This document shows positions 1 through 64,000 of a stretch of DNA of 64,000 nucleotides, in pieces (position 1 is the stretch's first letter; each line of letters starts with the position of its first letter). Source of the stretch: Planctomycetota bacterium (GTDB lineage Bacteria; Planctomycetota; Planctomycetia; Planctomycetales; Planctomycetaceae); the NCBI GenBank assembly GCA_003388505.1, contig QQVO01000014.1:1-64000 (forward strand), given 5' to 3'. The translations under genes were made by a program, and so were the position numbers. The notes under the pieces were generated by a model that was given only the letters and a program-made list of their open reading frames with translations, did no database searches and was not told the origin of the DNA.

Positions 1-92
1 CGCAGGCACGTCACCGCCGGAAGCAAATCAACCTGGGGCTCCGACAACGGACCCTGCCCTACGAAGACCCAGAGACCGTCTGTTCTAATTGA

Positions 93-473
93 TCACCAGA
101 CTGTGCCACTTCCGGTGAAACAACTCAAACGAAGGGCGTTTCTCGCAAGGGTGCTATCGCGATTGCTGACGGCCTTTCTGAAGCGGAACGGTTCGCCGTT
201 TTAGCACATGAACTTGCTCATGAATGGCTGCACGACGGCGATCGCCGCAAGGAGACGTCGACAACCATCCTCGAAACAGAGGCCGAAGCGGTTGCCTACG
301 TCGTTTGTCGTTCACATGGCTTGGACTGCTCGACGCGAAGCTCGGATTACATCCAGCTCTATCGCGGTGACGGTCAAGTTCTCGCCCAGTCGCTGCAGGA
401 CATCCAGAAGACCTCGGCGCGAATGCTCGATGCGCTTTCCTCCAACTCACAAGCAGAGGAGGTGGCAGCATGA
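93..473 (+). pseudogene. C-terminal fragment of an ArdC-type antirestriction zincin
   Basis: The reading frame is open from 93 to the TGA at 471-473 but has no ATG, GTG or TTG before the conserved region. It encodes a metallopeptidase motif, HELAHEWLH, preceded by a KGAIAIADGLSEAERF segment and followed by TEAEAVAYVVCRSHGLD and a YIQLYRGDGQVLAQSL helix. This order matches the zincin half of ArdC-like proteins, which are carried by plasmids and integrative elements and counter host restriction during transfer. The N-terminal ssDNA-binding half is missing. The frame directly upstream ends in a TGA at 90-92 and encodes nothing recognisable, so a deletion, frameshift or recombination junction lies near 90-130. 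The stop overlaps the next start (ATGA), so the segment may still be translated as part of an operon if an upstream fusion exists. Confidence 0.55.
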
Positions 474-739
474 GTACCGAACATGAAACGCGAGATGTCC
501 ACCCAATCGTCCGGCAGATCATTGACCGTGATTGTCACGTCAGCATGACCAATCGCGAGGTCATGCGTCACGTGATTTCGCGGCTCCGAAACGGCTATCG
601 CACGTTTCGCGAAATGCCAAGGGCCGAGCGCCGTGAACTCTTGGAGCAGTGCCGGCACCAGCATCGCGAGAACTTCCGGCTCTACGTCCAGGTGATGAGT
701 GGTCAAATCGGAATGAGAACTTTGGAGGATGAACAATGA
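470..739 (+). CDS. small hypothetical protein of the mobile-element module
   Basis: An 89-residue protein, charged and largely helical (VMRHVISRLRNGYRTFREMPRAERRELLEQ). No family was recognised. The start ATG at 470 is preceded by AGAGGAGGTGG, a strong ribosome binding site, and overlaps the stop of the ArdC-like frame by ATGA; its own stop overlaps the next start in the same way. Translational coupling on both sides supports a real gene in a compact accessory operon. The residues RQIIDRDCHVSMTNREVMRHVISRL could form a small helical DNA- or protein-binding fold, but this is inference. Confidence 0.7.
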   Translation: MSTEHETRDVHPIVRQIIDRDCHVSMTNREVMRHVISRLRNGYRTFREMPRAERRELLEQCRHQHRENFRLYVQVMSGQIGMRTLEDEQ

Positions 740-1044
740 TCGTATTGCGAATCCATCGTGACACTTTTCCTCACACGGACCACGGTTACACGTGGGTCGA
801 GTGCTTCTGGTTTGAACGGGATGGCAAGAGGATTAGCCCAATCATCCCCTCCGCCGGCGCTTGCGAACGTCTCGGGCATATGCCCGGCGGCCCGATCCGC
901 TGCGACATCGTGCGTGAAGAGCGACATTACGCACCCGGTGGCGTGGATCGAATTGAAAAGAGTGAGGATGTCCATGACGACGCCTACTTTCGTGTGGGAA
1001 CGGTCTGCATCGTTCCCGATGAGCGAAGGCAAGTGCCGACATAA
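736..1044 (+). CDS. small hypothetical protein of the mobile-element module
   Basis: A 102-residue protein with no family I can name. It begins MIVLRIHRDTFPHTDHGYTWVECFWFERDG, is rich in aromatic residues and His/Cys, and looks like a small beta-rich domain. The ATG overlaps the stop of the preceding gene by 4 bases (ATGA), so it is almost certainly co-translated with it. The 110-bp gap downstream contains no other good frame before the next ribosome binding site. Confidence 0.65.
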   Translation: MIVLRIHRDTFPHTDHGYTWVECFWFERDGKRISPIIPSAGACERLGHMPGGPIRCDIVREERHYAPGGVDRIEKSEDVHDDAYFRVGTVCIVPDERRQVPT

Positions 1045-1155
1045 CGTCCCCTGCAGGGCAGGAGTGTCTCCCAAGTGAGAAAGACTGAATCGTACCGGCA
1101 AGCTTCACTGCGGAGCCGGGTGTTTTTGTTGTCCAAGAAACGAAGGAGGTGTGCC

Positions 1156-1671
1156 ATGCGATGGCGAATCCAGGATCAATCAAACGGTCGCAAAGTTGAC
1201 ATCAACGGCGATTTCGACGAAGCGATTCACGCTGCAATCCAACAAGGATCAGATGGCCAGGTTTCCGTCTTGGCCCTGCCAGCTAAGGTTCAAATGCTCG
1301 AGATCCATCGGAACGGAGCAGTTCACGTGAAGGCCGCGCTGTCTGGCCAAGAGGTTCAACGGCTCATGCGTGGTCATCACACGACGATCGCTGAACTGGC
1401 GTTTCGCATGGGGATTACTCAGAGCCGCATTCGCACCGTCCGCGAGAAAGGGATTCGCGGCCCCGAGCTCGTACGAGATTGGCTTGAGGGAATCACGGGT
1501 GTCGACGTCGGGCCGTTGCCGAAGAAGTACCGCATTCGCAATGGTTCGGAAGAGTGCCAATGTGGGTTCTGCGGATATCCGCTCTACGTTGGCGACCCCG
1601 CCTACGAGTACGTGGGAGAGGCGTTTTGTTCAGTCACTTGCTGCCGGAGAAGCAGGAGGTGGGGATCATGA
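1156..1671 (+). CDS. helix-turn-helix protein with C-terminal zinc finger
   Basis: I start this gene at ATG 1156 because AAGGAGGTGTGCC lies directly before it; the open frame extends to 1075 without a comparable site. The 171-residue product has an N-terminal alpha/beta region (about 1-75), a helix-turn-helix-like segment in the middle (TIAELAFRMGITQSRIRTVR, roughly residues 80-100) and a C-terminal Cys cluster (CQCGFCGYPLY ... CSVTCC) resembling a zinc finger. A DNA-binding regulator or adaptor of the mobile element is the likely role. The stop overlaps the next start by ATGA. Confidence 0.7.
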   Translation: MRWRIQDQSNGRKVDINGDFDEAIHAAIQQGSDGQVSVLALPAKVQMLEIHRNGAVHVKAALSGQEVQRLMRGHHTTIAELAFRMGITQSRIRTVREKGIRGPELVRDWLEGITGVDVGPLPKKYRIRNGSEECQCGFCGYPLYVGDPAYEYVGEAFCSVTCCRRSRRWGS

Positions 1672-1895
1672 GTTGCCATCACACTGATCACTGTCATCAT
1701 GACGACGGCCGACTTGCTGGAACTTGGACGTACCAAGTTACCAATTCCGGCAGTCGAGTCGTCTGCCGTGAATGCGGCATCCCGTACGGCCAAGTTGCCG
1801 ATCCTGATTCTCAGAGCCAGATGCGAAAGGCGTATCTGGAACAACAGCGCCGTCGTGCTTGTCCAGGTTGCGGCGAAGAGCCGTTTCTCGGCTGA
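1668..1895 (+). CDS. small zinc-ribbon protein
   Basis: A 75-residue protein starting at ATG 1668 with AGGAGGTGGGG upstream, overlapping the previous stop by ATGA. The N-terminus is His-rich (MSCHHTDHCHHDDG) and the C-terminal two thirds carry two CxxC pairs (VCRECG and CPGCG) spaced as in a zinc ribbon. No enzyme domain is visible. It closes the series of small, closely packed genes that begins with the ArdC-like fragment, so I read it as cargo of the same element. Confidence 0.65.
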   Translation: MSCHHTDHCHHDDGRLAGTWTYQVTNSGSRVVCRECGIPYGQVADPDSQSQMRKAYLEQQRRRACPGCGEEPFLG

Positions 1896-2116
1896 GCATT
1901 CGCTTGATCTCCTGACGCCTTCCCAGGTGAGGTCGGTTTTCAGAGCAGCATTCGCACGCCATCGGCCTCACCTATCGTGACAGCAGATTTTTCTCTGGTG
2001 GTTTTCAATTCGCTGAATCTTGCGAATCACCCCTGCCATCCAATCTGCAATCGGTATATTCCTTCAATTCAGGGCTGCCGAGAAACTCACACATCCTCGT
2101 TGGATTGCAGACACTC

Positions 2117-2995
2117 ATGCGCGAACAGATACCAAATCCCACGTTTTGTGCCGTGATTGCGGGCGGTACTGGCCTCGTGTTGCTCGTGGCCTTCACGGCA
2201 CCCGAGCCGGTTCACACACTCCTGCTCGGGATACTGCTGGTCGCCGTGCTCGCCTTGCTCTGGTTCCGGGAGAGCAGCCAGGACGCCAGCGGCCTCGAAC
2301 ATTTCGCCACGTCTTTAGCGTTGGCAAAAGACGAAGACGTGATGGGCCTCTACACTCGTTTGTGCGATTCGTTAAAGAAGATTTCCGAGCACAACGATCC
2401 CATTCTCCGCGACTTGGCAATCCATCGCACGGAACAGTCAGCCGCAACGCTGGAAGCGGTTGCCGAGGGCCGCATCGTGTTTGTCGGAACGGAAACCTGG
2501 CGCGTGGCATACGAAAGACTGCTGCGTAGTCCTGGACTGCATCTGTACCGCTCCGTCGCCGTCATCGAGACGAGCACATACTGGCAAGACGAACCCGGGA
2601 AACGGAGCCTTCAGCTGAACTTTGCGATGATGGACGAAGGAACCCTGAACATTGAACGCATTGCGATCATCGCCGACCATCTGTGGCCCAAGGACGATCA
2701 TTTCCCGGTGGAACCAGTGCGCGAATGGATCGAGACCCAGCATAATCACGGACTCTGGATTAAGCTGGTGCGGCGCTCGGAAATCGCTGGCGAGCCACAA
2801 CTGATTGTTGACCTCGGCATTTACGGGAACCGGGCTGTAGGTGTGCAGGAACTCGATGACCAGGGTCGAACTGTGCGATTCACGCTTTCGTTCGATTTCG
2901 AGAAAGTGCTTGCCGCAGAGCAGCGATGGGACCGCTTGGCAGTGTACGCGACCTCGTACCGAGATCTACTGGATCGCAAAGACGGATCTTCGTAA
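2117..2995 (+). CDS. membrane-anchored protein of unknown function
   Basis: About 292 residues. Two hydrophobic helices near the N-terminus (around residues 10-28 and 32-50, ending in LLWFRESSQD) are followed by a soluble region of about 240 residues. That region begins with a helical part and ends in a beta-rich domain with acidic segments. I chose ATG 2117; a TTG at 2105 is possible. I do not recognise the family. It lies 33 bases before the GTG of the aminotransferase-fold gene on the same strand, so the two probably form an operon. Confidence 0.6.
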   Translation: MREQIPNPTFCAVIAGGTGLVLLVAFTAPEPVHTLLLGILLVAVLALLWFRESSQDASGLEHFATSLALAKDEDVMGLYTRLCDSLKKISEHNDPILRDLAIHRTEQSAATLEAVAEGRIVFVGTETWRVAYERLLRSPGLHLYRSVAVIETSTYWQDEPGKRSLQLNFAMMDEGTLNIERIAIIADHLWPKDDHFPVEPVREWIETQHNHGLWIKLVRRSEIAGEPQLIVDLGIYGNRAVGVQELDDQGRTVRFTLSFDFEKVLAAEQRWDRLAVYATSYRDLLDRKDGSS

Positions 2996-3028
2996 GATCA
3001 GGAAAGGCTGAAATGCCTGGAGCCAACC

Positions 3029-4273
3029 GTGCCCACGAGACTGTACCTGGATACAGCCAGACTGGGCCTCATTAGACCGAGCGCCCAGCAGATTCAGATC
3101 GACTTCATCCGGTTTGTGGCTGAAGAAGCCGGCTCCATGTACTTCGAGCAACTGCTGGAATCCGGCCCAGAAGACTGGCCGAAGAGTCTCAGTGATCGGT
3201 TCCCCACGCTTGCCGCCTGGAAGGGAATCGCACACCTCAAATGTCGCCTGAAGCAACTGGCAGGGGCATCGTCGGACACACGCGTACTGCTGGCAAATCG
3301 CTCGGCTCAACTGATGTCCCTTGCAGCGGAGCTGCTCTTTCGTCCATGCCGCAATGTCCTGACGACGGATCTCTCCTGGCCGAACTACCAGCGTATTCTG
3401 ATGCACCGCAGCAACCGGGCGGGCAACTACGTGACTCGCGTTCCGATACGAACGCTGATTCTCGATGACGGCATCTCGTCGTCAGAGCTCGTCTCGCTGC
3501 TGATACGTCACTATGTCGATCGCCGCTGCGATGGGCTGTTTCTTCCCGCCGTCGATTACCTCGGTGTGCGACTCCCGATTTCGGACATCGTACGTGAGAT
3601 GCGGCGCATCGCCGACGTCCGATTCGTCGTAATTGACGGAGCTCAGGCACTCGGGCACGTCCCGGTCAACCTGGAAGAATACGATTGCGACTTCTTTATC
3701 AGCGGCTGCCACAAATGGCTGCGAGCTTATAATCCGATGGGCATCGGGTTTTCAGGCAATCCTCGGTCTGCAGATTACGTCAACGAGACCGTGCATCGAA
3801 TGCTGATGAATCAATGGCTCAATGATCCGCTGTTGCGGATGACGGAGGAGGCCGAAGTCGGCGAGAAGTCGCGATTCGGAGAGACCGTGAATCTCACTCC
3901 GCTATTTACATGTCAGGCTGCCGTCGATGACCTGTTGTGCCAAGGTCGTCTCTCCGCTGACGTAGCGCAACAATTGGACAGCGCCGATCGGCTATCAAAC
4001 ATGGCACCTGAAGCCGGCTGGAAGCCATTGGCGCCCCAGAATGACTTACGCACCGGCATTTGCCTGTTGAAGCCTGCCTCATATGGCGTTGACCGGCTAT
4101 CTCCAGGTAACCTACGGGAAAGATTTCATCAGAATGGGATCGCACTTACAGCCTACCGACGAGGCTTGATCCGTTTGTCGATGCCGTCAACGCCGTGGAC
4201 CGAAGTCCAGTGGAAAACGCTAGTGACAGCCTTCAGAACGCATCGCTCCGGTCAAACCTGCCTGTTCGCCTGA
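3029..4273 (+). CDS. class V aminotransferase-fold (PLP) protein
   Basis: A 414-residue protein with fold-type I PLP features. VVIDGAQALGHVPVNL supplies the Asp-x-x-Gln segment that contacts the cofactor ring, and FFISGCHKWLRAYNPMGIG supplies the Schiff-base lysine in an SGCHKW context typical of the cysteine desulfurase/class V group. GTG 3029 is the only plausible start in this frame after the upstream TAA. The N-terminal half is unlike IscS or SufS and lacks an obvious mobile catalytic-cysteine loop, so cysteine desulfuration is not supported. It forms a probable operon with the membrane protein upstream; the substrate is unknown. Confidence 0.75.
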   Translation: MPTRLYLDTARLGLIRPSAQQIQIDFIRFVAEEAGSMYFEQLLESGPEDWPKSLSDRFPTLAAWKGIAHLKCRLKQLAGASSDTRVLLANRSAQLMSLAAELLFRPCRNVLTTDLSWPNYQRILMHRSNRAGNYVTRVPIRTLILDDGISSSELVSLLIRHYVDRRCDGLFLPAVDYLGVRLPISDIVREMRRIADVRFVVIDGAQALGHVPVNLEEYDCDFFISGCHKWLRAYNPMGIGFSGNPRSADYVNETVHRMLMNQWLNDPLLRMTEEAEVGEKSRFGETVNLTPLFTCQAAVDDLLCQGRLSADVAQQLDSADRLSNMAPEAGWKPLAPQNDLRTGICLLKPASYGVDRLSPGNLRERFHQNGIALTAYRRGLIRLSMPSTPWTEVQWKTLVTAFRTHRSGQTCLFA

Positions 4274-4339
4274 CAGGTAGAGCGGCTTTTCAACTTGTAG
4301 TGGCAGCAACTCCGCAGATTGCACAAAACCGCCCGAAGT

Positions 4340-6919
4340 CTAGGGAATGGCGCCAGTCAGTGAGCGTTCGACGCGTCGGTCAGAAGGCAGGTTAGGCGTC
4401 TCAGCGGGAACTGATTCGGCCGCGTCTTCCCCGCCGCGCGAATCGTTCCGGAGCAACTGGTCCGCGTGCATTCGCCCCAGTCCGGCAAATGCGATCGCTG
4501 CAACGATCCACATGCCGGTCACGACTGGCGGAGACAGCACGCGCGGCGGACGCTTCGGCTGAGCGCGGGCGATCAGCACCTGCCAGCAGACAGACCACAT
4601 CGCCAGTCCGCCGATCCCGATCAGCAGCGAAGACGACAGCCAGTTGAACTGGGAATCGAACTCGATGACGTCCAGAAATCGCCACGTGGTGTAGACATAC
4701 CACGGACTCGGCATTCCGACCTGATGCACGAACTGCTGCCGACCGTTGTAAACCTCGAAACCACCGCGCAGTGTCAGCATCGCCGCCATGCACGCGAGAT
4801 GCGCCCCTGCAAGAATCGTGATCGCTGTGTTGATTTGCCACCGAGTTCTTTGCTGCCACCACGTATCCCACGCCCGGCCGAGCGTACCGCGCGGCTCCGG
4901 TTCAGCGGACTTGCTCAAATTCGACTCGGCATGCTCTTCGCTACCGTTGCCCGATCGCTGTTCAAGATCGCCGCAGTCGTCCGCATCGTCTGCATGGGCC
5001 TTGAGGTACTCTTCGGCGGCCTTGCGGGCTTTCCGTGCTTCGCGGCTGGCGGTTCCGGCTCCCGTACCGAACAGGAAACCCGCCAGACATGCTCCAAAGG
5101 CCGTGAGGGGTACCGGTGTGCCTTCGATCACCACACCGCCGGCGATCAGCACGACGCTGACGAGGGTCGCCACGACCAGATTGACATTCGCGGCCGCGTT
5201 TTCCGGATCGTCCCGCGTGGCTGCTCCGCACCCGCCCACGAACATCCACGGCAGAGCCAGCGCCGCGAGCGCTCCGCCATGCTGCGACCACACCAGCGTG
5301 AACGTTACGATGCCGAACAGCGCGGCGAGAATCGAGAACTCGAACCAGAACGCCGACCATGGAAAACCGGCGTCGCTTTCCGTCTCGATGGCGTCGTCAG
5401 TGTCTACCAGCGGAAGCGTCAGCGTCCCCTGATTGACGAAGCGGAATGCTTCCCGCACCTCGCGGCTGCTCAGCATGACCAGCGACCAGATGCCGATTGG
5501 CAGTCCAACGAGATTCGCCGGCGGGAACAACATTACAAGTAACGCCGAGGCCACTCCGAGCGACCAGCAGCGCAGCCGTTTCAGCAGCAGCGACGATGTG
5601 AGGACGGTCACCGCGTGCAGCGTCGTCCAGAACTCAATGGCGACGATCCCGCCGGTCAGATCGTCGTCGCGCAGCGCTTTCTTCCACTCGGAAGGAGCAC
5701 CGTCCCAAAAGTAGATCACTGCCGAGCCGATCAACAGCGTCAGCGTGACCAGCACCCATTCGGTCACCGCCAGCCAGAACAGCGACGACCCAACCTTCTG
5801 CACCTGCCGCACCAGTCGAGCGGTGACGTCGTCAACCGGTGTTCCGGTCGCGTTCTGCCGGTCCCCGGCATCCACGTTCTGGCGAGCGTGGCCACGAACG
5901 GTCGGGGCCACGTCGGTGCCGCTGCATTGCGAAATCACTTCGACGTCGGTCTTCACCTCGCTGGCCTGCTGATAGCGGCGGTCCGGCTCGCGGGCAAGGG
6001 ACCTTAAGACGACTTCATCCAGCCGAACGTCGATCTGCACTTTCTTTGAAGGCGGATCAAAGTGACCGGCCGGCACCTGGCCAGTCAGCATTTCGTAAAA
6101 CACGACCCCCAGCGAATAGATGTCGGCACGATGGTCGACTCCGTGCGATCCTTCCATCTGCTCGGGCGCCATATACCGCGGCGTGCCCATCACCTGGTGT
6201 GTGCCCGTCAGCGTGAATTCTTCCGGCGATCGTTCCGCGAGTTTAGCCAGACCGAAGTCCGCGATCTTTACCTGCCCCCGCGTGTCAACCAGTATGTTTT
6301 CCGGCTTAATGTCGCGGTGGACGACGCCGGCTTCGTGTGCAAATTGCAGCGCCTCACAGATCTGAGCGACGATCGCAAGAGCCTGATCAGAGCGCAGGTC
6401 GCCTCCATCAATCAGTTCACGGAGGTTCGCGCCATCCACGAATTCCATCAGGAAGTAAAAGAGTGTTCGTGGCGTCGACGAATCGTCGTGGGAAATCGTC
6501 ACCTCGCCGAAGTCGTAAACGGCCACGATGTGAGAGTGATTCAGCCGAGCGAGCGTGCGGGCTTCGCGATTGAACCGCTCGGCAAACGCATGATCGTCGG
6601 CCGATTCCGGGCGGATGATTTTCAGCGCGACGATTCGATCCAGCTTCTTTTGCCGGGCTCGGTAAACAGCCCCCATCCCGCCATGCCCCACCAGTTCGAG
6701 GGTTTCCAGCTGCGGAAAAAGCGGTTCCAGTGAGACGGCGTCCGGCGGCTGGAAGGGGCGAGGCTGAGACGTCGTGTGCCCCGTCGAGCTGTCGCCCGGG
6801 TTCATAGATTCATCCCGGCTATCGAATCCGGCGGCAATCAGGCATTTTGGACAAAGACCGCGTGGGGCATTCTCAGGCAGCTCGGCTCCGCATTTCGGAC
6901 AACTATGGATTTGGGACAT
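4340..6919 (-). CDS. Ser/Thr protein kinase with N-terminal zinc ribbon and membrane segments
   Basis: An 859-residue Hanks-type kinase. Residues 7-26 carry two CPKC pairs (zinc ribbon). The kinase domain runs from about residue 72 to 340: GHGGMG nucleotide loop (78-83), VALK lysine (K100), HRDIKPEN catalytic loop (201-208), DFG (221-223) and APE (251-253), all intact, so it should be active. The C-terminal half has several hydrophobic helices, for example LLIGSAVIYFW, ALLVMLFPPANLVGLPIG and LVVATLVSVVLIAGGVVI, separated by acidic linkers. It is therefore a membrane protein with a cytoplasmic kinase head. It lies 81 bases downstream of an ECF sigma factor on the same strand, a common pairing in planctomycetes, which suggests a shared signalling pathway; the signal sensed is not evident. 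Confidence 0.92.
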   Translation of the reverse strand: MSQIHSCPKCGAELPENAPRGLCPKCLIAAGFDSRDESMNPGDSSTGHTTSQPRPFQPPDAVSLEPLFPQLETLELVGHGGMGAVYRARQKKLDRIVALKIIRPESADDHAFAERFNREARTLARLNHSHIVAVYDFGEVTISHDDSSTPRTLFYFLMEFVDGANLRELIDGGDLRSDQALAIVAQICEALQFAHEAGVVHRDIKPENILVDTRGQVKIADFGLAKLAERSPEEFTLTGTHQVMGTPRYMAPEQMEGSHGVDHRADIYSLGVVFYEMLTGQVPAGHFDPPSKKVQIDVRLDEVVLRSLAREPDRRYQQASEVKTDVEVISQCSGTDVAPTVRGHARQNVDAGDRQNATGTPVDDVTARLVRQVQKVGSSLFWLAVTEWVLVTLTLLIGSAVIYFWDGAPSEWKKALRDDDLTGGIVAIEFWTTLHAVTVLTSSLLLKRLRCWSLGVASALLVMLFPPANLVGLPIGIWSLVMLSSREVREAFRFVNQGTLTLPLVDTDDAIETESDAGFPWSAFWFEFSILAALFGIVTFTLVWSQHGGALAALALPWMFVGGCGAATRDDPENAAANVNLVVATLVSVVLIAGGVVIEGTPVPLTAFGACLAGFLFGTGAGTASREARKARKAAEEYLKAHADDADDCGDLEQRSGNGSEEHAESNLSKSAEPEPRGTLGRAWDTWWQQRTRWQINTAITILAGAHLACMAAMLTLRGGFEVYNGRQQFVHQVGMPSPWYVYTTWRFLDVIEFDSQFNWLSSSLLIGIGGLAMWSVCWQVLIARAQPKRPPRVLSPPVVTGMWIVAAIAFAGLGRMHADQLLRNDSRGGEDAAESVPAETPNLPSDRRVERSLTGAIP

Positions 6920-7000
6920 TCGTATGACTCCTCAATTCACATCGCTACTCCTTCTGAAGGAATTGAGAACAATAGTGACATGATTTCTTTTCAGGCTTCA

Positions 7001-7747
7001 CTACTCCAATGCGGCAAACAGATTACGCAACTCGTCCTCAACCTCATCGGGTCCGGAGACCGTCTGAGCGATCTCTTCCCGCAATAATTCGCGATAGCGC
7101 CGTCGAAGCCGTGAACCCGCTTTTTTTGCAGCCGCCTCGGTCATTCCCAGACGGTTGGCGACTTGCGAATAGGTTGTCCCGGCATGGTCACCCACGATGA
7201 ATCCCTTCAACGCCTCGAAGTGATTCGCCTTGCCCTTCCGGGTGAACTCCGTCTCCAGCAAATCCATGATCCGCTCCAACAGCGTGATCGCCCATTGCCG
7301 GTCATACTGTTGCTCAGCGGTCAATCGGGACGCCGGATCGATGCGGACTTGTGAATCGGCAGAATCGAAGTCGAGCGAAAGCACTCTGCGTCCGCCGCCG
7401 CGCTTGATCGCTCTGGCCTTCTCCCATTCGTTGGAAAGGAAGTGCTTGAATGCCGTGATCAAGAACGCGCGAAAGCGACCGCGATTCGGGTCAGCATCGG
7501 CGACGTAATGCTTCTCCAGCAAGCGGGCAAAGAACGCCTGCGTCAAATCCCGGGCTTCGTGAACGTCACTGACTCGACGACGGACGTACGCATAGAGCGG
7601 TGGCCAGTAAGCGCGACACAACGCCTCCAGGGCGTGATGGGACTGTTCGTGTTCACGGTTTCCAGCGGCGAGTACCAGACTCCAGTGTGTCGTTGCGAAC
7701 TGGCCAGCGATGTTCCGTCGTAAGTTGGATTCATTGCTGAGGGCCAT
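7001..7747 (-). CDS. ECF-type RNA polymerase sigma factor
   Basis: A 248-residue sigma factor of the planctomycete ECF type. TTHWSLVLAAG lies at the N-terminus, region 2 contains CRAYWPPLYAYVRRR and DLTQAFFARLLE, and region 4 near the C-terminus contains YSQVANRLGMTEAAAKKAGSRLRRRYRELL, a helix-turn-helix for -35 recognition. There is no anti-sigma gene next to it; instead the kinase follows directly, consistent with sigma activity being controlled by phosphorylation or with the kinase being part of the regulon. The N-terminus is set by ATG at 7747. Confidence 0.9.
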   Translation of the reverse strand: MALSNESNLRRNIAGQFATTHWSLVLAAGNREHEQSHHALEALCRAYWPPLYAYVRRRVSDVHEARDLTQAFFARLLEKHYVADADPNRGRFRAFLITAFKHFLSNEWEKARAIKRGGGRRVLSLDFDSADSQVRIDPASRLTAEQQYDRQWAITLLERIMDLLETEFTRKGKANHFEALKGFIVGDHAGTTYSQVANRLGMTEAAAKKAGSRLRRRYRELLREEIAQTVSGPDEVEDELRNLFAALE

Positions 7748-8157
7748 CTCAACAATATACCTCTCCGCAGCCGCCTGGTCAGCTTCCCGAGCGTACCGAT
7801 TACGACCGACAAATCCGCGACGCGCACGAGCGGGATGAATCGGAGCTGTCCCCTGAAGAGTAAACAGCGGGCCCGAACTGAATCTATCGCCATTCCCGAG
7901 AGCTCACCGAACTTTGGTTTCGCCGGTAAGTTGGGCGAGCCAGGATCGCGAGAGAGCTGACGCTCTTTGAGAATCCGAGGTTACGACCAACAACGCACCT
8001 TTTCTGCGCCAGCTACGGCCCGAGATGAAGCGGCCTTGGACCAGTCACCGCTCTGCTGCTCGAATCATCCGTCATCGTTGCCGTCCCTTGCTCATTCGTT
8101 TCACTGAGTGTAGTTGATCCGCCGTTATTGCCGGATCTACGCACGGATTCGGCCGCT
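7748..8157. other. intergenic region, no gene seen
   Basis: About 410 bases between two minus-strand genes. Short frames here are overlapped shadows without ribosome binding sites. It should contain the promoter for the sigma factor (minus strand), but I see no convincing -35/-10 pair. Confidence 0.4.
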
Positions 8158-8469
8158 TTAACCATCGTCTCCGCGATGGCTCCCCGATTCCTGAATATGA
8201 ATCTCACGTTGCTTTTTGTTCCAATAGAGCGCGAGCGGCGTCAGCAGAATCGCATATGGAATGAACAACAAGAATGCTGATCCAGGGAATAGAATCTGTC
8301 CGGCAAATAAGCCAATGATCAGCAGCCACATCAACACGAACATCTTGACGACGAAAGTCCGTTCCTGTGGGCCGCGAATCTTCCGCACATAACAGTAGCT
8401 TCCGATCGCTCCTCCGACGACAACCAGTGTGTCGATGACGATCATGGCGACCAAGGTTCGTGCGTCCAC
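8158..8469 (-). CDS. small three-helix membrane protein
   Basis: A 103-residue protein with three strongly hydrophobic segments: about residues 6-28 (VAMIVIDTLVVVGGAIGSYC), 42-62 (FVLMWLLIIGLFAGQILFP) and 65-82 (AFLLFIPYAILLTPLALYW), then a charged tail (NKKQREIHIQES). No family was recognised. It stands alone between the sigma/kinase pair and the TIGR04255 operon on the same strand. Confidence 0.65.
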   Translation of the reverse strand: MDARTLVAMIVIDTLVVVGGAIGSYCYVRKIRGPQERTFVVKMFVLMWLLIIGLFAGQILFPGSAFLLFIPYAILLTPLALYWNKKQREIHIQESGSHRGDDG

Positions 8470-8606
8470 GGCGAGCCCCTAGCTGTAGCAGTCAGTATAT
8501 TTGGGTGTGTTTTCCACACTCGGCACGGCCGCTTGGAACATTCGAATGATGATCCTACGGAAAAGAACAGAAACCGCCAACCAAAACTTGCGTCCCGCAA
8601 GACGAC

Positions 8607-9059
8607 CTATTCTGAGTCTGGTGGTGTCTGGCGGTCGGTTGCGTGTGCCGCTAGTTTTTCAGCTAGCGAAAGTTGATCTTCCTTTGCGGCAGGAAAACCG
8701 ACGATGTCAGCGTGATTGGGATTGTCCGGGACACCCTGCGGGTGATTCCTGATTGGTTTTGCGACAACGTTGAGGCTATCGAACGTACAAGACATAACTG
8801 CGATATCGGAACGTCCATGCAAGGCCATCTCGCGATACTGGGCAATTGCCTGCCCGAAATCCCAAATCTCGCCTTCGTCGCAGTCTCGATGTCGGTTTAC
8901 GGATAGCTCGACGTGTTTGTAAGGGAGAAACAACTGGGGCTTTACCGTGTTGTTTTCCCGCACGTACTTCCGCAGCGACCTGATAGACTGTCCCGCGACG
9001 ATGAATCGAGCCAGCATTTCGTCGTCTTCGACGTCTGGAACATCGTCCGGGTTGATCAT
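8607..9059 (-). CDS. hypothetical protein, third gene of the TIGR04255 operon
   Basis: A 150-residue soluble protein (INPDDVPDVEDDEMLARFIVAGQSIRS at the N-terminus, PQLFLPYKHVELSVNRHRD in the middle). Its start overlaps the stop of the gene before it by 4 bases, and that gene in turn overlaps the TIGR04255 gene, so the three are translated as a unit. The order is TIGR04255, then a 154-residue protein, then this one. No catalytic motif is obvious; the paired H/D/E residues (HVELSVNRHRDCDEGEIWD) could form a small active site, but this is speculation. Confidence 0.7.
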   Translation of the reverse strand: MINPDDVPDVEDDEMLARFIVAGQSIRSLRKYVRENNTVKPQLFLPYKHVELSVNRHRDCDEGEIWDFGQAIAQYREMALHGRSDIAVMSCTFDSLNVVAKPIRNHPQGVPDNPNHADIVGFPAAKEDQLSLAEKLAAHATDRQTPPDSE

Positions 9060-9520
9060 CCTCGGCAGACTCGACGCAAGAGGTGCAGGAGTGTTTTGGG
9101 GGCTTCACCAAAAAACACGCATGAGCCGCGTGGGTCTTCACCTCCGATGAGCGCTGCCCAATGAAGTCGCCCGTCCGGGTTCACGCTCACCGAAAGCAAG
9201 CGTCGTTTCCCGTTGTACCACTCCAGATTCACGTGGCCATCCGGTTCGGGCGCAATCTCGGGAGTCTGATACTTGCGGGGTAGAGACTCCACGAACTTCT
9301 TGGCCAACTGCAATGTCGCCGGTGAGACCGCCGTCGAACCTTGACCATCCCAGTCGGGCTGAGATGCCTCGCGATATGCGTCGATCAATTGATCATCCAG
9401 CGAGAGGTTCGAGAAAGTCACCGACTCGTGATTCAGCACATCGATATCCTTCCGGAAATCATTGAGGGTACGAGCTGCCTCACTCACGCCAGATTCTACT
9501 GTTTCAAATCCCAGCATCAC
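9056..9520 (-). CDS. hypothetical protein, second gene of the TIGR04255 operon
   Basis: A 154-residue protein with the segment YREASQPDWDGQGSTAVSP, then PRKYQTPEIAPEPDGHVNLE and a beta-rich C-terminus (RRLLSVSVNPDGRLHWAAL). This WDGxG ... PDGxxxLEW pattern occurs in many small uncharacterised bacterial proteins. It overlaps both neighbours by ATGA-type junctions, supporting obligate co-expression. Confidence 0.75.
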   Translation of the reverse strand: MMLGFETVESGVSEAARTLNDFRKDIDVLNHESVTFSNLSLDDQLIDAYREASQPDWDGQGSTAVSPATLQLAKKFVESLPRKYQTPEIAPEPDGHVNLEWYNGKRRLLSVSVNPDGRLHWAALIGGEDPRGSCVFFGEAPKTLLHLLRRVCRG

Positions 9521-10287
9521 GATGCTCCGAAGGATTGTGCCGGGTCCTTCATCAGGGTGAAGAACACCTTATTCTTAATGAACCGCAAGTCTTTCAGCTT
9601 GTCGTCAACTTGTCCTAACTCTAAGCTCTCGGACGTCGAAGCCGTTATGTCAACGATCAGGTTTGACTTCTGCTCCGATGTCGGCTGCACAGCGCGGACA
9701 ATGTTGATTGCGTACGGCTGGTTTGAGAGTTCAATCGTGTCCTGGTGAAAGTACCTGCTTGCCGACAAGCCAAGCTGATGAAGCGGTTCGCAAACCGTAT
9801 CAATATAGTTCTCGATTTCGTCGATGGATGCGATAGCGATCTGCGAGATAAACCGCACGCTCAGCCGAGCAACCTCACTGGGATCGCCCAATTCGCAGTG
9901 CTTTTCCCAAAACCTCTTCGCCTCCGGCTCGAAGTCTTCCCATTTTGTGTAAGGAGCCAATTGGCTGAACACGACTCCCTGCCGAAGAAACTGGCAGACG
10001 AACTTGTCGCTCCCGTCATCGTGCTTCTGCGTTAACCGCACGCCCTGCCACGCGCTTCGCTGCTTGAACTCGATGCCCTCTGCTGTCCCCGCGAAGCCCG
10101 CTTCCAGGTTGTGTTGGTTGGTCGACGTGTAGTCCGGAAATGCCTCCTGCATCAGCTGTAACAGATTGGCTTCCCGATAATCTCTCGACGCCATCGCTTG
10201 CCAGTGCACAACGGCTTCAACGATTGGGGCATTCGCCAGGTTCGGAAACGTTTCCGAATGATCGATGAGCAACACGTTCGATGACAC
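9517..10287 (-). CDS. TIGR04255 family protein
   Basis: A 256-residue protein that I assign to the sporadically distributed TIGR04255 family from its N-terminal signature FPNLANAPIVEAVVHWQA and the LSVRFISQIAI segment in the middle. The biochemical role of the family is unknown; it occurs patchily in bacteria. Here it leads a three-gene, overlapping operon in an accessory region that also holds a methyltransferase and a RAYT. The stop overlaps the next start by ATGA. The upstream side is the hairpin-dense non-coding region described below. Confidence 0.8.
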   Translation of the reverse strand: MSSNVLLIDHSETFPNLANAPIVEAVVHWQAMASRDYREANLLQLMQEAFPDYTSTNQHNLEAGFAGTAEGIEFKQRSAWQGVRLTQKHDDGSDKFVCQFLRQGVVFSQLAPYTKWEDFEPEAKRFWEKHCELGDPSEVARLSVRFISQIAIASIDEIENYIDTVCEPLHQLGLSASRYFHQDTIELSNQPYAINIVRAVQPTSEQKSNLIVDITASTSESLELGQVDDKLKDLRFIKNKVFFTLMKDPAQSFGAS

Positions 10288-11264
10288 GCTTGAGTCCTCT
10301 CATCACCGCCAGCTCATCCCCTAGGACGAGCTCCCGGTCCTTATTCGACCATCGCGAGGGGCACCAGACCTGAACCGTCCCGAATTGCCGAAACCCGAAC
10401 CTCTGGTCGAGATACCGCTAAGTCGAATCATATCGTGTTGTGGCCAGCTTCGCACGAGGGCCGTCGACGCCAAAGCAGATTTTGATTCGAGTGAGGTACC
10501 TGAAACATGCCCATCACTTGCGACGGCAAGCCCGTGCCGGCTGCGCCCGAGCGGAGTCGGGACCTCCGGGCTGCCGGCCCCTCGGTCCGGCACTCGGCTT
10601 GCAACACGCCACCGCGCACCTGCCACACCCGCCACCACTCCCCACCCAGGTGACTGTCGTCACCGCGGGAGTAAATTGACTCGCACTTCGTGCTCGCGTT
10701 TACCTCGAGTGGCCCCTGCTCGGATTCCCGGCTGCGCGGGAGAACCTCGGCAGGGTCCACAGCTTCGCTTCGCATTCCCTGGTGCTTCGCACTGGGGATA
10801 TGCGGCGCTTTGCCCTCCCCGCCGTCGCTTCGCTTATTCCGCTTCGCGGAAAACGCTCAGCTGACATGACTGGTCGAGGCCGCGCGGGGCACAGTCCGCG
10901 CCAATTCGGTTCCACTCATTGGCACATTCTGTGCGATCCCGCTTAGCCCAACACTTCCACGCCACGCGGCGGCTGAACGCCACCGCTTTGGCTTTGTTCC
11001 GCTGGACGCTCCACTTGCCCTGAACGGGCAGAACCTCGCAGCCCGGCAGGGGGCTGGGCGTGCCAATGCGGACTGAACGTCCGCGTGCTCGCTGGGCCGC
11101 TCGCACCGGCCCGACCTGACTGGGGTCAGGTGCGGGCCCATTTCGCCTCCGCTGTACGCTCCGGCGATCAGCGGCCCGCTGAACGCGGGCCGCCAGCATC
11201 GAGTTGCCCCCGCCAATTTCGTTGCCGGGCGCGTTCGACACGCCCGGCGGGAGGTACACTTCGT
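10288..11264. ncRNA. hairpin-packed non-coding region, candidate structured RNA or ssDNA element
   Basis: There is no convincing gene for nearly 1 kb. From about 10447 to 11248 the sequence is a dense series of short perfect or near-perfect stem-loops. Examples are 10683-10693, 10777-10797, 10837-10851 and 10922-10934 (all with TTC loops), then 11016-11030, 11068-11084 and 11171-11193 (all with TGAAC loops and stems of 5, 6 and 9 bp), plus 10968-10981 (gctgaa loop), 11041-11059, 11108-11138 (two stacked stems) and 11224-11248 (8-bp stem). GCTTCGC, the complement of the very stable GCGAAGC mini-hairpin, occurs six times between 10447 and 10847. The strand is unknown; since flanking genes are on the minus strand, minus-strand transcription into the TIGR04255 operon is plausible. 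Confidence 0.4.
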
Positions 11265-11696
11265 TCAATTCGCTGTTTCTCTTTCAGATTCATCGCTTTC
11301 GGCCTCAACGCCGAGTCCGAAAACGTTTCCACGTCTGACGAACTGGGCTTCCTTTAGTGCGCTTCTCATACGCATCAAGAGACCCACCCGTGATCTTCCC
11401 TGTGCGCTGATTCGCTCTTCAACGAGTCGCTTGAGATCCGTTTCCGACACTGTTCCCCGCTCGCGAATAACTTCTCGCATTGCTTCGATGACTTCCTCCC
11501 GCGTAGCAGTACGCTTCGCGTTGGTTCCGTTTGAAGACTTGTCTTTCAGCGAGGTCAGCGCCTTGCGGACCTGAGTTAGCTGAGCCTCTCCGCACTTCAG
11601 TTCGACGCGAAGCGATTCGAGTCTTTCCTGAAGATCAGCTTCTTCTGCCCGCAGTTCGTCAAGAACCGTCGTGAGTCGTTCGGACGCCATAGTCAT
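11265..11696 (-). CDS. coiled-coil protein with C-terminal winged-helix-like domain
   Basis: A 143-residue protein. Residues about 5-55 form a coiled coil (LRAEEADLQERLESLRVELK, then a charged linker). The C-terminal part (TREEVIEAMREVIRERGTVS ... RSRVGLLMRMRSALKE) has the pattern of a winged-helix domain and ends with VRRGNVFGLG, a wing-like strand. It follows the methyltransferase by 18 bases on the same strand and is probably co-transcribed; a DNA-binding partner or regulator for the methyltransferase is a reasonable inference. Confidence 0.75.
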   Translation of the reverse strand: MTMASERLTTVLDELRAEEADLQERLESLRVELKCGEAQLTQVRKALTSLKDKSSNGTNAKRTATREEVIEAMREVIRERGTVSETDLKRLVEERISAQGRSRVGLLMRMRSALKEAQFVRRGNVFGLGVEAESDESERETAN

Positions 11697-11714
11697 GAAC
11701 TCCTGTTTGCTTGA

Positions 11715-12704
11715 TTAGAAAAGTCGTCGTTCCACTTGATTCCCGTAAACCGTCCAAGCCGAGTTTGGGAGCTCTTCTCGTCCGTAAAGCTCCAAATACG
11801 GCGCCGGGCTTGCTCGCTCGATCAGCGATCGAATCTTGCCAGGCTTGCGGCTGTGCACTGTCCTTCCAGCCCGAATCCAACTTTGAAGAGTCCGGTCCTG
11901 AAACCTGAGACTGCCCCGCACGCCGAGCAACAGGAACTCGTGGGAAACCCGCCAGTAATTGCCCATGCCCATTTCGTCTTTCACCCAGACGAGGCACGAT
12001 TTGAACTCGAACCCCCAAGCCTGGATCACATCGAGTGCTTCGCGAAGAAATGCGTTGGTGGTCCAGAGGTGCAGATGCGCTTGGTCCTCTGTGAGCTCCG
12101 ATACTGGCTCGGCGCGGATTTCCTCGACGGGCATCGTCGGATAGTGGTTCACCGCCGCCGCCCGTGACGCCTCATTTGCGTAGGGCCAAGGAGGATCGGC
12201 ATAAATCGTGTGGAACTTCTCGCCACGCTCGACCAAGGTCCTGAGGTTTCTGACCGAGTCCCCGACACGCCCAAATCGCTCCGGCAGTTCATTGTCTTGT
12301 TCGGCGCCCTTAAACAGCTCCAGCTGGCTGCTGCCGCCGAGCTCTGCCACACGCCGAGCGAGGTATCCAACCAGGTGGATCAGCGCGGAGTCGATCTCGG
12401 CAACATCCTGCATAAGCATCAGCTTGCTGAATTCGAGAACCGTTCGGATTTGCACCGGGGGCTCGAGGACGGCCCGAAGACACTCAATTGGGACTGGGCA
12501 ACTGAAGGACGCTTCCCACAGTTCGGCGAAGGCGGCGCGGAGCGGTCCAATCGCAAAGGCCTCGTCCAGATTTTTGTCCGGACGGAAGGAAACAACCGAC
12601 TGCAAGACGGCCCCGCGGCGAGCTGGAGGGATGGCGAGGACGAGAGAGCCCAGTCGCGAGGACTCGACGACGGTTGCGCCCGTTTCTGAAGGGCATTGGC
12701 TCAT
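11715..12704 (-). CDS. MT-A70 family adenine-N6 methyltransferase
   Basis: A 329-residue protein. The catalytic DPPW motif is at residues 170-173 within FHTIYADPPWPYAN, and the rest of the Rossmann-type domain follows (LHLWTTNAFLREALDVIQAW, LVWVKDEMGMGNYWRVSHE, ELYGREELPNSAWTVYGNQV). Residues 1-160 are an extra N-terminal helical region not needed for catalysis in the family, possibly for target recognition. Members transfer methyl from S-adenosylmethionine to the N6 of adenine in DNA or RNA; similar genes are common in phages and mobile elements. No restriction nuclease is adjacent, so it looks like an orphan methylase. Its start overlaps the stop of the small frame upstream. Confidence 0.88.
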   Translation of the reverse strand: MSQCPSETGATVVESSRLGSLVLAIPPARRGAVLQSVVSFRPDKNLDEAFAIGPLRAAFAELWEASFSCPVPIECLRAVLEPPVQIRTVLEFSKLMLMQDVAEIDSALIHLVGYLARRVAELGGSSQLELFKGAEQDNELPERFGRVGDSVRNLRTLVERGEKFHTIYADPPWPYANEASRAAAVNHYPTMPVEEIRAEPVSELTEDQAHLHLWTTNAFLREALDVIQAWGFEFKSCLVWVKDEMGMGNYWRVSHEFLLLGVRGSLRFQDRTLQSWIRAGRTVHSRKPGKIRSLIERASPAPYLELYGREELPNSAWTVYGNQVERRLF

Positions 12705-12907
12705 GGTTGCCCTCCATCCAACTGGCGTTGTGCGAGGGCACTGTCGATGAGCGTAAAGACGGCCTCACGAATATGCGGCTTCAGATGCGGCCAGGCGTCT
12801 GCTATATGCTGCAAAGCGGGCGTTATCGAGGCCTGCTGTGCGTCACTAGGTGTCGACTCGGGACAATCACTGCTTCGTTGCCGCTCCCCAGATGCTCCCG
12901 GCGGCAA
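12701..12907 (-). pseudogene. short remnant resembling the tail of a planctomycete integrase locus
   Basis: The frame encodes 68 residues from a TTG at 12907 and ends overlapping the methyltransferase start by ATGA. Its C-terminal part (ADAWPHLKPHIREAVFTLID) looks like a real conserved short helix bundle. The frame continues upstream to about 12985 without a start, giving CRKGQRRNDFGKGT, low-complexity sequence of the kind that often trails site-specific integrase genes in planctomycetes. It may be a small real gene or the end of a lost integrase; I favour a remnant. If translated, it would be coupled to the methyltransferase. Confidence 0.4.
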
Positions 12908-13085
12908 GGTCCCTTTTCCGAAGTCATTACGGCGCTGGCCCTTCCGGCAATCTGCACTCTCATTCGATTCCCGCCGCCTCCACTCTCACCGGTTGTGCCA
13001 ACGAGTGCCAGCCGGTGTTTTTTTATGTCACAACCCCTTACGGAAGAGCCGATTGTGTACACTTCTTCGTCATCTTTCATGCGAT

Positions 13086-13166
13086 GTAGTGGACTTCGCC
13101 AGAAGTCCCTATAAAGGACTCAGCATGTCGCACAAACACGGGACAAGGAACTCTGGCGAGTTCCAC
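13086..13166. repeat. REP inverted pair upstream of the RAYT gene
   Basis: Two REP units in opposite orientation flank 38 bases. The left unit (13086-13108) is GTAGT followed by GGACTTC-gcca-GAAGTCC, a perfect 7-bp hairpin. The right unit (13147-13166) contains GGAACTC-tggc-GAGTTCC, also perfect. The 5' GTAG tetranucleotide next to a hairpin is the classic REP layout recognised by RAYT proteins. The RAYT gene starts 32 bases downstream. Confidence 0.85.
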
Positions 13167-13197
13167 GACCAGACACGGAACCACGGAAGCGCGACAG

Positions 13198-13758
13198 ATG
13201 GCAAGACGTGATCACTTACGTCGCCTCGGCGAAGCGGATTATCGCGGACATGCCGTCATACACTGGACAATGACAATGCGCGATCGCCATACGGGTTGGC
13301 TGGACCCGAAGTTCTACTACCGATTCCGTGAACTTCTCACGCATTCGCAGTTTCGCTTCGCAATCGCATGTCCGATCTTTTGCCTCATGCCGGACCACGT
13401 ACATCTCATGTGGATGGGAATTCTCGACTCGTCCGATCAGAAACTTGCGATGAGGCACTTGAGACGGCGGCTCAACGAAACGCTGTCCCGTATCGGGTTT
13501 GAGTTGCAGGATCAGCCCTACGATCACGTCCTGCGTGAGGATGAGCGACAGGAAGCAGCATTTATCGAGACTTGTGAGTATATCGCCCGAAACCCCGAGC
13601 GCGCCGCACTTGTCGGCGTGGACCAGTATGCGGATTACCCATACTCAGGTTGTCTCATTCCGGGTTATCCGGAATTAAGACCCTTCGAACCTGATTTCTG
13701 GACGAGATTCGATCGCACCGTCTCGTATCTCCGAAAGAATGGCGTGATTCATGTATAG
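13198..13758 (+). CDS. REP-associated tyrosine transposase (RAYT, Y1/HUH family)
   Basis: A 186-residue Y1-type transposase. CLMPDHVHLMW carries the HUH metal-binding pair (His67 and His69) and the likely catalytic tyrosine is Tyr128 in ETCEYIARNPERAALV. AVIHWTMTMRDR at the N-terminus corresponds to the first strand of the TnpA fold. Such proteins cut and join single-stranded DNA at REP palindromes with a GTAG-like tetranucleotide. REP units of the expected form flank the gene on both sides, so the enzyme and its substrates are preserved together. The ATG at 13198 follows a region without a clear ribosome binding site, as is common for these genes. All key residues are intact, so it may be active. 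Confidence 0.92.
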   Translation: MARRDHLRRLGEADYRGHAVIHWTMTMRDRHTGWLDPKFYYRFRELLTHSQFRFAIACPIFCLMPDHVHLMWMGILDSSDQKLAMRHLRRRLNETLSRIGFELQDQPYDHVLREDERQEAAFIETCEYIARNPERAALVGVDQYADYPYSGCLIPGYPELRPFEPDFWTRFDRTVSYLRKNGVIHV

Positions 13759-13765
13759 AAAAAAT

Positions 13766-13819
13766 GTAGTGGATTTCGCCAGAAATCCCCATGCCGGGAA
13801 TTCTCGCGAATTCCACTAC
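13766..13819. repeat. REP inverted pair downstream of the RAYT gene
   Basis: The left unit (13766-13788) is GTAGT then GGATTTC-gcca-GAAATCC, a perfect 7-bp hairpin. The right unit (13797-13819) is GGAATTC-tcgc-GAATTCC followed by CACTAC, the complement of GTAGTG. Same family as the pair upstream of the gene, with compensatory changes in the stem. Confidence 0.85.
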
Positions 13820-13837
13820 TTCCTTTTGACTTTCGTC

Positions 13838-13893
13838 GTAGTGGGATTCGCCAGAATTCCTGTGGGAAACGGAATTCTGGCGAATCCCACTAC
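13838..13893. repeat. perfect 23-bp REP inverted repeat
   Basis: Two 23-base arms, 13838-13860 and 13871-13893, are exact reverse complements separated by 10 bases (tgtgggaaac). Each arm starts or ends with GTAGTGG/CCACTAC and contains a GATTC-gcca-GAATT hairpin. This is a complete BIME-like unit of the RAYT family repeat. Confidence 0.88.
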
Positions 13894-14211
13894 ACGGTTC
13901 TTCCATGATGTGTTCCTGAAGAACTTCCGCTGCCGGCTCATTCATTTCAATAACGCCGCATCGCTTCAAACGTTCCGTTTCGCCGCGACCCGCAGCGGAG
14001 CCCTTCATCGCCGCTCCCTCAGGCCCTTGCGTAGCACACCTCCGTGCATCTGCTAAACTCTCGCTGGCGTCCGGTTGCTCGAGCGCTTTGCGTCTCAGTG
14101 TTGACGTTCTGTCTCGCGGAATCTCGGGTCCGAGAGACTGAAAATCGCTCGATGCGGACACATGGTAGAGCCTCTTGCTCTCATCGCACGCCGCAGCCTC
14201 ATCATGTCGGC
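13894..14211. other. intergenic region upstream of the ATP-grasp cluster
   Basis: No gene is seen. The open frame of the ATP-grasp gene extends back to 14044 but its N-terminal part is not conserved-looking. The stretch 14146-14180 is a dispersed repeat, also found inverted at 59845-59879. Confidence 0.4.
14146..14180 (+). repeat. 35-bp dispersed repeat, copy 1
   Basis: CGCTCGATGCGGACACATGG and the following GTAGAG...TTGCTC match the reverse complement of 59845-59879 with only a few differences. The GTAG next to an AGAGC/GCTC(T) stem again recalls a REP unit. Confidence 0.7.
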
Positions 14212-15693
14212 ATGTCGCAAACACATACCTTCCAGAACTACGAACTCGAATCGTTCTGCGATGAGTTGTTCGACGCGGACGGGCGTCCGCGCCCGGGGGC
14301 CTCGCTGCTGATCGAGACGATCAACTCCCTCCCCCCCGGCGAACTCACGCGCCGCAAGTCGGCGATCGACCGCGCGCTGCTGCGGATGGGCATTACCTTC
14401 GCCGTCTACGGCAGCGAAGAAGGCACTGAAAAGATCTGGCCGTTCGACATCGTGCCGCGGATCGTCGAGGCCTACGAATGGAGCCACATCGAAGCCGGCC
14501 TCAAGCAGAGAATCCGCGCGCTCAACCTGTTCATCAACGACGTCTATCACGAACAGGAAATCCTCGGGGACGGCGTGGTCCCCCGCGACCTGCTGGAGGA
14601 CGCGAAGTCGATTCGGGAACCGTGCCGCGGATTGAATCCTCCGCGGGGCGTCTGGTGTCACATCACAGGAACCGATCTCGTGCGGCACAGCGACGGCGCG
14701 ATCTACGTGCTCGAGGACAACATGCGTTGTCCGTCGGGCGTCTCGTACGTGCTTCAGAATCGGCTGTTGATGAAACGCAGTTTTCCGCAGGTCTTTTCGG
14801 CGTCGCGGGTGCGTCCGGTGATCGACTACCCCACCCGCCTCTACGAAACATTGCGGTGCCTCGCGCCGGGCCACGTTTCGGAGCCGACCATCGTGCTGCT
14901 CACGCCGGGCATTTACAACTCGGCCTACTACGAACATTCCTTCCTCGCGCAACAGATGGGGATTCAACTGGTCGAAGGCCGCGATCTGGCCGTCAAGGAC
15001 GGCTTCGTCTGCATGCGAACGACCGGCGGTTTCGAACGCGTCGACGTAATCTACCGGCGAATCGACGACGACTTTCTCGACCCGGAGGCGTTTCGGGCGG
15101 ACTCCATGCTCGGCGTCCCGGGATTGATGGACGCCTATCGCAACGGCCGCGTGGCGCTCGCCAATGCGCCCGGCACCGGCGTTGCGGACGACAAGGCGAT
15201 CTACGCCTATGTGCCGGAGATGATCCACTACTACCTCGACGAAGAGCCGATTCTCCCCAACGTGCCAACCTACGTCTGCGCCCGCGAAGAAGATCGCAAG
15301 TACGTGCTGGCGCATCTCGACGAACTGGTGGTCAAGGCGGTCAACGAGGCCGGCGGGTACGGCATGCTGGTGGGACCGCATTCCACGGCCGACGAACAAC
15401 GCGAGTTCGCGCAGCGGATCGAAGCCCGCCCCCGCAACTACATCGCCCAACCGACGCTCGCCCTCTCGCGCGTGCCCACCGTCGTCGACGACCACTTTGA
15501 AGGCCGCCACGTGGACCTGCGGCCCTACATCCTGTACGGAGAAGACATCTGGGTGCTGCCCGGCGGCTTGACGCGGGTGGCCCTCAAAAAAGGTTCCCTC
15601 GTCGTCAACTCCTCGCAGGGCGGAGGCAGCAAGGACACCTGGGTCGTCGCGCGGACCGACGATGAGGCCGCCGAAGTGGCCACGCCCCTGTAA
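14212..15693 (+). CDS. circularly permuted ATP-grasp protein
   Basis: A 493-residue protein starting at ATG 14212 ([21 protein letters not shown]); the frame continues upstream but without conserved sequence. It belongs to the circularly permuted ATP-grasp type 2 group (DUF404/DUF407-like): [61 protein letters not shown] and [20 protein letters not shown] are recognisable blocks carrying nucleotide- and metal-binding residues. Family members are thought to form peptide-like amide bonds. It heads a five-gene cluster with alpha-E and transglutaminase-like proteins. The gap to the alpha-E gene is 66 bases, so they are likely co-transcribed. Confidence 0.9.
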
Positions 15694-15759
15694 CCGACGT
15701 CCCAGCACGATTGTTGTCCGGGAGATCGACCATGAATACTGCACGCAACGGGAAATGAC

Positions 15760-16791
15760 ATGGACGGGAGTCCCACAACGCGCGGTCTCAAGCCGCGGGG
15801 CCGCATGCTCAGCCGGGTGGCCGAATCGATCTACTGGATGGCGCGTTACGTCGAGCGCGCGGAGAACCTCGCCCGCTTCATCGACGTCACGCAGAACCTG
15901 ATTCTCGATCAGCCCCAGGACGCCCCCGAACAATGGGAACCGCTCGTCCGCACCACCGGAGACGAGGACTATTTCAACGAACACTACGCCGAACTGACTG
16001 CCGAGAACGTCGTCCGCTTTCTCACCTTCGACCGCGACTATGGAAATTCAATCGTCTCCTCCCTGGCCATCGCCCGCGAAAACGCCCGCACCGTACGCGA
16101 AGCGATCTCCACCGAAGCCTGGGAGCAACTCAACGAATACTACCATTACGTCCGAGACGCCAGGAACGGCGGACCCCCCGATTCCGATTTCTTCCAGCAC
16201 CTCAAGGAACAGAGCCATTCCTTCAACGGCGTCCTCGACGCCACGCTGACCCGCGGAGAAGGCTGGCACTTCGCCAACCTCGGCCGTCTCATCGAACGGG
16301 CCGACAAGACAACCCGCATCCTCGACGTCAAATACTTCACGCTCCTGCCGAATCTCGGCGACGTCGGCACCACGCTCGACGACCTCCAATGGTCGGCCGT
16401 GCTCAGATCGGTCAGCGCCTTCGAAGCCTTCCGCAAGCGCTATCACACGATTACCGTCCACCGCGTCGTCGAGTTCCTGATTCTCGACCCCTGCTTTCCG
16501 AGGTCGGTCGCATTCTGCATCGACGGCGCCAATACGTCGCTGCACGAGATCACGGGGACGCCGCTCGGCGCCTTTCAGAACACGCCCGAACGACTCCTGG
16601 GGCAGACCCATTCCGAACTCGCCTACGCCGACGTCGATTCAATTATCGACCAGGGGCTGCACGAGTTCATCGACCGCATGCAGGGCCGCTTGAACGAGAC
16701 CGGAGACGCCATCCACGAAACGTTCTTCGCGCTGCGGCCCGTCGAATCGCAACAACAATCCCAGTCCCAATCCCAGTCAACGTTCGCCTGA
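15760..16791 (+). CDS. alpha-E domain protein (DUF403)
   Basis: A 343-residue all-helical protein with the family hallmark MLSRVAESIYWMARYVERAENLARFIDV near the N-terminus and repeated helical blocks with GRLIERADKTTRILDVKYF and VVEFLILDPCFPRSVAFCID. ATG 15760 gives a 15-residue lead; ATG 15805 is an alternative start at the first conserved residue. Alpha-E proteins always travel with the circularly permuted ATP-grasp and transglutaminase-like proteins. Their exact role is unknown, probably a scaffold or substrate-binding partner. The C-terminus ends in a QSQSQSQS run. Confidence 0.9.
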   Translation: MDGSPTTRGLKPRGRMLSRVAESIYWMARYVERAENLARFIDVTQNLILDQPQDAPEQWEPLVRTTGDEDYFNEHYAELTAENVVRFLTFDRDYGNSIVSSLAIARENARTVREAISTEAWEQLNEYYHYVRDARNGGPPDSDFFQHLKEQSHSFNGVLDATLTRGEGWHFANLGRLIERADKTTRILDVKYFTLLPNLGDVGTTLDDLQWSAVLRSVSAFEAFRKRYHTITVHRVVEFLILDPCFPRSVAFCIDGANTSLHEITGTPLGAFQNTPERLLGQTHSELAYADVDSIIDQGLHEFIDRMQGRLNETGDAIHETFFALRPVESQQQSQSQSQSTFA

Positions 16792-16848
16792 CGGACGCAA
16801 GTCTCGCCTTTCTGGAATCGACCCCGCCGCGCGTAATCAACCAAGACG

Positions 16849-19800
16849 ATGTCCATTCGCGTCGCACTGAACCACAAGACCGTCTACAGCTACGACCGGC
16901 CGGCGGCGCTCGGCCCGCAGATCGTGCGGCTCCGACCCGCTCCTCACAGCCGCACCCCCGTGACCGGCTATTCCCTCAACGTCGAACCGCGCGACCACTT
17001 CGTCAACTGGCAGCAGGATCCGCACGGGAACTTCCTCGCGAGGTACGTCTTTCCAAAAAAGACCCGGCGTCTGGCGATCGAAGTCGATCTCGTCGCCGAC
17101 ATGACGGTCATCAACCCCTTCGACTTCTTCGTCGAAGAGTCCGCCGACGACTACCCCTTCGTCTACGACGACTGGCTGCAGAGAGATCTCAAACCGTTCC
17201 TCGAAACGATTCCGCTGGGACCGCTCGGAACCGAATTCCTCGCCGCAATCGACCGCTCCCCGCAGAATACGGTCGACTTTCTGGTGGCGCTCAACCGCAG
17301 CGTCCAGTCGGAAATCAGTTACCTGATCCGCATGGAGCCCGGCGTCCAGTCGCCGGAGGAGACGCTCCAGAATCGCTCCGGCTCCTGTCGCGACTCGGGC
17401 TGGCTGCTCGTGCAAATCCTCCGTCGCCTGGGACTGGCGGCCCGTTTCGTCTCCGGTTACCTGATTCAACTCGCCCCAGACGTCCCCTCTCTCGACGGAC
17501 CGAGCGGTCCCGAGGCCGATTTCACCGACCTGCACGCCTGGGCGGAGGTCTACATCCCGGGCGCCGGCTGGATCGGACTCGACCCGACTTCCGGACTGCT
17601 GGCGGGCGAAGGGCATATCCCGCTCGCCTGCACGCCGGAGCCTCACTCGGCCGCCCCGATCACCGGAGCCATCGAAGAATGTGAAGTCGACTTCCACTTC
17701 GACATGAAAGTGACGCGGATTCACGAAGATCCGCGCGTCACAAAACCCTATACCGACGACGAGTGGACCCGCATCGACTCGCTCGGCAAGCAGATTGACG
17801 AGACGCTCTCGCGACTGGACGCACGGCTGACGATGGGAGGCGAGCCGACGTTCGTTTCCATCGACGACATGGACGGTCCCGAATGGAATACCGAGGCCGT
17901 CGGACGCGACAAACGGCGGATCTCCGAGTTGCTCATCAAACGCCTGCGCGAGCGGTTCGCTCCCGGCGGCTTACTGCATTACGGGCAGGGCAAATGGTAC
18001 CCCGGCGAATCACTCCCCCGCTGGGCGCTCGGATGCTACTGGCGGAAAGACGGCGTCCCGGTCTGGAACGATCCCGCCTTGATTGCCGACGTCGATCGCG
18101 ATTACGGATTGGGCCCGCAGGCGGCGCGGCGGTTCACCGAGCATCTCGCTAACGAACTGGGCGTCACGGCGGAATGGATCGTCCCTGCCTTCGAGGACGT
18201 CGCCTATTTCCTCTGGAAGGAACAGCGGCTGCCCGTCAACGTCGATCCGAGCGACCCCAGGCTCGACGATCCGGAGGAACGCGCCCGCATGGCGCGGGTC
18301 TTCGAACGCGGCGTCGGAGAACCGGTCGGCTTCATCATGCCGCTGCGCCGGCAATGGCAACAGGCGAAACACAAGTGGACCAGCGGTCCCTGGCCGACCC
18401 GTTCCAAGCGCATGTTTCTGCTGCCGGGCGATTCGCCGATCGGGCTCCGGCTGCCCCTCGACGCGCTCCCCTGGGCGCCCGCAAACCAGCTTCCCGGCTT
18501 CTTTCCCCGCGATCCGATGGCCGAGCGGCCTCCGCTGCCGGACTATCGGGAGTTGCGGCAACCGGTTGTCAAAGGCCGCCCCGATGCAGTCGGCCGGCAG
18601 GGCATTTCTGAACAGCCGCAGCCGTCCGGAGACCACGAGCAGACCGTCGCGCCGGGAGACGTCGTCCGCACCGCGCTGTGCGTCGAACCGCGAGAGGGAC
18701 GCTTGTACGTCTTCATGCCGCCGGTCGAACTGCTGGAAGACTATCTCGACCTGGTTTCCGCCGTCGAACAGACCGCCACGCGCCTGCAAACACCTGTCGT
18801 CATCGAAGGCTATCTGCCCCCGCAGGACGACCGGCTCAACCAGGTCAAGGTCACGCCCGACCCGGGAGTCATCGAAGTCAACACACACCCCGCCGCCTCC
18901 TGGGACGAACTGGTCGAGACAACCACCGCGCTCTACGACGAAGCCCGCCAGACGCGGCTCGGAACCGAGAAGTTCGACCTCGACGGACGCCACACCGGAA
19001 CCGGCGGCGGCAACCACGTCGTCCTCGGCGGACCGAAACCGGCCGACAGCCCCTTCCTCCGCAGACCCGACCTGCTCAAGAGCTTCGTCGGCTACTGGGT
19101 CAACCACCCCTCCCTCTCCTACCTCTTCAGCGGCCGGTTCATCGGACCGACGAGTCAGGCCCCGCGCGTCGACGAGGGGCGTCGCGACGCTCTCTACGAA
19201 CTGCAACTCGCGTTCTCACTTGTTCCTGCACCGGGGGAATGGTCGCCCCCCTGGCTGGTCGACCGCCTGTTCCGCAATCTGCTGACCGATCTCACCGGCA
19301 ACACCCACCGGGCCGAGTTCTGCATCGACAAACTCTACTCCCCGGACAGCAGCAGCGGGCGGCTGGGACTCGTCGAATTTCGGGCCTTCGAAATGCCCCC
19401 GCACCCGAGGATGAGTCTCAGCCAGCAACTGCTGATTCGCGCGCTCCTCGCCTGGTTCTGGGAACATCCCTACGACCAACCCGTGGTCGAGTGGGGGACC
19501 GCCCTGCACGACCGGTTTCTGCTGCCGCACTTCGTGCGCGAAGACTTCCGGGCCGTGATCGACGAACTCAACCGCGCCGGCTTCAACATCGAGCGGCAAT
19601 GGTACGACGCGCACTTTGAATTTCGCTTTCCCCTCGTCGGCGAAGTCACCCATCAAGACGTCCACGTCGAGTTGCGCACCGCGATCGAGCCGTGGTACGT
19701 CCTCGGCGAAGAACCGGCCGGCGGCGGCACCGTGCGATTCGTCGATTCGTCGGTCGAACGGATGCAGATCAAAGCGACCGGGTTGACCAGCCCCCGGCAC

Positions 19801-20172
19801 CTTGTGACCTGCAACGGGCGTCGCGTCCCGCTGGCGCCGACCGGAGCGCCCGGAGAGGCGGTGGCCGCAGTTCGCTACCGGGCCTGGCAGCCCCCCAACT
19901 GCCTGCATCCCACAATCGCCGTCCACACGCCCCTCGTGTTCGACGTGCTCGACCAATGGTCGCAGCGGTCAATCGGCGGCTGCACTTACCACGTGTCGCA
20001 TCCCGGCGGACGAAACTACGAGACGTTTCCGGTCAACGCCTACGAAGCCGAGGCCCGCCGCACCGCCCGCTTCTTCCCGTTCGGGCACACCCCGGGGCCA
20101 ATGGACGTTCCGCCCCGTGAAGAAAATCCGGCCTTCCCCCTGACACTCGACCTGCGGAGAATGATATCGTAA
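16849..20172 (+). CDS. transglutaminase-like protein with C-terminal DUF2126
   Basis: An 1107-residue protein. Residues 1-90 are the bacterial transglutaminase N-terminal domain. The papain-like transglutaminase domain has an intact triad: Cys180 (NRSGSCRDSGW), His229 (DLHAWAEVY) and Asp245 (GLDPTSG). From about residue 310 onward the large DUF2126 region follows (TMGGEPTFVSIDDMDGPEW, LHYGQGKWYPGESLPRWALG, TGTGGGNHVVLGG, VEFRAFEMPPHPRMSLSQQL). It could hydrolyse or transfer amide bonds, acting against or together with the ATP-grasp ligases. Start ATG 16849 is 57 bases after the alpha-E gene. Confidence 0.92.
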   Translation: MSIRVALNHKTVYSYDRPAALGPQIVRLRPAPHSRTPVTGYSLNVEPRDHFVNWQQDPHGNFLARYVFPKKTRRLAIEVDLVADMTVINPFDFFVEESADDYPFVYDDWLQRDLKPFLETIPLGPLGTEFLAAIDRSPQNTVDFLVALNRSVQSEISYLIRMEPGVQSPEETLQNRSGSCRDSGWLLVQILRRLGLAARFVSGYLIQLAPDVPSLDGPSGPEADFTDLHAWAEVYIPGAGWIGLDPTSGLLAGEGHIPLACTPEPHSAAPITGAIEECEVDFHFDMKVTRIHEDPRVTKPYTDDEWTRIDSLGKQIDETLSRLDARLTMGGEPTFVSIDDMDGPEWNTEAVGRDKRRISELLIKRLRERFAPGGLLHYGQGKWYPGESLPRWALGCYWRKDGVPVWNDPALIADVDRDYGLGPQAARRFTEHLANELGVTAEWIVPAFEDVAYFLWKEQRLPVNVDPSDPRLDDPEERARMARVFERGVGEPVGFIMPLRRQWQQAKHKWTSGPWPTRSKRMFLLPGDSPIGLRLPLDALPWAPANQLPGFFPRDPMAERPPLPDYRELRQPVVKGRPDAVGRQGISEQPQPSGDHEQTVAPGDVVRTALCVEPREGRLYVFMPPVELLEDYLDLVSAVEQTATRLQTPVVIEGYLPPQDDRLNQVKVTPDPGVIEVNTHPAASWDELVETTTALYDEARQTRLGTEKFDLDGRHTGTGGGNHVVLGGPKPADSPFLRRPDLLKSFVGYWVNHPSLSYLFSGRFIGPTSQAPRVDEGRRDALYELQLAFSLVPAPGEWSPPWLVDRLFRNLLTDLTGNTHRAEFCIDKLYSPDSSSGRLGLVEFRAFEMPPHPRMSLSQQLLIRALLAWFWEHPYDQPVVEWGTALHDRFLLPHFVREDFRAVIDELNRAGFNIERQWYDAHFEFRFPLVGEVTHQDVHVELRTAIEPWYVLGEEPAGGGTVRFVDSSVERMQIKATGLTSPRHLVTCNGRRVPLAPTGAPGEAVAAVRYRAWQPPNCLHPTIAVHTPLVFDVLDQWSQRSIGGCTYHVSHPGGRNYETFPVNAYEAEARRTARFFPFGHTPGPMDVPPREENPAFPLTLDLRRMIS

Positions 20173-20193
20173 CCCGCCGCGCCAACCCTTGCC

Positions 20194-20222
20194 TTCGGAG
20201 TGCGGCGACCTGTCGCCGCTTT
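20194..20222 (+). repeat. REP-like palindrome, family E, copy 1
   Basis: TTCGGAGTGCGGCGACCTGT followed by CGCCGCTTTG. A GCGGCGA/TCGCCGC hairpin in the gap between cluster genes; the same sequence with one change forms the 3' end of the esterase gene at 30898-30927. Confidence 0.75.
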
Positions 20223-20315
20223 GGGATTCAGCAGTCCGCGCGTCAATTCCGAAAGTAACCTCTTTTTCGCCATGCCCTGCCGGTCCCCGGAATCGCATCG
20301 CCGGTCACTCGCCCA

Positions 20316-22880
20316 ATGAATGACATTGTGTCCTCTGCGGACGACGATCCCTCGTCCGTGCTTTCGAGCTACCGGCCGACCGACGCCGTTTTCGACGAAT
20401 TCTGCGATGCCGACGGCGCTCCCCGCCCCCACTGGGCGAAGTTCCTCGGGCAACTCGACGCCATCGGCCGGGATGAGTTCCTGCGGCGGTGGGAACAGGC
20501 GAAGCGACAGATCGCAAGCGACGGCGTCACGTTCAACCCCCACGATGCAGACGGCGGCGGCTCCCGCCCCTGGGCCTACGACGCCATTCCGATCCTGCTG
20601 CATGAGTCCGAATGGACGGAGGTCACCTCGGCGCTCGAACAGCGGGCGCATCTCCTGGAGCTGATCCTCGGCGATCTGTTCGGTCCGCAACGCCTCTTGA
20701 AGGACCGCATCCTGCCGCCCGATCTGCTGTTCGGCCATCCGGGGTTCTACCCGGCCTACTGCGGTTTGACGCCGCCGGGACAAAAGCACCTCACCCTCTA
20801 CGCCGCCGATCTGGCCCGCGCGCCGGATGGAAAATGGTGGGTGATGGGGGACCGCACACGCGCCCCGTCAGGCCTAGGGTATGCCCTCGAGAACCGTGTC
20901 GTCACATCCCGCGTGCTCCCCGCCGCCTTTCGCCGCTGCCAGGTCCAGCGGCTCGCCCCGTTCTTCATCGCCATGAAGGAACAGCTTCGCGAACTGGCGA
21001 TGCGGGCCCGCGACAACCCCCGCATCCTCCTCTGGTCGAAAGGATCGGAAAGCCGCTCTTACTTTGAGGACGCCTACCTCGCCCGTTATCTCGGATACAC
21101 GCTCGTCGAGGGGGGCGATCTCGCCGTCCGCAACGGCCGCGTCATGCTCAAGACCCTCGGCGGTCTCCTCCCGGTCGAAGTCCTGCTCCGCCGGATGAAT
21201 GACGACGACTGCGATTCCGTCGAACTCAACCCCGCATCGACCGCCGGAGTCTCAGGCCTCCTGGAAATCGTCCGTTCCGGCGCCGTCGCCATCGCCAACC
21301 CGCTCGGCAGCCGCTTGGTCGAATCCCCCATCCTGCAGGCGTTCCTCCCCGGCGTCTGCCGGCATCTGCTGGGAGAAGAGCTGAAGATGTCTTCGATCGC
21401 CACCTGGTGGTGCGGCCAGCCCGAGGCGCGCCAGTACGTCTTCGATCATCTCGATCAGATCGTCATCCGGCCCGCATTCCGAACCGCCGACGATCCGCCC
21501 ATCCATCCCACGCGGCTCTCCGCCGCCGAACGGGACGAACTCATCGCGGCCATCAACTCCCGCCCCGAACAATACGTCGGGCAGGAGACTGTCATGCGTT
21601 CCACCACCCCCGTCATGACCGACGACGGACCGGCCCCCTGGCACGTCGCGTTGCGCAGCTTTCTCGTCAGCCGCGACTACGGCTACACGGCGTTGCCCGG
21701 CGCTCTCGCAAGAGTCGCGCCCGACGCCCACGACCTCGACTTCGTGATGACGGCCGGCGAACGCAGCCAGGACGTCTGGATTCTCTCCGACGCCCCCACG
21801 CCGAACGTCAGCCTGCTCCCGGTGGCCGAGGACCACGTCGTCCTCCGCCGTGCAGGCTCCGATCTGCCCAGCCGCGTCGCCGACAACTTCTTCTGGCTGG
21901 GCCGCTACGTCGAACGGGCCGAAGGATCGATTCGGCTGCTGCGCACCGTCCTCGAGCTTTCCTCCAGCGAAACTGAGCAGCCGGAAATGCTCCACAGGCT
22001 CTATCGCGCCCTCGCCGAACTCGGACAGATTGAACCCGATTACGTGATCGACGACCTCGGCGCGCCATTGCCGGACGTCGGCGACGTCCTCCTCGAAGCG
22101 GTCTTCGACGACCGCATGCCCCGCAGCCTGCGGTCGACCATCGCCCAGGCCGAGAGGCTCGTCTCGACCGTCCGCGATCGCGTCTCGGTCGACGCCTGGC
22201 GCGCCGTTCACAAGATCTCCCAGGCCAGCCGGCGCCCGCAGTTTGACGTCCTCGATTCTTCGGACGTGCTCGAACTCCTCAACAAGGTTCTCACCGAACT
22301 GCTGGCGTTCGCCGGCCTCGCCGGCGAAAGCATGACCCGCACCCAGGGCTGGCGGTTCCTCGATCTCGGCCGCCGCGTCGAGCGAGCCTGGCAGACGTCC
22401 ACACTCCTCAATGCCGCCCTCACCCAGTCGATCGACGATGAACGACCGCTCCTCGATGCAATCCTGCAGGCGGCCGACAGCATCATGACCTACCGGTCCC
22501 GCTATCTGGCGAGCGTCCAGATCGCCGCCGTGCTCGACCTGTTGATTCTCGATGAATCGAGTCCCCGGTCCATCGCATTTCAGCTCCGCGCCATCGAGGA
22601 CCATGTCGGCGAACTGCCACGCGACGCAGCCCGCGCCGGCCTCAGCGCCGAACAGCGGCTCGCCGTCTCCCTCCGCAATGCGGTCCGGCTCGCCGACGTC
22701 TATGAACTCGTCAAGAGCGAGGGGGAGGGGGAACGCCCCCAACTTGAGCGGCTCCTCATGCGGCTGATCAATCAACTCCCCAAACTCGCCGACGCCGTTT
22801 CCAGCCGGTTCCTTATCCACGCCGGACAACCCCGCCACTACGGCGCCCGCCTCGCCGCCGACGTATGCAATACAAAATAA
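20316..22880 (+). CDS. circularly permuted ATP-grasp and alpha-E fusion protein
   Basis: An 854-residue fusion. The first 490 residues are a circularly permuted ATP-grasp domain (LYAADLARAPDGKWWVMGDR, RILLWSKGSESRSYFEDAYL, RSFLVSRDYGYTALPGALAR). The last 330 residues are an alpha-E domain that starts with the hallmark LPSRVADNFFWLGRYVERAE and contains TRTQGWRFLDLGRRVERAWQ. It is thus the single-chain counterpart of the two genes at 14212 and 15760, which supports the view that the two proteins act as a complex. The stop overlaps the next start by 16 bases. Confidence 0.92.
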   Translation: MNDIVSSADDDPSSVLSSYRPTDAVFDEFCDADGAPRPHWAKFLGQLDAIGRDEFLRRWEQAKRQIASDGVTFNPHDADGGGSRPWAYDAIPILLHESEWTEVTSALEQRAHLLELILGDLFGPQRLLKDRILPPDLLFGHPGFYPAYCGLTPPGQKHLTLYAADLARAPDGKWWVMGDRTRAPSGLGYALENRVVTSRVLPAAFRRCQVQRLAPFFIAMKEQLRELAMRARDNPRILLWSKGSESRSYFEDAYLARYLGYTLVEGGDLAVRNGRVMLKTLGGLLPVEVLLRRMNDDDCDSVELNPASTAGVSGLLEIVRSGAVAIANPLGSRLVESPILQAFLPGVCRHLLGEELKMSSIATWWCGQPEARQYVFDHLDQIVIRPAFRTADDPPIHPTRLSAAERDELIAAINSRPEQYVGQETVMRSTTPVMTDDGPAPWHVALRSFLVSRDYGYTALPGALARVAPDAHDLDFVMTAGERSQDVWILSDAPTPNVSLLPVAEDHVVLRRAGSDLPSRVADNFFWLGRYVERAEGSIRLLRTVLELSSSETEQPEMLHRLYRALAELGQIEPDYVIDDLGAPLPDVGDVLLEAVFDDRMPRSLRSTIAQAERLVSTVRDRVSVDAWRAVHKISQASRRPQFDVLDSSDVLELLNKVLTELLAFAGLAGESMTRTQGWRFLDLGRRVERAWQTSTLLNAALTQSIDDERPLLDAILQAADSIMTYRSRYLASVQIAAVLDLLILDESSPRSIAFQLRAIEDHVGELPRDAARAGLSAEQRLAVSLRNAVRLADVYELVKSEGEGERPQLERLLMRLINQLPKLADAVSSRFLIHAGQPRHYGARLAADVCNTK

Positions 22881-23743
22881 CGCACACCACCACCTACCAG
22901 TACGCCGATCCCGTCAGCGTCTGCCACAGCCGCGTCATGATGACCCCGCGGAACGATTCGCGCACCCGCTGCGAATCTCACCGCATCAAGATTCAGCCCA
23001 CCCCCCAGGTCGTCGAGCGCCGCGAAGACTACTTCGGAAACCTCGTGCATTGCTTCTCCATCGAAGAGAGTCACCGCCAGCTCAAAGTCACGGCAACCAG
23101 CCGAGTCACCGTCGAAGCGCTGCAACTGCCCCCCCTCCCCGAAACGCCCCCCTGGGAGACGATCCGCGACGCGGTCGCGAATGCGGCCGACGCCGACTGG
23201 TTCCCGGCCTCTCTGACGACGTTCGACTCTCCCCGCGTCCTGCGCGACGCGACGTTCGCGGAGTATGCCGCCGAATCGTTCTCTCCGGCCCGCCCGATCG
23301 TCGAGGCGGCGGCCGAACTGACCGAACGGATCAACCACGATTTCACCTACGACACGACGGCCACCACCGTTGCCACGCCGACCGACGAGGCCTTTCAGAT
23401 GCGAAAAGGGGTCTGCCAGGACTTCGCCCACGTCCAGATCGCCTGTCTCCGGTCGCTCGGCCTGCCGGCCCGCTATGTCAGCGGATACCTGCGGACCATC
23501 CCTCCGCCCGGCGAACCGAGGAAAATCGGCGCCGACGAATCCCACGCCTGGCTCTCGATTTTTTGCGGCAGCGAAATCGGCTGGGTCGACGTCGACCCCA
23601 CCAACAACTGCATCTGCACCACCGACCACGTCCCCTCCGCCTGGGGCCGCGACTACGGCGACGTCACCCCCCTGAAAGGAGTCTTCCTCGGCGGCGGCCA
23701 GCACGAACTCACCGTCAGCGTCGACGTCGAACCGCTGGAATGA
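22865..23743 (+). CDS. transglutaminase-like protein (cysteine-protease fold)
   Basis: A 292-residue protein with the bacterial transglutaminase N-terminal region (residues 1-90) and the core domain with Cys184 (RKGVCQDFAH), His227 (ESHAWLS) and Asp244 (VDVDPTNN). PARYVSGYLRT matches the strand region of the family. The start overlaps the ATP-grasp/alpha-E fusion by 16 bases, so the two are coupled. Together with the DUF2126 protein it gives two transglutaminase-like enzymes, one per module. Confidence 0.92.
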   Translation: MQYKITHTTTYQYADPVSVCHSRVMMTPRNDSRTRCESHRIKIQPTPQVVERREDYFGNLVHCFSIEESHRQLKVTATSRVTVEALQLPPLPETPPWETIRDAVANAADADWFPASLTTFDSPRVLRDATFAEYAAESFSPARPIVEAAAELTERINHDFTYDTTATTVATPTDEAFQMRKGVCQDFAHVQIACLRSLGLPARYVSGYLRTIPPPGEPRKIGADESHAWLSIFCGSEIGWVDVDPTNNCICTTDHVPSAWGRDYGDVTPLKGVFLGGGQHELTVSVDVEPLE

Positions 23744-23847
23744 GCAGTCCATCCATGTAAGATCGGGCATCCGCGGCCTCGACTTGGCCACCATTGGGAA
23801 TTGATCTCTCCGCGCATCAGTTGATCCTCGAATAGAGATGCACCGAC

Positions 23848-24678
23848 ATGCACGGCGACCCCTCCACGAATTCCGCGTCTGCGTCCCCACATCTGCGCAT
23901 TGAAGTTGTGACAGACCTGACGCCCGACGAGGACGCGCCGGCCCTGCGCCGGATTCGCAAGGCGCTCCTTGCTGGACTCTTGGAGAACCCCGCGATCGAA
24001 TTCGCCCGACTCGAGGTGACGGTTCATCGGCTCGACGCAGACAACGGTTTCGCACGCGCCGCCCTCTCTGTTGAAGGGCGTGTCAATATGACCACAGTTC
24101 ATCGCCGCTTCTCTCACCGCAGACAGATTCACGGCGTACCCGGTGGCAATGCCCTTGTCAGTGCAGCCGCACTTTTCCTGGAGCCGGCAGCGCTTGCACT
24201 CGCACGTCGAGCCGGGGAGAAGACAAATCTCAGCCCAGCGCAGACCATGCTCAAAGAGAGCCTCGACGAGTGCCTCGCCGATATTCTGCTGTTGGTCGAC
24301 ACGGCAAGTGGGCGCCCCCAATCACGATCCGCAACCTGGTGGCGCATCATTCAAGTCGCAAAGTGGGCCTCGCTGCTCGCCGTCAGTACGACCTGGCTCC
24401 TGTTCTGGATGGTCACCCGCAACCGGGTTCTTCCTCCAGCGGGAATCCTTTTTCTTGGCACACTCCAGACTCTCGCGGTCTTTGGAGGCCTGCACTTGTT
24501 CGGACTCGCGTCAATGCCGACCGGTTTTTTCCGCGACGATCCCCTGGGCAAGAAGACTCTGGCAAGAACGGGCGTTCGAAACATCGCCGTATTGCGAGTC
24601 GTTGTGATTTCCGCCGGGGTGGTTGCACTCTTCATTATCCTCTGCGCGGGAATCCCGCTCCTTCGGTTCTTTGACTGA
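23848..24678 (+). CDS. membrane protein of unknown function
   Basis: A 276-residue protein. A soluble N-terminal region of about 150 residues with an alpha/beta pattern (RIEVVTDLTPDEDAPALRRI) is followed by three hydrophobic helices: about residues 172-190 (WASLLAVSTTWLLFWMV), 198-219 (GILFLGTLQTLAVFGGLHLF) and 250-271 (VVVISAGVVALFIILCAGIP). No family was recognised. It follows the transglutaminase cluster by about 100 bases on the same strand but shares no visible function with it. Confidence 0.65.
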   Translation: MHGDPSTNSASASPHLRIEVVTDLTPDEDAPALRRIRKALLAGLLENPAIEFARLEVTVHRLDADNGFARAALSVEGRVNMTTVHRRFSHRRQIHGVPGGNALVSAAALFLEPAALALARRAGEKTNLSPAQTMLKESLDECLADILLLVDTASGRPQSRSATWWRIIQVAKWASLLAVSTTWLLFWMVTRNRVLPPAGILFLGTLQTLAVFGGLHLFGLASMPTGFFRDDPLGKKTLARTGVRNIAVLRVVVISAGVVALFIILCAGIPLLRFFD

Positions 24679-24788
24679 CCCATCGCCCGTTAGACTGAAC
24701 CTGAAAATCCGCTTACCGCGCGTTGCATGCCAAAGACCTGCGCGAACTCCTTCGTTGCGCCTTTCATCCTCAATCGGCGATAGACACC

Positions 24789-26144
24789 ATGCTGAACGGC
24801 CACTCGAACACTCGACCCGTGATCCGCCCGCTCCGTCGTCCAGCCGTCAAGTATGTGTTGTTGATTCTGGTGGCTTACCCCGTCTTCGTACTGTCCTCCG
24901 CCGACGCACAATCAAGCCGGCCTCCCAACATCGTCCTCATCATGGCCGACGACATGGGCTACGAATGCGTCTCCGCCAACGGTGGTACGTCGTATTCCAC
25001 GCCCGTCCTCGATGAACTGGCCCGCACCGGCATGCGGTTCGAGCACTGTCACGTCCAGCCCCTCTGCACGCCCACCCGCGTGCAACTCATGACCGGGCTC
25101 TCCAACCACCGCAACTACATCCGCTTCGGCATCCTCGATCCCCACGCGACCACCTTCGCCCACCGGCTCAAAGACGCCGGTTATAGAACGTGCATCGCCG
25201 GCAAGTGGCAGTTGCTCGGCGGACTCGATGGTCCCGGTCACTTCGGCTTCGACGAATACTGCCTCTGGCAACTCACCCGCCGGCCCAGCCGCTATCCCAA
25301 CCCCGGCCTCGAAATCAACGGCGAGGAAATCGACTTCACCGACGGCCAGTACGGCCCGGATATCGCCAGCGGCTTCATCTGCGAGTTCATCCGCGACTCC
25401 GCCGATGAACCATTTTTCGTCTACTACCCCATGATCCTGCCCCACTGGCCCTTTGAACCAACCCCCGACAGTGACGACTGGGATCCGACGGCCGAGGGCG
25501 TCCTCAAAGGTCAGGGCAACCGCCGTTACTTCGCCGACATGGTCGCCTATACGGATAAAATGGTCGGCAAGATCGTCGACACGCTCGAAGAAACCGGTCG
25601 GCGCGACGACACGCTCGTCATCTTCCTCGGCGACAACGGCACCGCCGTCGGCATCACGTCGATGATGGGTGACACCGCAGTCCCCGGCGGAAAAGGGAAA
25701 ACCACCGACAACGGCACGCACGTCCCCCTCATCGCCAACTGGCCAAGCGTGGTCCCCGCCGGAACCGTCAACGGCGACCTCATCGCCTCCACCGACTTCT
25801 TCCCCACCCTCATGGAAGTGGCCGGCATCGAGGACGCAACGACCCCCGACGGCCGCAGCTTCGCGCCGCAGCTTCGCGGAGAACCGGGAACACCCCGCGA
25901 ATGGATCTACTGCTGGTACGAACGCAACGGCAAACGCACAAAGGCCAGCCAGCACATCCGCAATCAGCAATTCAAACTCTACCGCGACGGCCGCTTCTAT
26001 GATGTCGTTGCCGATCTGGAAGAGTCGAACCCGTTGTCTACTGAGGACCTCTCAGACGACGCAGCAGCCGCACACCGGATGTTCCTGACCACGCTCCGTG
26101 AAATCGAAGTTCCGAAAACGCCGATCCCCGGCAACCGCCCATAA
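24789..26144 (+). CDS. exported sulfatase
   Basis: Started at ATG 24789 because it is followed by a basic region and the hydrophobic segment VKYVLLILVAYPVFVLSS, a signal peptide ending near SADA-Q; the frame also extends to a TTG at 24723. The 451-residue product has the sulfatase N-terminal metal-site motif NIVLIMADDMGYE and the formylglycine signature CTPTR (residues 93-97), so it needs a maturase encoded elsewhere. Further blocks are TFAHRLKDAGYRTCIAGKWQ, FVYYPMILPHWPF and VIFLGDNGTAVG. It should hydrolyse sulfate esters in the periplasm; the substrate (probably an algal or host glycan) is not evident. Confidence 0.92.
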   Translation: MLNGHSNTRPVIRPLRRPAVKYVLLILVAYPVFVLSSADAQSSRPPNIVLIMADDMGYECVSANGGTSYSTPVLDELARTGMRFEHCHVQPLCTPTRVQLMTGLSNHRNYIRFGILDPHATTFAHRLKDAGYRTCIAGKWQLLGGLDGPGHFGFDEYCLWQLTRRPSRYPNPGLEINGEEIDFTDGQYGPDIASGFICEFIRDSADEPFFVYYPMILPHWPFEPTPDSDDWDPTAEGVLKGQGNRRYFADMVAYTDKMVGKIVDTLEETGRRDDTLVIFLGDNGTAVGITSMMGDTAVPGGKGKTTDNGTHVPLIANWPSVVPAGTVNGDLIASTDFFPTLMEVAGIEDATTPDGRSFAPQLRGEPGTPREWIYCWYERNGKRTKASQHIRNQQFKLYRDGRFYDVVADLEESNPLSTEDLSDDAAAAHRMFLTTLREIEVPKTPIPGNRP

Positions 26145-26217
26145 CTCAACGATCTTCGCGTCTCCCTCTGCGTCCCTCCGTGCCTTTGCGTTTCCGCGTC
26201 AACTCCAAGCGTTCCCC

Positions 26218-26481
26218 ATGCCAAAAGCTCATATCCCCCACCCGCTCCGCAAACTGACCGGCGGCAAGGCCGTCGTTGAAGTCAAGGCCTCCACCGTCAG
26301 TGAAGCGATCGACGCGCTGGAAGCCGAATTCCCCGGCATCCGCGACCGACTCTGCGACGGCGACCGCATCCGCCCCGGCCTCACCGTCGCGGTCGGCTCC
26401 ACCGTCACCGACGCCGGCCTGCACCGCCCGCTCGCCGAAAACGACGAACTCCACTTCCTCCAGGCCATCGGCGGCGGATAG
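26218..26481 (+). CDS. MoaD/ThiS-like ubiquitin-fold protein
   Basis: An 87-residue beta-grasp protein started at ATG 26218 (MPKAHIPHPLRKLTGGKAVV). VSEAIDALEAEFPGIRDRLC is the central helix of the fold and the chain ends in FLQAIGGG. The terminal Gly-Gly is needed for adenylation and thiocarboxylate formation in sulfur transfer to molybdopterin, thiamin or cysteine precursors. No partner E1-like gene is adjacent; a HesB-like gene follows 276 bases later. The upstream spacer is a low-complexity CTCTGCGTC/CCTCCGTGCC stretch. Confidence 0.85.
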   Translation: MPKAHIPHPLRKLTGGKAVVEVKASTVSEAIDALEAEFPGIRDRLCDGDRIRPGLTVAVGSTVTDAGLHRPLAENDELHFLQAIGGG

Positions 26482-26493
26482 AGCGCCAACTCG

Positions 26494-26519
26494 TTTAGCC
26501 GCGACCCGCAGGGGAGCGC
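26494..26519 (+). repeat. REP-like element, family D, copy 1
   Basis: TTTAGCCGCGACCCGCAGGG followed by GAGCGC. The same element is seen at 32606-32631 and, inverted, at 49456-49481 and 62070-62095. Always intergenic in this window. Confidence 0.75.
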
Positions 26520-26562
26520 GCCTCCGAGGACAACAGGACAACCACCCCCCCACATTCCTGTG

Positions 26563-26589
26563 TTGATTCCTGATCCCCCGTGCTATAAT
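26563..26589 (+). promoter_or_regulatory. candidate sigma-70-type promoter for the HesB-like gene
   Basis: TTGATT (26563-26568) and a perfect TATAAT (26584-26589) separated by 15 bases. The resulting leader would be about 165 nt long and contains three short stem-loops: 26597-26613 (GGACC/GGTCC), 26623-26636 (GAACC-tcgc-GGTTC) and 26710-26722 (GCCCT-gac-AGGGC). The spacing is short, so the -35 assignment is uncertain. Confidence 0.45.
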
Positions 26590-26757
26590 TTCCGATGGAC
26601 CGGAGAAGTGGTCCGTCAGCCCGAACCTCGCGGTTCGAGCGGTTTCTACGGAAGCACGAAGCCTGCAGGGTTTCGTGCGAATCTGAGGTCCAGGCAACCC
26701 GAACACAAAGCCCTGACAGGGCACTCGTCCTTTCAAGACCGAGGAGACTGTGAACTT

Positions 26758-27093
26758 ATGGTTACCGTCACAGAAAAAGCCATTGGTGAAGTGAAACGAG
26801 CCATGGGCGAGGCCAACCTCCCCGAAGGCACCGTGCTCCGCATCGGAGTCGCCGGCGGAGGCTGCAGCGGCTTCCAGTACAAGCTCGGCTTCGACGCCGC
26901 CGACAACGTCAACACCGAAAAAGACCACATCACCGAGCAGCACGGCCTGCAGGTCGCCATCGACAAGAAGAGCGACCTCTATCTCGACGGCACCACCGTC
27001 GACTACTACGACGGCCTCGAAAAACGCGGTTTCACCTTCGAGAACCCCAACGTCACCAAGAGCTGCGGCTGCGGCAGCAGCTTCTCCGTCTGA
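26758..27093 (+). CDS. HesB/IscA family iron-sulfur protein
   Basis: A 111-residue A-type carrier starting at ATG 26758 with GAGGAG upstream. The three conserved cysteines are present: Cys36 (GGGCSGFQY), Cys103 and Cys105 (KSCGCGSSF). The middle is [20 protein letters not shown] as in ErpA/IscA proteins. It would deliver Fe-S clusters to apo-proteins in the cytoplasm. A long structured leader suggests control at the RNA level. Confidence 0.92.
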
Positions 27094-27102
27094 CCAATCC
27101 GG

Positions 27103-27161
27103 CGAGCCGGGAGGCGTAAGCCCCCGGATTACCCCCCGGATTACCCCCCGGATTACCCCCC
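27103..27161 (+). repeat. REP-like unit followed by a 12-bp tandem repeat
   Basis: GCGAGCCGGGAGGCGTAAGC (family H unit) runs into three copies of a 12-bp unit, ACCCCCCGGATT, up to about 27161. A second family H unit lies at 27231-27259. Inverted relatives occur inside ileS (52876-52901) and at 59711-59757 and 59798-59840. Confidence 0.75.
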
Positions 27162-27302
27162 GAATGCAACCCCCTCACATTCCGCACCCGCCCTCCGAGT
27201 GACGGCGGGTGCTTTCCTTTTGCGCCCCAAGGCGAGCCGGGAGGCGTCAGCCCCCGGATCACCCCTCGGATGCCCTCATCAACGCAACCCAACCAAACAC
27301 CC

Positions 27303-28481
27303 CTACTGCGCCGCCCCAAAGATCGCAAACATCACCCCCGCCGCCAGCATCCCCCCCAGCACGGCGAACAGGATCTTCACCCAACTGTAAGGCCGCTCTC
27401 CCTGCACCTCTCCCGTGCAGGCGTTCACGAACACCCGGTAAGGCTTGTCGTGAAACCGGTACGTCAGCAGCCACACCGGCAGCAGCAGATGCTTGAACGT
27501 GATCGCATCATACCGGCTGTCAATCTTGTGAATCCGCTGCTTGTCCCCGCCGATCCGGCTCCGCACGTCGCTCTCGATCGCCTCATCGATGCGGCGTTTC
27601 CCTTCCTGGAAACCTGCGTCCAGTTCCACGTCGTACGTCCGCGCGAGATGCCCCGCCAGCACCTGCTGGTTGAACGGCATCAGCTTCCCCAGAGGCCAGG
27701 GTTCTAGCGAAATGATGTAGTCCCGCGGCAACCCCGCGCTGGCGATCACCAGCACGTCGTCGAAAAACCGCTGGAACTTTCCTGAAGCAGGCCTCCACCG
27801 CGTCCGCGTTTCCGTCCGCCGGTTCTTGCCCGTCCCCACCGTCACCGTGTAGTTGTCGCCCCGCTGGCCCTCGTAGACATTGAACGTCATCGAGTCGAAC
27901 GTCCAGTACGGCAGATAGACGCCGTTGAACTTCCCCTCCGCGCCGCGCTTGAGGAACTCGTTCGGCGCGAACCATCGCGACTTCACCCACGCCGACAGCC
28001 GGCTCTTCGCCTGCTTGTGATCCACAAAGAACGGCAGCACGCCGTCGACCGGAATCCGCCGCGTATAGCTGTGAACGTGCTCCCGCTGGATCGGCGACCC
28101 GCAATACGGGCACTCGCTGCTGGTGAGCGTCCCCTGAAACACCACCGTCCCGCCGCACGACTCGCAGCGGACTTCGTTCGCTTCTTCGACCTCGGCGCCC
28201 GGATCGCCCGCTTCGCGCTGCTTCAGCACCCGCTCCAGCATCACGTGGAAATCCTGCTCCCGGATCTCCGCATCCTCGCGGATCTCGATCTCCTTTTCGT
28301 ATCCGCAAAACGGGCACTTCAGCCGCTGCTGCCCGATGTTGAATTCGAGGTCCGCCCCGCACCCCTCACAGGGAAAGATCCGCGCCTTCCCCTCGTCCGC
28401 CGTCTGCCCCGCGACGTCGGTCTTCCCCAGAACCTCAATGTCCTCGACCGCCACAATCTCGGAATCCGATTCGTTCGGCAT
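27303..28481 (-). CDS. zinc-ribbon membrane protein partnered with SPFH
   Basis: A 392-residue protein with two zinc ribbons in the first 150 residues (CEGCGADLEFN ... CPFCGYEKE and CESCGGTVVF ... CPYCGSPIQ), then a large mixed domain (VLPFFVDHKQAKSRLSAWVK, YLPYWTFDSMTFNVYEGQRG, VWLLTYRFHDKPYRVFVNAC) and a single C-terminal hydrophobic helix (ILFAVLGGMLAAGVMFAIF). Such ribbon proteins are often annotated as PriA-like by their zinc motif but lack helicase motifs. It lies 99 bases downstream of an SPFH protein on the same strand, a recurrent gene pair, which suggests a membrane-associated complex. Confidence 0.8.
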   Translation of the reverse strand: MPNESDSEIVAVEDIEVLGKTDVAGQTADEGKARIFPCEGCGADLEFNIGQQRLKCPFCGYEKEIEIREDAEIREQDFHVMLERVLKQREAGDPGAEVEEANEVRCESCGGTVVFQGTLTSSECPYCGSPIQREHVHSYTRRIPVDGVLPFFVDHKQAKSRLSAWVKSRWFAPNEFLKRGAEGKFNGVYLPYWTFDSMTFNVYEGQRGDNYTVTVGTGKNRRTETRTRWRPASGKFQRFFDDVLVIASAGLPRDYIISLEPWPLGKLMPFNQQVLAGHLARTYDVELDAGFQEGKRRIDEAIESDVRSRIGGDKQRIHKIDSRYDAITFKHLLLPVWLLTYRFHDKPYRVFVNACTGEVQGERPYSWVKILFAVLGGMLAAGVMFAIFGAAQ

Positions 28482-28580
28482 ACCCTGACCACCGTTGACC
28501 CGCCCGATTGTGCGCGCCCCCCAACAACCTCATCCCCCAACGCCCGCCGGTTGCAACCGGCGGGTCTCCCCCGCGGGTTC

Positions 28581-29678
28581 TCAATTCGCCGGCGGCGGCG
28601 GCGGTGTCGTCGAAGCAAAGTAACCCGAAAGCTGCGGAACCTGCCCGGCCGGCGTCCAGTTACCCAGCGCCGGCGACCACACGTTTGTCGCGGCGGTCAC
28701 CTGCCCGCCCTGAATCGCCTGCACCAATTGGGCGTCGTTCATCGGGCCCTGCGACTGGCCACCCACGGCGATATGCCACGCGGCCGGCGGCGGAGGCGGC
28801 GCTGCGGTCTGACCGCGCATCCCGGGAGCGTTCACCATCTGATTGGCCATCGCGAAACCCATCCCCAGTCCCATTCCCTCGGCCGCGCCGCCGCCCGAAG
28901 GATTGTTGGCCGCGGCCTCCATCGCCTGGCCCATCTGGTACTGCTGGAACCGGTTCATGTCGCCGATCACGCCCATGCTGCTCCGCGTGTCGAGCGCCTT
29001 CTCCACTTCTTCGGGGAGCGAGATGTTGACGATGTTGAGCTGCGGAACATCCAGTCCGTATTCGTCGTCGACGCGCTCGATGACCGTCTGTCGCAACTGC
29101 TCGGAGAATTCCCGGTAGTTGGCCGCCAGATCGAGCGCCGCCACCTTCGACTCGCCGAGCAGGTCCGCCAGCGCCGTAATGATGATCGACCGCATAAGTT
29201 CCGAGATCTCGTCCGCCTCGAAATGCGAATCAGTCCCGATCAGTTCCCGCAGCAGCGCCTGCGGATCGGTCGCCCGCATCGAATAGGTGCCGAACGCCCG
29301 CAGCCGCACCGGGCCGAAGTCCGGATCGCGGAGCATGATCGGGTTCGGCGTGCCCCACTTCAGCTCTGTAATCTGCCGCGTGCTGACGAAGTACACTTCC
29401 GAGCGGAACGGGCTGTCGAACCCGTACTTCCAGCCCATGATCGTGCTCAGGATCGGCAGGTTGTCGGTCGTCAGCGAGTAGTTGCCCGGCTCGAACATGT
29501 CGGCCAGTTCCCCCCGATGCACAAACACCGCCACCTGCCCCGGCCGCACGATCAGTTGCGCCCCGTTCTTGATCTCGTTCTGATACCGGGGGAACCGCCA
29601 CGCCAGCGTATGCCGCGAGTCGTCGACCCACTCGATGATGTCGATCAACTCGTTCCGGAGTTTGTCGAAAAGCCCCAT
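28581..29678 (-). CDS. SPFH/band-7 protein with C-terminal GYF_2 domain
   Basis: A 365-residue protein of the SPFH group sometimes called virion-core-like. It begins MGLFDKLRNELIDIIEW, has GAQLIVRPGQVAVFVHRGEL and FGTYSMRATDPQALLRELIG in the SPFH domain and a long helix with EQLRQTVIERVDDEYGLDVP. The C-terminus (WHIAVGGQSQGPMNDAQLVQ ... NVWSPALGNWTPAGQVPQL) is a GYF_2 domain, which binds proline-rich peptides. A Gly/Ala/Met-rich linker joins them. These proteins oligomerise on membranes and scaffold partners, here probably the zinc-ribbon protein encoded next. Confidence 0.88.
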   Translation of the reverse strand: MGLFDKLRNELIDIIEWVDDSRHTLAWRFPRYQNEIKNGAQLIVRPGQVAVFVHRGELADMFEPGNYSLTTDNLPILSTIMGWKYGFDSPFRSEVYFVSTRQITELKWGTPNPIMLRDPDFGPVRLRAFGTYSMRATDPQALLRELIGTDSHFEADEISELMRSIIITALADLLGESKVAALDLAANYREFSEQLRQTVIERVDDEYGLDVPQLNIVNISLPEEVEKALDTRSSMGVIGDMNRFQQYQMGQAMEAAANNPSGGGAAEGMGLGMGFAMANQMVNAPGMRGQTAAPPPPPAAWHIAVGGQSQGPMNDAQLVQAIQGGQVTAATNVWSPALGNWTPAGQVPQLSGYFASTTPPPPPAN

Positions 29679-29947
29679 GCTGTCTGCTCCCCAAGAAGTG
29701 CGAAACCGATGATTCCCCGCGAAGTGAGCCGCCGCAAACCGCCCGCAATTCTACGCCCCGAATCGCCGCCCGATCAACCAATGCCGAAAAGGTTCGCAAC
29801 CCGTGGAACCGCCCACGCCCATCCGCTAACGTACGAAACCACCGAACGGATCACTCAACTTTCGCAAATCCGGGTGGCCGGGGCTGGACTGAACAAGGTG
29901 AAGGAAGCCCCGGTGCTCCGTCAGCAAGCAGGAAACTCTCGGTTCCC

Positions 29948-30928
29948 ATGCCGCTCGACCCCCAGGCGCAGGTCTTCCTCGACAAGTTTGCGGCCTCCCA
30001 GGCGCCGCCGATGCACACGCTTTCTCCTCCCGACGCCCGGGCGCTCGTCGTCCCGCTCCAGATGCCGAAGGAGACGATGGGCCGGCTCGACAACCGCACC
30101 ATCCCCGGCCCGGCGGGCGAAATCCCCGTCCGCATCTATCACCCCAGGTCAGAAAACGAGCCCGCGGCCGAAGCATCCCCCCGTCCCATCGTCGTCTACT
30201 TTCATGGCGGAGGCTGGGTCGTCGGGTCAATCGCCAGTCACGACGCCATCTGCCGCCGCCTCTGCAACCTCTCCGGCTGCATCTTTATCTCCGTCGGCTA
30301 CCGCCTCGCTCCCGAACACAAGTTCCCCGCCGCCGTCGACGACTGCTATACCGCCACCGCCTGGGCGACGATCAACGCCCCCGAACTCGGAGGCGACCCC
30401 GACCGCATCGCCGTCTGCGGAGACAGCGCGGGAGGAAACCTGGCCGCCGTCGTGGCCCTGCTCGCCCGTGATCGCGGCGGCCCCCCGCTCGCCCATCAGT
30501 CGCTGATCTACCCCATCACCGACTACATGCCCGAATTCGATTCCTACCGCCGCAACGGAGCCGATTACTTCCTCACCACCGGCTCGATTCAATGGTTCTG
30601 GGATCATTATCTCAATGATCCATCTCAGGCGGACGACCCGGCGGCCGCCCCGATCCGCGCCGAGGATCTCTCCGGCCTGCCACCCGCCACCATCCTCGTC
30701 GCGGAATTCGATCCCTTGTACGACGAGGGTCTCGCCTACGCCGACCGCCTCGAACAGGCCGGCGTCCCGGTCGAACGCATTATCTGCAACGGCCAGATCC
30801 ACGGCTTCCTGCGACGGCTCGATACCTTCGACAGCGCAAACGAAGTCGCCCAGCAACTCGCCCACTCGCTGCAAACGGCGCTCAGGGAACCGCCCCCTTC
30901 GGAGTGCGGCGACCCGTCGCCGCTTTAG
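29948..30928 (+). CDS. alpha/beta hydrolase, hormone-sensitive-lipase-like esterase
   Basis: A 326-residue esterase with an oxyanion-hole motif HGGGW (residues 86-90), nucleophile Ser160 in GDSAGGN, Asp in AEFDPLYDEG and His in GQIHGFLR. It is cytoplasmic, as no signal peptide is seen, and should hydrolyse short-chain esters. The last ten residues (PSECGDPSPL) and the TAG stop are encoded by a REP-like palindrome of family E (30898-30927), so the repeat has replaced or extended the natural C-terminus. Confidence 0.9.
   Translation: MPLDPQAQVFLDKFAASQAPPMHTLSPPDARALVVPLQMPKETMGRLDNRTIPGPAGEIPVRIYHPRSENEPAAEASPRPIVVYFHGGGWVVGSIASHDAICRRLCNLSGCIFISVGYRLAPEHKFPAAVDDCYTATAWATINAPELGGDPDRIAVCGDSAGGNLAAVVALLARDRGGPPLAHQSLIYPITDYMPEFDSYRRNGADYFLTTGSIQWFWDHYLNDPSQADDPAAAPIRAEDLSGLPPATILVAEFDPLYDEGLAYADRLEQAGVPVERIICNGQIHGFLRRLDTFDSANEVAQQLAHSLQTALREPPPSECGDPSPL
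30898..30927 (+). repeat. REP-like palindrome, family E, copy 2, inside the esterase 3' end
   Basis: TTCGGAGTGCGGCGACCCGT followed by CGCCGCTTTA. Nearly identical to the intergenic copy at 20194-20222. It provides the stop codon (TAG 30926-30928) of the esterase. Confidence 0.8.
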
Positions 30929-31231
30929 GACCGAACCGGCGCCCGCTGATTGCAGAAGTAAAAAGACAGAAATCGGAGATCACAGCGCGGGCGTCGCCCG
31001 CAACCCAACCACGTAGCGCACGCAGCCTTGCGTGCGTCCCGCTGATCGCAGAGGCCGCTGACGCACGCTGGCAGCGTGCGCTACGGACGAACGCGACAAT
31101 TTTCGCAGGACGACAAACTTTCGCTGGTGAGCAGCACAGGTCAGTCCCTTTGGCCCGAAGTCAAAACCGAATAAGCTGACCCACAGACCTCTGACTCCTG
31201 ACCCCTGACTTCTGCCCGCTGAAGAACCCCC
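30929..31231. other. intergenic region with REP-like pair
   Basis: It holds an inverted pair of family A repeats at 31013-31044 and 31060-31084 and, just before the DUF1080 gene, an imperfect 8-bp tandem (CTCTGACTCCTGACCCCTGA). No gene is seen. Confidence 0.5.
31013..31084. repeat. REP-like inverted pair, family A
   Basis: GTAG followed by CGCACGC-agcctt-GCGTGCG, then an inverted unit GCACGCTGGCAGCGTGCGCT ending in AC. The same units occur at 37626-37757 (four copies) and inside the two MITE copies (42189-42212, 57849-57872). The 5' GTAG plus hairpin matches REP architecture. Confidence 0.82.
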
Positions 31232-31849
31232 ATGCTTCGCCTCGCCCTCGCCCTGCTCTTCTTCCCGCTCGCTGCAACCGCTGCCGACACGCCCGACGAC
31301 GACGGCTTCGTCTCCCTCTTCAACGGCGAAAACCTCGACGGCTGGACCGTGATGGGCGAGAAAGACGGGTTCCAGGTCAAGGACGGTGTGATTCATTCGG
31401 ACGGCGAAACCGGCGGCCAATGGATGCGCTCGGAGAAGATGTACGGCGATTACATCCTCAAGGTCGACTGGCGCGTCTCCAAAGACGGCAACAGCGGCGT
31501 CTTCATCCGTGCGGAGGAGGAAGGCGCGCCCTGGATCACCGGCTACGAAGTCCAGATCTCCAGTGCTCGCCAGGATGAACAACACTGCACCGGGTCGCTC
31601 TACGGCTACGTCGGCGTCGACCCCCGCCCCGACGAGTCGCACGACACATGGCATACGTTTACGATCACCTGCCGCGGCGACCACATCACCGTCCGGTGCG
31701 ACGACGTGAAGTGCATCGACTTCGACCAGTCAACGCTGGAGAGCACGCAGGACAAACCAAAGAAAGGTTACATCGGCTTGCAGGACGCCCACGCCCCCGC
31801 CGGCCACTACATCCAGTACCGCAACATCCGTATCAAACCCCTCAAATAG
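31232..31849 (+). CDS. secreted DUF1080 (3-keto-disaccharide hydrolase-type) protein
   Basis: A 205-residue protein with a signal peptide (MLRLALALLFFPLAATAADT, cleavage after AxA). The mature part is a single DUF1080 beta-sandwich: SLFNGENLDGWTVMGEKDGF, DYILKVDWRVSKDGNSGVFI, and RNIRIKPLK at the end. The family is greatly expanded in planctomycetes and resembles concanavalin-like lectins or glycoside hydrolases acting on 3-keto-glycosides. It acts outside the cytoplasm. Neighbouring genes do not reveal the substrate. Confidence 0.9.
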   Translation: MLRLALALLFFPLAATAADTPDDDGFVSLFNGENLDGWTVMGEKDGFQVKDGVIHSDGETGGQWMRSEKMYGDYILKVDWRVSKDGNSGVFIRAEEEGAPWITGYEVQISSARQDEQHCTGSLYGYVGVDPRPDESHDTWHTFTITCRGDHITVRCDDVKCIDFDQSTLESTQDKPKKGYIGLQDAHAPAGHYIQYRNIRIKPLK

Positions 31850-31873
31850 CCTGAATCACTCACCATCCAGCAC

Positions 31874-31941
31874 GTAGCCGAAGTCGTGAGACTTCGGTCA
31901 CACAGGGGCAGAACACTCGGAAGTCTCACGACTTCCGCTAC
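31874..31941. repeat. REP-like inverted pair, family B
   Basis: GTAG then CCGAAGTC-gtga-GACTTCGG at 31874-31897, and the inverse CGGAAGTC-tcac-GACTTCCG followed by CTAC at 31918-31941. A third copy is at 49621-49644. It lies between the DUF1080 gene and pyrE. Confidence 0.82.
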
Positions 31942-32018
31942 ATCGCCACGAGAAATCCAGGCCGGGGGTGAGGGGGATTCCGCCCAAGACGACCTTCTGA
32001 CACACGGTCGCAACGCCC

Positions 32019-32573
32019 ATGTCCAACAAACAACAACTCATCGACCTGTTCCGCGAGCGGGCCCTCCGGTTCGGCGAGTTCACGCTCGCCTCCGGGAAGA
32101 AGTCGACCTATTACGTCGACAAGATGCAGATCACCCTGCACGCCGCCGGGCTCCGCCTCGCCTGTGAAGGCCTGCTCGACCTGATTGCAGGCATCGACTG
32201 TGACGCCGTCGGCGGCATGACGATCGGGGCCGATCCGATCGTCGGTGGAATGCTCACGCTGGCCGCCGAAAAAGGCCGCGACCTCGAAGGGTTCCTCGTC
32301 CGGAAAGAACCGAAAGGCCACGGGACGCAGCAGTTCATCGAAGGTCCGCTGCAAGCCGGGCAGCGGGTCGTCATCGTGGAAGACGTCGTCACGACCGGCG
32401 GCAGTTCGATCAAGGCGATCGACCGCGTCCGCGACTTCGGAGCGAACGTCGTGCAGGTCGTCGCCATCGTCGACCGCCTCGAAGGCGGCGCGGCCAACTT
32501 CGCCGCTCACGACGTCCCGTTCAAATCACTCCTGACGATCGAGGACTTCGGAATTTCGCCACCCAAGCCGTAG
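32019..32573 (+). CDS. pyrE: orotate phosphoribosyltransferase
   Basis: A 184-residue type I phosphoribosyltransferase. The PRPP-binding signature VVIVEDVVTTGGSS is intact, YYVDKMQITLHAAGLRLACE fits the family N-terminus, and GRDLEGFLVRKEPKGHGTQQ carries the catalytic loop lysines. It converts orotate and PRPP to OMP in pyrimidine synthesis. No other pyr genes are adjacent. ATG 32019 gives a full-length protein. Confidence 0.93.
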   Translation: MSNKQQLIDLFRERALRFGEFTLASGKKSTYYVDKMQITLHAAGLRLACEGLLDLIAGIDCDAVGGMTIGADPIVGGMLTLAAEKGRDLEGFLVRKEPKGHGTQQFIEGPLQAGQRVVIVEDVVTTGGSSIKAIDRVRDFGANVVQVVAIVDRLEGGAANFAAHDVPFKSLLTIEDFGISPPKP

Positions 32574-32605
32574 CGCTGCGATTCACAGTTTCCGACCTGT
32601 TTCCG

Positions 32606-32631
32606 TTTAGCCGCGACCCGCAGGGGAGCGC
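32606..32631 (+). repeat. REP-like element, family D, copy 2
   Basis: TTTAGCCGCGACCCGCAGGG plus GAGCGC, identical to 26494-26519. It lies in the short gap between pyrE and pgi, just before the GTG start of pgi. Confidence 0.75.
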
Positions 32632-32655
32632 TCCTTTTCCGATTGGCACAAAGCC

Positions 32656-34095
32656 GTGACGACACCTCTTCTATACACCCCTGCCGCAGCCCGGCGGTTG
32701 ATCGCCGATGACGCGTGGTCGGCGCTTGCCGAGCCGCTCGAACAGGCGCGCCGGGAGACGCTCAACGACGTCGACCTGCTGAATTCGGGGGACGCCGTCC
32801 CCGAGGACAAACAGCCGCTCGACGCCGGGTTCATCGAGTACCCGCGGCGGCTCCTCTCCAACGACGTCCGTTTCGACGACCAGCCGCTGCTCGACGTACT
32901 CGACGACTCGGCCCAGTCGCTGCGGGAGCGCATCGATCGGCTGGTCGTCCTCGGCATCGGCGGTTCGTACATGGGACCGCGGGCCCTGCATGAAGCGCTC
33001 TCTCCCTTTTACTACAACGAACTCCCGCGCGATGCCCGAAGCGATGCCCCGCGGCTCTACTTTGAAGGAGACAACCTCGACAACGACAGCGCGCGAGCGC
33101 TGCGGGATTTTCTCACGGCAACATGCAGCGAACCCGCGCAGCGCGACCAGCGCTGGGGCATCGTCGTCATCAGCAAGTCGGGCGGCACCTTCGAGACGGA
33201 CGCCGCCTTCCGGCTGTTTCGCGACGCCCACGAAACCTGCTTCGACAGCCTGCCCGACGACGGGCGCAAACTGATCGTCCCCATCACCGGGCAGGAAGGG
33301 AAGCTCCGCGCCGTCGCCGAATCCAAAAAGTACGCGCCGATCTTCCCGGTTCCCGACGGCATCGGCGGACGTTACTCCGTCTTCACGCCGGTGGGGCTCT
33401 TCCCGGCGGCCGTTCTGGGGATCGACATCCGGCAATTGCTGCAGGGCGCAGTCGACATGACCGAACGGTTCAAGTCGGCCCCCATCGGGGAGAATCCGGT
33501 GCTCGATTACGTCGCCACTTGTCACATTTTGGAGCGCGACGCCGGCGCGACGATTCGCGTGCTCTCGACCTGGGGCAAGCGGCTCGAAGCGGTCGGCCTG
33601 TGGTACGACCAGCTCCTCGCCGAGAGCCTCGGCAAAACAAAGGTCGGCGACAACGGCGAGACGCGGTTCTTCGGCGCGACGCCGATCACCGGGGTCAATA
33701 CCCGCGACCTGCACAGTCGCGGGCAGCAGCATCAGGAGGGGCGGCGCGACAAACTGATCACCAACGTGATCGTCAGCCGGCCCGGGACGGATCCCGTGAC
33801 CGTTCCCGAGGAAGCGAACCCCGCCGACCCGGAGGACCGCGACTGGATCGGCGGACGCACGCTGCCGGAACTGCTTTCCGTCGCCGTCCAGGGAACCAAC
33901 GACGCTTACGCCGCCGCCGACCGTCCCACGGCCGACATCGTTCTCGATCAACTCGACGCCCACACGCTCGGCCAACTGCTGCAGATGTTCATGCTGGCCA
34001 CGGTGGTGGAGGGCCGCCTGATCGGCGTCAACCCCTACGGCCAGCCGGGCGTCGAAGCGTACAAGCGCAACATGAAAACCATCCTCGGCGAGTGA
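32656..34095 (+). CDS. pgi: glucose-6-phosphate isomerase
   Basis: A 479-residue SIS-fold isomerase starting at GTG 32656, the only suitable start after the repeat. Conserved blocks: LVVLGIGGSYMGPRALHEAL, GIVVISKSGGTFETDAAFRL, DGIGGRYSVFTPVGLFPAAV, and EAYKRNMKTILGE at the C-terminus. The length matches the compact bacterial form. It interconverts glucose-6-phosphate and fructose-6-phosphate in glycolysis. Confidence 0.93.
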   Translation: MTTPLLYTPAAARRLIADDAWSALAEPLEQARRETLNDVDLLNSGDAVPEDKQPLDAGFIEYPRRLLSNDVRFDDQPLLDVLDDSAQSLRERIDRLVVLGIGGSYMGPRALHEALSPFYYNELPRDARSDAPRLYFEGDNLDNDSARALRDFLTATCSEPAQRDQRWGIVVISKSGGTFETDAAFRLFRDAHETCFDSLPDDGRKLIVPITGQEGKLRAVAESKKYAPIFPVPDGIGGRYSVFTPVGLFPAAVLGIDIRQLLQGAVDMTERFKSAPIGENPVLDYVATCHILERDAGATIRVLSTWGKRLEAVGLWYDQLLAESLGKTKVGDNGETRFFGATPITGVNTRDLHSRGQQHQEGRRDKLITNVIVSRPGTDPVTVPEEANPADPEDRDWIGGRTLPELLSVAVQGTNDAYAAADRPTADIVLDQLDAHTLGQLLQMFMLATVVEGRLIGVNPYGQPGVEAYKRNMKTILGE

Positions 34096-34103
34096 TTCCA
34101 ACC

Positions 34104-34556
34104 CTACATTGCGGCAAAGATCGCGATGACCGCAAACACAACCAGTCCGATCACGATCGCCACAGCGATCGCCACCGCCAGGTAGAGCAGTGCGACGAGC
34201 AAGCCCCGCGCAAATGTGGTCGGCAGCATCAGCATGTTCATGACGGCCATGACGAGGATGCTGAACGGCAGACTGATCACTTGAGCGACTAGCGCGACCT
34301 GTTGTTCGGTCATCCCGGAGTTTGCCAGACCGACTCCGATGACCAGACCGACGCCGAATCCCACAATCGAATTCACGACTGTCGTTACGAACGCGATCAA
34401 CATCGCGTATCCAAAGCTCGGCTCAGGGACATGATTCTGAGGTTCGGCGAACTTGTTAAAGATTGAGCACGCCGCCCGCAGTATCACGGCCCCGATCGCG
34501 GTACCGAGAAGTACGGCAAACACCAGCACGCATAGTATTCCCCCGAGCTGTCCCAT
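34104..34556 (-). CDS. small multi-pass membrane protein
   Basis: A 150-residue protein that is mostly hydrophobic: helices around residues 5-27, 48-78, 85-107 and 118-148 (VALLYLAVAIAVAIVIGLVV). No family was recognised. It is convergent with pgi (gap of 8 bases) and divergent from clpP. Confidence 0.65.
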   Translation of the reverse strand: MGQLGGILCVLVFAVLLGTAIGAVILRAACSIFNKFAEPQNHVPEPSFGYAMLIAFVTTVVNSIVGFGVGLVIGVGLANSGMTEQQVALVAQVISLPFSILVMAVMNMLMLPTTFARGLLVALLYLAVAIAVAIVIGLVVFAVIAIFAAM

Positions 34557-34874
34557 GAGCGGCCCTTCGAATCAGAGATGAAGTCGGTCAAAGTCAGCGA
34601 ATCTTCGGGATGCTACAATACCACCGTTCACAGTCGATCACCAGCAGGCAGCGGCCGCCTGGGCACGTGAGCCTCGTTTCCGACGGCAGTTTCCGGAAGT
34701 CGGGCCCGGTCTGGAAACCGGCACATTCTGCCGCTCCGCTCTTCACTCCTATGCTGTTTCGCGGCAACGGGTTGGAACGAGGCACGGCGAATTGTCGTTC
34801 GGCGTTGACACATTCCCGCCCAACGCGAACAATCCCACACTCGCGATGGAGTATTCCCGCTGGAAGGACACTGC
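34557..34874. other. divergent intergenic region upstream of clpP1
   Basis: No gene is seen. A candidate promoter for clpP1 has TTGACA at 34805-34810 and AACAAT at 34828-34833 with a 17-base spacer; the -10 is weak. I see no CIRCE-type inverted repeat that would point to HrcA control. Confidence 0.4.
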
Positions 34875-35531
34875 ATGACCCCGCTCGATTTCTCGCAGTT
34901 GTCGGTTGATTCGCGGCGCGACGGTTCGCCCGTCGATCCCCGCGCGCAGCACGACTACCAACGGACGCGGCAGATGACCATCGGTGATCTGCTGCTGGAG
35001 AACCGCATCATCTTCCTCGACGGTCCGATCCACGACGCGGTCGCCAACCTGATCGTGATGAAGATGCTCTATCTCCAGTCGGAGAACCGGCACCAGGACA
35101 TCTATCTCTACGTCAACTCCCCCGGCGGGTCGGTCACCGCCACGCTCGCCGTCTACGACACGATGCAGTACCTCGACTGCGATGTCGCCACCTATTGTGT
35201 CGGCCTCGCCGCCAGCGGCGCCGCGATCCTCGTCGCCGGCGGATCGAAAGGGAAACGGTTCATCCTGCCGCACGCCAAGATGATGATCCACCAGCCGTAC
35301 GGGCAGGTCGGCGGCCAGGTCTCGGACATCGAAATCCAGGCCCAGGAGATCATCAACACGCGCGACACGCTCAACAAGATTCTCGCGGGCCACACCGGGC
35401 AGGACATCGAGGTCATCGCCAAGGACACCGAGCGCGATCGTTATCTTTCCGCCGGCCAGTCCCAGGAATACGGCCTCGTCGACGAAGTCGTGAGCAAGAG
35501 CAAGAAAGGCGACAAGTCAAAATCCAAGTGA
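34875..35531 (+). CDS. clpP: ClpP-family serine protease (first of a tandem pair)
   Basis: A 218-residue ClpP subunit. The nucleophile region reads CVGLAASGAAILVAGG (Ser in AASGA), the His is in KMMIHQPYGQVGG and the Asp in DTERDRYLSAGQSQEYGLVD, so the triad is present. The usual GQAASMGA sequence is altered to GLAASGAA, as seen in one member of bacterial ClpP pairs. It forms the proteolytic chamber that works with a Clp ATPase encoded elsewhere. The second clpP follows 186 bases later. Confidence 0.9.
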   Translation: MTPLDFSQLSVDSRRDGSPVDPRAQHDYQRTRQMTIGDLLLENRIIFLDGPIHDAVANLIVMKMLYLQSENRHQDIYLYVNSPGGSVTATLAVYDTMQYLDCDVATYCVGLAASGAAILVAGGSKGKRFILPHAKMMIHQPYGQVGGQVSDIEIQAQEIINTRDTLNKILAGHTGQDIEVIAKDTERDRYLSAGQSQEYGLVDEVVSKSKKGDKSKSK

Positions 35532-35682
35532 GGCGCCGCCTCGTGGGGCGCTGCCTCAGACCGTGCGAGCCGCCGCTCGGTGATCGAGTCGCCGCTCCCG
35601 CGGGTCGCTGAAACTTCTATCAACCGCAACCCCTTCCGGGAAGAAAGCAACCTCGTCGGACGCGAATGTCGCCCTCGGTTGC

Positions 35683-35711
35683 CCCTCGACCCTCGACCCT
35701 CGACCCTCGAC
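35683..35711 (-). repeat. heptamer array CCTCGAC, four units
   Basis: Four tandem CCTCGAC units end 6 bases before the ATG of clpP2. The reverse complement, GTCGAGG, forms the arrays inside ileS at 52821-52844 and 54934-54965. Confidence 0.8.
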
Positions 35712-35717
35712 GCAACC

Positions 35718-36320
35718 ATGAGCAACCTCGTCCCGTTCGTCATCGAAAAGTCCGGCCGCGAAGAGCGGGCCATGGACATTTACAGCCGGCTGCTGAAGGA
35801 CCGCATCGTTCTGATGGGCAGCCAGGTGAACGACCAGATCTCCAACAGCATCGTGGCTCAACTGCTCTACCTGCAGTTCGAGAATCCCGAAGCGGACATC
35901 CACATGTACATCAACAGCCCGGGCGGGTCGATCACCGCCGGGATGGCGATCTACGACACGATGCAATACATCACCTGCGACGTCGCGACCTACTGCATCG
36001 GACAGGCGGCCAGCATGGGCGCCCTGCTGCTCACCGCCGGCGCCAAAGGAAAACGCAACGCGCTGCCCAACAGCCGCATCATGATTCATCAGCCTCTCGC
36101 CGGCATGGAGGGCACGGCCGTCGAACTCGAGATCCACGCCAGGGAACTGCTCAAGATCAAGAAGCGGATGAATGAGATTTTGCTCAAGCACACCGGCAAG
36201 AGCCTGGAAGAGATCGAGCGGGACACCGACCGCGACAAGTTCATGGATTCCGTCGAGGCACGCGACTACGGCCTGATCGACAACGTGCTGGAACACCTCG
36301 AACAACCCCCCGTCTCCTGA
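35718..36320 (+). CDS. clpP: ClpP-family serine protease (second of a tandem pair)
   Basis: A 200-residue ClpP with the standard sequence [20 protein letters not shown], catalytic His in [14 protein letters not shown] and Asp in [12 protein letters not shown] start it at ATG 35718 ([20 protein letters not shown]); the longer open frame from 35580 only adds sequence encoded by a heptamer repeat. It pairs with the divergent ClpP before it and may form mixed tetradecamers, as reported for other bacteria with two clpP genes; that is inference here. Confidence 0.93.
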
Positions 36321-36360
36321 CCTCCTGCACCCGGCTCACATCCCTTGCCTCGCCCGCCTC

Positions 36361-36444
36361 GTTCCCGAACTTCCGTTTGGGAACGTGCACGTAGCCAAGA
36401 CATCAAGACCACCGCTGGATGTGCCCAAACCGAGGTTTGGGCAC
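36361..36444. repeat. two palindromes of family I
   Basis: 36361-36384 (GTTCCCGAACTTCCGTTTGG then GAAC) and 36421-36444 (GTGCCCAAACCGAGGTTTGG then GCAC). Related copies are at 38442-38465 and 42231-42252. Typical intergenic hairpins with an AAAC/GTTT core. Confidence 0.7.
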
Positions 36445-36516
36445 AAGGAAATCCCCACCGTGCCGGGTGCCACTGGCTTTGCCAGTGCGACCGGCCCGCC
36501 CGGAAAATGACTCGGA

Positions 36517-37554
36517 ATGTCCAGATCGACAAGGATGTCGAGAACTTTCGCACGCCGCGGGCATTCCGCCCGTGCGTCGGACGGAGCACTGGCGAGACGC
36601 CAGTGGCACCCGTCAATCTATGGCGCCGCCCTGCTGCTGGGGCTCCTGACTTCCAGCGGATGCGTCGGCGCGCGCAACAACACGGACATCCTCGAAGCGC
36701 GGCTGCGCCAGCAGGAAGACCTGGCCTATCAGTATCATCGGCAGTTGAGCGAACTTCGCGGCGAACTCGAAGTCGCCCATCACGAGGCCGACATCCTGCG
36801 GGGACAGCTTTCCAACATCGGGCAGGAGACTCTGCCGGCGGAATACACGCAGAGCCTGTTCCGGGTCGAGGGACTCCGCTTCAATTCGATGTTCACCCGC
36901 TCCCGCGATCAGGATGGGAAGCCGGGCGACGACGTCCTCACAGCGGTCTTCTATCCGGTGGACGAGCACGGCGACATGGTCAAGCTGCCGGGTGCGATCA
37001 GGATTGAGGTGCTCGACATGACGCGTCCGGAGCCGGAGCGGGGCGTCGCCGCGTGGGAGTTTTCGCCGCGCGACAGCCGCGAACTCTGGACGAGCGGGTT
37101 CCTCAGTTCCGGTTACGAACTGAAGCTTCCCTGGAGCGAGCCGCCCCCGCCGGGCGAACTGATCGTGCATGCCCGGCTGACGACCCCCGACGGGCGTCAG
37201 TTCGACGCGACGCATACCATCGAGATCGAGGGGGACTCGCTGCGGGACCAGCCGCTGCAACTCGCTCCCCCGGCGGAAGCCCGCCCGGTCAGCCTGAACG
37301 GGAACGACTCCGGCCGGCTGCGCCGCAGCGCCGCCTCGCCGCAGGTGAAGGAGATTCTGCCGATGAGCTTCAGTCGAGAAGAGCGTCCCCGCGAAGAACC
37401 GGACGTCCGCAGCGAGACCGACGGCGCGGGGCCTACGACAGGCGCGGACGAAGAGGCTGACAAGCAGCACAGCGGCGATCAACCGCCGCCGTTCCCGGAG
37501 GGGCTCCAGACGTCGGACAACTGGACCGACGAAACGATCCCCTACCTGCGCTGA
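36517..37554 (+). CDS. lipoprotein with coiled coil, N-terminus overlapping a repeat
   Basis: A 345-residue frame. Residues 35-50 contain a lipoprotein signal, ALLLGLLTSSGC, so Cys about 49 should be lipidated. A coiled coil follows (LEARLRQQEDLAYQYHRQLS, ELEVAHHEADILRGQL), then a beta-rich domain (VFYPVDEHGDMVKLPGAIRI) and an acidic Pro-rich tail. The first 33 residues are encoded partly by a family G palindrome (36587-36611) and are unusually Arg-rich for a signal peptide n-region. No ATG or GTG lies between the repeat and the lipobox in this frame, so either the repeat is translated or the start is non-standard. Confidence 0.75.
   Translation: MSRSTRMSRTFARRGHSARASDGALARRQWHPSIYGAALLLGLLTSSGCVGARNNTDILEARLRQQEDLAYQYHRQLSELRGELEVAHHEADILRGQLSNIGQETLPAEYTQSLFRVEGLRFNSMFTRSRDQDGKPGDDVLTAVFYPVDEHGDMVKLPGAIRIEVLDMTRPEPERGVAAWEFSPRDSRELWTSGFLSSGYELKLPWSEPPPPGELIVHARLTTPDGRQFDATHTIEIEGDSLRDQPLQLAPPAEARPVSLNGNDSGRLRRSAASPQVKEILPMSFSREERPREEPDVRSETDGAGPTTGADEEADKQHSGDQPPPFPEGLQTSDNWTDETIPYLR
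36587..36611 (+). repeat. REP-like palindrome, family G, copy 1, in a coding N-terminus
   Basis: CACTGGCGAGACGCCAGTGG followed by CACCC. A second copy is at 55864-55888 just upstream of the small gene at 56026; a relative is at 36467-36487. Here it lies in frame within the N-terminal coding region of the lipoprotein gene. Confidence 0.78.
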
Positions 37555-37625
37555 GTCTCCAGGGAACCAGCGACGTGACCGACCGGAGTTTTTCCCGTCC
37601 CGGGCGTTGCCCGCAACCCACCAAC

Positions 37626-37757
37626 GGAGCGCACGCAGCCTGGCGTGCGACACCGTAGCGCACGCAGCCTGGCGTGTGTCCCGCTGGTCGCAAAGGCCGA
37701 CGGCGCACGCTGGCAGCGTGCGCTACGGACACGGCGCACGCTGGCAGCGTGCGCTAC
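37626..37757. repeat. four REP-like units of family A
   Basis: Two forward units (37626-37649 and 37655-37678, GTAGCGCACGCAGCCTGGCG type) and two inverted ones (37703-37726 and 37734-37757, GCGCACGCTGGCAGCGTGCG type) form a BIME-like cluster in the gap between the lipoprotein and TPR genes. Confidence 0.85.
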
Positions 37758-37782
37758 GGAGACGGGGGGCGTCGGGCTCGAC

Positions 37783-38103
37783 TCAATGTCCGCCGGCCTG
37801 CACCATGTGGGCGCGGGCTTTGGCTTCTTCCGCCTCGGGGATGCGGCCGCAGCGCATGTAGATCACCGAGAGCTGGGTGTAGGAGAACGGATCCTTCGGC
37901 TCGAGTTCCACCACCTTGTTGGCGTGCTCGATGGCGGCGTCGAAGTCGCCCAGCTTCTGCAGGTAGACCGCGAGAGCGGAGTGACTGTCGGTGTGGCCGG
38001 GCTCCACCTCAAGGACGCCGCGCAGTTTCTCCACGGCGCCGGCCAGGTCGCCGCTGTCCTTGAGCTTGACCGCCTCGTCGTACATCTCGTGTGGGTTCGC
38101 CAT
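37783..38103 (-). CDS. TPR-repeat protein
   Basis: A 106-residue protein of helical repeats: MYDEAVKLKDSGDLAGAVEK, DSHSALAVYLQKLGDFDAAI and PFSYTQLSVIYMRCGRIPEA are three TPR units. I start it at ATG 38103 (MANPHEMYDE); five extra residues are possible from 38118. It probably mediates protein contacts. The parS cluster lies directly upstream. Confidence 0.85.
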   Translation of the reverse strand: MANPHEMYDEAVKLKDSGDLAGAVEKLRGVLEVEPGHTDSHSALAVYLQKLGDFDAAIEHANKVVELEPKDPFSYTQLSVIYMRCGRIPEAEEAKARAHMVQAGGH

Positions 38104-38218
38104 CAATCCTGTCTTCAAGTCGAGTCGCTGCTGTTTGGTTCACGGCCGTCCACCCCCGCCGGACCGCATCTGAGGTCATTCTAGTCGTGCATCCGGAGCA
38201 GGGAAACCTCCCTCCGAG

Positions 38219-38234
38219 CGTTTCACGTGAAACG
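38219..38234. promoter_or_regulatory. parS site 1
   Basis: CGTTTCACGTGAAACG, a perfect 16-bp palindrome matching the bacterial parS core TTTCACGTGAAA. ParB binding and spreading should start here. Confidence 0.92.
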
Positions 38235-38363
38235 GTCCCTGTTGTGGAACAGGTTTTCAACCCTGTCAGCAACCCAGGGTGGCGCGGGTGCGCCGCTCAC
38301 CCTGGGCTGTGATTGTCGTACGCCTGCAGCGTACGAATCGCACCGGCGTGGACCGCGGCAGAC

Positions 38364-38379
38364 CGTTTCACGTGAAACG
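38364..38379. promoter_or_regulatory. parS site 2
   Basis: CGTTTCACGTGAAACG, identical to site 1, 145 bases further on. Confidence 0.92.
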
Positions 38380-38527
38380 CTCCGGCGTCCACACGGCTTC
38401 CACCCCGGCGGCTTGCTCCCCGTGCCGCTGCTTGTCGGTCCGTTCCCAAACAGAAGTTTGGCAACGAGAGGTGTGATGCGTGGGCGCACGGCCCACTCGG
38501 CGGCGGGAGTGGGTTACACTGTCAGAC

Positions 38528-38543
38528 CGTTTCACGTGAAACG
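38528..38543. promoter_or_regulatory. parS site 3
   Basis: CGTTTCACGTGAAACG, identical to sites 1 and 2. Confidence 0.92.
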
Positions 38544-38781
38544 CTCCCCGTAGAACAGGCTGCCAGCCTGTTCCCGAATGATGCTCCAGACGACCACGTC
38601 GCCGATTCGCCGGGACGTTGGACCGACAGGTTGGAAACCTGTCGTACGGGATGGGGCAGCAACCCGTCGCAGCAGATCCTGATCCAGCTACCGACGTCGG
38701 GCAACTTCCACGTACGATGCGATACGATGACCGATCGGTGCATCGGCCCACTCGCGGAGCGAGTGGGCTACATTTGCGGAC

Positions 38782-38797
38782 CGTTTCACGTGAAACG
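38782..38797. promoter_or_regulatory. parS site 4
   Basis: CGTTTCACGTGAAACG, 30 bases before the TTG start of the glycosyltransferase gene, so ParB bound here could affect its transcription. Confidence 0.92.
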
Positions 38798-38826
38798 GTG
38801 AGCAGCGAACCGGCAGGACTCCGAGT

Positions 38827-40662
38827 TTGAATCATCGCGGCAACATCTCCGAACCGGCGCCGCCTGAGACCGGTCGGCCTTTGCGCAGCGAATGCGGGGC
38901 GATTCTGTTGATCAGTCTGGCGGCTTTGCTGCTGCGGGCGGCCGTGCCGGACCGGATGGCGGTCGAGCACTTCGATGAGGGGGTGTACGCGTCGAACTGG
39001 TATTGCCAGGATTTGGATCCGCCGGAGCAGTTCCCCGATCGGCACCTGTACGCGCCTCCGCTGCTGCCGGAGTTGCTGGAATGGCCGTTGAGCCTGACCG
39101 GGAACGCAGCGAGCGTGATGTGGGTCAACGTGGCTGCCGGGACGCTGATGGTGTTGCTGGTCTGGTGGACGACGCGGGAGTGGTTCGGACCGGCGGCGGG
39201 ACTCATTGCGGCCGTCCTGGCGGCGACGAGCGACTACCACATCGCCTTCAGTCGGGCTGCGCTGACAGACGCGCTGCTCGCGCTGTGGATGCTGGCCGGC
39301 GTCTACGCAGGGTGGCGGGCGATCCTTTCGCGGGGACCGATCTGGATTGGGGCGGCGGGGCTGCTGGCCGGGCTGGCCTGGTGCACGAAATACAACGGGT
39401 GGCTGACGCTGGCGGTCACCGGGTCGGGGGCCGCCGGTTGGTTGCTGGTTTCCCGTCCCCACTCGGTTTCCTGGCCGGGCGTTCTCCTGAAGTGGGGCGC
39501 GACGGCGGCGATTGCGGCGGGGCTGTTCTGGGTGGTCGCGGTGCGGGGACTGGCCGACCTGGGGGGCTACGCGGCCGTCGCCGAGAACCACGCGCGGTAC
39601 TTCACCGGCCTGTCCGGCTGGAGGTTGAACGTGTTGCAGCATGTCGCGGCTCACCGCGTCCTCGATGGATGGGCTTCGTGGCTGGGGCTGGCCGCTGCGG
39701 GATTGCTGGCTGTGATTCTGCCGGCGAAGCGTTTCACGTGGAACGGTCTCCGAGGCTGGCTCGCGATCGCCGCGGTCGCGGCCGGTCTCCTGGCAGTCGC
39801 GATTCTCTGGGGAACGACCGTCGTCCTGTTTTTGATTGCGGCGATTGGACTGCTGATCCGGCTAAAGCGGCTGCGGCAGCCGGCCGACGCCGGCGGAGCC
39901 GGGGCCGAGACCGATCGAGGAACAGCGGATGAACCACGTCGATTGGCCGGTTGGCTGCTGGCCGCCTGGTTCATTGGGCTGTTCATCGGGACTCCGCTGT
40001 ATCATCCGTATCCGCGGCTGTCGTTGGTGTGGCTCACTGCGGCGTGGATTGCGGCCGCGTGGAGTTTCAGCCGAGCGGTCGGCGAGGCGGCACAACCGGG
40101 CCGTCGGGAGAGTCCGGCGCTCCGGCGGTTGGCGGTGGGAGGGTGTGTGATCGTGCTGCTGGTGCTCGCCGGCTGGAGACTGGCGCAAAGCGACCGGGCT
40201 GTGGCGGCCGCCTGGGACGACCGGACCGGCATGCAGTCCGCCGCGCTGAGGATTCTCGACCGACTCGAAGAGGAGTCTTCCGAGTCCGGATCGACGGCGG
40301 GCGGTGAGCTGGATGCAGTCATCTATGTCTATGCGGAGCCGGCGCTGTTCTTTCAACTCGAAGCGGCGCGGGGATCGACCGCGCTGGAGTATGTGACTCA
40401 GCCGGCCGGCAATCTGGATCTCCTCAAGCCTGGCGCCACCGATCCGCGCGTCGCCACGTACCTGCTGACTGGTCCGCACGCGGATCGGAGCGGAGCGGGT
40501 GAAGCGCTGGCATCCGCTGACGCGCGGCTGTTGGCGGAGTTCGACTATCGGCCGAGCAGACTGGTGCGGCTGGATCAGAGTCCGCGGGGCGTTCTGGAGT
40601 CGCCCGACCCGCCGATCGAGCAGATCCGGTTGTACCGCATCCACTCTGGAGACAGTCGGTGA
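38827..40662 (+). CDS. membrane glycosyltransferase, GT39/ArnT-like
   Basis: A 611-residue multi-pass protein started at TTG 38827. After the first helix (GAILLISLAALLLRAAV) comes the acidic loop MAVEHFDEGVYASNWYCQ, matching the catalytic Asp-Glu region of GT-C enzymes that use lipid-linked sugars. About ten further helices follow (TLMVLLVWWTTREWFGPAAG, WIGAAGLLAGLAWCTKYNGW), then a soluble C-terminal domain. It should transfer a sugar to protein or lipid on the outer side of the membrane. The gene sits between the parS cluster and parB and contains a fifth, imperfect parS-like site at 39730. Confidence 0.85.
   Translation: MNHRGNISEPAPPETGRPLRSECGAILLISLAALLLRAAVPDRMAVEHFDEGVYASNWYCQDLDPPEQFPDRHLYAPPLLPELLEWPLSLTGNAASVMWVNVAAGTLMVLLVWWTTREWFGPAAGLIAAVLAATSDYHIAFSRAALTDALLALWMLAGVYAGWRAILSRGPIWIGAAGLLAGLAWCTKYNGWLTLAVTGSGAAGWLLVSRPHSVSWPGVLLKWGATAAIAAGLFWVVAVRGLADLGGYAAVAENHARYFTGLSGWRLNVLQHVAAHRVLDGWASWLGLAAAGLLAVILPAKRFTWNGLRGWLAIAAVAAGLLAVAILWGTTVVLFLIAAIGLLIRLKRLRQPADAGGAGAETDRGTADEPRRLAGWLLAAWFIGLFIGTPLYHPYPRLSLVWLTAAWIAAAWSFSRAVGEAAQPGRRESPALRRLAVGGCVIVLLVLAGWRLAQSDRAVAAAWDDRTGMQSAALRILDRLEEESSESGSTAGGELDAVIYVYAEPALFFQLEAARGSTALEYVTQPAGNLDLLKPGATDPRVATYLLTGPHADRSGAGEALASADARLLAEFDYRPSRLVRLDQSPRGVLESPDPPIEQIRLYRIHSGDSR
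39730..39745. promoter_or_regulatory. imperfect parS-like site within the glycosyltransferase gene
   Basis: CGTTTCACGTGGAACG differs from the perfect sites at one base. It encodes KRFTWNG within the protein. Selection on the DNA site inside a coding region is plausible but unproven. Confidence 0.6.
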
Positions 40663-40966
40663 AGCGAGTCTGCGCGCACCCGACCAGGTTGGTATGACAG
40701 GTTTGCCGTGCTGCGGAGGCATGCGAACCGAGGAATCGGGTGGGACGTTGAGCTTCCCCCAGACTTGAGCTGAATTCCTTACAGCCGTTGCAGATTGGCT
40801 ATTTTCACCATATGGACGATGAAGTCGCAGCGGGGAGCGGGGCGGGTGGTCCTGCTTCAGCCTCGGTGGAATGGATGACGAGAATGGATGTGGCCGGTTG
40901 AGTTCACTGTCCAGGACGCGAAGTGTCCGGCCTGATCCCGCCCTCCCCAGAATGGAGTCTGACGAC
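40663..40966. other. gap upstream of parB
   Basis: No gene is seen. The parB frame is open back to 40871 but without a ribosome binding site there. I find no clear promoter or repeat. Confidence 0.35.
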
Positions 40967-41965
40967 ATGACGGACGCGCCCCTCAACGAAACCCATCGTC
41001 GCCGTCTCGGCCGGGGCCTCTCTTCCCTGCTGGGAGGCGCCGCCCCCGCCGCCGAAGAGGTCGAGCAGACCACAACGCTCGAACTGCAGCACGTCCCCGT
41101 CGATCGCATCGAGCGGAATCCGTATCAGCCGCGCAAGGAATTCAACGCGGAAGCGCTGACAGAGCTGGCCGCCAGCATCCGCGAGCACGGCGTGTTGCAA
41201 CCGCCGCTGGTGCGTGAACTCGGGGAGGGGTTTCAACTCGTGGCGGGCGAGCGGCGGTGGCTGGCGGCGAAGAAGGCGGGCCTGACGACGATCCCCTGCC
41301 GTGTGATCGATGTCGTGGACAAGACCGCTTGCGAAGTCGCGCTGGAAGAGAACCTGAAACGGACCGACCTGACCGACATCGAGAAGGCGCACGCGTTCCG
41401 GACGTATCTGGACCACTTCCAGTGCTCGATCGAAGAGCTGTCGAAGCAACTGAGCATGAGCCGCTCTGCTGTGAGCAACATGCTGCGTCTGCTCGAACTG
41501 CCCGACCCGGTCAAGCGGGCTTTGCAGGACAAGAAGATCTCGGCCGGACACGCCCGCGCCCTGTTGACGCTGGGGGAGCCGAGCGCCCAACTGGCGTTGT
41601 GCGGGCGCGTCCAGGCGGAGTCGCTGTCGGTCCGCGACACCGAGGCGGCCGCGAAAGAGTTGCTGAGGCAGCGACATGGCGAGCCGCCGGCCACTGAGGT
41701 CGAGGAAGCCGCACCGGCGCAGGAGGCCGCCGGGGAAGCCGCCTGCGAAGCGCCGGCCGGAGACGGGACGATTCCGATCGACGCGCCGGCGGACGATCAT
41801 CGCAGCAACCACATCGCATCGCTGGAACAGCAGTTGGCAGAACTGCTGAGTGCGAAGGTCGAGATCCGGCTGAAGTCGAAGGACTCGGGAACGATCACGA
41901 TTCCGTTCGGGTCGAATGACGAGTTCGAGCGGATCCTGGGGGCGCTCCGCCGCCGGGCGGCGTGA
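40967..41965 (+). CDS. parB: chromosome-partitioning protein ParB
   Basis: A 332-residue ParB. I start at ATG 40967 with GGAG nine bases upstream; a longer frame reaches 40871. The N-terminus has RRRLGRGLSSLLGG, the typical ParA-activating basic segment. The CTP-binding domain carries PVDRIERNPYQPRK and GERRWLAAKKAGL, then the helix-turn-helix region IEELSKQLSMSRSAVSNMLR and the C-terminal dimer helix. In the GERRxR motif the last Arg is Leu here. It binds parS, clamps DNA using CTP and loads SMC. No parA is adjacent; the gene before it is a glycosyltransferase. Confidence 0.95.
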   Translation: MTDAPLNETHRRRLGRGLSSLLGGAAPAAEEVEQTTTLELQHVPVDRIERNPYQPRKEFNAEALTELAASIREHGVLQPPLVRELGEGFQLVAGERRWLAAKKAGLTTIPCRVIDVVDKTACEVALEENLKRTDLTDIEKAHAFRTYLDHFQCSIEELSKQLSMSRSAVSNMLRLLELPDPVKRALQDKKISAGHARALLTLGEPSAQLALCGRVQAESLSVRDTEAAAKELLRQRHGEPPATEVEEAAPAQEAAGEAACEAPAGDGTIPIDAPADDHRSNHIASLEQQLAELLSAKVEIRLKSKDSGTITIPFGSNDEFERILGALRRRAA

Positions 41966-42610
41966 GCCGGAAGTGAATGGACCGCGGATGTCGCGGGTTG
42001 GGCGGATTTCCGCGGGTGGGGACACAGAAGGCAACGGAGGGAGCAAAGGAATTCCTCGTTGCTAACCCGGATTATTCATGACGAGGGCCCGGTTCACTAT
42101 AAGCGTTTGCCAAACAGCAGGTTATCGAGAAGTTGCCCAAAGCGCCGCGCTCTTCGAACGCATTACACGCCGACGCCAAGTCAACGGTGACGCACGCTGG
42201 CAGCGTGCGCTACGAATAATCCGGGCTATGTGCCCAATCAGAAGTTTGGGCACGAGGTCTTCCAGAGTTCGGTTGCACCGGCGGGTTGACGCCCGTCGCT
42301 CGCCAATTCGGAGGAAACTGCTTGACCGTCGAATTCGGGCTGCCGTAAGATCAAGGAGGCGGCGCGGCGCAACCGGGGGGTCTGTTCTCCGGACAACCCG
42401 GACAAGCGGCAAAGTCGAACTTATTTCGCCGACCGTGCTGACGGCGGCGGAAAGGGCCGATGTTTGTCGAGATGGAGCGGTCTGCCCTCTGCGGACGGAT
42501 CCGGCGGCACTGCGTCCCGAACACATCCGTGGGATCCCGGTTTTCCCGAGGCCGACTGGACCGTATCCGGCCTTCCCGGCGATTCGCGAGTGAACTCCAC
42601 GAGGTTGACG
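41966..42610. other. intergenic region with MITE-like element
   Basis: It contains the 159-bp element at 42067-42225 and a family I palindrome at 42231-42252. The open frame of the downstream coiled-coil gene extends to 42464 but without conserved features. No other gene is seen. Confidence 0.5.
42067..42225 (+). mobile_element. 159-bp MITE-like element, copy 1
   Basis: It begins CCGGATTATTC and ends GAATAATCCGG, perfect 11-bp terminal inverted repeats. The interior matches the second copy (57728-57886) in length and with only a few differences, mostly in the middle (42140-42170). The right end includes a family A palindrome (CGCACGCTGGCAGCGTGCGC). There is no coding capacity. Flanks do not give a clean target-site duplication. 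Confidence 0.82.
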
Positions 42611-43543
42611 ATGCACGTCTCCGGTAAGATTCTGCTCGGTCTCGCGATTGTGCTCGCGCTGGTGGACACCTATCTGGCCACCATTCTGATGGGGCACCAA
42701 CGTCACTGGCAGGAGCAGATCGAGGGGAAGCGGGAACAGGTGTTCGGGGTAGACGGCGTGAGCGGACTCAAGGCGGAAGTGGCTGAGAGCCGAGAGCGAG
42801 TGATCGGCCTGCAGAACGAGGTGAATCGCATCAAGAACACCTGGGGCGACACGTACCTGACGAGCGGCCAGCCGGCCGGCGCGGCGAGCGGCGGGTATCA
42901 GGTGAACGTCGGCCAGGCCCAAGGAATCGCACCTCCTCCACCGGACGGACCGCCGGTCCACGTCTACCCATTCACCCTGAACGCGGACGGTTCGTCGGTC
43001 TATCTTGGCGACTTCACGTTGGTCGACGTACAGCGTGACGCTTCGTCGTTGCAGATGACGCGGCCGCCGCTGGACGGCGAGGAAACGACCTGGGCCGCCG
43101 GAAACGTACGGTTGCGGGAGAATGTTCCTCCGGCGTGGCGGCAGCAGATGACCAAGATTTACGAACAGCGTACCAAGGCTGACCAGCGGCTGGACTCACA
43201 ACAGCATCTGGCGCGCAACTATGAGTTGCAGATGGAGAAGGCGCAGGAGGCCCTCGACCAGCGTCTGGCCGAACTCAACGGCGATCCCGACCCTCCGGAG
43301 GGCGCCAGCCAGGACGTGATCGACGGGCTGGTGCTGACGATCCGGCAGGAAGAGACGCTGCGGGACGCGCAGAACGAGGAACTGAATCGTTTGCGGCACG
43401 AGTTCGCCCGCAAGCTGGTGCAGTTGAACGAACTGCTCGCAGAGAACAAGGCGATGGTGCAGACGCTGCCGGGCTACGAAGAGTCGCTGGAGAAGCCGCC
43501 GGAACGCACGCGGGAGTCGGTGGCGACGTCGGGCGGGGAGTGA
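42611..43543 (+). CDS. membrane-anchored coiled-coil protein
   Basis: A 310-residue protein starting at ATG 42611. One hydrophobic helix at residues 5-27 (KILLGLAIVLALVDTYLATI) anchors it. The rest is a long alternating coiled coil (GLKAEVAESRERVIGLQNEV; LEKAQEAL-type heptads) interrupted by a small globular segment with VYPFTLNADGSSVYLGDFTL. No family name is assigned. It may act as a periplasmic or cytoplasmic spacer or tether. It stands alone between parB and the GNAT gene. Confidence 0.7.
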   Translation: MHVSGKILLGLAIVLALVDTYLATILMGHQRHWQEQIEGKREQVFGVDGVSGLKAEVAESRERVIGLQNEVNRIKNTWGDTYLTSGQPAGAASGGYQVNVGQAQGIAPPPPDGPPVHVYPFTLNADGSSVYLGDFTLVDVQRDASSLQMTRPPLDGEETTWAAGNVRLRENVPPAWRQQMTKIYEQRTKADQRLDSQQHLARNYELQMEKAQEALDQRLAELNGDPDPPEGASQDVIDGLVLTIRQEETLRDAQNEELNRLRHEFARKLVQLNELLAENKAMVQTLPGYEESLEKPPERTRESVATSGGE

Positions 43544-43767
43544 GGCCTGCGGGGCCTGGTTTGTCTGGTGCGAAACCGCAAGCGGGCGCCTGGTGCGAAA
43601 CCACAAGCGGTAGCGTTGTCTGAGCGCCCCATCTTTCGGTCGTGGGGAGATGTTGCCGTAAGGCAACGCGCATTTCACTGCCCAAGGGCGCTTCCGGCCG
43701 TCTTACGGCTCCGCAGGCTGTAGGATTTCGGTGATTGCAGTTGTGACAGTCACCAGAGGACGAGCGG

Positions 43768-45030
43768 ATGTCAGAGACGGTCGAGGCGGACGCGAATCCG
43801 CAGCCGAGGATGGTGCGTTTCGCGGACCGCATTCCGAACGGCGGGCGCGGGGCGGGCGAGCCTCCCCTCTCCGAGCGCATCTCCGTCGAGTTGATCGAGA
43901 ATCTGAAGGAACTCGAAGCCCGCGTCGACGAGTGGAGCGATCTTGCGGAGAACGCCTCGGAGCCGAACGTATTCTATGAGCCGTGGATGCTGTTGCCGGC
44001 GCTGCGGGCGTTCGGAGGCGGCCGGGAAATCTGCGTTGCGCTGGTGTCCCGGGAATCTTCGCGGAACGATACGCCTCCCCTGCTCTGCGGGCTGATGCCG
44101 GTGGAACGGCGGAAGTTGTCGGCGAGAGTCCCGGTGTCGGTCGCCTCGGCATGGACTCACGAGTTCTGTTACCTGACGACCCCCCTGTTGCGGAGAGGGC
44201 ACGAGGCGGTGTGCCTGGAGGCACTGTTCGGAGAACTGACCGGCGGGCGCTGCGCGACCTCGCTGATCGAGTTTCCCTGCCTGAGTGCGGAGGGGGTCAT
44301 TGAGTCGGCCGTGGACGAGGTGCTCGACTTTCACTCAGCCGGCGCGTTCGACGTGTCCCGGCACGGTCGCGCGCTGCTCGATGCGCGGGGGGATTGGGAG
44401 GAGTACGTCGCTTCTCTGCTGTCGAGTCACCACCGCAGCGAGTTGCGGCGTCAGCGACGACGGTTGACCGACCTGGGCGAGATCAAGTTGAAGTTCGTTA
44501 CCGACGCGCAACACAGTGATTTCTGGGTGCAGCAGTTCCTCGACCTGGAACGCCGCGGTTGGAAGGGGCGCAACCGCACGGCGATCAGTCAGAACGAAGC
44601 CTCTGCGGTGTTCTTCAACGAGGTGATGCAGGGCGCGGCGCGGGAAGGCAAGTTGATGCTGCTGGGGCTGTTTCTCAACAACGAGCCGATCGCGCTGAAG
44701 TGCAATCTTCTCTCGGGCCAGGGGGCGTTCGCATTCAAGATCGCATACGACGAGTCGCTGGAGAAGTTCTCGCCGGGCGTGCAACTGGAGATCGAGAACA
44801 TCCGGATCGCGTGCGAGCATCCGGCCGTCGACTGGATGGATTCCTGCGCGGCGCCGCGGCATTCCATGATTAATCGTCTGTGGCGCGAACGGCGGGCGGT
44901 GCGGCGTCTGCTGGTTTCGACCGGCCGCTGGAGCGGGGACGCCGTGGTCGGTTTATGGCCGGCGGCGCGGTGTGTGGTGCGTCGCCGCCGACGGCGCGGC
45001 CGGCCTTTCGGTAGACAGACTCATGATTGA
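43768..45030 (+). CDS. GNAT-family acyltransferase (BioF2/FemAB-like)
   Basis: A 420-residue protein with a FemAB/BioF2-like double GNAT fold: HHRSELRRQRRRLTDLGEIK and FVTDAQHSDFWVQQFLDLER precede the C-terminal GNAT part with EGKLMLLGLFLNNEPIALKC and GAFAFKIAYDESLEKFSPGV. Such enzymes transfer acyl groups, often in envelope or polysaccharide synthesis (as in PEP-CTERM-linked loci). The C-terminus is Arg-rich. The next gene is a JmjC-like oxygenase 22 bases downstream, probably co-transcribed. Confidence 0.8.
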   Translation: MSETVEADANPQPRMVRFADRIPNGGRGAGEPPLSERISVELIENLKELEARVDEWSDLAENASEPNVFYEPWMLLPALRAFGGGREICVALVSRESSRNDTPPLLCGLMPVERRKLSARVPVSVASAWTHEFCYLTTPLLRRGHEAVCLEALFGELTGGRCATSLIEFPCLSAEGVIESAVDEVLDFHSAGAFDVSRHGRALLDARGDWEEYVASLLSSHHRSELRRQRRRLTDLGEIKLKFVTDAQHSDFWVQQFLDLERRGWKGRNRTAISQNEASAVFFNEVMQGAAREGKLMLLGLFLNNEPIALKCNLLSGQGAFAFKIAYDESLEKFSPGVQLEIENIRIACEHPAVDWMDSCAAPRHSMINRLWRERRAVRRLLVSTGRWSGDAVVGLWPAARCVVRRRRRRGRPFGRQTHD

Positions 45031-45052
45031 CCGTGCATCAGGAGCAGACGCT

Positions 45053-45946
45053 ATGCAGACCATCGACCATGCGGCGGCAGTGCGGTGCGAAACCTCGAGC
45101 GGGGCGGGGTCCGCCCTGCTCTCCTTTGACGAGTCGACGTTCGCGGAGTGCTTCAGCCGCCGCCCGTTTCTGATCGAGCATCGCCTGGCGGATCATCCGC
45201 TGTTCGAGATGGAGCGGATCCTGGAACTGTCGCGCGCGCTGCCGGAGAGCTGCATCGAATACAACGCAGGCGATCTGCCGCTGAGCATCGATCTGAGCCG
45301 GACGCCGCGCAACGGGCTCTCGGTCGAGGAGACGCTGCGGCGGATCGAATCGTGCCGGTCGTGGATGGTGCTGAAGTACGTCGAGCAGAATGCCGCTTAC
45401 CGGGAACTGCTGGAGGAATGCCTGTCGCTGGTGCGGCTGCATTCGGAGCCGATCGTGCCGGGCATGTCGAACGCGCAGGCGTTTGTTTTCGTCACGTCGC
45501 CGGGTTCGGTGACCCCGTACCACATCGATCCGGAGCACAACTTTCTGCTGCAGGTTCGCGGCAGCAAGACGGTGCGGATGCTGGACGGATCGGATCGCGA
45601 AATCCTGAGCGATGAAGAACTGGAGGGATTCTATTCAGACGCGGGGCGCAATCTGGAGTTCGATGAAACGCACCGCAAAAAGGGGTGGAAGTTTCTGCTC
45701 GCAGGGGGGATGGGACTGCACTTCCCGGTGACTTACCCGCACTGGGTGCAGAACGGGGCGGAGGTTTCGGTGTCGTTCAGCATTACGTTTCGGACGCCGG
45801 ACCTGGACAAGCGACAGGCGCTGTACCGGACGAACGCGCGGCTGCGCCGATTCGGTCTCAAACCGGCTCCGCCGGGGAGGAGCGCGTGGCGGGATGAATT
45901 GAAGTTTCAGGGTTATCGGGTCGTGAGGCGGTTGTTGCGGAAGTGA
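45053..45946 (+). CDS. cupin/JmjC-like Fe(II)/2-oxoglutarate-dependent protein
   Basis: A 297-residue protein starting at ATG 45053 with AGGAG eight bases upstream; the frame also has ATG 45023. The motif GSVTPYHIDPEHNFLLQVRG gives the HxD pair, and the second His is in MGLHFPVTYPHWVQNG, as in cupin_8/JmjC hydroxylases. It should hydroxylate a protein or small-molecule substrate using Fe(II) and 2-oxoglutarate. It follows the GNAT gene closely; together they may tailor an envelope component. Confidence 0.8.
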   Translation: MQTIDHAAAVRCETSSGAGSALLSFDESTFAECFSRRPFLIEHRLADHPLFEMERILELSRALPESCIEYNAGDLPLSIDLSRTPRNGLSVEETLRRIESCRSWMVLKYVEQNAAYRELLEECLSLVRLHSEPIVPGMSNAQAFVFVTSPGSVTPYHIDPEHNFLLQVRGSKTVRMLDGSDREILSDEELEGFYSDAGRNLEFDETHRKKGWKFLLAGGMGLHFPVTYPHWVQNGAEVSVSFSITFRTPDLDKRQALYRTNARLRRFGLKPAPPGRSAWRDELKFQGYRVVRRLLRK

Positions 45947-45973
45947 GGTGCGAAGCCGCAAGCGGGGGCGGGG

Positions 45974-47785
<1,812 letters not shown>

Positions 47786-47890
47786 GGTCTGGGCGCACGG
47801 TGGGCGGGGAACAACACAGGCGGGCCGTTTCATGCTGGCGGGGAATTATAGGAGAGGGGTCGGACGCCGCCAATCGGAGAGTTGAGGGGT

Positions 47891-47912
47891 CCACGGGTTG
47901 CAACCCGTGGGC
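47891..47912. repeat. palindrome family F, copy 1
   Basis: CCACGGGTTGCAACCCGTGG followed by GC, a 9-bp stem. Copy 2 is inside ileS at 53239-53262 (in frame), and a variant with GGACGCAGCCC in the centre is at 61331-61353. Confidence 0.85.
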
Positions 47913-47925
47913 TTTGGAGGCGCGA

Positions 47926-49386
47926 TTACAGCCGTTGGGTGATTTCCCAGTAGATGCAGTAGAGGGCGAAGCCGGTGTAGGTGATGGTGGCGATGACCAT
48001 CATGCCGATTGAGACCGGGCCGGGGCGGGCCGATTTGGGGAGGTATCGGAGGTTCATGTACAGGGTGAGGGGGACATAGACGGCCATGGCGAAGCCGCCC
48101 ATGTAGGCGGCGTTAAAGAGGACGCCGAGATCCTTGACGATGCCGCTGAACTCGATGACAGCGGTGATGGCGAGCCCGACCGCGATCCAGCCGAGGGCGA
48201 TGACCATGTACCACCAGTTGAGTTCCCGTTTGCGGGCGGCGGCGACGTTGGTGTAGATGATGTCGGAGATCGACCGGGAGACGCCATCCACCAGGGCGAG
48301 TTGCGTGCTGAACAGCGTGGCGACGCCGACCATGAGGAAGATGCTGCGGCCGACCTTGCCCCAGTTCGCGCCCCATTGGCCCCAGACTTCGGCGAGAATC
48401 TGCGACTCGTCCCAAATGAGCGAATCGGCCTGGGGGACGATGCCTCGTGGATGCAGCACGGCGAGGGCGCCGAAGATGAACAGCATCAGCGTGACGGAGT
48501 TGAGCAGCCAGAAGAAAAGCGTCTGGTCCTGGCGGATGTAGCGCCACCAGGAGCGAAAGCGCTCGGCGTTCTCGGGGGTGTCGTCGAAGTGGAAGCCGGT
48601 TGAGGGGACGGCCTCGGTGCGTCCGCGGAGGGGGTTGCTGAGTTCCGGGATGCGGGCCCCCATGCCGACGTTCTTGTCGCGGAGATAGAAGGTGTAGAAG
48701 AGGTTGGCGGTGCCTCCCGCCCCGGCGAAGACGAGCGCGATAAAGAGGCTCTTGAACGGGAAACCGGGCGATTTGTAGCCGAAGTTGACGGCTCCGCGGC
48801 CGAGTTCAGCCCAGGTGTCGGCGGTGCTGACGAAAAAGGCGACGAGAATCAGTCCGATGGTGACGGTGAGGATCAGGATTTCGATCGTCTTTTCGACGGA
48901 GTTGTAGACGAGTTTCGGCCCGAAGAGGAGCAACAGCACGATGCCGAAGGTAAAGCTGGTCCAGAGGGTCATGGAGCCCCATACGGCGCCCGCGCCGAAG
49001 TCGGGTCCGAAGAGCAGCGCTTTGAGCGCGCTGCCGGAGGCCATGGCCCAGCCGGGCGCGAGCCAGCCCATGATGTTGAGCAGGATGAAGACGACGGCGA
49101 ATCCGCGCCAAACGCGGGCGAAGCCGGTGTAGACCGTTTCGCCTGTGGCGATGGTCCAGCGGGCGACTTCGAAGTTGATCCAGAGTTGCAGAAAGACGCC
49201 GATGACGGCGGCCCAGACCATGCCGGCGCCGTGCTCGGCGACGATGGTGGGCCAGATCACGATTTCGCCGGCGCCGATGGAGAGTCCGACCAGGACCGCG
49301 CCGGGGCCGGCCAGTTTCCAGAACCCGGCCGAGCGTTCGGGCATGTCGGCGGATTTGAAGTCGTCGAGGGGGGCGAGGAAAGGCAT
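47926..49386 (-). CDS. Nramp-related divalent metal transporter
   Basis: A 486-residue multi-pass protein. The first helix reads GPGAVLVGLSIGAGEIVIWP, the position of the Nramp metal-site motif (DPGN in canonical members), which here is GAGE. Around eleven helices follow (WAAVIGVFLQLWINFEVARW; FVFAGAGGTANLFYTFYLRD region; IFLMVGVATLFSTQLALVDG). The departure from DPGN means the ion specificity cannot be assumed to be Mn or Fe. A transporter is clear; the substrate is open. Confidence 0.8.
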   Translation of the reverse strand: MPFLAPLDDFKSADMPERSAGFWKLAGPGAVLVGLSIGAGEIVIWPTIVAEHGAGMVWAAVIGVFLQLWINFEVARWTIATGETVYTGFARVWRGFAVVFILLNIMGWLAPGWAMASGSALKALLFGPDFGAGAVWGSMTLWTSFTFGIVLLLLFGPKLVYNSVEKTIEILILTVTIGLILVAFFVSTADTWAELGRGAVNFGYKSPGFPFKSLFIALVFAGAGGTANLFYTFYLRDKNVGMGARIPELSNPLRGRTEAVPSTGFHFDDTPENAERFRSWWRYIRQDQTLFFWLLNSVTLMLFIFGALAVLHPRGIVPQADSLIWDESQILAEVWGQWGANWGKVGRSIFLMVGVATLFSTQLALVDGVSRSISDIIYTNVAAARKRELNWWYMVIALGWIAVGLAITAVIEFSGIVKDLGVLFNAAYMGGFAMAVYVPLTLYMNLRYLPKSARPGPVSIGMMVIATITYTGFALYCIYWEITQRL

Positions 49387-49455
49387 CGGTGTTGGGGGTC
49401 TGAGGATGAACGGGTGCGGTGGGTGTTGATGAGCGTGAGGTGGGTGAGAAGCGGA

Positions 49456-49481
49456 GCGCTCCTCTACGAGTCGCGGCTAAA
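49456..49481 (-). repeat. REP-like element, family D, copy 3 (inverted)
   Basis: GCGCTCCTCTACGAGTCGCG followed by GCTAAA, the reverse complement of the family D sequence with three changes. Confidence 0.7.
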
Positions 49482-49620
49482 CGGTTGTGCGTGCGAATCG
49501 GTTGTTGTCGTTGGGCGATGGTAAGGGAAGCGGCTGTGAAACCGGAGTGAAGCGAGCGGTATTGAGCCGGATTTTGCAGAACGGACGGGGCGCAGCCGGT
49601 GAATGGCTCTGGCTGTTCGT

Positions 49621-49644
49621 CCGAAGTCTCACGACTTCGGCTAC
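49621..49644 (-). repeat. REP-like unit, family B, copy 3
   Basis: CCGAAGTCTCACGACTTCGG followed by CTAC, complementary to the unit at 31874-31897. Confidence 0.8.
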
Positions 49645-49734
49645 GTGTTGAGTGGGGTTGGGGGGGCGGATCGACGACTGTATGGTGGGGGTCTATGATG
49701 CGGGTCACACACCAGTTTGGGAGCACACGGATTG

Positions 49735-51183
49735 ATGGCGGTTTCGACGACGTCTTCACTGTTGGACGACCTGCGGGCGATTGTGGGCGCCGACTCGGTG
49801 ATCGCCGACGAAGATGAACTGCTCGTTTTCGAATGCGACGGATACGTGGTGGAGAAGCGGATGCCGGACGTGGTGGTGTTTCCCACGTCGACGGAACAGA
49901 TCGTCCGCATTGTGAAGACGTGCAACGAGCATGAGGTTCCGTTTATTCCGCGGGGCGCGGGGACGAGCCTGGCGGGCGGAACACTGCCGGTGGGGGGCGG
50001 TGTGATGATCTGCCTGACGCGGATGCGGCAGATTCTGGAGGTGAACGTGCGGGACCGGTACGCGGTGGTCGAGCCGGGGCTGGTGAACGTGCACCTCACG
50101 CAGCATTTGAAGGAGACGGGCTTTCATTACGCGCCCGATCCGTCGAGCCAGGGGGCGTGCACGATCGGGGGGAACGTCGCCACAAATTCGGGGGGGCCGC
50201 ATACGCTGAAGTACGGCGTGACGGTGAACCACATCCTGGGGGTGGAGGTGGTGCTGCCGAGCGGGGAGGTGGTGCAGTTCGGCGGTCCGTGCGAGGATCT
50301 GCCGGGGTATGACCTGACGGGCCTGTTCATCGGCAGCGAGGGGACGTTCGGGATTTGTACGAAAGCATGGGTGAGGCTGACGAGGAACCCTGCGGCGTAC
50401 CGGACGATGCTGGGGGTGTTCGACACGGTGCGTGAGGCGACGGAAGCGATTTCTGCCATCATCGGGGCGGGAATTGTGCCGGCGGCGCTGGAGATGATGG
50501 ACCAGGGGATCGTGGAGGCGCTGGAAGCGGCGTTTCAGTTCGGCTTCCCGCTGGACGCCGGTGCGGTGCTGCTGATCGAAGTGGACGGGCTGGAGGTTTC
50601 GGTCGATGCGGAGGCGGGGCGGATCGTCGAACTGTGCGAGCAGAACGGCGCGCGGGAGGTGCGTTCTGCCAACACGCCGGCCGAGCGACAACTCTTGTGG
50701 AAGTGCCGGAAGCAGGCGTTCGGGGCGATCGGGCGGTTGTCGCCGAGCTACTGCACGCAGGACGGCGTGGTGCCGCGCACGAAGCTGCCGGAGATCCTGG
50801 AGTTCATCACGGCGACGGGTGAGAAATACGGCCTGCGGATCGTGAACGTGTTTCACGCGGGGGACGGGAACATCCACCCGATTCTGCTGTTCGACGAGCG
50901 GGACGCGGAGCAGACGCGGCGGGTGATCGAGGCGGGGGATGAGATTCTGACGCGGTGCATCGAACTGGGGGGAAGTGTGACGGGAGAGCACGGAATCGGC
51001 GTGGAAAAGATCTCGTTCATGGACCGGTTGTTCACGTCGACCGACGTGGCGGTGATGGAAGATGTGCGGCGGGTGTTCAACCCGGAGGGGACGTGCAGTC
51101 CGCATAAGATGCTGCCGACGGCGGGGGCGTGCGGGATGGAACAGATCGAGCGTTCGCATCCGGGGCGGCGGGCGGCGCTGTGA
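49735..51183 (+). CDS. glcD: FAD-linked oxidase, glycolate oxidase GlcD-like
   Basis: A 482-residue flavoprotein started at ATG 49735. The PCMH-type FAD domain has VPFIPRGAGTSLAGGTLPVG, PDPSSQGACTIGGNVATNSG and FIGSEGTFGICTKAWVRLTR. The C-terminal domain has NVFHAGDGNIHPILLFDERD and GGSVTGEHGIGVEKISFMDR, matching the GlcD/D-lactate dehydrogenase group. It would oxidise a 2-hydroxy acid. The glcE and glcF partners are not adjacent, so the exact substrate is uncertain. Confidence 0.88.
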   Translation: MAVSTTSSLLDDLRAIVGADSVIADEDELLVFECDGYVVEKRMPDVVVFPTSTEQIVRIVKTCNEHEVPFIPRGAGTSLAGGTLPVGGGVMICLTRMRQILEVNVRDRYAVVEPGLVNVHLTQHLKETGFHYAPDPSSQGACTIGGNVATNSGGPHTLKYGVTVNHILGVEVVLPSGEVVQFGGPCEDLPGYDLTGLFIGSEGTFGICTKAWVRLTRNPAAYRTMLGVFDTVREATEAISAIIGAGIVPAALEMMDQGIVEALEAAFQFGFPLDAGAVLLIEVDGLEVSVDAEAGRIVELCEQNGAREVRSANTPAERQLLWKCRKQAFGAIGRLSPSYCTQDGVVPRTKLPEILEFITATGEKYGLRIVNVFHAGDGNIHPILLFDERDAEQTRRVIEAGDEILTRCIELGGSVTGEHGIGVEKISFMDRLFTSTDVAVMEDVRRVFNPEGTCSPHKMLPTAGACGMEQIERSHPGRRAAL

Positions 51184-51437
51184 TCGATCGGCCGCCGCCG
51201 GCGAGCGCTTCGCAAGTCGCACAGGGGATGGAACTTCAGGTTGGATCGGATCGCGATGATCTGCTTGACAACCGGGGTACGAATCGATTACGAGACCCGC
51301 ATTCAGCGTGTGGCGGAGGTTTGTTGAGCACGCGTCTGCAAACATCGAACACCGACCCGAGCCGAAACTGAACTGGCCTGCATGAGACGGGCTTCTCAGA
51401 CAACGCCCCTTGAGAATGAGGATCGAGGTACTCGCCG

Positions 51438-51740
51438 ATGTTGAAGTCAATGATTGAATCCGACGTCCGGGAAATCGAAGCGGTGCCGTTCGGTGCAACC
51501 TGCGGCCTGTCGACGGTTCTCGATGGTCCGCGCCTGATTGACGACGACGACGAGGAGTTCGACGACTTCGACGACGACGATGATGATGACGACGACGATT
51601 ATGACGACTTCGATGACGACGAGTTCGACGACGACGAACTCGATGATGACGACGACGACTTCGATGACGACGACGATTTCGACGACGATGACGAGGAGGA
51701 CGACGACTTCGAAGACTTCGATGACGAAGAGGATTTCTGA
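51438..51740 (+). CDS. aspartate-rich low-complexity protein
   Basis: A 100-residue frame: a normal N-terminus (MLKSMIESDVREIEAVPFGA, TCGLSTVLDGPRLI) then about 65 residues composed almost only of Asp, Glu, Phe, Tyr and Leu. GAGGT lies about ten bases before the ATG. The third positions in the Asp run mix GAC and GAT, which suggests selection at the protein level rather than a simple DNA slippage tract. A calcium- or cation-binding disordered tail is a reasonable guess. A terminator-like hairpin follows at 51803-51846. Confidence 0.6.
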   Translation: MLKSMIESDVREIEAVPFGATCGLSTVLDGPRLIDDDDEEFDDFDDDDDDDDDDYDDFDDDEFDDDELDDDDDDFDDDDDFDDDDEEDDDFEDFDDEEDF

Positions 51741-51802
51741 GCGTCGCCGAATGTCGCTCTGCGTCTGATGCAGTTCGCTCCGGGACGTGGTCTTTCTACA
51801 AT

Positions 51803-51846
51803 CACGCCGGCGGCCGGTCTGACCGGCGGCCGGCGTGTGGTGTTTT
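51803..51846 (+). terminator. candidate Rho-independent terminator
   Basis: A 15-bp, nearly perfect GC-rich inverted repeat (CACGCCGGCGGCCGG and CCGGCGGCCGGCGTG, loop TCTGA) followed by TGGTGTTTT. It lies 62 bases after the Asp-rich gene. Confidence 0.55.
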
Positions 51847-51926
51847 GCGGCCGTCTCAGACCGTCTTTTCTTGCCTGGAGAGCGGTGCATATGCAGACGA
51901 CGTCCGCTGAACCGACGAATGCACAT

Positions 51927-51951
51927 GCGACTCGCGGAGCGAGTCGCCTAC
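51927..51951. repeat. REP-like unit, family C, copy 1
   Basis: GCGACTCGCGGAGCGAGTCG followed by CCTAC. Also found at 58791-58815 (N-terminal coding region of the HEAT protein) and, with CCCA/TGGG ends, at 38747-38771. Read on the other strand it has a 5' GTAG before the hairpin. Confidence 0.8.
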
Positions 51952-52044
51952 ATTGGTTTCGACCGGACGATGATGGTTAATTCTCAGTGTCACCTCCGTG
52001 CTCCCTCAGTGTCTCTGTGTTGATTCTCCCGTAAGGCCGCTTTC

Positions 52045-55000
52045 ATGTTTCAGAAGGTTGACGACCCGAATTTCATTGCCGGTGAGCATGAGATGCTCCG
52101 CTTCTGGCGGGAGGCGGATGTCTTCCGGCGGTTGCAGCGGCAGAACGCCGGGAAGCCGCGGTGGAGCTTTCTTGACGGGCCGATCACGGCCAACAACCCG
52201 ATGGGGGTGCACCACGCATGGGGGCGGACGTACAAGGACGCCTTTCAGCGGTATTTCGCGATGACGGGGCACGAACTGCGGTATCAGAACGGATTCGACT
52301 GCCAGGGACTGTGGGTGGAGGTCGAGGTTGAGAAGGAACTCAATCTGGGGACGAAGACCGGGATCGCGGACTACGGGATCGACCGGTTCGTGCATGAGTG
52401 CAAGAAGCGGGTGCTGCGGTTCGCGGCGCGGCAGACGGAGCAGTCGGTGCGGCTGGGCTACTGGATGGAGTGGGACGATCCGGAGGAGTTGCGGAAACTG
52501 GCGGAGGGGATTGGGACGGATGAGCGCATCACGCTCAAGACGCCTAAGGGCGAAGTCGCGAGCGGGACGGCGGAGGAACTCACCGCGCGGCTGGGGTGTC
52601 CGGAGTGGGGGGGGAGTTACTTTACGTTCTCGACGGAGAACAACGAGACGATCTGGACGTTCCTCAAGAAGTGCCACACGCGGGGGAAGATCTATCAGGG
52701 CCACGACGTGATGCCGTGGTCGGGGCGCGCCGGCAGTGCGTATTCGCAGATGGAGGTGGCGGACGGGCGGAAGCTGACGACGCACCGGTCGTGTTTTGTG
52801 CGGTTTCCGGTGTTGGACAAGGGTCGAGGGTCGAGGGTCGAGGGGGCACAGGGAGGGAGGGAGCAACCGGAGGCTGACGCCTCCGGCTCGCCTGGGGAGT
52901 TCTTGTTGGTTTGGACGACGACGCCCTGGACGCTCACGTCGAATGTGGCGTGTGCGGTGAATCCGGAGTTGGAGTATGTGCGGCTGCGGGCGAAGAAGGA
53001 TGATGCGGTCTACTACTTCGCGAAGGACAATCTGGAGTTCAAGCGGCTGGAGAGTGAGTTCAAGGAGGGGTTCGGGCGACCGGAATGGTCTTGGCCGGAG
53101 GGTGTGGGGAAGCTGAAGACGATTGCGCAGATGTTCAAGGAACAGGGAGGGTATGAGGTTGAAGGGACCGTCAAAGGGGCGGAGATGGTGGGCTGGCGGT
53201 ATGGGGGGCCGTTTGATGATCTGGAGGCGCAACGCGAGGCCCACGGGTTGCAACCCGTGGGCTTTTCGGGGCATGTGGTCATCGATGGGGGACGGGATTC
53301 GAAGGGGAACGCGCTTGTCGTCGCGGGCGAGGGGACGGGGATCGTCCACATCGCGCCGGGGTGCGGTGATGTGGATCATCAGATCGGCGTCGAACTGGGA
53401 CTGCCGGTGATTGCGCCGCTCAAGGAGGACGGGACGTTCGGCGATGGGTTCGGACCGTTCAGTGGACGCCGGGCGAGTGATCCGGAGACGGCGGAACTTG
53501 TGTTCGAGGAACTGAAGCAGAAGGGGCTGCTGGTCTACGTTGAGACGTATCCGCACATCTACCCGCACTGCTGGCGGACGGGGGACGAACTGGTGTTCCG
53601 GCTGGTGGACGAATGGTTCATCAACATGGACTGGCGGGACGAAATCAAGGCGGTGACGCGGGAGATCGAGTGGCTGCCGCCGGAGATCGACGGCGAGGAA
53701 CGGGAGATCGAGTGGCTCAACGGCATGCGGGACTGGATGATCTCGAAGAAGCGGTTCTGGGGCCTGGCGCTGCCGATCTGGGTGAATCCGGAGGACCCGA
53801 CGGATTTTGACGTCATCGGCGACCTGGACGAACTGCGCGAGCGGGCTGTCGAGGGCTGGGACGACTTCGAGGGGCATACACCGCACCGGCCCTGGATCGA
53901 TGGGGTGAAGATCAAGAGTGAGAAGACGGGGGCCGTGCTGTCGCGGATTGTGGATGTGGGGAACCCTTGGCTGGATGCGGGGATCACGCCGTTCTCCACG
54001 ATGCACTACAACCATGATCGGGAGGAGTGGGCGAAGTGGTACCCGGCGGATTTTGTGACGGAGTGTTTCCCGGGTCAGTTTCGGAACTGGTTCTATTCGC
54101 TGCTGTCGCTCTCGACGATGATGCGGTACGACGAGACGGACGTCGCGGCGGAGAAGCGGCCGTTCAAGACGTTGCTCGGTCACCGGCTGGTGATGGACGA
54201 GCACGGGCAGCCGATGCACAAGAGCGACGGGACCGCGATCTGGTTCGAAGAGGCGGCCGAGCAGCTTGGCGTCGATACGCTGCGGTGGATGTATCTCGCC
54301 CAGAATCCGGCTCAGGACCTGCGGTTCGGCACGCGGCATCCGGACGAACGGGTGACTCTCGAGACGCCGGAAGGGCCGATCGATCACACGAAAGAAGGTC
54401 TGCCGTGCGCTCGCGTGACGAGCAAGCCGGCCGATGAAGTGCGGCGGATGGTGCTGTTGCCTTTGTGGAACAGTTACGCGTTCTTCGTCAACTACGCGCA
54501 TGCGGACGAGTTCGATCCGTCGCTGCCGGAGGTGCCGGTGGCCGAGCGGCCGAACATCGACCAGTGGATTCTGTCGAACCTGCAGGCATTCCTGCAGACG
54601 GCGAACGAGAGTTTTCAGAAGTACGAAGCGGCGGAGGTTTGCCGGGCGGCGGCGAGTTTCATTGATGATCTTTCGAACTGGTACATTCGGCGGAATCGGC
54701 GGCGGTTCTGGAGGTCGAGGGAGGAGGGGCGAGGGGCGAGTGATGAGGGTCCAGGGTCGAGAGCGGAGAGCCGAGAGCGAAGCCCGGCGGCGGCCATTGG
54801 CGGGTCCGATTGGGATCCGGACAAACTGGCGGCCTACCAGACGCTCTACAAGGTCCTCGTCACACTCTCCAAGGCGCTGGCGCCTGTGGTTCCGTTCCTT
54901 GCCGAACGGATGTATCGGAATCTGGTCGGGATTGGTCGAGGGTCGAGGGTCGAGGGTCTAGAGACTGGCGGTGGGCCGGAGTCGGTGCATTTGTGTGAGT

Positions 55001-55776
55001 ATCCGCAGGCGGACCTGGAGCTATTGAAGCCTGATTTGAACCGGCAGACGGAGGTTGTGCAGCGTGTGGTGCGGTTGGGGCACCGGTTGCGGGAAGAGGC
55101 GAACCAGCGGGTGCGGCAGCCATTGGCGGAACTGAAGTTCGCCTGCGCAGACGAGCGGGACGCGGAAGACATCGCGGGGTTGTCGGCGGTGATCTGCGAT
55201 GAGTTGAATGTGAAGAGGCTGACGCGGGCCGATGACCTGGGCGACCTGGTGAGTTACTCGTACAAGCCGAATCTGAAGACGCTGGGGCCGAAGTACGGGA
55301 GGCTCTTGAAGTTGATTCGGGAGGAGTTGCCTGGGCTGGGGGATGAGGTTCTGGGGCCGTTGCGAAGCGGCGAGCCGGTGGGGGTGACGGTTGGGGGGGA
55401 GGAGATTACGCTCGAGCCGGAGGATGTGCTGGTGTCGACGGAGCAGGCGAGCGACTGGGCGAGCGGGAGTGATGCGGGGATTCAGATTGCGCTGTCGACG
55501 GCGCTGACCCCGGAACTGGTGCGTGAGGGGATGGCCCGCGACTTCGTGCGTCACGTGCAGCAGGCGCGGAAGGATGCGAACCTGGAGATCACCGACCGTA
55601 TCCGGATTGAGTACGCGGGCGGCGACGAGGCGACGGCGGCCGTGGATGAGTGGCAGGAGTACGTGAAGGGTGAGACGCTGGCGGACCGTCTGGAGCGGGT
55701 GGACTCGCTGCCGGACGAGGTACGGGAGGTGTCGGTGGGGGAAACGAGTGCCAAGGTTCGCATTGAACGGTGTTGA
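52045..55776 (+). CDS. ileS: isoleucyl-tRNA synthetase with four in-frame repeat insertions
   Basis: A 1243-residue class I synthetase. The HIGH region reads [11 protein letters not shown] (HHAW at residues 56-59) and the KMSKS region reads [11 protein letters not shown] (724-729), a clade-type variant. [20 protein letters not shown] and [20 protein letters not shown] are the editing domain; [12 protein letters not shown] lies in the anticodon-binding half. Four linkers are extended by repeat DNA: residues about 258-287 (heptamer array plus a family H unit), 399-406 (exactly the 24-bp family F palindrome, AHGLQPVG), about 892-917 (GA-rich repeat) and 964-974 (heptamer array). The reading frame is kept throughout, so the enzyme should be functional. 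Confidence 0.95.
52821..52844 (+). repeat. heptamer array GTCGAGG inside ileS
   Basis: Three and a half GTCGAGG units in the ileS reading frame, translated as GRGSRVEG, followed at 52876-52901 by an inverted family H unit (GAGGCTGACGCCTCCGGCTC then GCCTGG). Confidence 0.85.
53239..53262 (+). repeat. family F palindrome exactly in frame in ileS
   Basis: 24 bases, GCCCACGGGTTGCAACCCGT then GGGC, starting at a codon boundary and adding eight residues. The same palindrome is intergenic at 47891-47912. Confidence 0.88.
54718..54795 (+). repeat. degenerate GA-rich repeat in ileS
   Basis: Variants of GAGG/GGTCGAG units translated as [20 protein letters not shown]. It lies where other synthetases have a short linker after RRRFWRS. 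Confidence 0.65.
54934..54965 (+). repeat. second heptamer array inside ileS
   Basis: GGTCGAGGGTCGAGGGTCGA followed by GGGTCTAGAGAC, translated as [10 protein letters not shown]. Confidence 0.82.
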
Positions 55777-55863
55777 CCGGGTTGTCTCGTGGAACGCTGC
55801 AGGAGGTGAACATTGCGGGCTTGCAGGGGGGAGGGTGATGGCGACGATCCGTTGTCCATCGCG

Positions 55864-55888
55864 CACTGGCGAGACGCCAGTGGCACCC
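55864..55888 (+). repeat. REP-like palindrome, family G, copy 2
   Basis: CACTGGCGAGACGCCAGTGG followed by CACCC, identical to 36587-36611. It lies between ileS and the small gene at 56026. Confidence 0.8.
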
Positions 55889-56025
55889 GGCGACGATACG
55901 TTGTGCATCGCGGGCTCAACGGGTGCGCGGGAAGAGCACTGCCGGACACCCTCCATGTGCGCTATAATGCGAGGTGGGGAGAGCGAGTGCGCTCTGCCGG
56001 TCTTGCCGCTTACCGGAGGTATCCG

Positions 56026-56418
56026 ATGGCCGACACATCCGCTTCACGCAGTGCTGCGTTGCCGGAGGCTTCGCACGCCGACGATCAAAAGGCGGCGGGC
56101 GTCGCCGGGGAATGGCAGCGCGTGTTCGACCTGCTGGAGGAATGGCGGCGTTCGCCGGGGCGGGTCGATGAGGACGACTTGATCTGGCCGACGGAAGAGT
56201 CGATTGACGCGGCGACGCGCCTGGTCGAGATGCTCCGGGACGGAGGGAAGGCGGTTCCATTGCGGGTCGTGCCGGGGGGGGACGGAGGGATTTCGTTCGA
56301 GTACCGTCCGGAGGGGAGTTGCGGGATTTATAACATCGACGAAGCGGGGAAGGTCGAGAGGCTGAAGTTCGAGCGGAGTAAGCTGGTGGAGCGTGTTGCG
56401 GTGCCCCTGACCGTCTGA
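56026..56418 (+). CDS. hypothetical protein, first of a two-gene module
   Basis: A 130-residue protein from ATG 56026 with GGAGGT upstream; the frame extends further back but through a repeat. WQRVFDLLEEWRRSPGRVDE and WPTEESIDAATRLVEMLRDG form helices, and the C-terminal part is a beta meander (VPLRVVPGGDGGISFEYRPE). No family was recognised. The next gene begins 43 bases later on the same strand; the small size of both suggests a toxin-antitoxin-like or regulatory pair, which is inference. Confidence 0.7.
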   Translation: MADTSASRSAALPEASHADDQKAAGVAGEWQRVFDLLEEWRRSPGRVDEDDLIWPTEESIDAATRLVEMLRDGGKAVPLRVVPGGDGGISFEYRPEGSCGIYNIDEAGKVERLKFERSKLVERVAVPLTV

Positions 56419-56461
56419 GAGGCGGCGATCACTCCTCGGACTGGCTGCAAGGGCGCATACA

Positions 56462-56911
56462 ATGCCGTTGGATGCTGCTTTCGTAGGCGATGATGAGTTC
56501 ATTTACCGTCGCATTCCCGTCAGCACAGGATGGTATGATCCAGCCGCCGCAGAGCCCGCCTCACCTCGGGCGTTTCAACCGCATCCGGAAAATGATCCCG
56601 AGGGGCTGTCCGTCAGCCGGGCGAAGTCCGAGGAGCATCCCGACTTCCCGAGTCTCGGCGAAGCGTCACTGGGTCCGTCGCGGCATGGCTACTTCGTTGC
56701 GGTGCTTCGCGTGGGCGATCTCCGTCAGCGGGGGATTGACGTCGTCGCCGATCCACTGGAGGAGAATCCCGGTCATGCTCTCATTCCGGATCTGACCAGT
56801 GGCAATCGCAACAGCGCCGGGACGTGGGAGTTGATGTCGATTCTCGCCGATGAACTGACGCTCCGCGTCGAAGGGCCGTTTCATGTCGCCGACGAATCAC
56901 CAACTGACTGA
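56462..56911 (+). CDS. hypothetical protein, second of a two-gene module
   Basis: A 149-residue protein. Notable is the N-terminal arrangement DDEFIYRRIPVSTGWYDPAA, then AFQPHPENDPEGLSVSRAKS and HGYFVAVLRVGDLRQRGIDV. A conserved-looking Arg-Arg-Ile, then Ser-Arg, then His pattern is reminiscent of small ADP-ribosyl- or RES-type enzymes but I cannot support that assignment. It is probably co-expressed with the 130-residue protein before it. Confidence 0.65.
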   Translation: MPLDAAFVGDDEFIYRRIPVSTGWYDPAAAEPASPRAFQPHPENDPEGLSVSRAKSEEHPDFPSLGEASLGPSRHGYFVAVLRVGDLRQRGIDVVADPLEENPGHALIPDLTSGNRNSAGTWELMSILADELTLRVEGPFHVADESPTD

Positions 56912-56935
56912 TGCGTCAACCGAGAATTGAATCCC

Positions 56936-57742
56936 ATGCGACCGGCGTCCGTTGAGTCACCCCCGATTGCGACTGCCGCGTTCTCTGCGGAGGAACTCGG
57001 TGCGTTTGCGCGCGACGGGTTTGTCGTCGTGCGGGGACTGGGGGAGGCTCGGCTTTGTCGGCGGATGCTGGATGTGACGCTGGAGGGGCTGCACCGGCGA
57101 ATCGAACCGGTGGAGCTGGAGGCGGATGTGCATTATCCGGGCGCTCCCGACTCGCGGGAGGTAGCCGGGGGAGAAACCGTGCGGCGGCTGAAGCAGGCGC
57201 ATAGCCGGGATTATGCGTTTACGGAGTGGATGACGCGACCGGCGCTTGTTGGGCGGCTGCAGCAGTTACTGGGGCCGGAGATCGTCTGTCCGCTGGCGCA
57301 CCATAACTGCGTGATGACGAAGCATCCGGCGTACAGCAGCGAAACGGGGTGGCATCAGGACATCCGCTACTGGTCGTACGCGCGGCCGGAACTGGTGACT
57401 GTGTGGCTGGCGCTGGGAGTAGAGCGGGAGCGGAACGGCTGCTTGCGCGTGATCCCCGGTTCGCATCAGATGCCGATTGATCGCAGCCGGTTCGACGAGG
57501 CGGTGTTCTTTCGCGAAGACCTGGCGGAGAATCAGGCGCTGATCGAGACGGCGCGGCCGGTTGAACTCGAACCGGGAGACGTGCTGTTTTTCCACTGCCG
57601 CACGCTGCACGCGGCCAGCCGGAATTTGTCCGAGGAGACGAAGTACTCGGTGGTGTTTACGTTTCGTGCGGCCGACAATCCGCCGCTGGGGGGAACACGG
57701 TCGGCCGCCTCGCCGGAGCTGCTTATTCCGGATTATTCATGA
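56936..57742 (+). CDS. phytanoyl-CoA dioxygenase (PhyH) family protein
   Basis: A 268-residue Fe(II)/2-oxoglutarate oxygenase from ATG 56936. The metal triad is HxD in TGWHQDIRYWS and the distal His in HCRTLHAASRNLS; the 2-oxoglutarate Arg is likely in the same strand (AASRN). NGCLRVIPGSHQMPIDRSRF is the family signature. The last residues (IPDYS) and the TGA stop are encoded by the left end of the second MITE-like element, so the C-terminus has been changed by insertion. Confidence 0.88.
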   Translation: MRPASVESPPIATAAFSAEELGAFARDGFVVVRGLGEARLCRRMLDVTLEGLHRRIEPVELEADVHYPGAPDSREVAGGETVRRLKQAHSRDYAFTEWMTRPALVGRLQQLLGPEIVCPLAHHNCVMTKHPAYSSETGWHQDIRYWSYARPELVTVWLALGVERERNGCLRVIPGSHQMPIDRSRFDEAVFFREDLAENQALIETARPVELEPGDVLFFHCRTLHAASRNLSEETKYSVVFTFRAADNPPLGGTRSAASPELLIPDYS

Positions 57743-57886
57743 CGAGGGCCCGGTTCACTATCAGTGTTTGCCAAACAGCAGGTAATCGAGAAGTTGCCCA
57801 AAGCGCCGCGATTTTTGAAGGGATTGGACGCCGACGCCAAGTCAACGGTGACGCACGCTGGCAGCGTGCGCTACGAATAATCCGGG
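57728..57886 (+). mobile_element. 159-bp MITE-like element, copy 2
   Basis: Same length and same 11-bp terminal inverted repeats (CCGGATTATTC, GAATAATCCGG) as 42067-42225. It starts inside the PhyH gene, providing the stop codon (57740-57742), and ends 1 base before the HEAT-protein stop codon on the other strand. Adjacent flanks both contain TTATT, a possible but imperfect target duplication. Confidence 0.82.
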
Positions 57887-58915
57887 TTATTCACTCCTCT
57901 CCGGAATGATCCGCTGCAGCGCGGCGGTGGCGGCCTGTCTGGCTTCGCCGTCGTCTTCGAAGGCGATCTGCTGAAGCCGGGGGGCTGCGGCGCGGGCGTC
58001 GGGTCCGATGCGTCCGAGGATCTCGGCGACTGGCACAACGACGTCGGCCGGGCCGGTTTCAAGGACGGCGGCAAGCTGCGCGACGAAGGGAGCGGCTTCG
58101 GGGCCGAAGTTGCCGAGATTGGTGGCGGCCATCTGCCGGAGTTGCGGATCGTCGTGCCCCAGGAGATCGGTCAGTACGGGGATCACCTCGGTTTCGCGCC
58201 CAGGGATCAGGCAGAGAGCGGTGGCGGCGTTGGCGCGGACGTGAATCGAATCGTCATTTAAGGCGGTGAGGAGTGCGTCTTCGGCGTCTGCGCTCCGGGG
58301 GCCGATCATGGCGAGAATGGTGACGGCCATCTCGCGGACGTACGGATCGGCGGAGGCGAAGTGTTCGGTGAGAACGGGGACGGCGTCGCTACCGAGTTCG
58401 ACGAGAGCTTCCTGGGCCTTGGTCCATTGGTCGGGAGTGACGTTTGTGGACGTCAGAGTGTCGAAGTGCGCGGCAGCCTGCTCCTGGCGTTCAGTGGATG
58501 CCGTGTCGACGGCCGGTTCGACTTCCGGTGCGGTCGGTTTGACAGGCGGGGAGTTTGCGACGGGTTCGTTGGCGTGCGGCTCGCTCGTGACGGGAGATGA
58601 AGTTTGGACGGCTTCCGGTTCGTCCCGGCTGCCGCCGCAACCGGACAGGCCGGCGGTCAGCGTGACAGCGAGACAGAGTTGTGCGAGGGGAATGAGACTT
58701 CGGGTTCGGGGGGAGCGGGAGGTTTGCTCTGACAGATCCCGGACCAGCAACGAATCGCGTTCGGCGAACGTTGATCGGTCGAACGCACTCGCGACTCGCG
58801 GAGCGAGTCGCCTACATTGGGGGGCACCTTCTCCCCCCTGATGGGAGAGAAGGACGAGACTCGATGCACTGTTCGGATCATACAGGCGTTGGCTGAGGCG
58901 TGGATGGTCCTTCAT
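57887..58915 (-). CDS. HEAT-repeat lipoprotein
   Basis: A 342-residue frame. A lipobox lies near residue 92 (QLCLAVTLTAGLSGCGG), then a Pro/Thr-rich linker (residues 97-140) and HEAT repeats (TEHFASADPYVREMAVTILA, DALLTALNDDSIHVRANAAT, DLLGHDDPQLRQMAATNLGN). The ATG at 58915 overlaps the stop of the upstream membrane gene (ATGA), but the first 60 residues are encoded by repeat DNA (family C unit at 58791-58815) and are unlike a signal peptide. TTG 58750 would give a normal lipoprotein signal. The gene end touches the MITE copy. Confidence 0.78.
   Translation of the reverse strand: MKDHPRLSQRLYDPNSASSLVLLSHQGGEGAPQCRRLAPRVASAFDRSTFAERDSLLVRDLSEQTSRSPRTRSLIPLAQLCLAVTLTAGLSGCGGSRDEPEAVQTSSPVTSEPHANEPVANSPPVKPTAPEVEPAVDTASTERQEQAAAHFDTLTSTNVTPDQWTKAQEALVELGSDAVPVLTEHFASADPYVREMAVTILAMIGPRSADAEDALLTALNDDSIHVRANAATALCLIPGRETEVIPVLTDLLGHDDPQLRQMAATNLGNFGPEAAPFVAQLAAVLETGPADVVVPVAEILGRIGPDARAAAPRLQQIAFEDDGEARQAATAALQRIIPERSE
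58791..58815. repeat. REP-like unit, family C, copy 2
   Basis: GCGACTCGCGGAGCGAGTCG followed by CCTAC, identical to 51927-51951, here within the open frame upstream of the HEAT lipoprotein signal peptide. Confidence 0.8.
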
Positions 58916-59643
58916 TTCAAGCGCCCTTCTTCGCGATCGTAAAGGATGGTGAGTTTCTGGAAGATCTTCCGCGAGAGGCCCGACGTGAGGTTCTCGATGT
59001 CGTTGACCGCGGTGACGACCTGCGTGTCGGCGAAATCCTGGGCATAGAGCGCGGCGAGTTTGCCGGTGATGGAGAGCATCTCGCCGCAGTAGTCGAGGTA
59101 GCGGCTGAGTTCGAAGGGGGTCATGGTCCGCTTGGGGGAAGACTTTGTGTCGGGGCCGGTGATGCGCATCCGCTCGGGGTCTTTGGTCAACTGGTGCATG
59201 TCGACGACGTGGGCGATCGAACGGAGTTCGTGGAGCGCTCCCAGGGCGCGTCGCCGCTTGAGGCGGGTTTCGAGCGTGACGAAGAAGAAAATCGCTGCGC
59301 CGACGAGAATCAGGTCGTTGAGGCCCGCCTCGGCGAGTTGGACGATTTCGGGGCCGCGCAGGTCGACTCCGGCTTCCCCGAGATCAATCACGATGAGGAC
59401 CGAGGAGTAGACGAGCGTGGCAATGATGGCGGCGATGACGAGGTAGGAAAGCGTGCGGACCCAGCCGATGGGGCGGGCGATCCTTTTGGCTTCCTGCCTT
59501 GCCTGCCGGCTGATTTCGACGAGTTCCTTGCACAGGGCGGAGAGACCGGCGCCGGGGAAGCGCTCGTGAATGCGGCGGGCCAGGATTTCGGCGGTGTCGA
59601 CGATTTTGTCGGCGTCGAGTTGGAATTGTCGTCGGATCGGCAC
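58912..59643 (-). CDS. membrane protein of unknown function
   Basis: A 243-residue protein: soluble N-terminal helix region (DKIVDTAEILARRIHERFPG), two hydrophobic helices (about residues 65-86, TLSYLVIAAIIATLVYSSVL, and 105-125, LNDLILVGAAIFFFVTLETR) and a helical C-terminal part (CGEMLSITGKLAALYAQDFA). No family was recognised. It overlaps the HEAT lipoprotein frame by ATGA, so the two may be an operon working at the envelope. Confidence 0.65.
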   Translation of the reverse strand: MPIRRQFQLDADKIVDTAEILARRIHERFPGAGLSALCKELVEISRQARQEAKRIARPIGWVRTLSYLVIAAIIATLVYSSVLIVIDLGEAGVDLRGPEIVQLAEAGLNDLILVGAAIFFFVTLETRLKRRRALGALHELRSIAHVVDMHQLTKDPERMRITGPDTKSSPKRTMTPFELSRYLDYCGEMLSITGKLAALYAQDFADTQVVTAVNDIENLTSGLSRKIFQKLTILYDREEGRLK

Positions 59644-60077
59644 GGGGACTGGGCCTTGGGGAGGACGGATCGGCGGGCGGTCGGTTTAGGAAACTTGATT
59701 TGAGTGAGGACGGATCGGCGGGCTGACGCCTCGCCGCTCGCCTGGGGGGTCGGGGTCGGAGGACGGGTCGGCTCGCTTGGCGGTCGGGGTTGGAAGTCGG
59801 ATCGGCGGGCTGACGCCTCGCCGCTCGCCTGGGGGTCGGGGCTAGAGCAAATTGCTCTACCATGTGTCCGCGTCGAGCGGTGTTTGGACTGTCGAGGACG
59901 AGAATCCGCGAGACAGATCGCCAACGCTGATCTGCAAAGCGCTATAAACGGGGGGATGCTACAGGAACAGGGAAACGGGTGGGAGATCGAATTCGGGAAT
60001 CCGCGTCGCGGTGTTCGTGGAAAGACGCTTATAATTGGTGGATTGAGTCAGTTCGTCGTCTTCCCGGAGTCGCGTCG
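59644..60077. other. repeat-rich intergenic region
   Basis: It contains two direct copies of a 40-bp segment (59711-59757 and 59798-59840; CGGATCGGCGGGCTGACGCC start) related to family H, plus a partial one at 59662-59678, and the inverted 35-bp dispersed repeat at 59845-59879. No gene is seen. A TATAAT-like CTTATAATTGG lies at 60028-60038, possibly the promoter for the PIMT gene. Confidence 0.55.
59845..59879 (-). repeat. 35-bp dispersed repeat, copy 2
   Basis: GAGCAAATTGCTCTACCATG followed by TGTCCGCGTCGAGCG, the inverse of 14146-14180 with a few changes. Confidence 0.7.
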
Positions 60078-61313
60078 ATGCCGCTCACTCCCCGCACATT
60101 CCATTGGTTGATTTGTCCGGTGGTCTGCCTCTGCTTCGTGGCTGCGGTCACGCCATCGGCTTCCGGACAGGCCCGGGATCCGTTTCGGATTGCGCGGATG
60201 CGGCTCGTGGACGAAGACCTCGCGCCCGAGGGGATCACGAATGAGCGGGTGCTGGAGGCGATGCGAAGTGTGCCCCGGCATCTGTACGTGCGGCCGGCGC
60301 TGCGGCACATGGCGTACTTTGACCAGGCGCTCGACATCGGGCACAAGCAGACGATCTCGCCGCCGTTCATCGTGGCGTACATGACGCAGGTGCTCGATCC
60401 GCAGCCGGATGACAAGGTGCTCGAGATCGGGACCGGGAGCGGCTACCAGGCGTCGGTGCTGTCGGGACTGGTGGACGAGGTGTATACGATCGAAATCATC
60501 CCCCAGCTCGGACGCAACGCGCAGCGGTTGTTGCGGCAGCTCAACTACGACAACGTGCAGGTCAAGATCGGCGACGGCTATGAAGGCTGGCCGGAGCATG
60601 CGCCGTTCGACAAGATCATCGTGACCTGTTCCCCGGAAGACGTTCCGCAGCCGCTGGTGGAGCAGCTCAAGGACGGGGGGCGGATGATTATTCCGCTGGG
60701 AGAACGGTATCAGCAGGTGTTTCATCTGCTGGAGAAAAAGGACGGGGAACTGGTGGAGACGGAGCTCTTGCCGACGCTGTTCGTGCCGATGACGGGCAAG
60801 TCGGAAGATGAGCGGGACGTGCTGCCGGACCCAGGGAACCCGCAGCTCGTCAACGGCGACTTTGAGGAGTTGCGGGGCGATGAGATGGCGGTGGGCTGGC
60901 ATTATCAGCGGCGGTCGACCGTGGAGAGCGACGGTGCGCCGTCGGGCAGCCGCTACCTGCGGTTCATAAACTCCGATCCGGGACGGTCGGCTCACATCCT
61001 GCAGGGACTGGCGATTGACGGGTCGAAAGTCCCCAGCGTGAAGATCAGCCTGAGCCTGCGGGTCGAGGGAGTGCGACGGGGAACGAACGCGCAGGAGGAA
61101 CCTTCGCTGGTGATTCACTTCTTCGATCAGCGGCGACGGCCGATCGGGCAGAAGGTGATGGGGCCGTGGCTGGCGGATTCGAGTTCGTGGCAGCATGTTT
61201 CGGAGACGGTTTCCGTCCCGGCGGCGGCGCGGGAGGCGATCGTGCAGGTGGGTCTGAACGGGTCGACGGGAACGCTTTCGATTGACGACGTGAAGTTGAT
61301 GCGCGGGCGTTGA
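60078..61313 (+). CDS. pcm: exported protein-L-isoaspartate methyltransferase-like protein with C-terminal carbohydrate-binding-like domain
   Basis: A 411-residue protein from ATG 60078. A signal peptide (FHWLICPVVCLCFVAAVTPSA-type) ends near ASGQA. Residues about 40-245 are a PIMT domain: VPRHLYVRPALRHMAYFDQA, QTISPPFIVAYMTQVLDPQP, VLEIGTGSGYQASVLSGLVD (SAM loop) and VPQPLVEQLKDGGRMIIPLG. The last 150 residues (NPQLVNGDFEELRGDEMAVG, LSIDDVKLMRGR) are a jelly-roll domain like those attached to secreted glycan-active proteins. PIMT is normally cytosolic because it needs SAM, so export plus this extension is unusual. Confidence 0.85.
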   Translation: MPLTPRTFHWLICPVVCLCFVAAVTPSASGQARDPFRIARMRLVDEDLAPEGITNERVLEAMRSVPRHLYVRPALRHMAYFDQALDIGHKQTISPPFIVAYMTQVLDPQPDDKVLEIGTGSGYQASVLSGLVDEVYTIEIIPQLGRNAQRLLRQLNYDNVQVKIGDGYEGWPEHAPFDKIIVTCSPEDVPQPLVEQLKDGGRMIIPLGERYQQVFHLLEKKDGELVETELLPTLFVPMTGKSEDERDVLPDPGNPQLVNGDFEELRGDEMAVGWHYQRRSTVESDGAPSGSRYLRFINSDPGRSAHILQGLAIDGSKVPSVKISLSLRVEGVRRGTNAQEEPSLVIHFFDQRRRPIGQKVMGPWLADSSSWQHVSETVSVPAAAREAIVQVGLNGSTGTLSIDDVKLMRGR

Positions 61314-61330
61314 GGGGGGGTGGAGACGGG

Positions 61331-61353
61331 CCCACGGGACGCAGCCCGTGGGC
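61331..61353. repeat. palindrome family F, variant copy 3
   Basis: CCCACGGGACGCAGCCCGTG followed by GGC, 30 bases before the ATG of the amidotransferase gene. Confidence 0.75.
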
Positions 61354-61382
61354 GTTGCAGTGGATTCGGGGAGCGGCGGGCG

Positions 61383-62063
61383 ATGACGCAGGTGCTGCTG
61401 ATTGACAACTATGACAGCTTCGTACACAACCTTGCGCGGTATTTCGAGGAGTTGGGGGCGGGGACGGTTGTGGTGCGGAGCGACGCGGTGACGGTGGACG
61501 AGGTTCGCGGCCTGTCGCCGCGGGCGATTGTGCTGTCTCCGGGGCCGGGGACGCCGCGCGAGTCGGGGGTGTGCATGGATGTCGCGTGCGCACTGGGGGC
61601 GGAGATCCCGATTCTGGGGGTCTGTCTGGGGCATCAGGCGATTGCGGCCGCGCTGGGGGGACGGGTGGTGCGGGCTCCGGAGGCGGTGCACGGCCGGACT
61701 TGCGAGGTGATCCATGACGGGCGAGGCGTTCTGGCGGGGTTGCCGAGTCCGCTGCGGGGGACGCGGTATCACTCGCTGATTGTCGAGGAGGACTCACTGC
61801 CCGATGAGCTGGTGGTCACGGCGCGGACGCCCGAGGGACTGGTGATGGGTGTGAAACACCGCACGCGGCCGATCTTCGGCGTGCAGTTTCATCCGGAGTC
61901 GGTGCTGACCCAGTCGGGACATCTGCTGTTGGCGAACTTTCTTCGCGTCGCGGGGATTGAACCGGGGGGGCTGCCGGCGGGTGATTTCCGTGAACCGGAG
62001 GGGGGGGCTGATTTCTATGCGATGGAGGTCGGGGAGGACTTGCGTCCGTTGCCTGCCCAGTAA
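61383..62063 (+). CDS. pabA: glutamine amidotransferase subunit of anthranilate/aminodeoxychorismate synthase
   Basis: A 226-residue class I amidotransferase from ATG 61383. MTQVLLIDNYDSFVHNLARY is the standard N-terminus; Cys in LGVCLGHQAIAAALGG, and the His-Glu pair in GVQFHPESVLT complete the triad. SPGPGTPRESG is the oxyanion region. It supplies ammonia from glutamine to chorismate for tryptophan or folate synthesis; the partner gene is not in the window, so pabA and trpG cannot be told apart. The C-terminal 25 residues are an acidic extension. Confidence 0.9.
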   Translation: MTQVLLIDNYDSFVHNLARYFEELGAGTVVVRSDAVTVDEVRGLSPRAIVLSPGPGTPRESGVCMDVACALGAEIPILGVCLGHQAIAAALGGRVVRAPEAVHGRTCEVIHDGRGVLAGLPSPLRGTRYHSLIVEEDSLPDELVVTARTPEGLVMGVKHRTRPIFGVQFHPESVLTQSGHLLLANFLRVAGIEPGGLPAGDFREPEGGADFYAMEVGEDLRPLPAQ

Positions 62064-62069
62064 AGCAGA

Positions 62070-62095
62070 GCGCTCCCCTGCGGGTCGCCGCTAAA
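62070..62095 (-). repeat. REP-like element, family D, copy 4 (inverted)
   Basis: GCGCTCCCCTGCGGGTCGCC followed by GCTAAA. It separates two convergent genes and could serve as a bidirectional terminator. Confidence 0.75.
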
Positions 62096-62100
62096 CGGAT

Positions 62101-64000
<1,900 letters not shown>

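What the first reader, a model, noticed from the sequence alone, without database searches (positions are those of the whole stretch)
52821..54965. Four in-frame repeat insertions in isoleucyl-tRNA synthetase
ileS has four linker extensions made of the same repeats found between genes: heptamer arrays (52821-52844, 54934-54965), a family H unit (52876-52901), a family F palindrome of exactly 24 bases on a codon boundary (53239-53262) and a GA-rich repeat (54718-54795). The frame is kept each time in an essential gene. This resembles the palindromic elements that invade genes in Rickettsia, but in a planctomycete and with several repeat families in one gene.
Basis: partly seen in the sequence, partly recalled or inferred. 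Interest (0 to 1): 0.78.

Follow-up and report, generated by a model that had tools for sequence, protein, structure and literature searches.

The report
Repeat DNA fills tRNA-synthetase loops
In a group of planctomycete bacteria, short repeated DNA sequences have repeatedly turned up inside the same flexible loops of essential protein-making enzymes without breaking the reading frame, and different lineages carry different repeats there.

Summary
ileS (52045-55776, 1243 aa, the only ileS found) carries two GGTCGAG heptamer arrays, a hairpin repeat and a 24-base palindrome. The 'GA-rich repeat' is a third, degenerate heptamer array. All keep frame.

Against relatives, sites 1, 3 and 4 are extra segments; they match the AlphaFold2 model's only segments of three or more residues under pLDDT 50. 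Site 2 is no clean insertion: its linker is 16 aa where 45 of 61 have 23.

The pattern is family-wide. In 76 related IleRS, 94 lengthened linkers include 22 with heptamer arrays (none in 20 codon shuffles), 6 with octamer arrays, 12 with perfect stems of 9 bp or more (shuffles 0.1). Fifty-four show no repeat sign. Heptamers differ between genera. valS repeats this: 8 of 18 genes.

One two-hairpin element lies at different ileS sites in two related genomes, whose genomes hold 26 and 31 hits to it: evidence of copying in, not local slippage. I read this as repeated invasion by lineage-specific repeats, filtered for frame and loop. In-frame REPs in genes, synthetases included, are published; heptamer arrays recurring in the same loops of two essential genes look new.

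The parts
52045..55776 (+). ileS, isoleucyl-tRNA synthetase, 1243 aa, only copy found
   Evidence: Pfam tRNA-synt_1, Anticodon_1 and DUF5915; TIGR00392 in own genome, under the family cut-off in each piece; near-whole-length matches in six relatives
52820..52844 (+). Site 1, heptamer array GGTCGAG x3.6, reads GRGSRVEG
   Evidence: TRF, lag-7 scan; linker 30 aa, against 7-8 aa in 36 of 65
52869..52892 (+). Site 1, hairpin repeat 'family H' (corrected coordinates)
   Evidence: Genome copies; 8-bp perfect stem
53239..53262 (.). Site 2, 24-base palindrome on a codon boundary, reads AHGLQPVG; in a linker shorter than in relatives
   Evidence: linker 16 aa, 45 of 61 have 23
54713..54782 (+). Site 3, ten degenerate heptamers, all ending in AG
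   Evidence: Lag-7 segment 54713-54740, full extent; linker 39 aa, 44 of 60 have 11
54934..54958 (+). Site 4, heptamer array GGTCGAG x3.6, reads GRGSRVEG
   Evidence: TRF, lag-7 scan; linker 18 aa, 22 of 66 have 9 or fewer
35683..35711 (-). Heptamer array of the same unit, just upstream of an ORF beginning MSNLVPF (ClpP-like, name recalled, not searched)
47888..47915 (.). Copy of the site 2 palindrome between ORFs
   Evidence: the repeat finder family D16; 1 mismatch in the core
61329..61356 (.). Diverged copy of the site 2 palindrome
   Evidence: the repeat finder family D16, 82% identity

Best explanation
Lineage-specific dispersed repeats (heptamer arrays, some octamer arrays, and REP-like hairpins) are copied from place to place in these planctomycete genomes. 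When a copy lands in an essential gene, only those that keep the frame, read without a stop and fall in a surface loop survive selection. The four loops of IleRS and several loops of ValRS are such permissive places, so they collect repeats again and again, and a lengthened loop becomes a larger target for the next copy. Hairpins may be moved by Y1 (RAYT-like) transposases. Heptamer arrays probably spread by ectopic template switching or gene conversion between arrays and then change length by slippage. Shown: repeats present, family-wide recurrence at the same sites, the same element at different sites in relatives, low-confidence loops. Inferred: the direction (gain), the copying mechanism, near-neutral effect on the enzyme.
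For: Of 94 lengthened linkers in 76 IleRS, 22 carry lag-7 arrays (codon shuffles 0 in all 20; core control 8 of 1510 pieces, 0.5 expected), 6 carry lag-8, lag 12 one, other lags from 4 to 11 none; stems of 9 bp or more 12, against 0.1 in shuffles and 0.62 expected from cores. Length state changes at least 12, 6, 9 and 12 times on a quick tree at sites 1-4, heptamer presence 11 times. A two-hairpin element TTAGCCCC...GGGGCTAA lies at site 3 in L129 and at site 2 in L132, with other sequence at the alternate site in each; its hairpin pattern has 26 and 31 hits, both strands, in those two genomes. In G001 a 29-nt mixed heptamer array has 3 exact genome copies, 2 of them in ileS, and no hit in 8 other genomes. 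ValRS: 13 lag-7 arrays in 8 of 18 genes, lag 6 two, other lags from 4 to 12 none. AF2's only segments of 3 or more residues with pLDDT under 50 are 262-281, 895-920 and 964-976, i.e. sites 1, 3 and 4. Single-contig genomes (G001, G004, G013) show repeat-bearing linkers too. The window's genome has 10 Y1_Tnp hits.
Against: 54 of 94 lengthened linkers show none of the three repeat signs (lag 7, lag 8, stem of 8 bp or more), so many linkers have another or an eroded origin. Site 2 of the window is shorter, not longer, than usual. Hairpins are a weak sign alone: 3 of 9 IleRS of other families also hold a stem of 9 bp or more. No target duplication or transposase link was shown; Y1_Tnp is also found in 5 of 14 control genomes. 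Counts of changes do not tell gain from loss. Two units (GAACACT in L144 and L184, AGACACT in L129) lie in an orientation whose perfect repeat has a stop, so they survive only by being short or varied. No evidence that the peptides are made. In the 400 kb sample only 1 of 4 heptamer arrays was scored as in a gene, and only 6 of 49 palindromes were clearly in genes, so genes as a whole are not preferred.
Confidence: 0.65

Rival explanations
1. The arrays arose in place: relaxed, disordered loops tolerate slippage, and heptamers grew locally from short seeds; the likeness to other repeats in the genome only reflects a genome-wide slippage bias for 7-nt units.
For: The arrays printed are short, about 3-4 units, and differ between genera; lag 7 is also the commonest lag in the genome sample, 4 against 0-2 for lags 4-14 once the masked run of N is taken off each.
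Against: An exact 29-nt mixed-unit array at two ileS sites and one other place only; exact palindromes and two-hairpin elements shared with many other places are not slippage products; the same unit in both orientations within one gene (L040).
Confidence: 0.2
2. The linkers are selected parts of the enzyme (domesticated), for example spacing or regulatory segments, and repeats are merely the raw material.
For: Kept in an essential gene and shared by some close relatives (e.g. L144 and L184, L157/L175/L178); some site 2 inserts are 126-160 aa and look domain-like.
Against: Sequence, length and repeat family differ between genera and the short form is common (36 of 65 at site 1); predicted at low confidence in the window's enzyme.
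Confidence: 0.1
3. Ordinary hypervariable loops of GC-rich low-complexity sequence; repeats are coincidence or assembly error.
For: Linker length varies widely, and 54 of 94 long linkers show no repeat sign.
Against: Shuffle and core controls; single-contig genomes show it; exact shared repeats.
Confidence: 0.05

Closest known systems
Rickettsia palindromic elements (RPEs)
   Same: Palindromic repeats present between genes and in frame inside conserved genes; apparently tolerated.
   Different: RPEs are about 150 bp with a conserved peptide (PMC10969869, passages); here units are 7-30 bp of several kinds that differ between genera, and heptamer arrays are the commonest repeat sign.
Intragenic REPs (GTAG/CGTC-tagged palindromes, Di Nocera et al. 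2013, PMC3733652; passages and section 15)
   Same: Short hairpins and hairpin pairs inside genes, including tRNA synthetases of three species and many genes of Opitutus terrae (a PVC relative); REPs known in Planctomycetes; two Xanthomonas species with different REPs at about the same place in recB.
   Different: A GTAG or CGTC tag is absent from most family F copies (1 of 49 and 6 of 49 within 7 nt of the stem). What I read there does not describe heptamer arrays, or the same loops filled in many genera.
Heptameric simple sequence repeats (STRR-like; Xanthomonas and Nostoc G-rich heptamers, PMC4692102, passages)
   Same: 7-nt units in short tandem arrays dispersed through the genome.
   Different: [quoted passage not shown] here they recur in ileS and valS loops.

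Membership tests
Rickettsia palindromic element | Repeat found both between genes and in frame inside conserved ORFs | tested here: met
   Palindrome: of 49 places examined 6 clearly in Pfam-confirmed genes, 5 ambiguous, 38 scored outside
Rickettsia palindromic element | About 150 bp element encoding a conserved peptide | tested here: not met
   24-base palindrome, 7-nt units
REP (GTAG/CGTC super-families) | Stem-loop with terminal GTAG or CGTC tag | tested here: not met
   Family F: within 7 nt of the stem, GTAG/CTAC in 1 of 49 copies, CGTC/GACG in 6 of 49. Other window repeats, D7 and D12, do show GTAG next to a stem on the complementary strand
REP (GTAG/CGTC super-families) | Associated RAYT transposase | tested here: inconclusive
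   10 Y1_Tnp hits in G000; of the 4 loci looked at, one has a CCCACGGG..CCCGTGGG hairpin about 1.1 kb away and one a D7-like hairpin about 0.4 kb away
Heptameric STRR-type repeats | Tandem 7-nt units dispersed in the genome | tested here: met
   21 hits, which I merge into 11 GGTCGAG arrays in G000; lag 7 commonest in the sample
Heptameric STRR-type repeats | Mainly outside coding regions | tested here: inconclusive
   GGTCGAG arrays: 8 of 11 in genes; any-unit arrays in a 400 kb sample: 1 of 4
RPE, REP and heptamer elements alike | Inserted peptide present in the expressed protein | not testable with these tools
   Needs proteomics

The most novel reading that the evidence does not exclude
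These planctomycetes have an active process that copies heptamer arrays as units, a kind of mobile microsatellite with no known machinery. The unit sequence drifts by genus while the 7-nt period stays fixed, and loops of class Ia tRNA synthetases act as safe harbours where copies outlive those elsewhere. The same loops would then record successive repeat families like a fossil log.
Probability: 0.25. Interest if true: 0.82.

Novelty: new variant of a known kind. Interest (0 to 1): 0.63.

Why it matters
Tandem repeats whose unit is not a multiple of three should be dangerous in an essential gene, because a change of one unit breaks the frame. Here they appear repeatedly, in different lineages, in the same loops of two essential enzymes. 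That gives a natural, replicated record of how selfish or neutral repeats become protein sequence, and lets one test where insertions are tolerated, how repeats move, and whether loop growth starts this way. It also tells annotators that such long planctomycete synthetases need not be misassemblies.

Tried and rejected
A second ileS that would make this one dispensable: none found in a 98.8% complete genome. Chance: rejected by shuffles and reversed-pattern controls. Assembly error: unlikely, since single-contig genomes show the same. 'GA-rich repeat' as its own family: rejected. Site 2 as a clean 24-base insertion: rejected. Lag-7 arrays outside the family: 0 of 9 IleRS of other families, though 3 of those 9 hold a stem of 9 bp or more. 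RAYT linkage: looked for, inconclusive.

What led nowhere: (wrong motif, no usable alignment; redone); one search stopped with an error at the fifth locus (the remaining loci, and one again, were done); five palindromes with coding-like flanks but antisense-looking translations (L077, L089, L090, L103, L111) were left unresolved and not counted as in genes. Rows dropped: of the 40 genomes, 33 entered the first alignment (left out: G017, G025, G030, G034, G036, G038, G039), six of the 33 as partial or broken sequences. Of 93 IleRS loci taken for the survey (the window, all 80, and 12 chosen), 3 were duplicates and 14 had a reading frame under 1100 aa, leaving 76. The linker patterns resolved 65, 61, 60 and 66 of 76 at sites 1, 2, 3 and 4. 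One of the 50 palindrome places (the one at window 47890) was not in the flank scan of 49. The tree is a quick FastTree with a long-branch warning. Thresholds differ: 17 of 21 matches, 16 of 21.

Full report
WHAT WAS CHECKED. The window is contig C38 of a 6.78 Mb, 78-contig genome, 98.8% complete. The gene at 52045-55776 is ileS: Pfam tRNA-synt_1, Anticodon_1 and DUF5915, with near-whole-length matches in six relatives at 63-71% identity. TIGR00392 finds one IleRS, in pieces each under the family cut-off; the other hits are ValRS on C14 (Pfam-confirmed) and weaker ones on C3 and C35 that I take to be LeuRS and MetRS (names not tested). Records of relatives are titled Planctomycetaceae, Thalassoglobus, Planctomicrobium, Gimesia, Schlesneria, Fuerstiella and the like; some are titled only Planctomycetota, one Pirellulaceae and three Kuenenia. 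I call the group Planctomycetaceae on that basis. The genus of the window itself was not identified.

THE REPEATS IN THE GENE. Site 1 holds GGTCGAG x3.6 at 52820-52844 and a hairpin repeat at 52869-52892 with 9 genome places at up to 3 mismatches. Site 2 holds the exact 24-base palindrome 53239-53262 on a codon boundary; its core has 50 genome places at up to 2 mismatches, control 0. Site 4 is GGTCGAG x3.6 at 54934-54958. Three of the window's four lag-7 arrays are in this gene; ten Markov shuffles average 0.0.

HOW UNUSUAL THIS IS IN THE GENOME. GGTCGAG x3 at up to 1 mismatch gives 21 hits, which I merge by eye into 11 arrays. Eight of the 11 lie in genes: 2 in ileS, 2 in valS, and one each in a His_biosynth gene (hisF by my reading), a PSCyt/DUF1549/DUF1553 gene, a VWA gene and an FG-GAP/BNR gene (for the last, Pfam was run on the overlapping downstream part of the frame). 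Three do not (C38:35685, C41, C9). In 20 stretches of 20 kb taken without regard to repeats, lag 7 gave 5 raw hits; one is a masked run of N that counts at every lag, so 4 are real, and lags 4-14 other than 7 give 0-2 after the same correction. Only one of the four was scored as in a gene. So heptamer arrays run at about 10 per Mb, and ileS holds three in 3.7 kb. Palindromes are mostly outside genes: of 49 places examined, 6 are clearly in Pfam-confirmed genes, 5 ambiguous, 38 scored outside. Five of those 6 use the same reading frame (HGxQPVG-like), although all three frames are open. Several genes were hit more than once: ileS, valS, the C5 cytochrome/DUF gene (palindrome and heptamers) and the C28 FG-GAP/BNR gene.

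RELATIVES: THE SAME LOOPS, OTHER REPEATS. I aligned IleRS from the window and 32 relatives, 33 of the 40 genomes. For the survey I took 93 loci (the window, the 80, 12 more from the family); 90 were distinct and 76 had a frame of at least 1100 aa. Linker lengths: site 1 resolved in 65, of which 36 have 7-8 aa and 29 have 13-97; site 2 in 61, of which 45 have 23 aa, the window 16, the shortest; site 3 in 60, of which 44 have 11 aa; site 4 in 66, 4-49 aa, of which 22 have 9 or fewer. So site 2 of the window looks like a replacement. Ninety-four linkers exceed the short form by more than 3 aa, in 52 genomes. At 16 of 21 matches, lag 7 is found in 22 of 94, lag 8 in 6, lag 12 in 1, lags 4-6 and 9-11 in none; codon shuffles average 0.0-0.05 per lag. 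Random pieces of the same genes' cores give 8 of 1510 at lag 7, or 0.5 expected. Perfect stems of 9 bp or more: 12 of 94, against 0.1 in shuffles and 0.62 expected from cores. Counting lag 7, lag 8 or a stem of 8 bp or more (16 of 94; shuffles 1.3, core 1.93), 40 of 94 linkers in 26 of 76 genomes show a sign; the other 54 do not. The units differ: GGTCGAG, GGGCAAG, ACCCTCA, GGAAAGC, CCGAAAA, GAACACT, CTCTCGA, TCAGCCA, AACGATC and others. Length state changes at least 12, 6, 9 and 12 times on a quick tree at sites 1-4, and heptamer presence (15 genomes) 11 times. These are counts of change, not of gain; at site 1 seven of nine IleRS of other families are short, which favours gain.

EVIDENCE FOR COPYING. 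In L129 a two-hairpin element TTAGCCCC...GGGGCTAA sits at site 3; in its relative L132 the same two hairpins, with another spacer, sit at site 2. L132 and L012 have other sequence at site 3, L129 has other sequence at site 2, and L012, sister to L132, has a single, diverged hairpin at site 2. The hairpin pattern has 26 hits in L129's genome and 31 in L132's, both strands counted, so some places count twice; it has none in the window's genome. In G001 the 29-nt array CCATCAACGATCAACCATCAACGATCAAC has 3 exact copies, two of them in ileS (sites 1 and 4); 26 hits at up to 3 mismatches, none in 8 other genomes. ACCCTCA x3 has 262 hits in G012 and 43 in G021 against 0-6 in the seven others. GGTCGAG x3 is found in 4 of 25 genomes, the window's own counted. 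In five genomes the same or a related unit is at two or more ileS sites (L009, L130, L136, L040, L021).

A SECOND ESSENTIAL GENE. ValRS genes from 18 genomes were aligned. The loop before NEVLATFYPGS, and others, show the same thing: in the window's genome a GGTTGCAACC-type palindrome plus heptamers. Lag-7 arrays: 13 in 8 of 18 genes; lag 6, two; the other lags from 4 to 12, none. G013's only GGTCGAG hit is in its valS. None of 9 IleRS from other families has a lag-7 array, but 3 of the 9 hold a perfect stem of 9 bp or more, so a stem alone is weak evidence.

STRUCTURE. AlphaFold2 on residues 1-1180 with 21 relatives gave mean pLDDT 85.7 and pTM 0.80. The only segments of 3 or more residues under 50 are 262-281, 895-920 and 964-976, which are sites 1, 3 and 4; site 2 falls in ten-residue blocks of 76 and 64. 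The best structural matches are four entries of Priestia megaterium type 2 IleRS. Site 1 lies just before the [10 protein letters not shown] strand, in what I recall as the editing domain; sites 3 and 4 lie in loops between helices, just before and inside the best stretch matched by Anticodon_1.

MECHANISM. I think dispersed, lineage-specific repeats are copied around, and that frame, readability and loop position decide which copies survive in essential genes. Three units (CCCTCAA, CATCAGC, ATCAACG) have a stop in one orientation and not in the other, and the perfect arrays of them in the ileS linkers stand in the open one. Two other units (GAACACT, AGACACT) stand in an orientation whose perfect repeat has a stop and escape by a changed or cut unit, so orientation is not an absolute rule. 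Hairpins may move by Y1 transposases, of which the genome has 10 hits, but 5 of 14 control genomes have some too, and linkage was not shown. How heptamers move is unknown; template switching or gene conversion is inference.

COMPARISON WITH WHAT IS KNOWN. In-frame palindromes in genes are known from Rickettsia (passages of PMC10969869; one original paper was sought and is not held). Di Nocera et al. 2013 (PMC3733652; passages and section 15) report REPs within ORFs of several species, with tRNA synthetases in three, REPs in Planctomycetes, and different REPs at about the same place in recB of two Xanthomonas species. That last is a small precedent for one site filled twice. [quoted passage not shown] A satellite survey notes heptamer-derived families in Bacteria (PMC6749651, passages). 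My searches listed no paper that I recognised as being on repeat-filled loops of planctomycete synthetases; several listings were cut at 8-15 rows and the library lacks most subscription journals. Hence: a new variant of a known kind.

LIMITS. The gene was picked post hoc. Many relatives are metagenome assemblies. In-gene calls outside Pfam-checked genes rest on a rough codon score trained on the window. No peptide has been seen. In mending this report I lowered the main confidence from 0.66 to 0.65 and the interest from 0.64 to 0.63, and raised the coincidence rival from 0.04 to 0.05, for the stems in other families, the two stop-bearing units and the Xanthomonas recB precedent.

Noticed in passing
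window 52204-52215 (IleRS residues 54-57): IleRS carries GVHH in place of the HxGH signature; so do 83 of 90 family sequences, the other 7 not resolved, and 4 of 9 IleRS from other families of the class, while 5 of those 9 have HPGH. GXHH is known in IleRS2, where it is tied to mupirocin hyper-resistance (PMC10485003, passages).
   Followed up: partly
L195, L042, L202 and L043, IleRS site 2: Domain-like inserts of 160, 152 and 126 aa at the site 2 loop in L195, L042 and L202, and another long one in L043; G001 ValRS has one of about 95 aa. Their families were not searched.
   Followed up: no
L190, IleRS site 1: A 67-aa linker that looks like an acyl-carrier-type helical domain (resemblance recalled, not searched).
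   Followed up: no
window 38213-39753: Five copies of GTTTCACGTGAAAC (one with a changed base), which match the parS consensus as I recall it; may mark an origin-proximal region.
   Followed up: no
window 42067-42229 and 57728-57890: A 163-nt repeat at 93% identity; each copy contains, near its end, a member of hairpin family D4.
   Followed up: no
window 51438-51740: A 100-aa ORF that is mostly aspartate, from a run of GAC/GAT codons.
   Followed up: no
G012 (relative), whole genome: Very rich in heptamer arrays: 262 overlapping hits of ACCCTCA x3 and 80 of GGTCGAG x3.
   Followed up: no
L227 592-4776: A planctomycete cytochrome/DUF1549/DUF1553 gene with the family F palindrome in one place and a heptamer array in another, both in frame.
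   Followed up: partly
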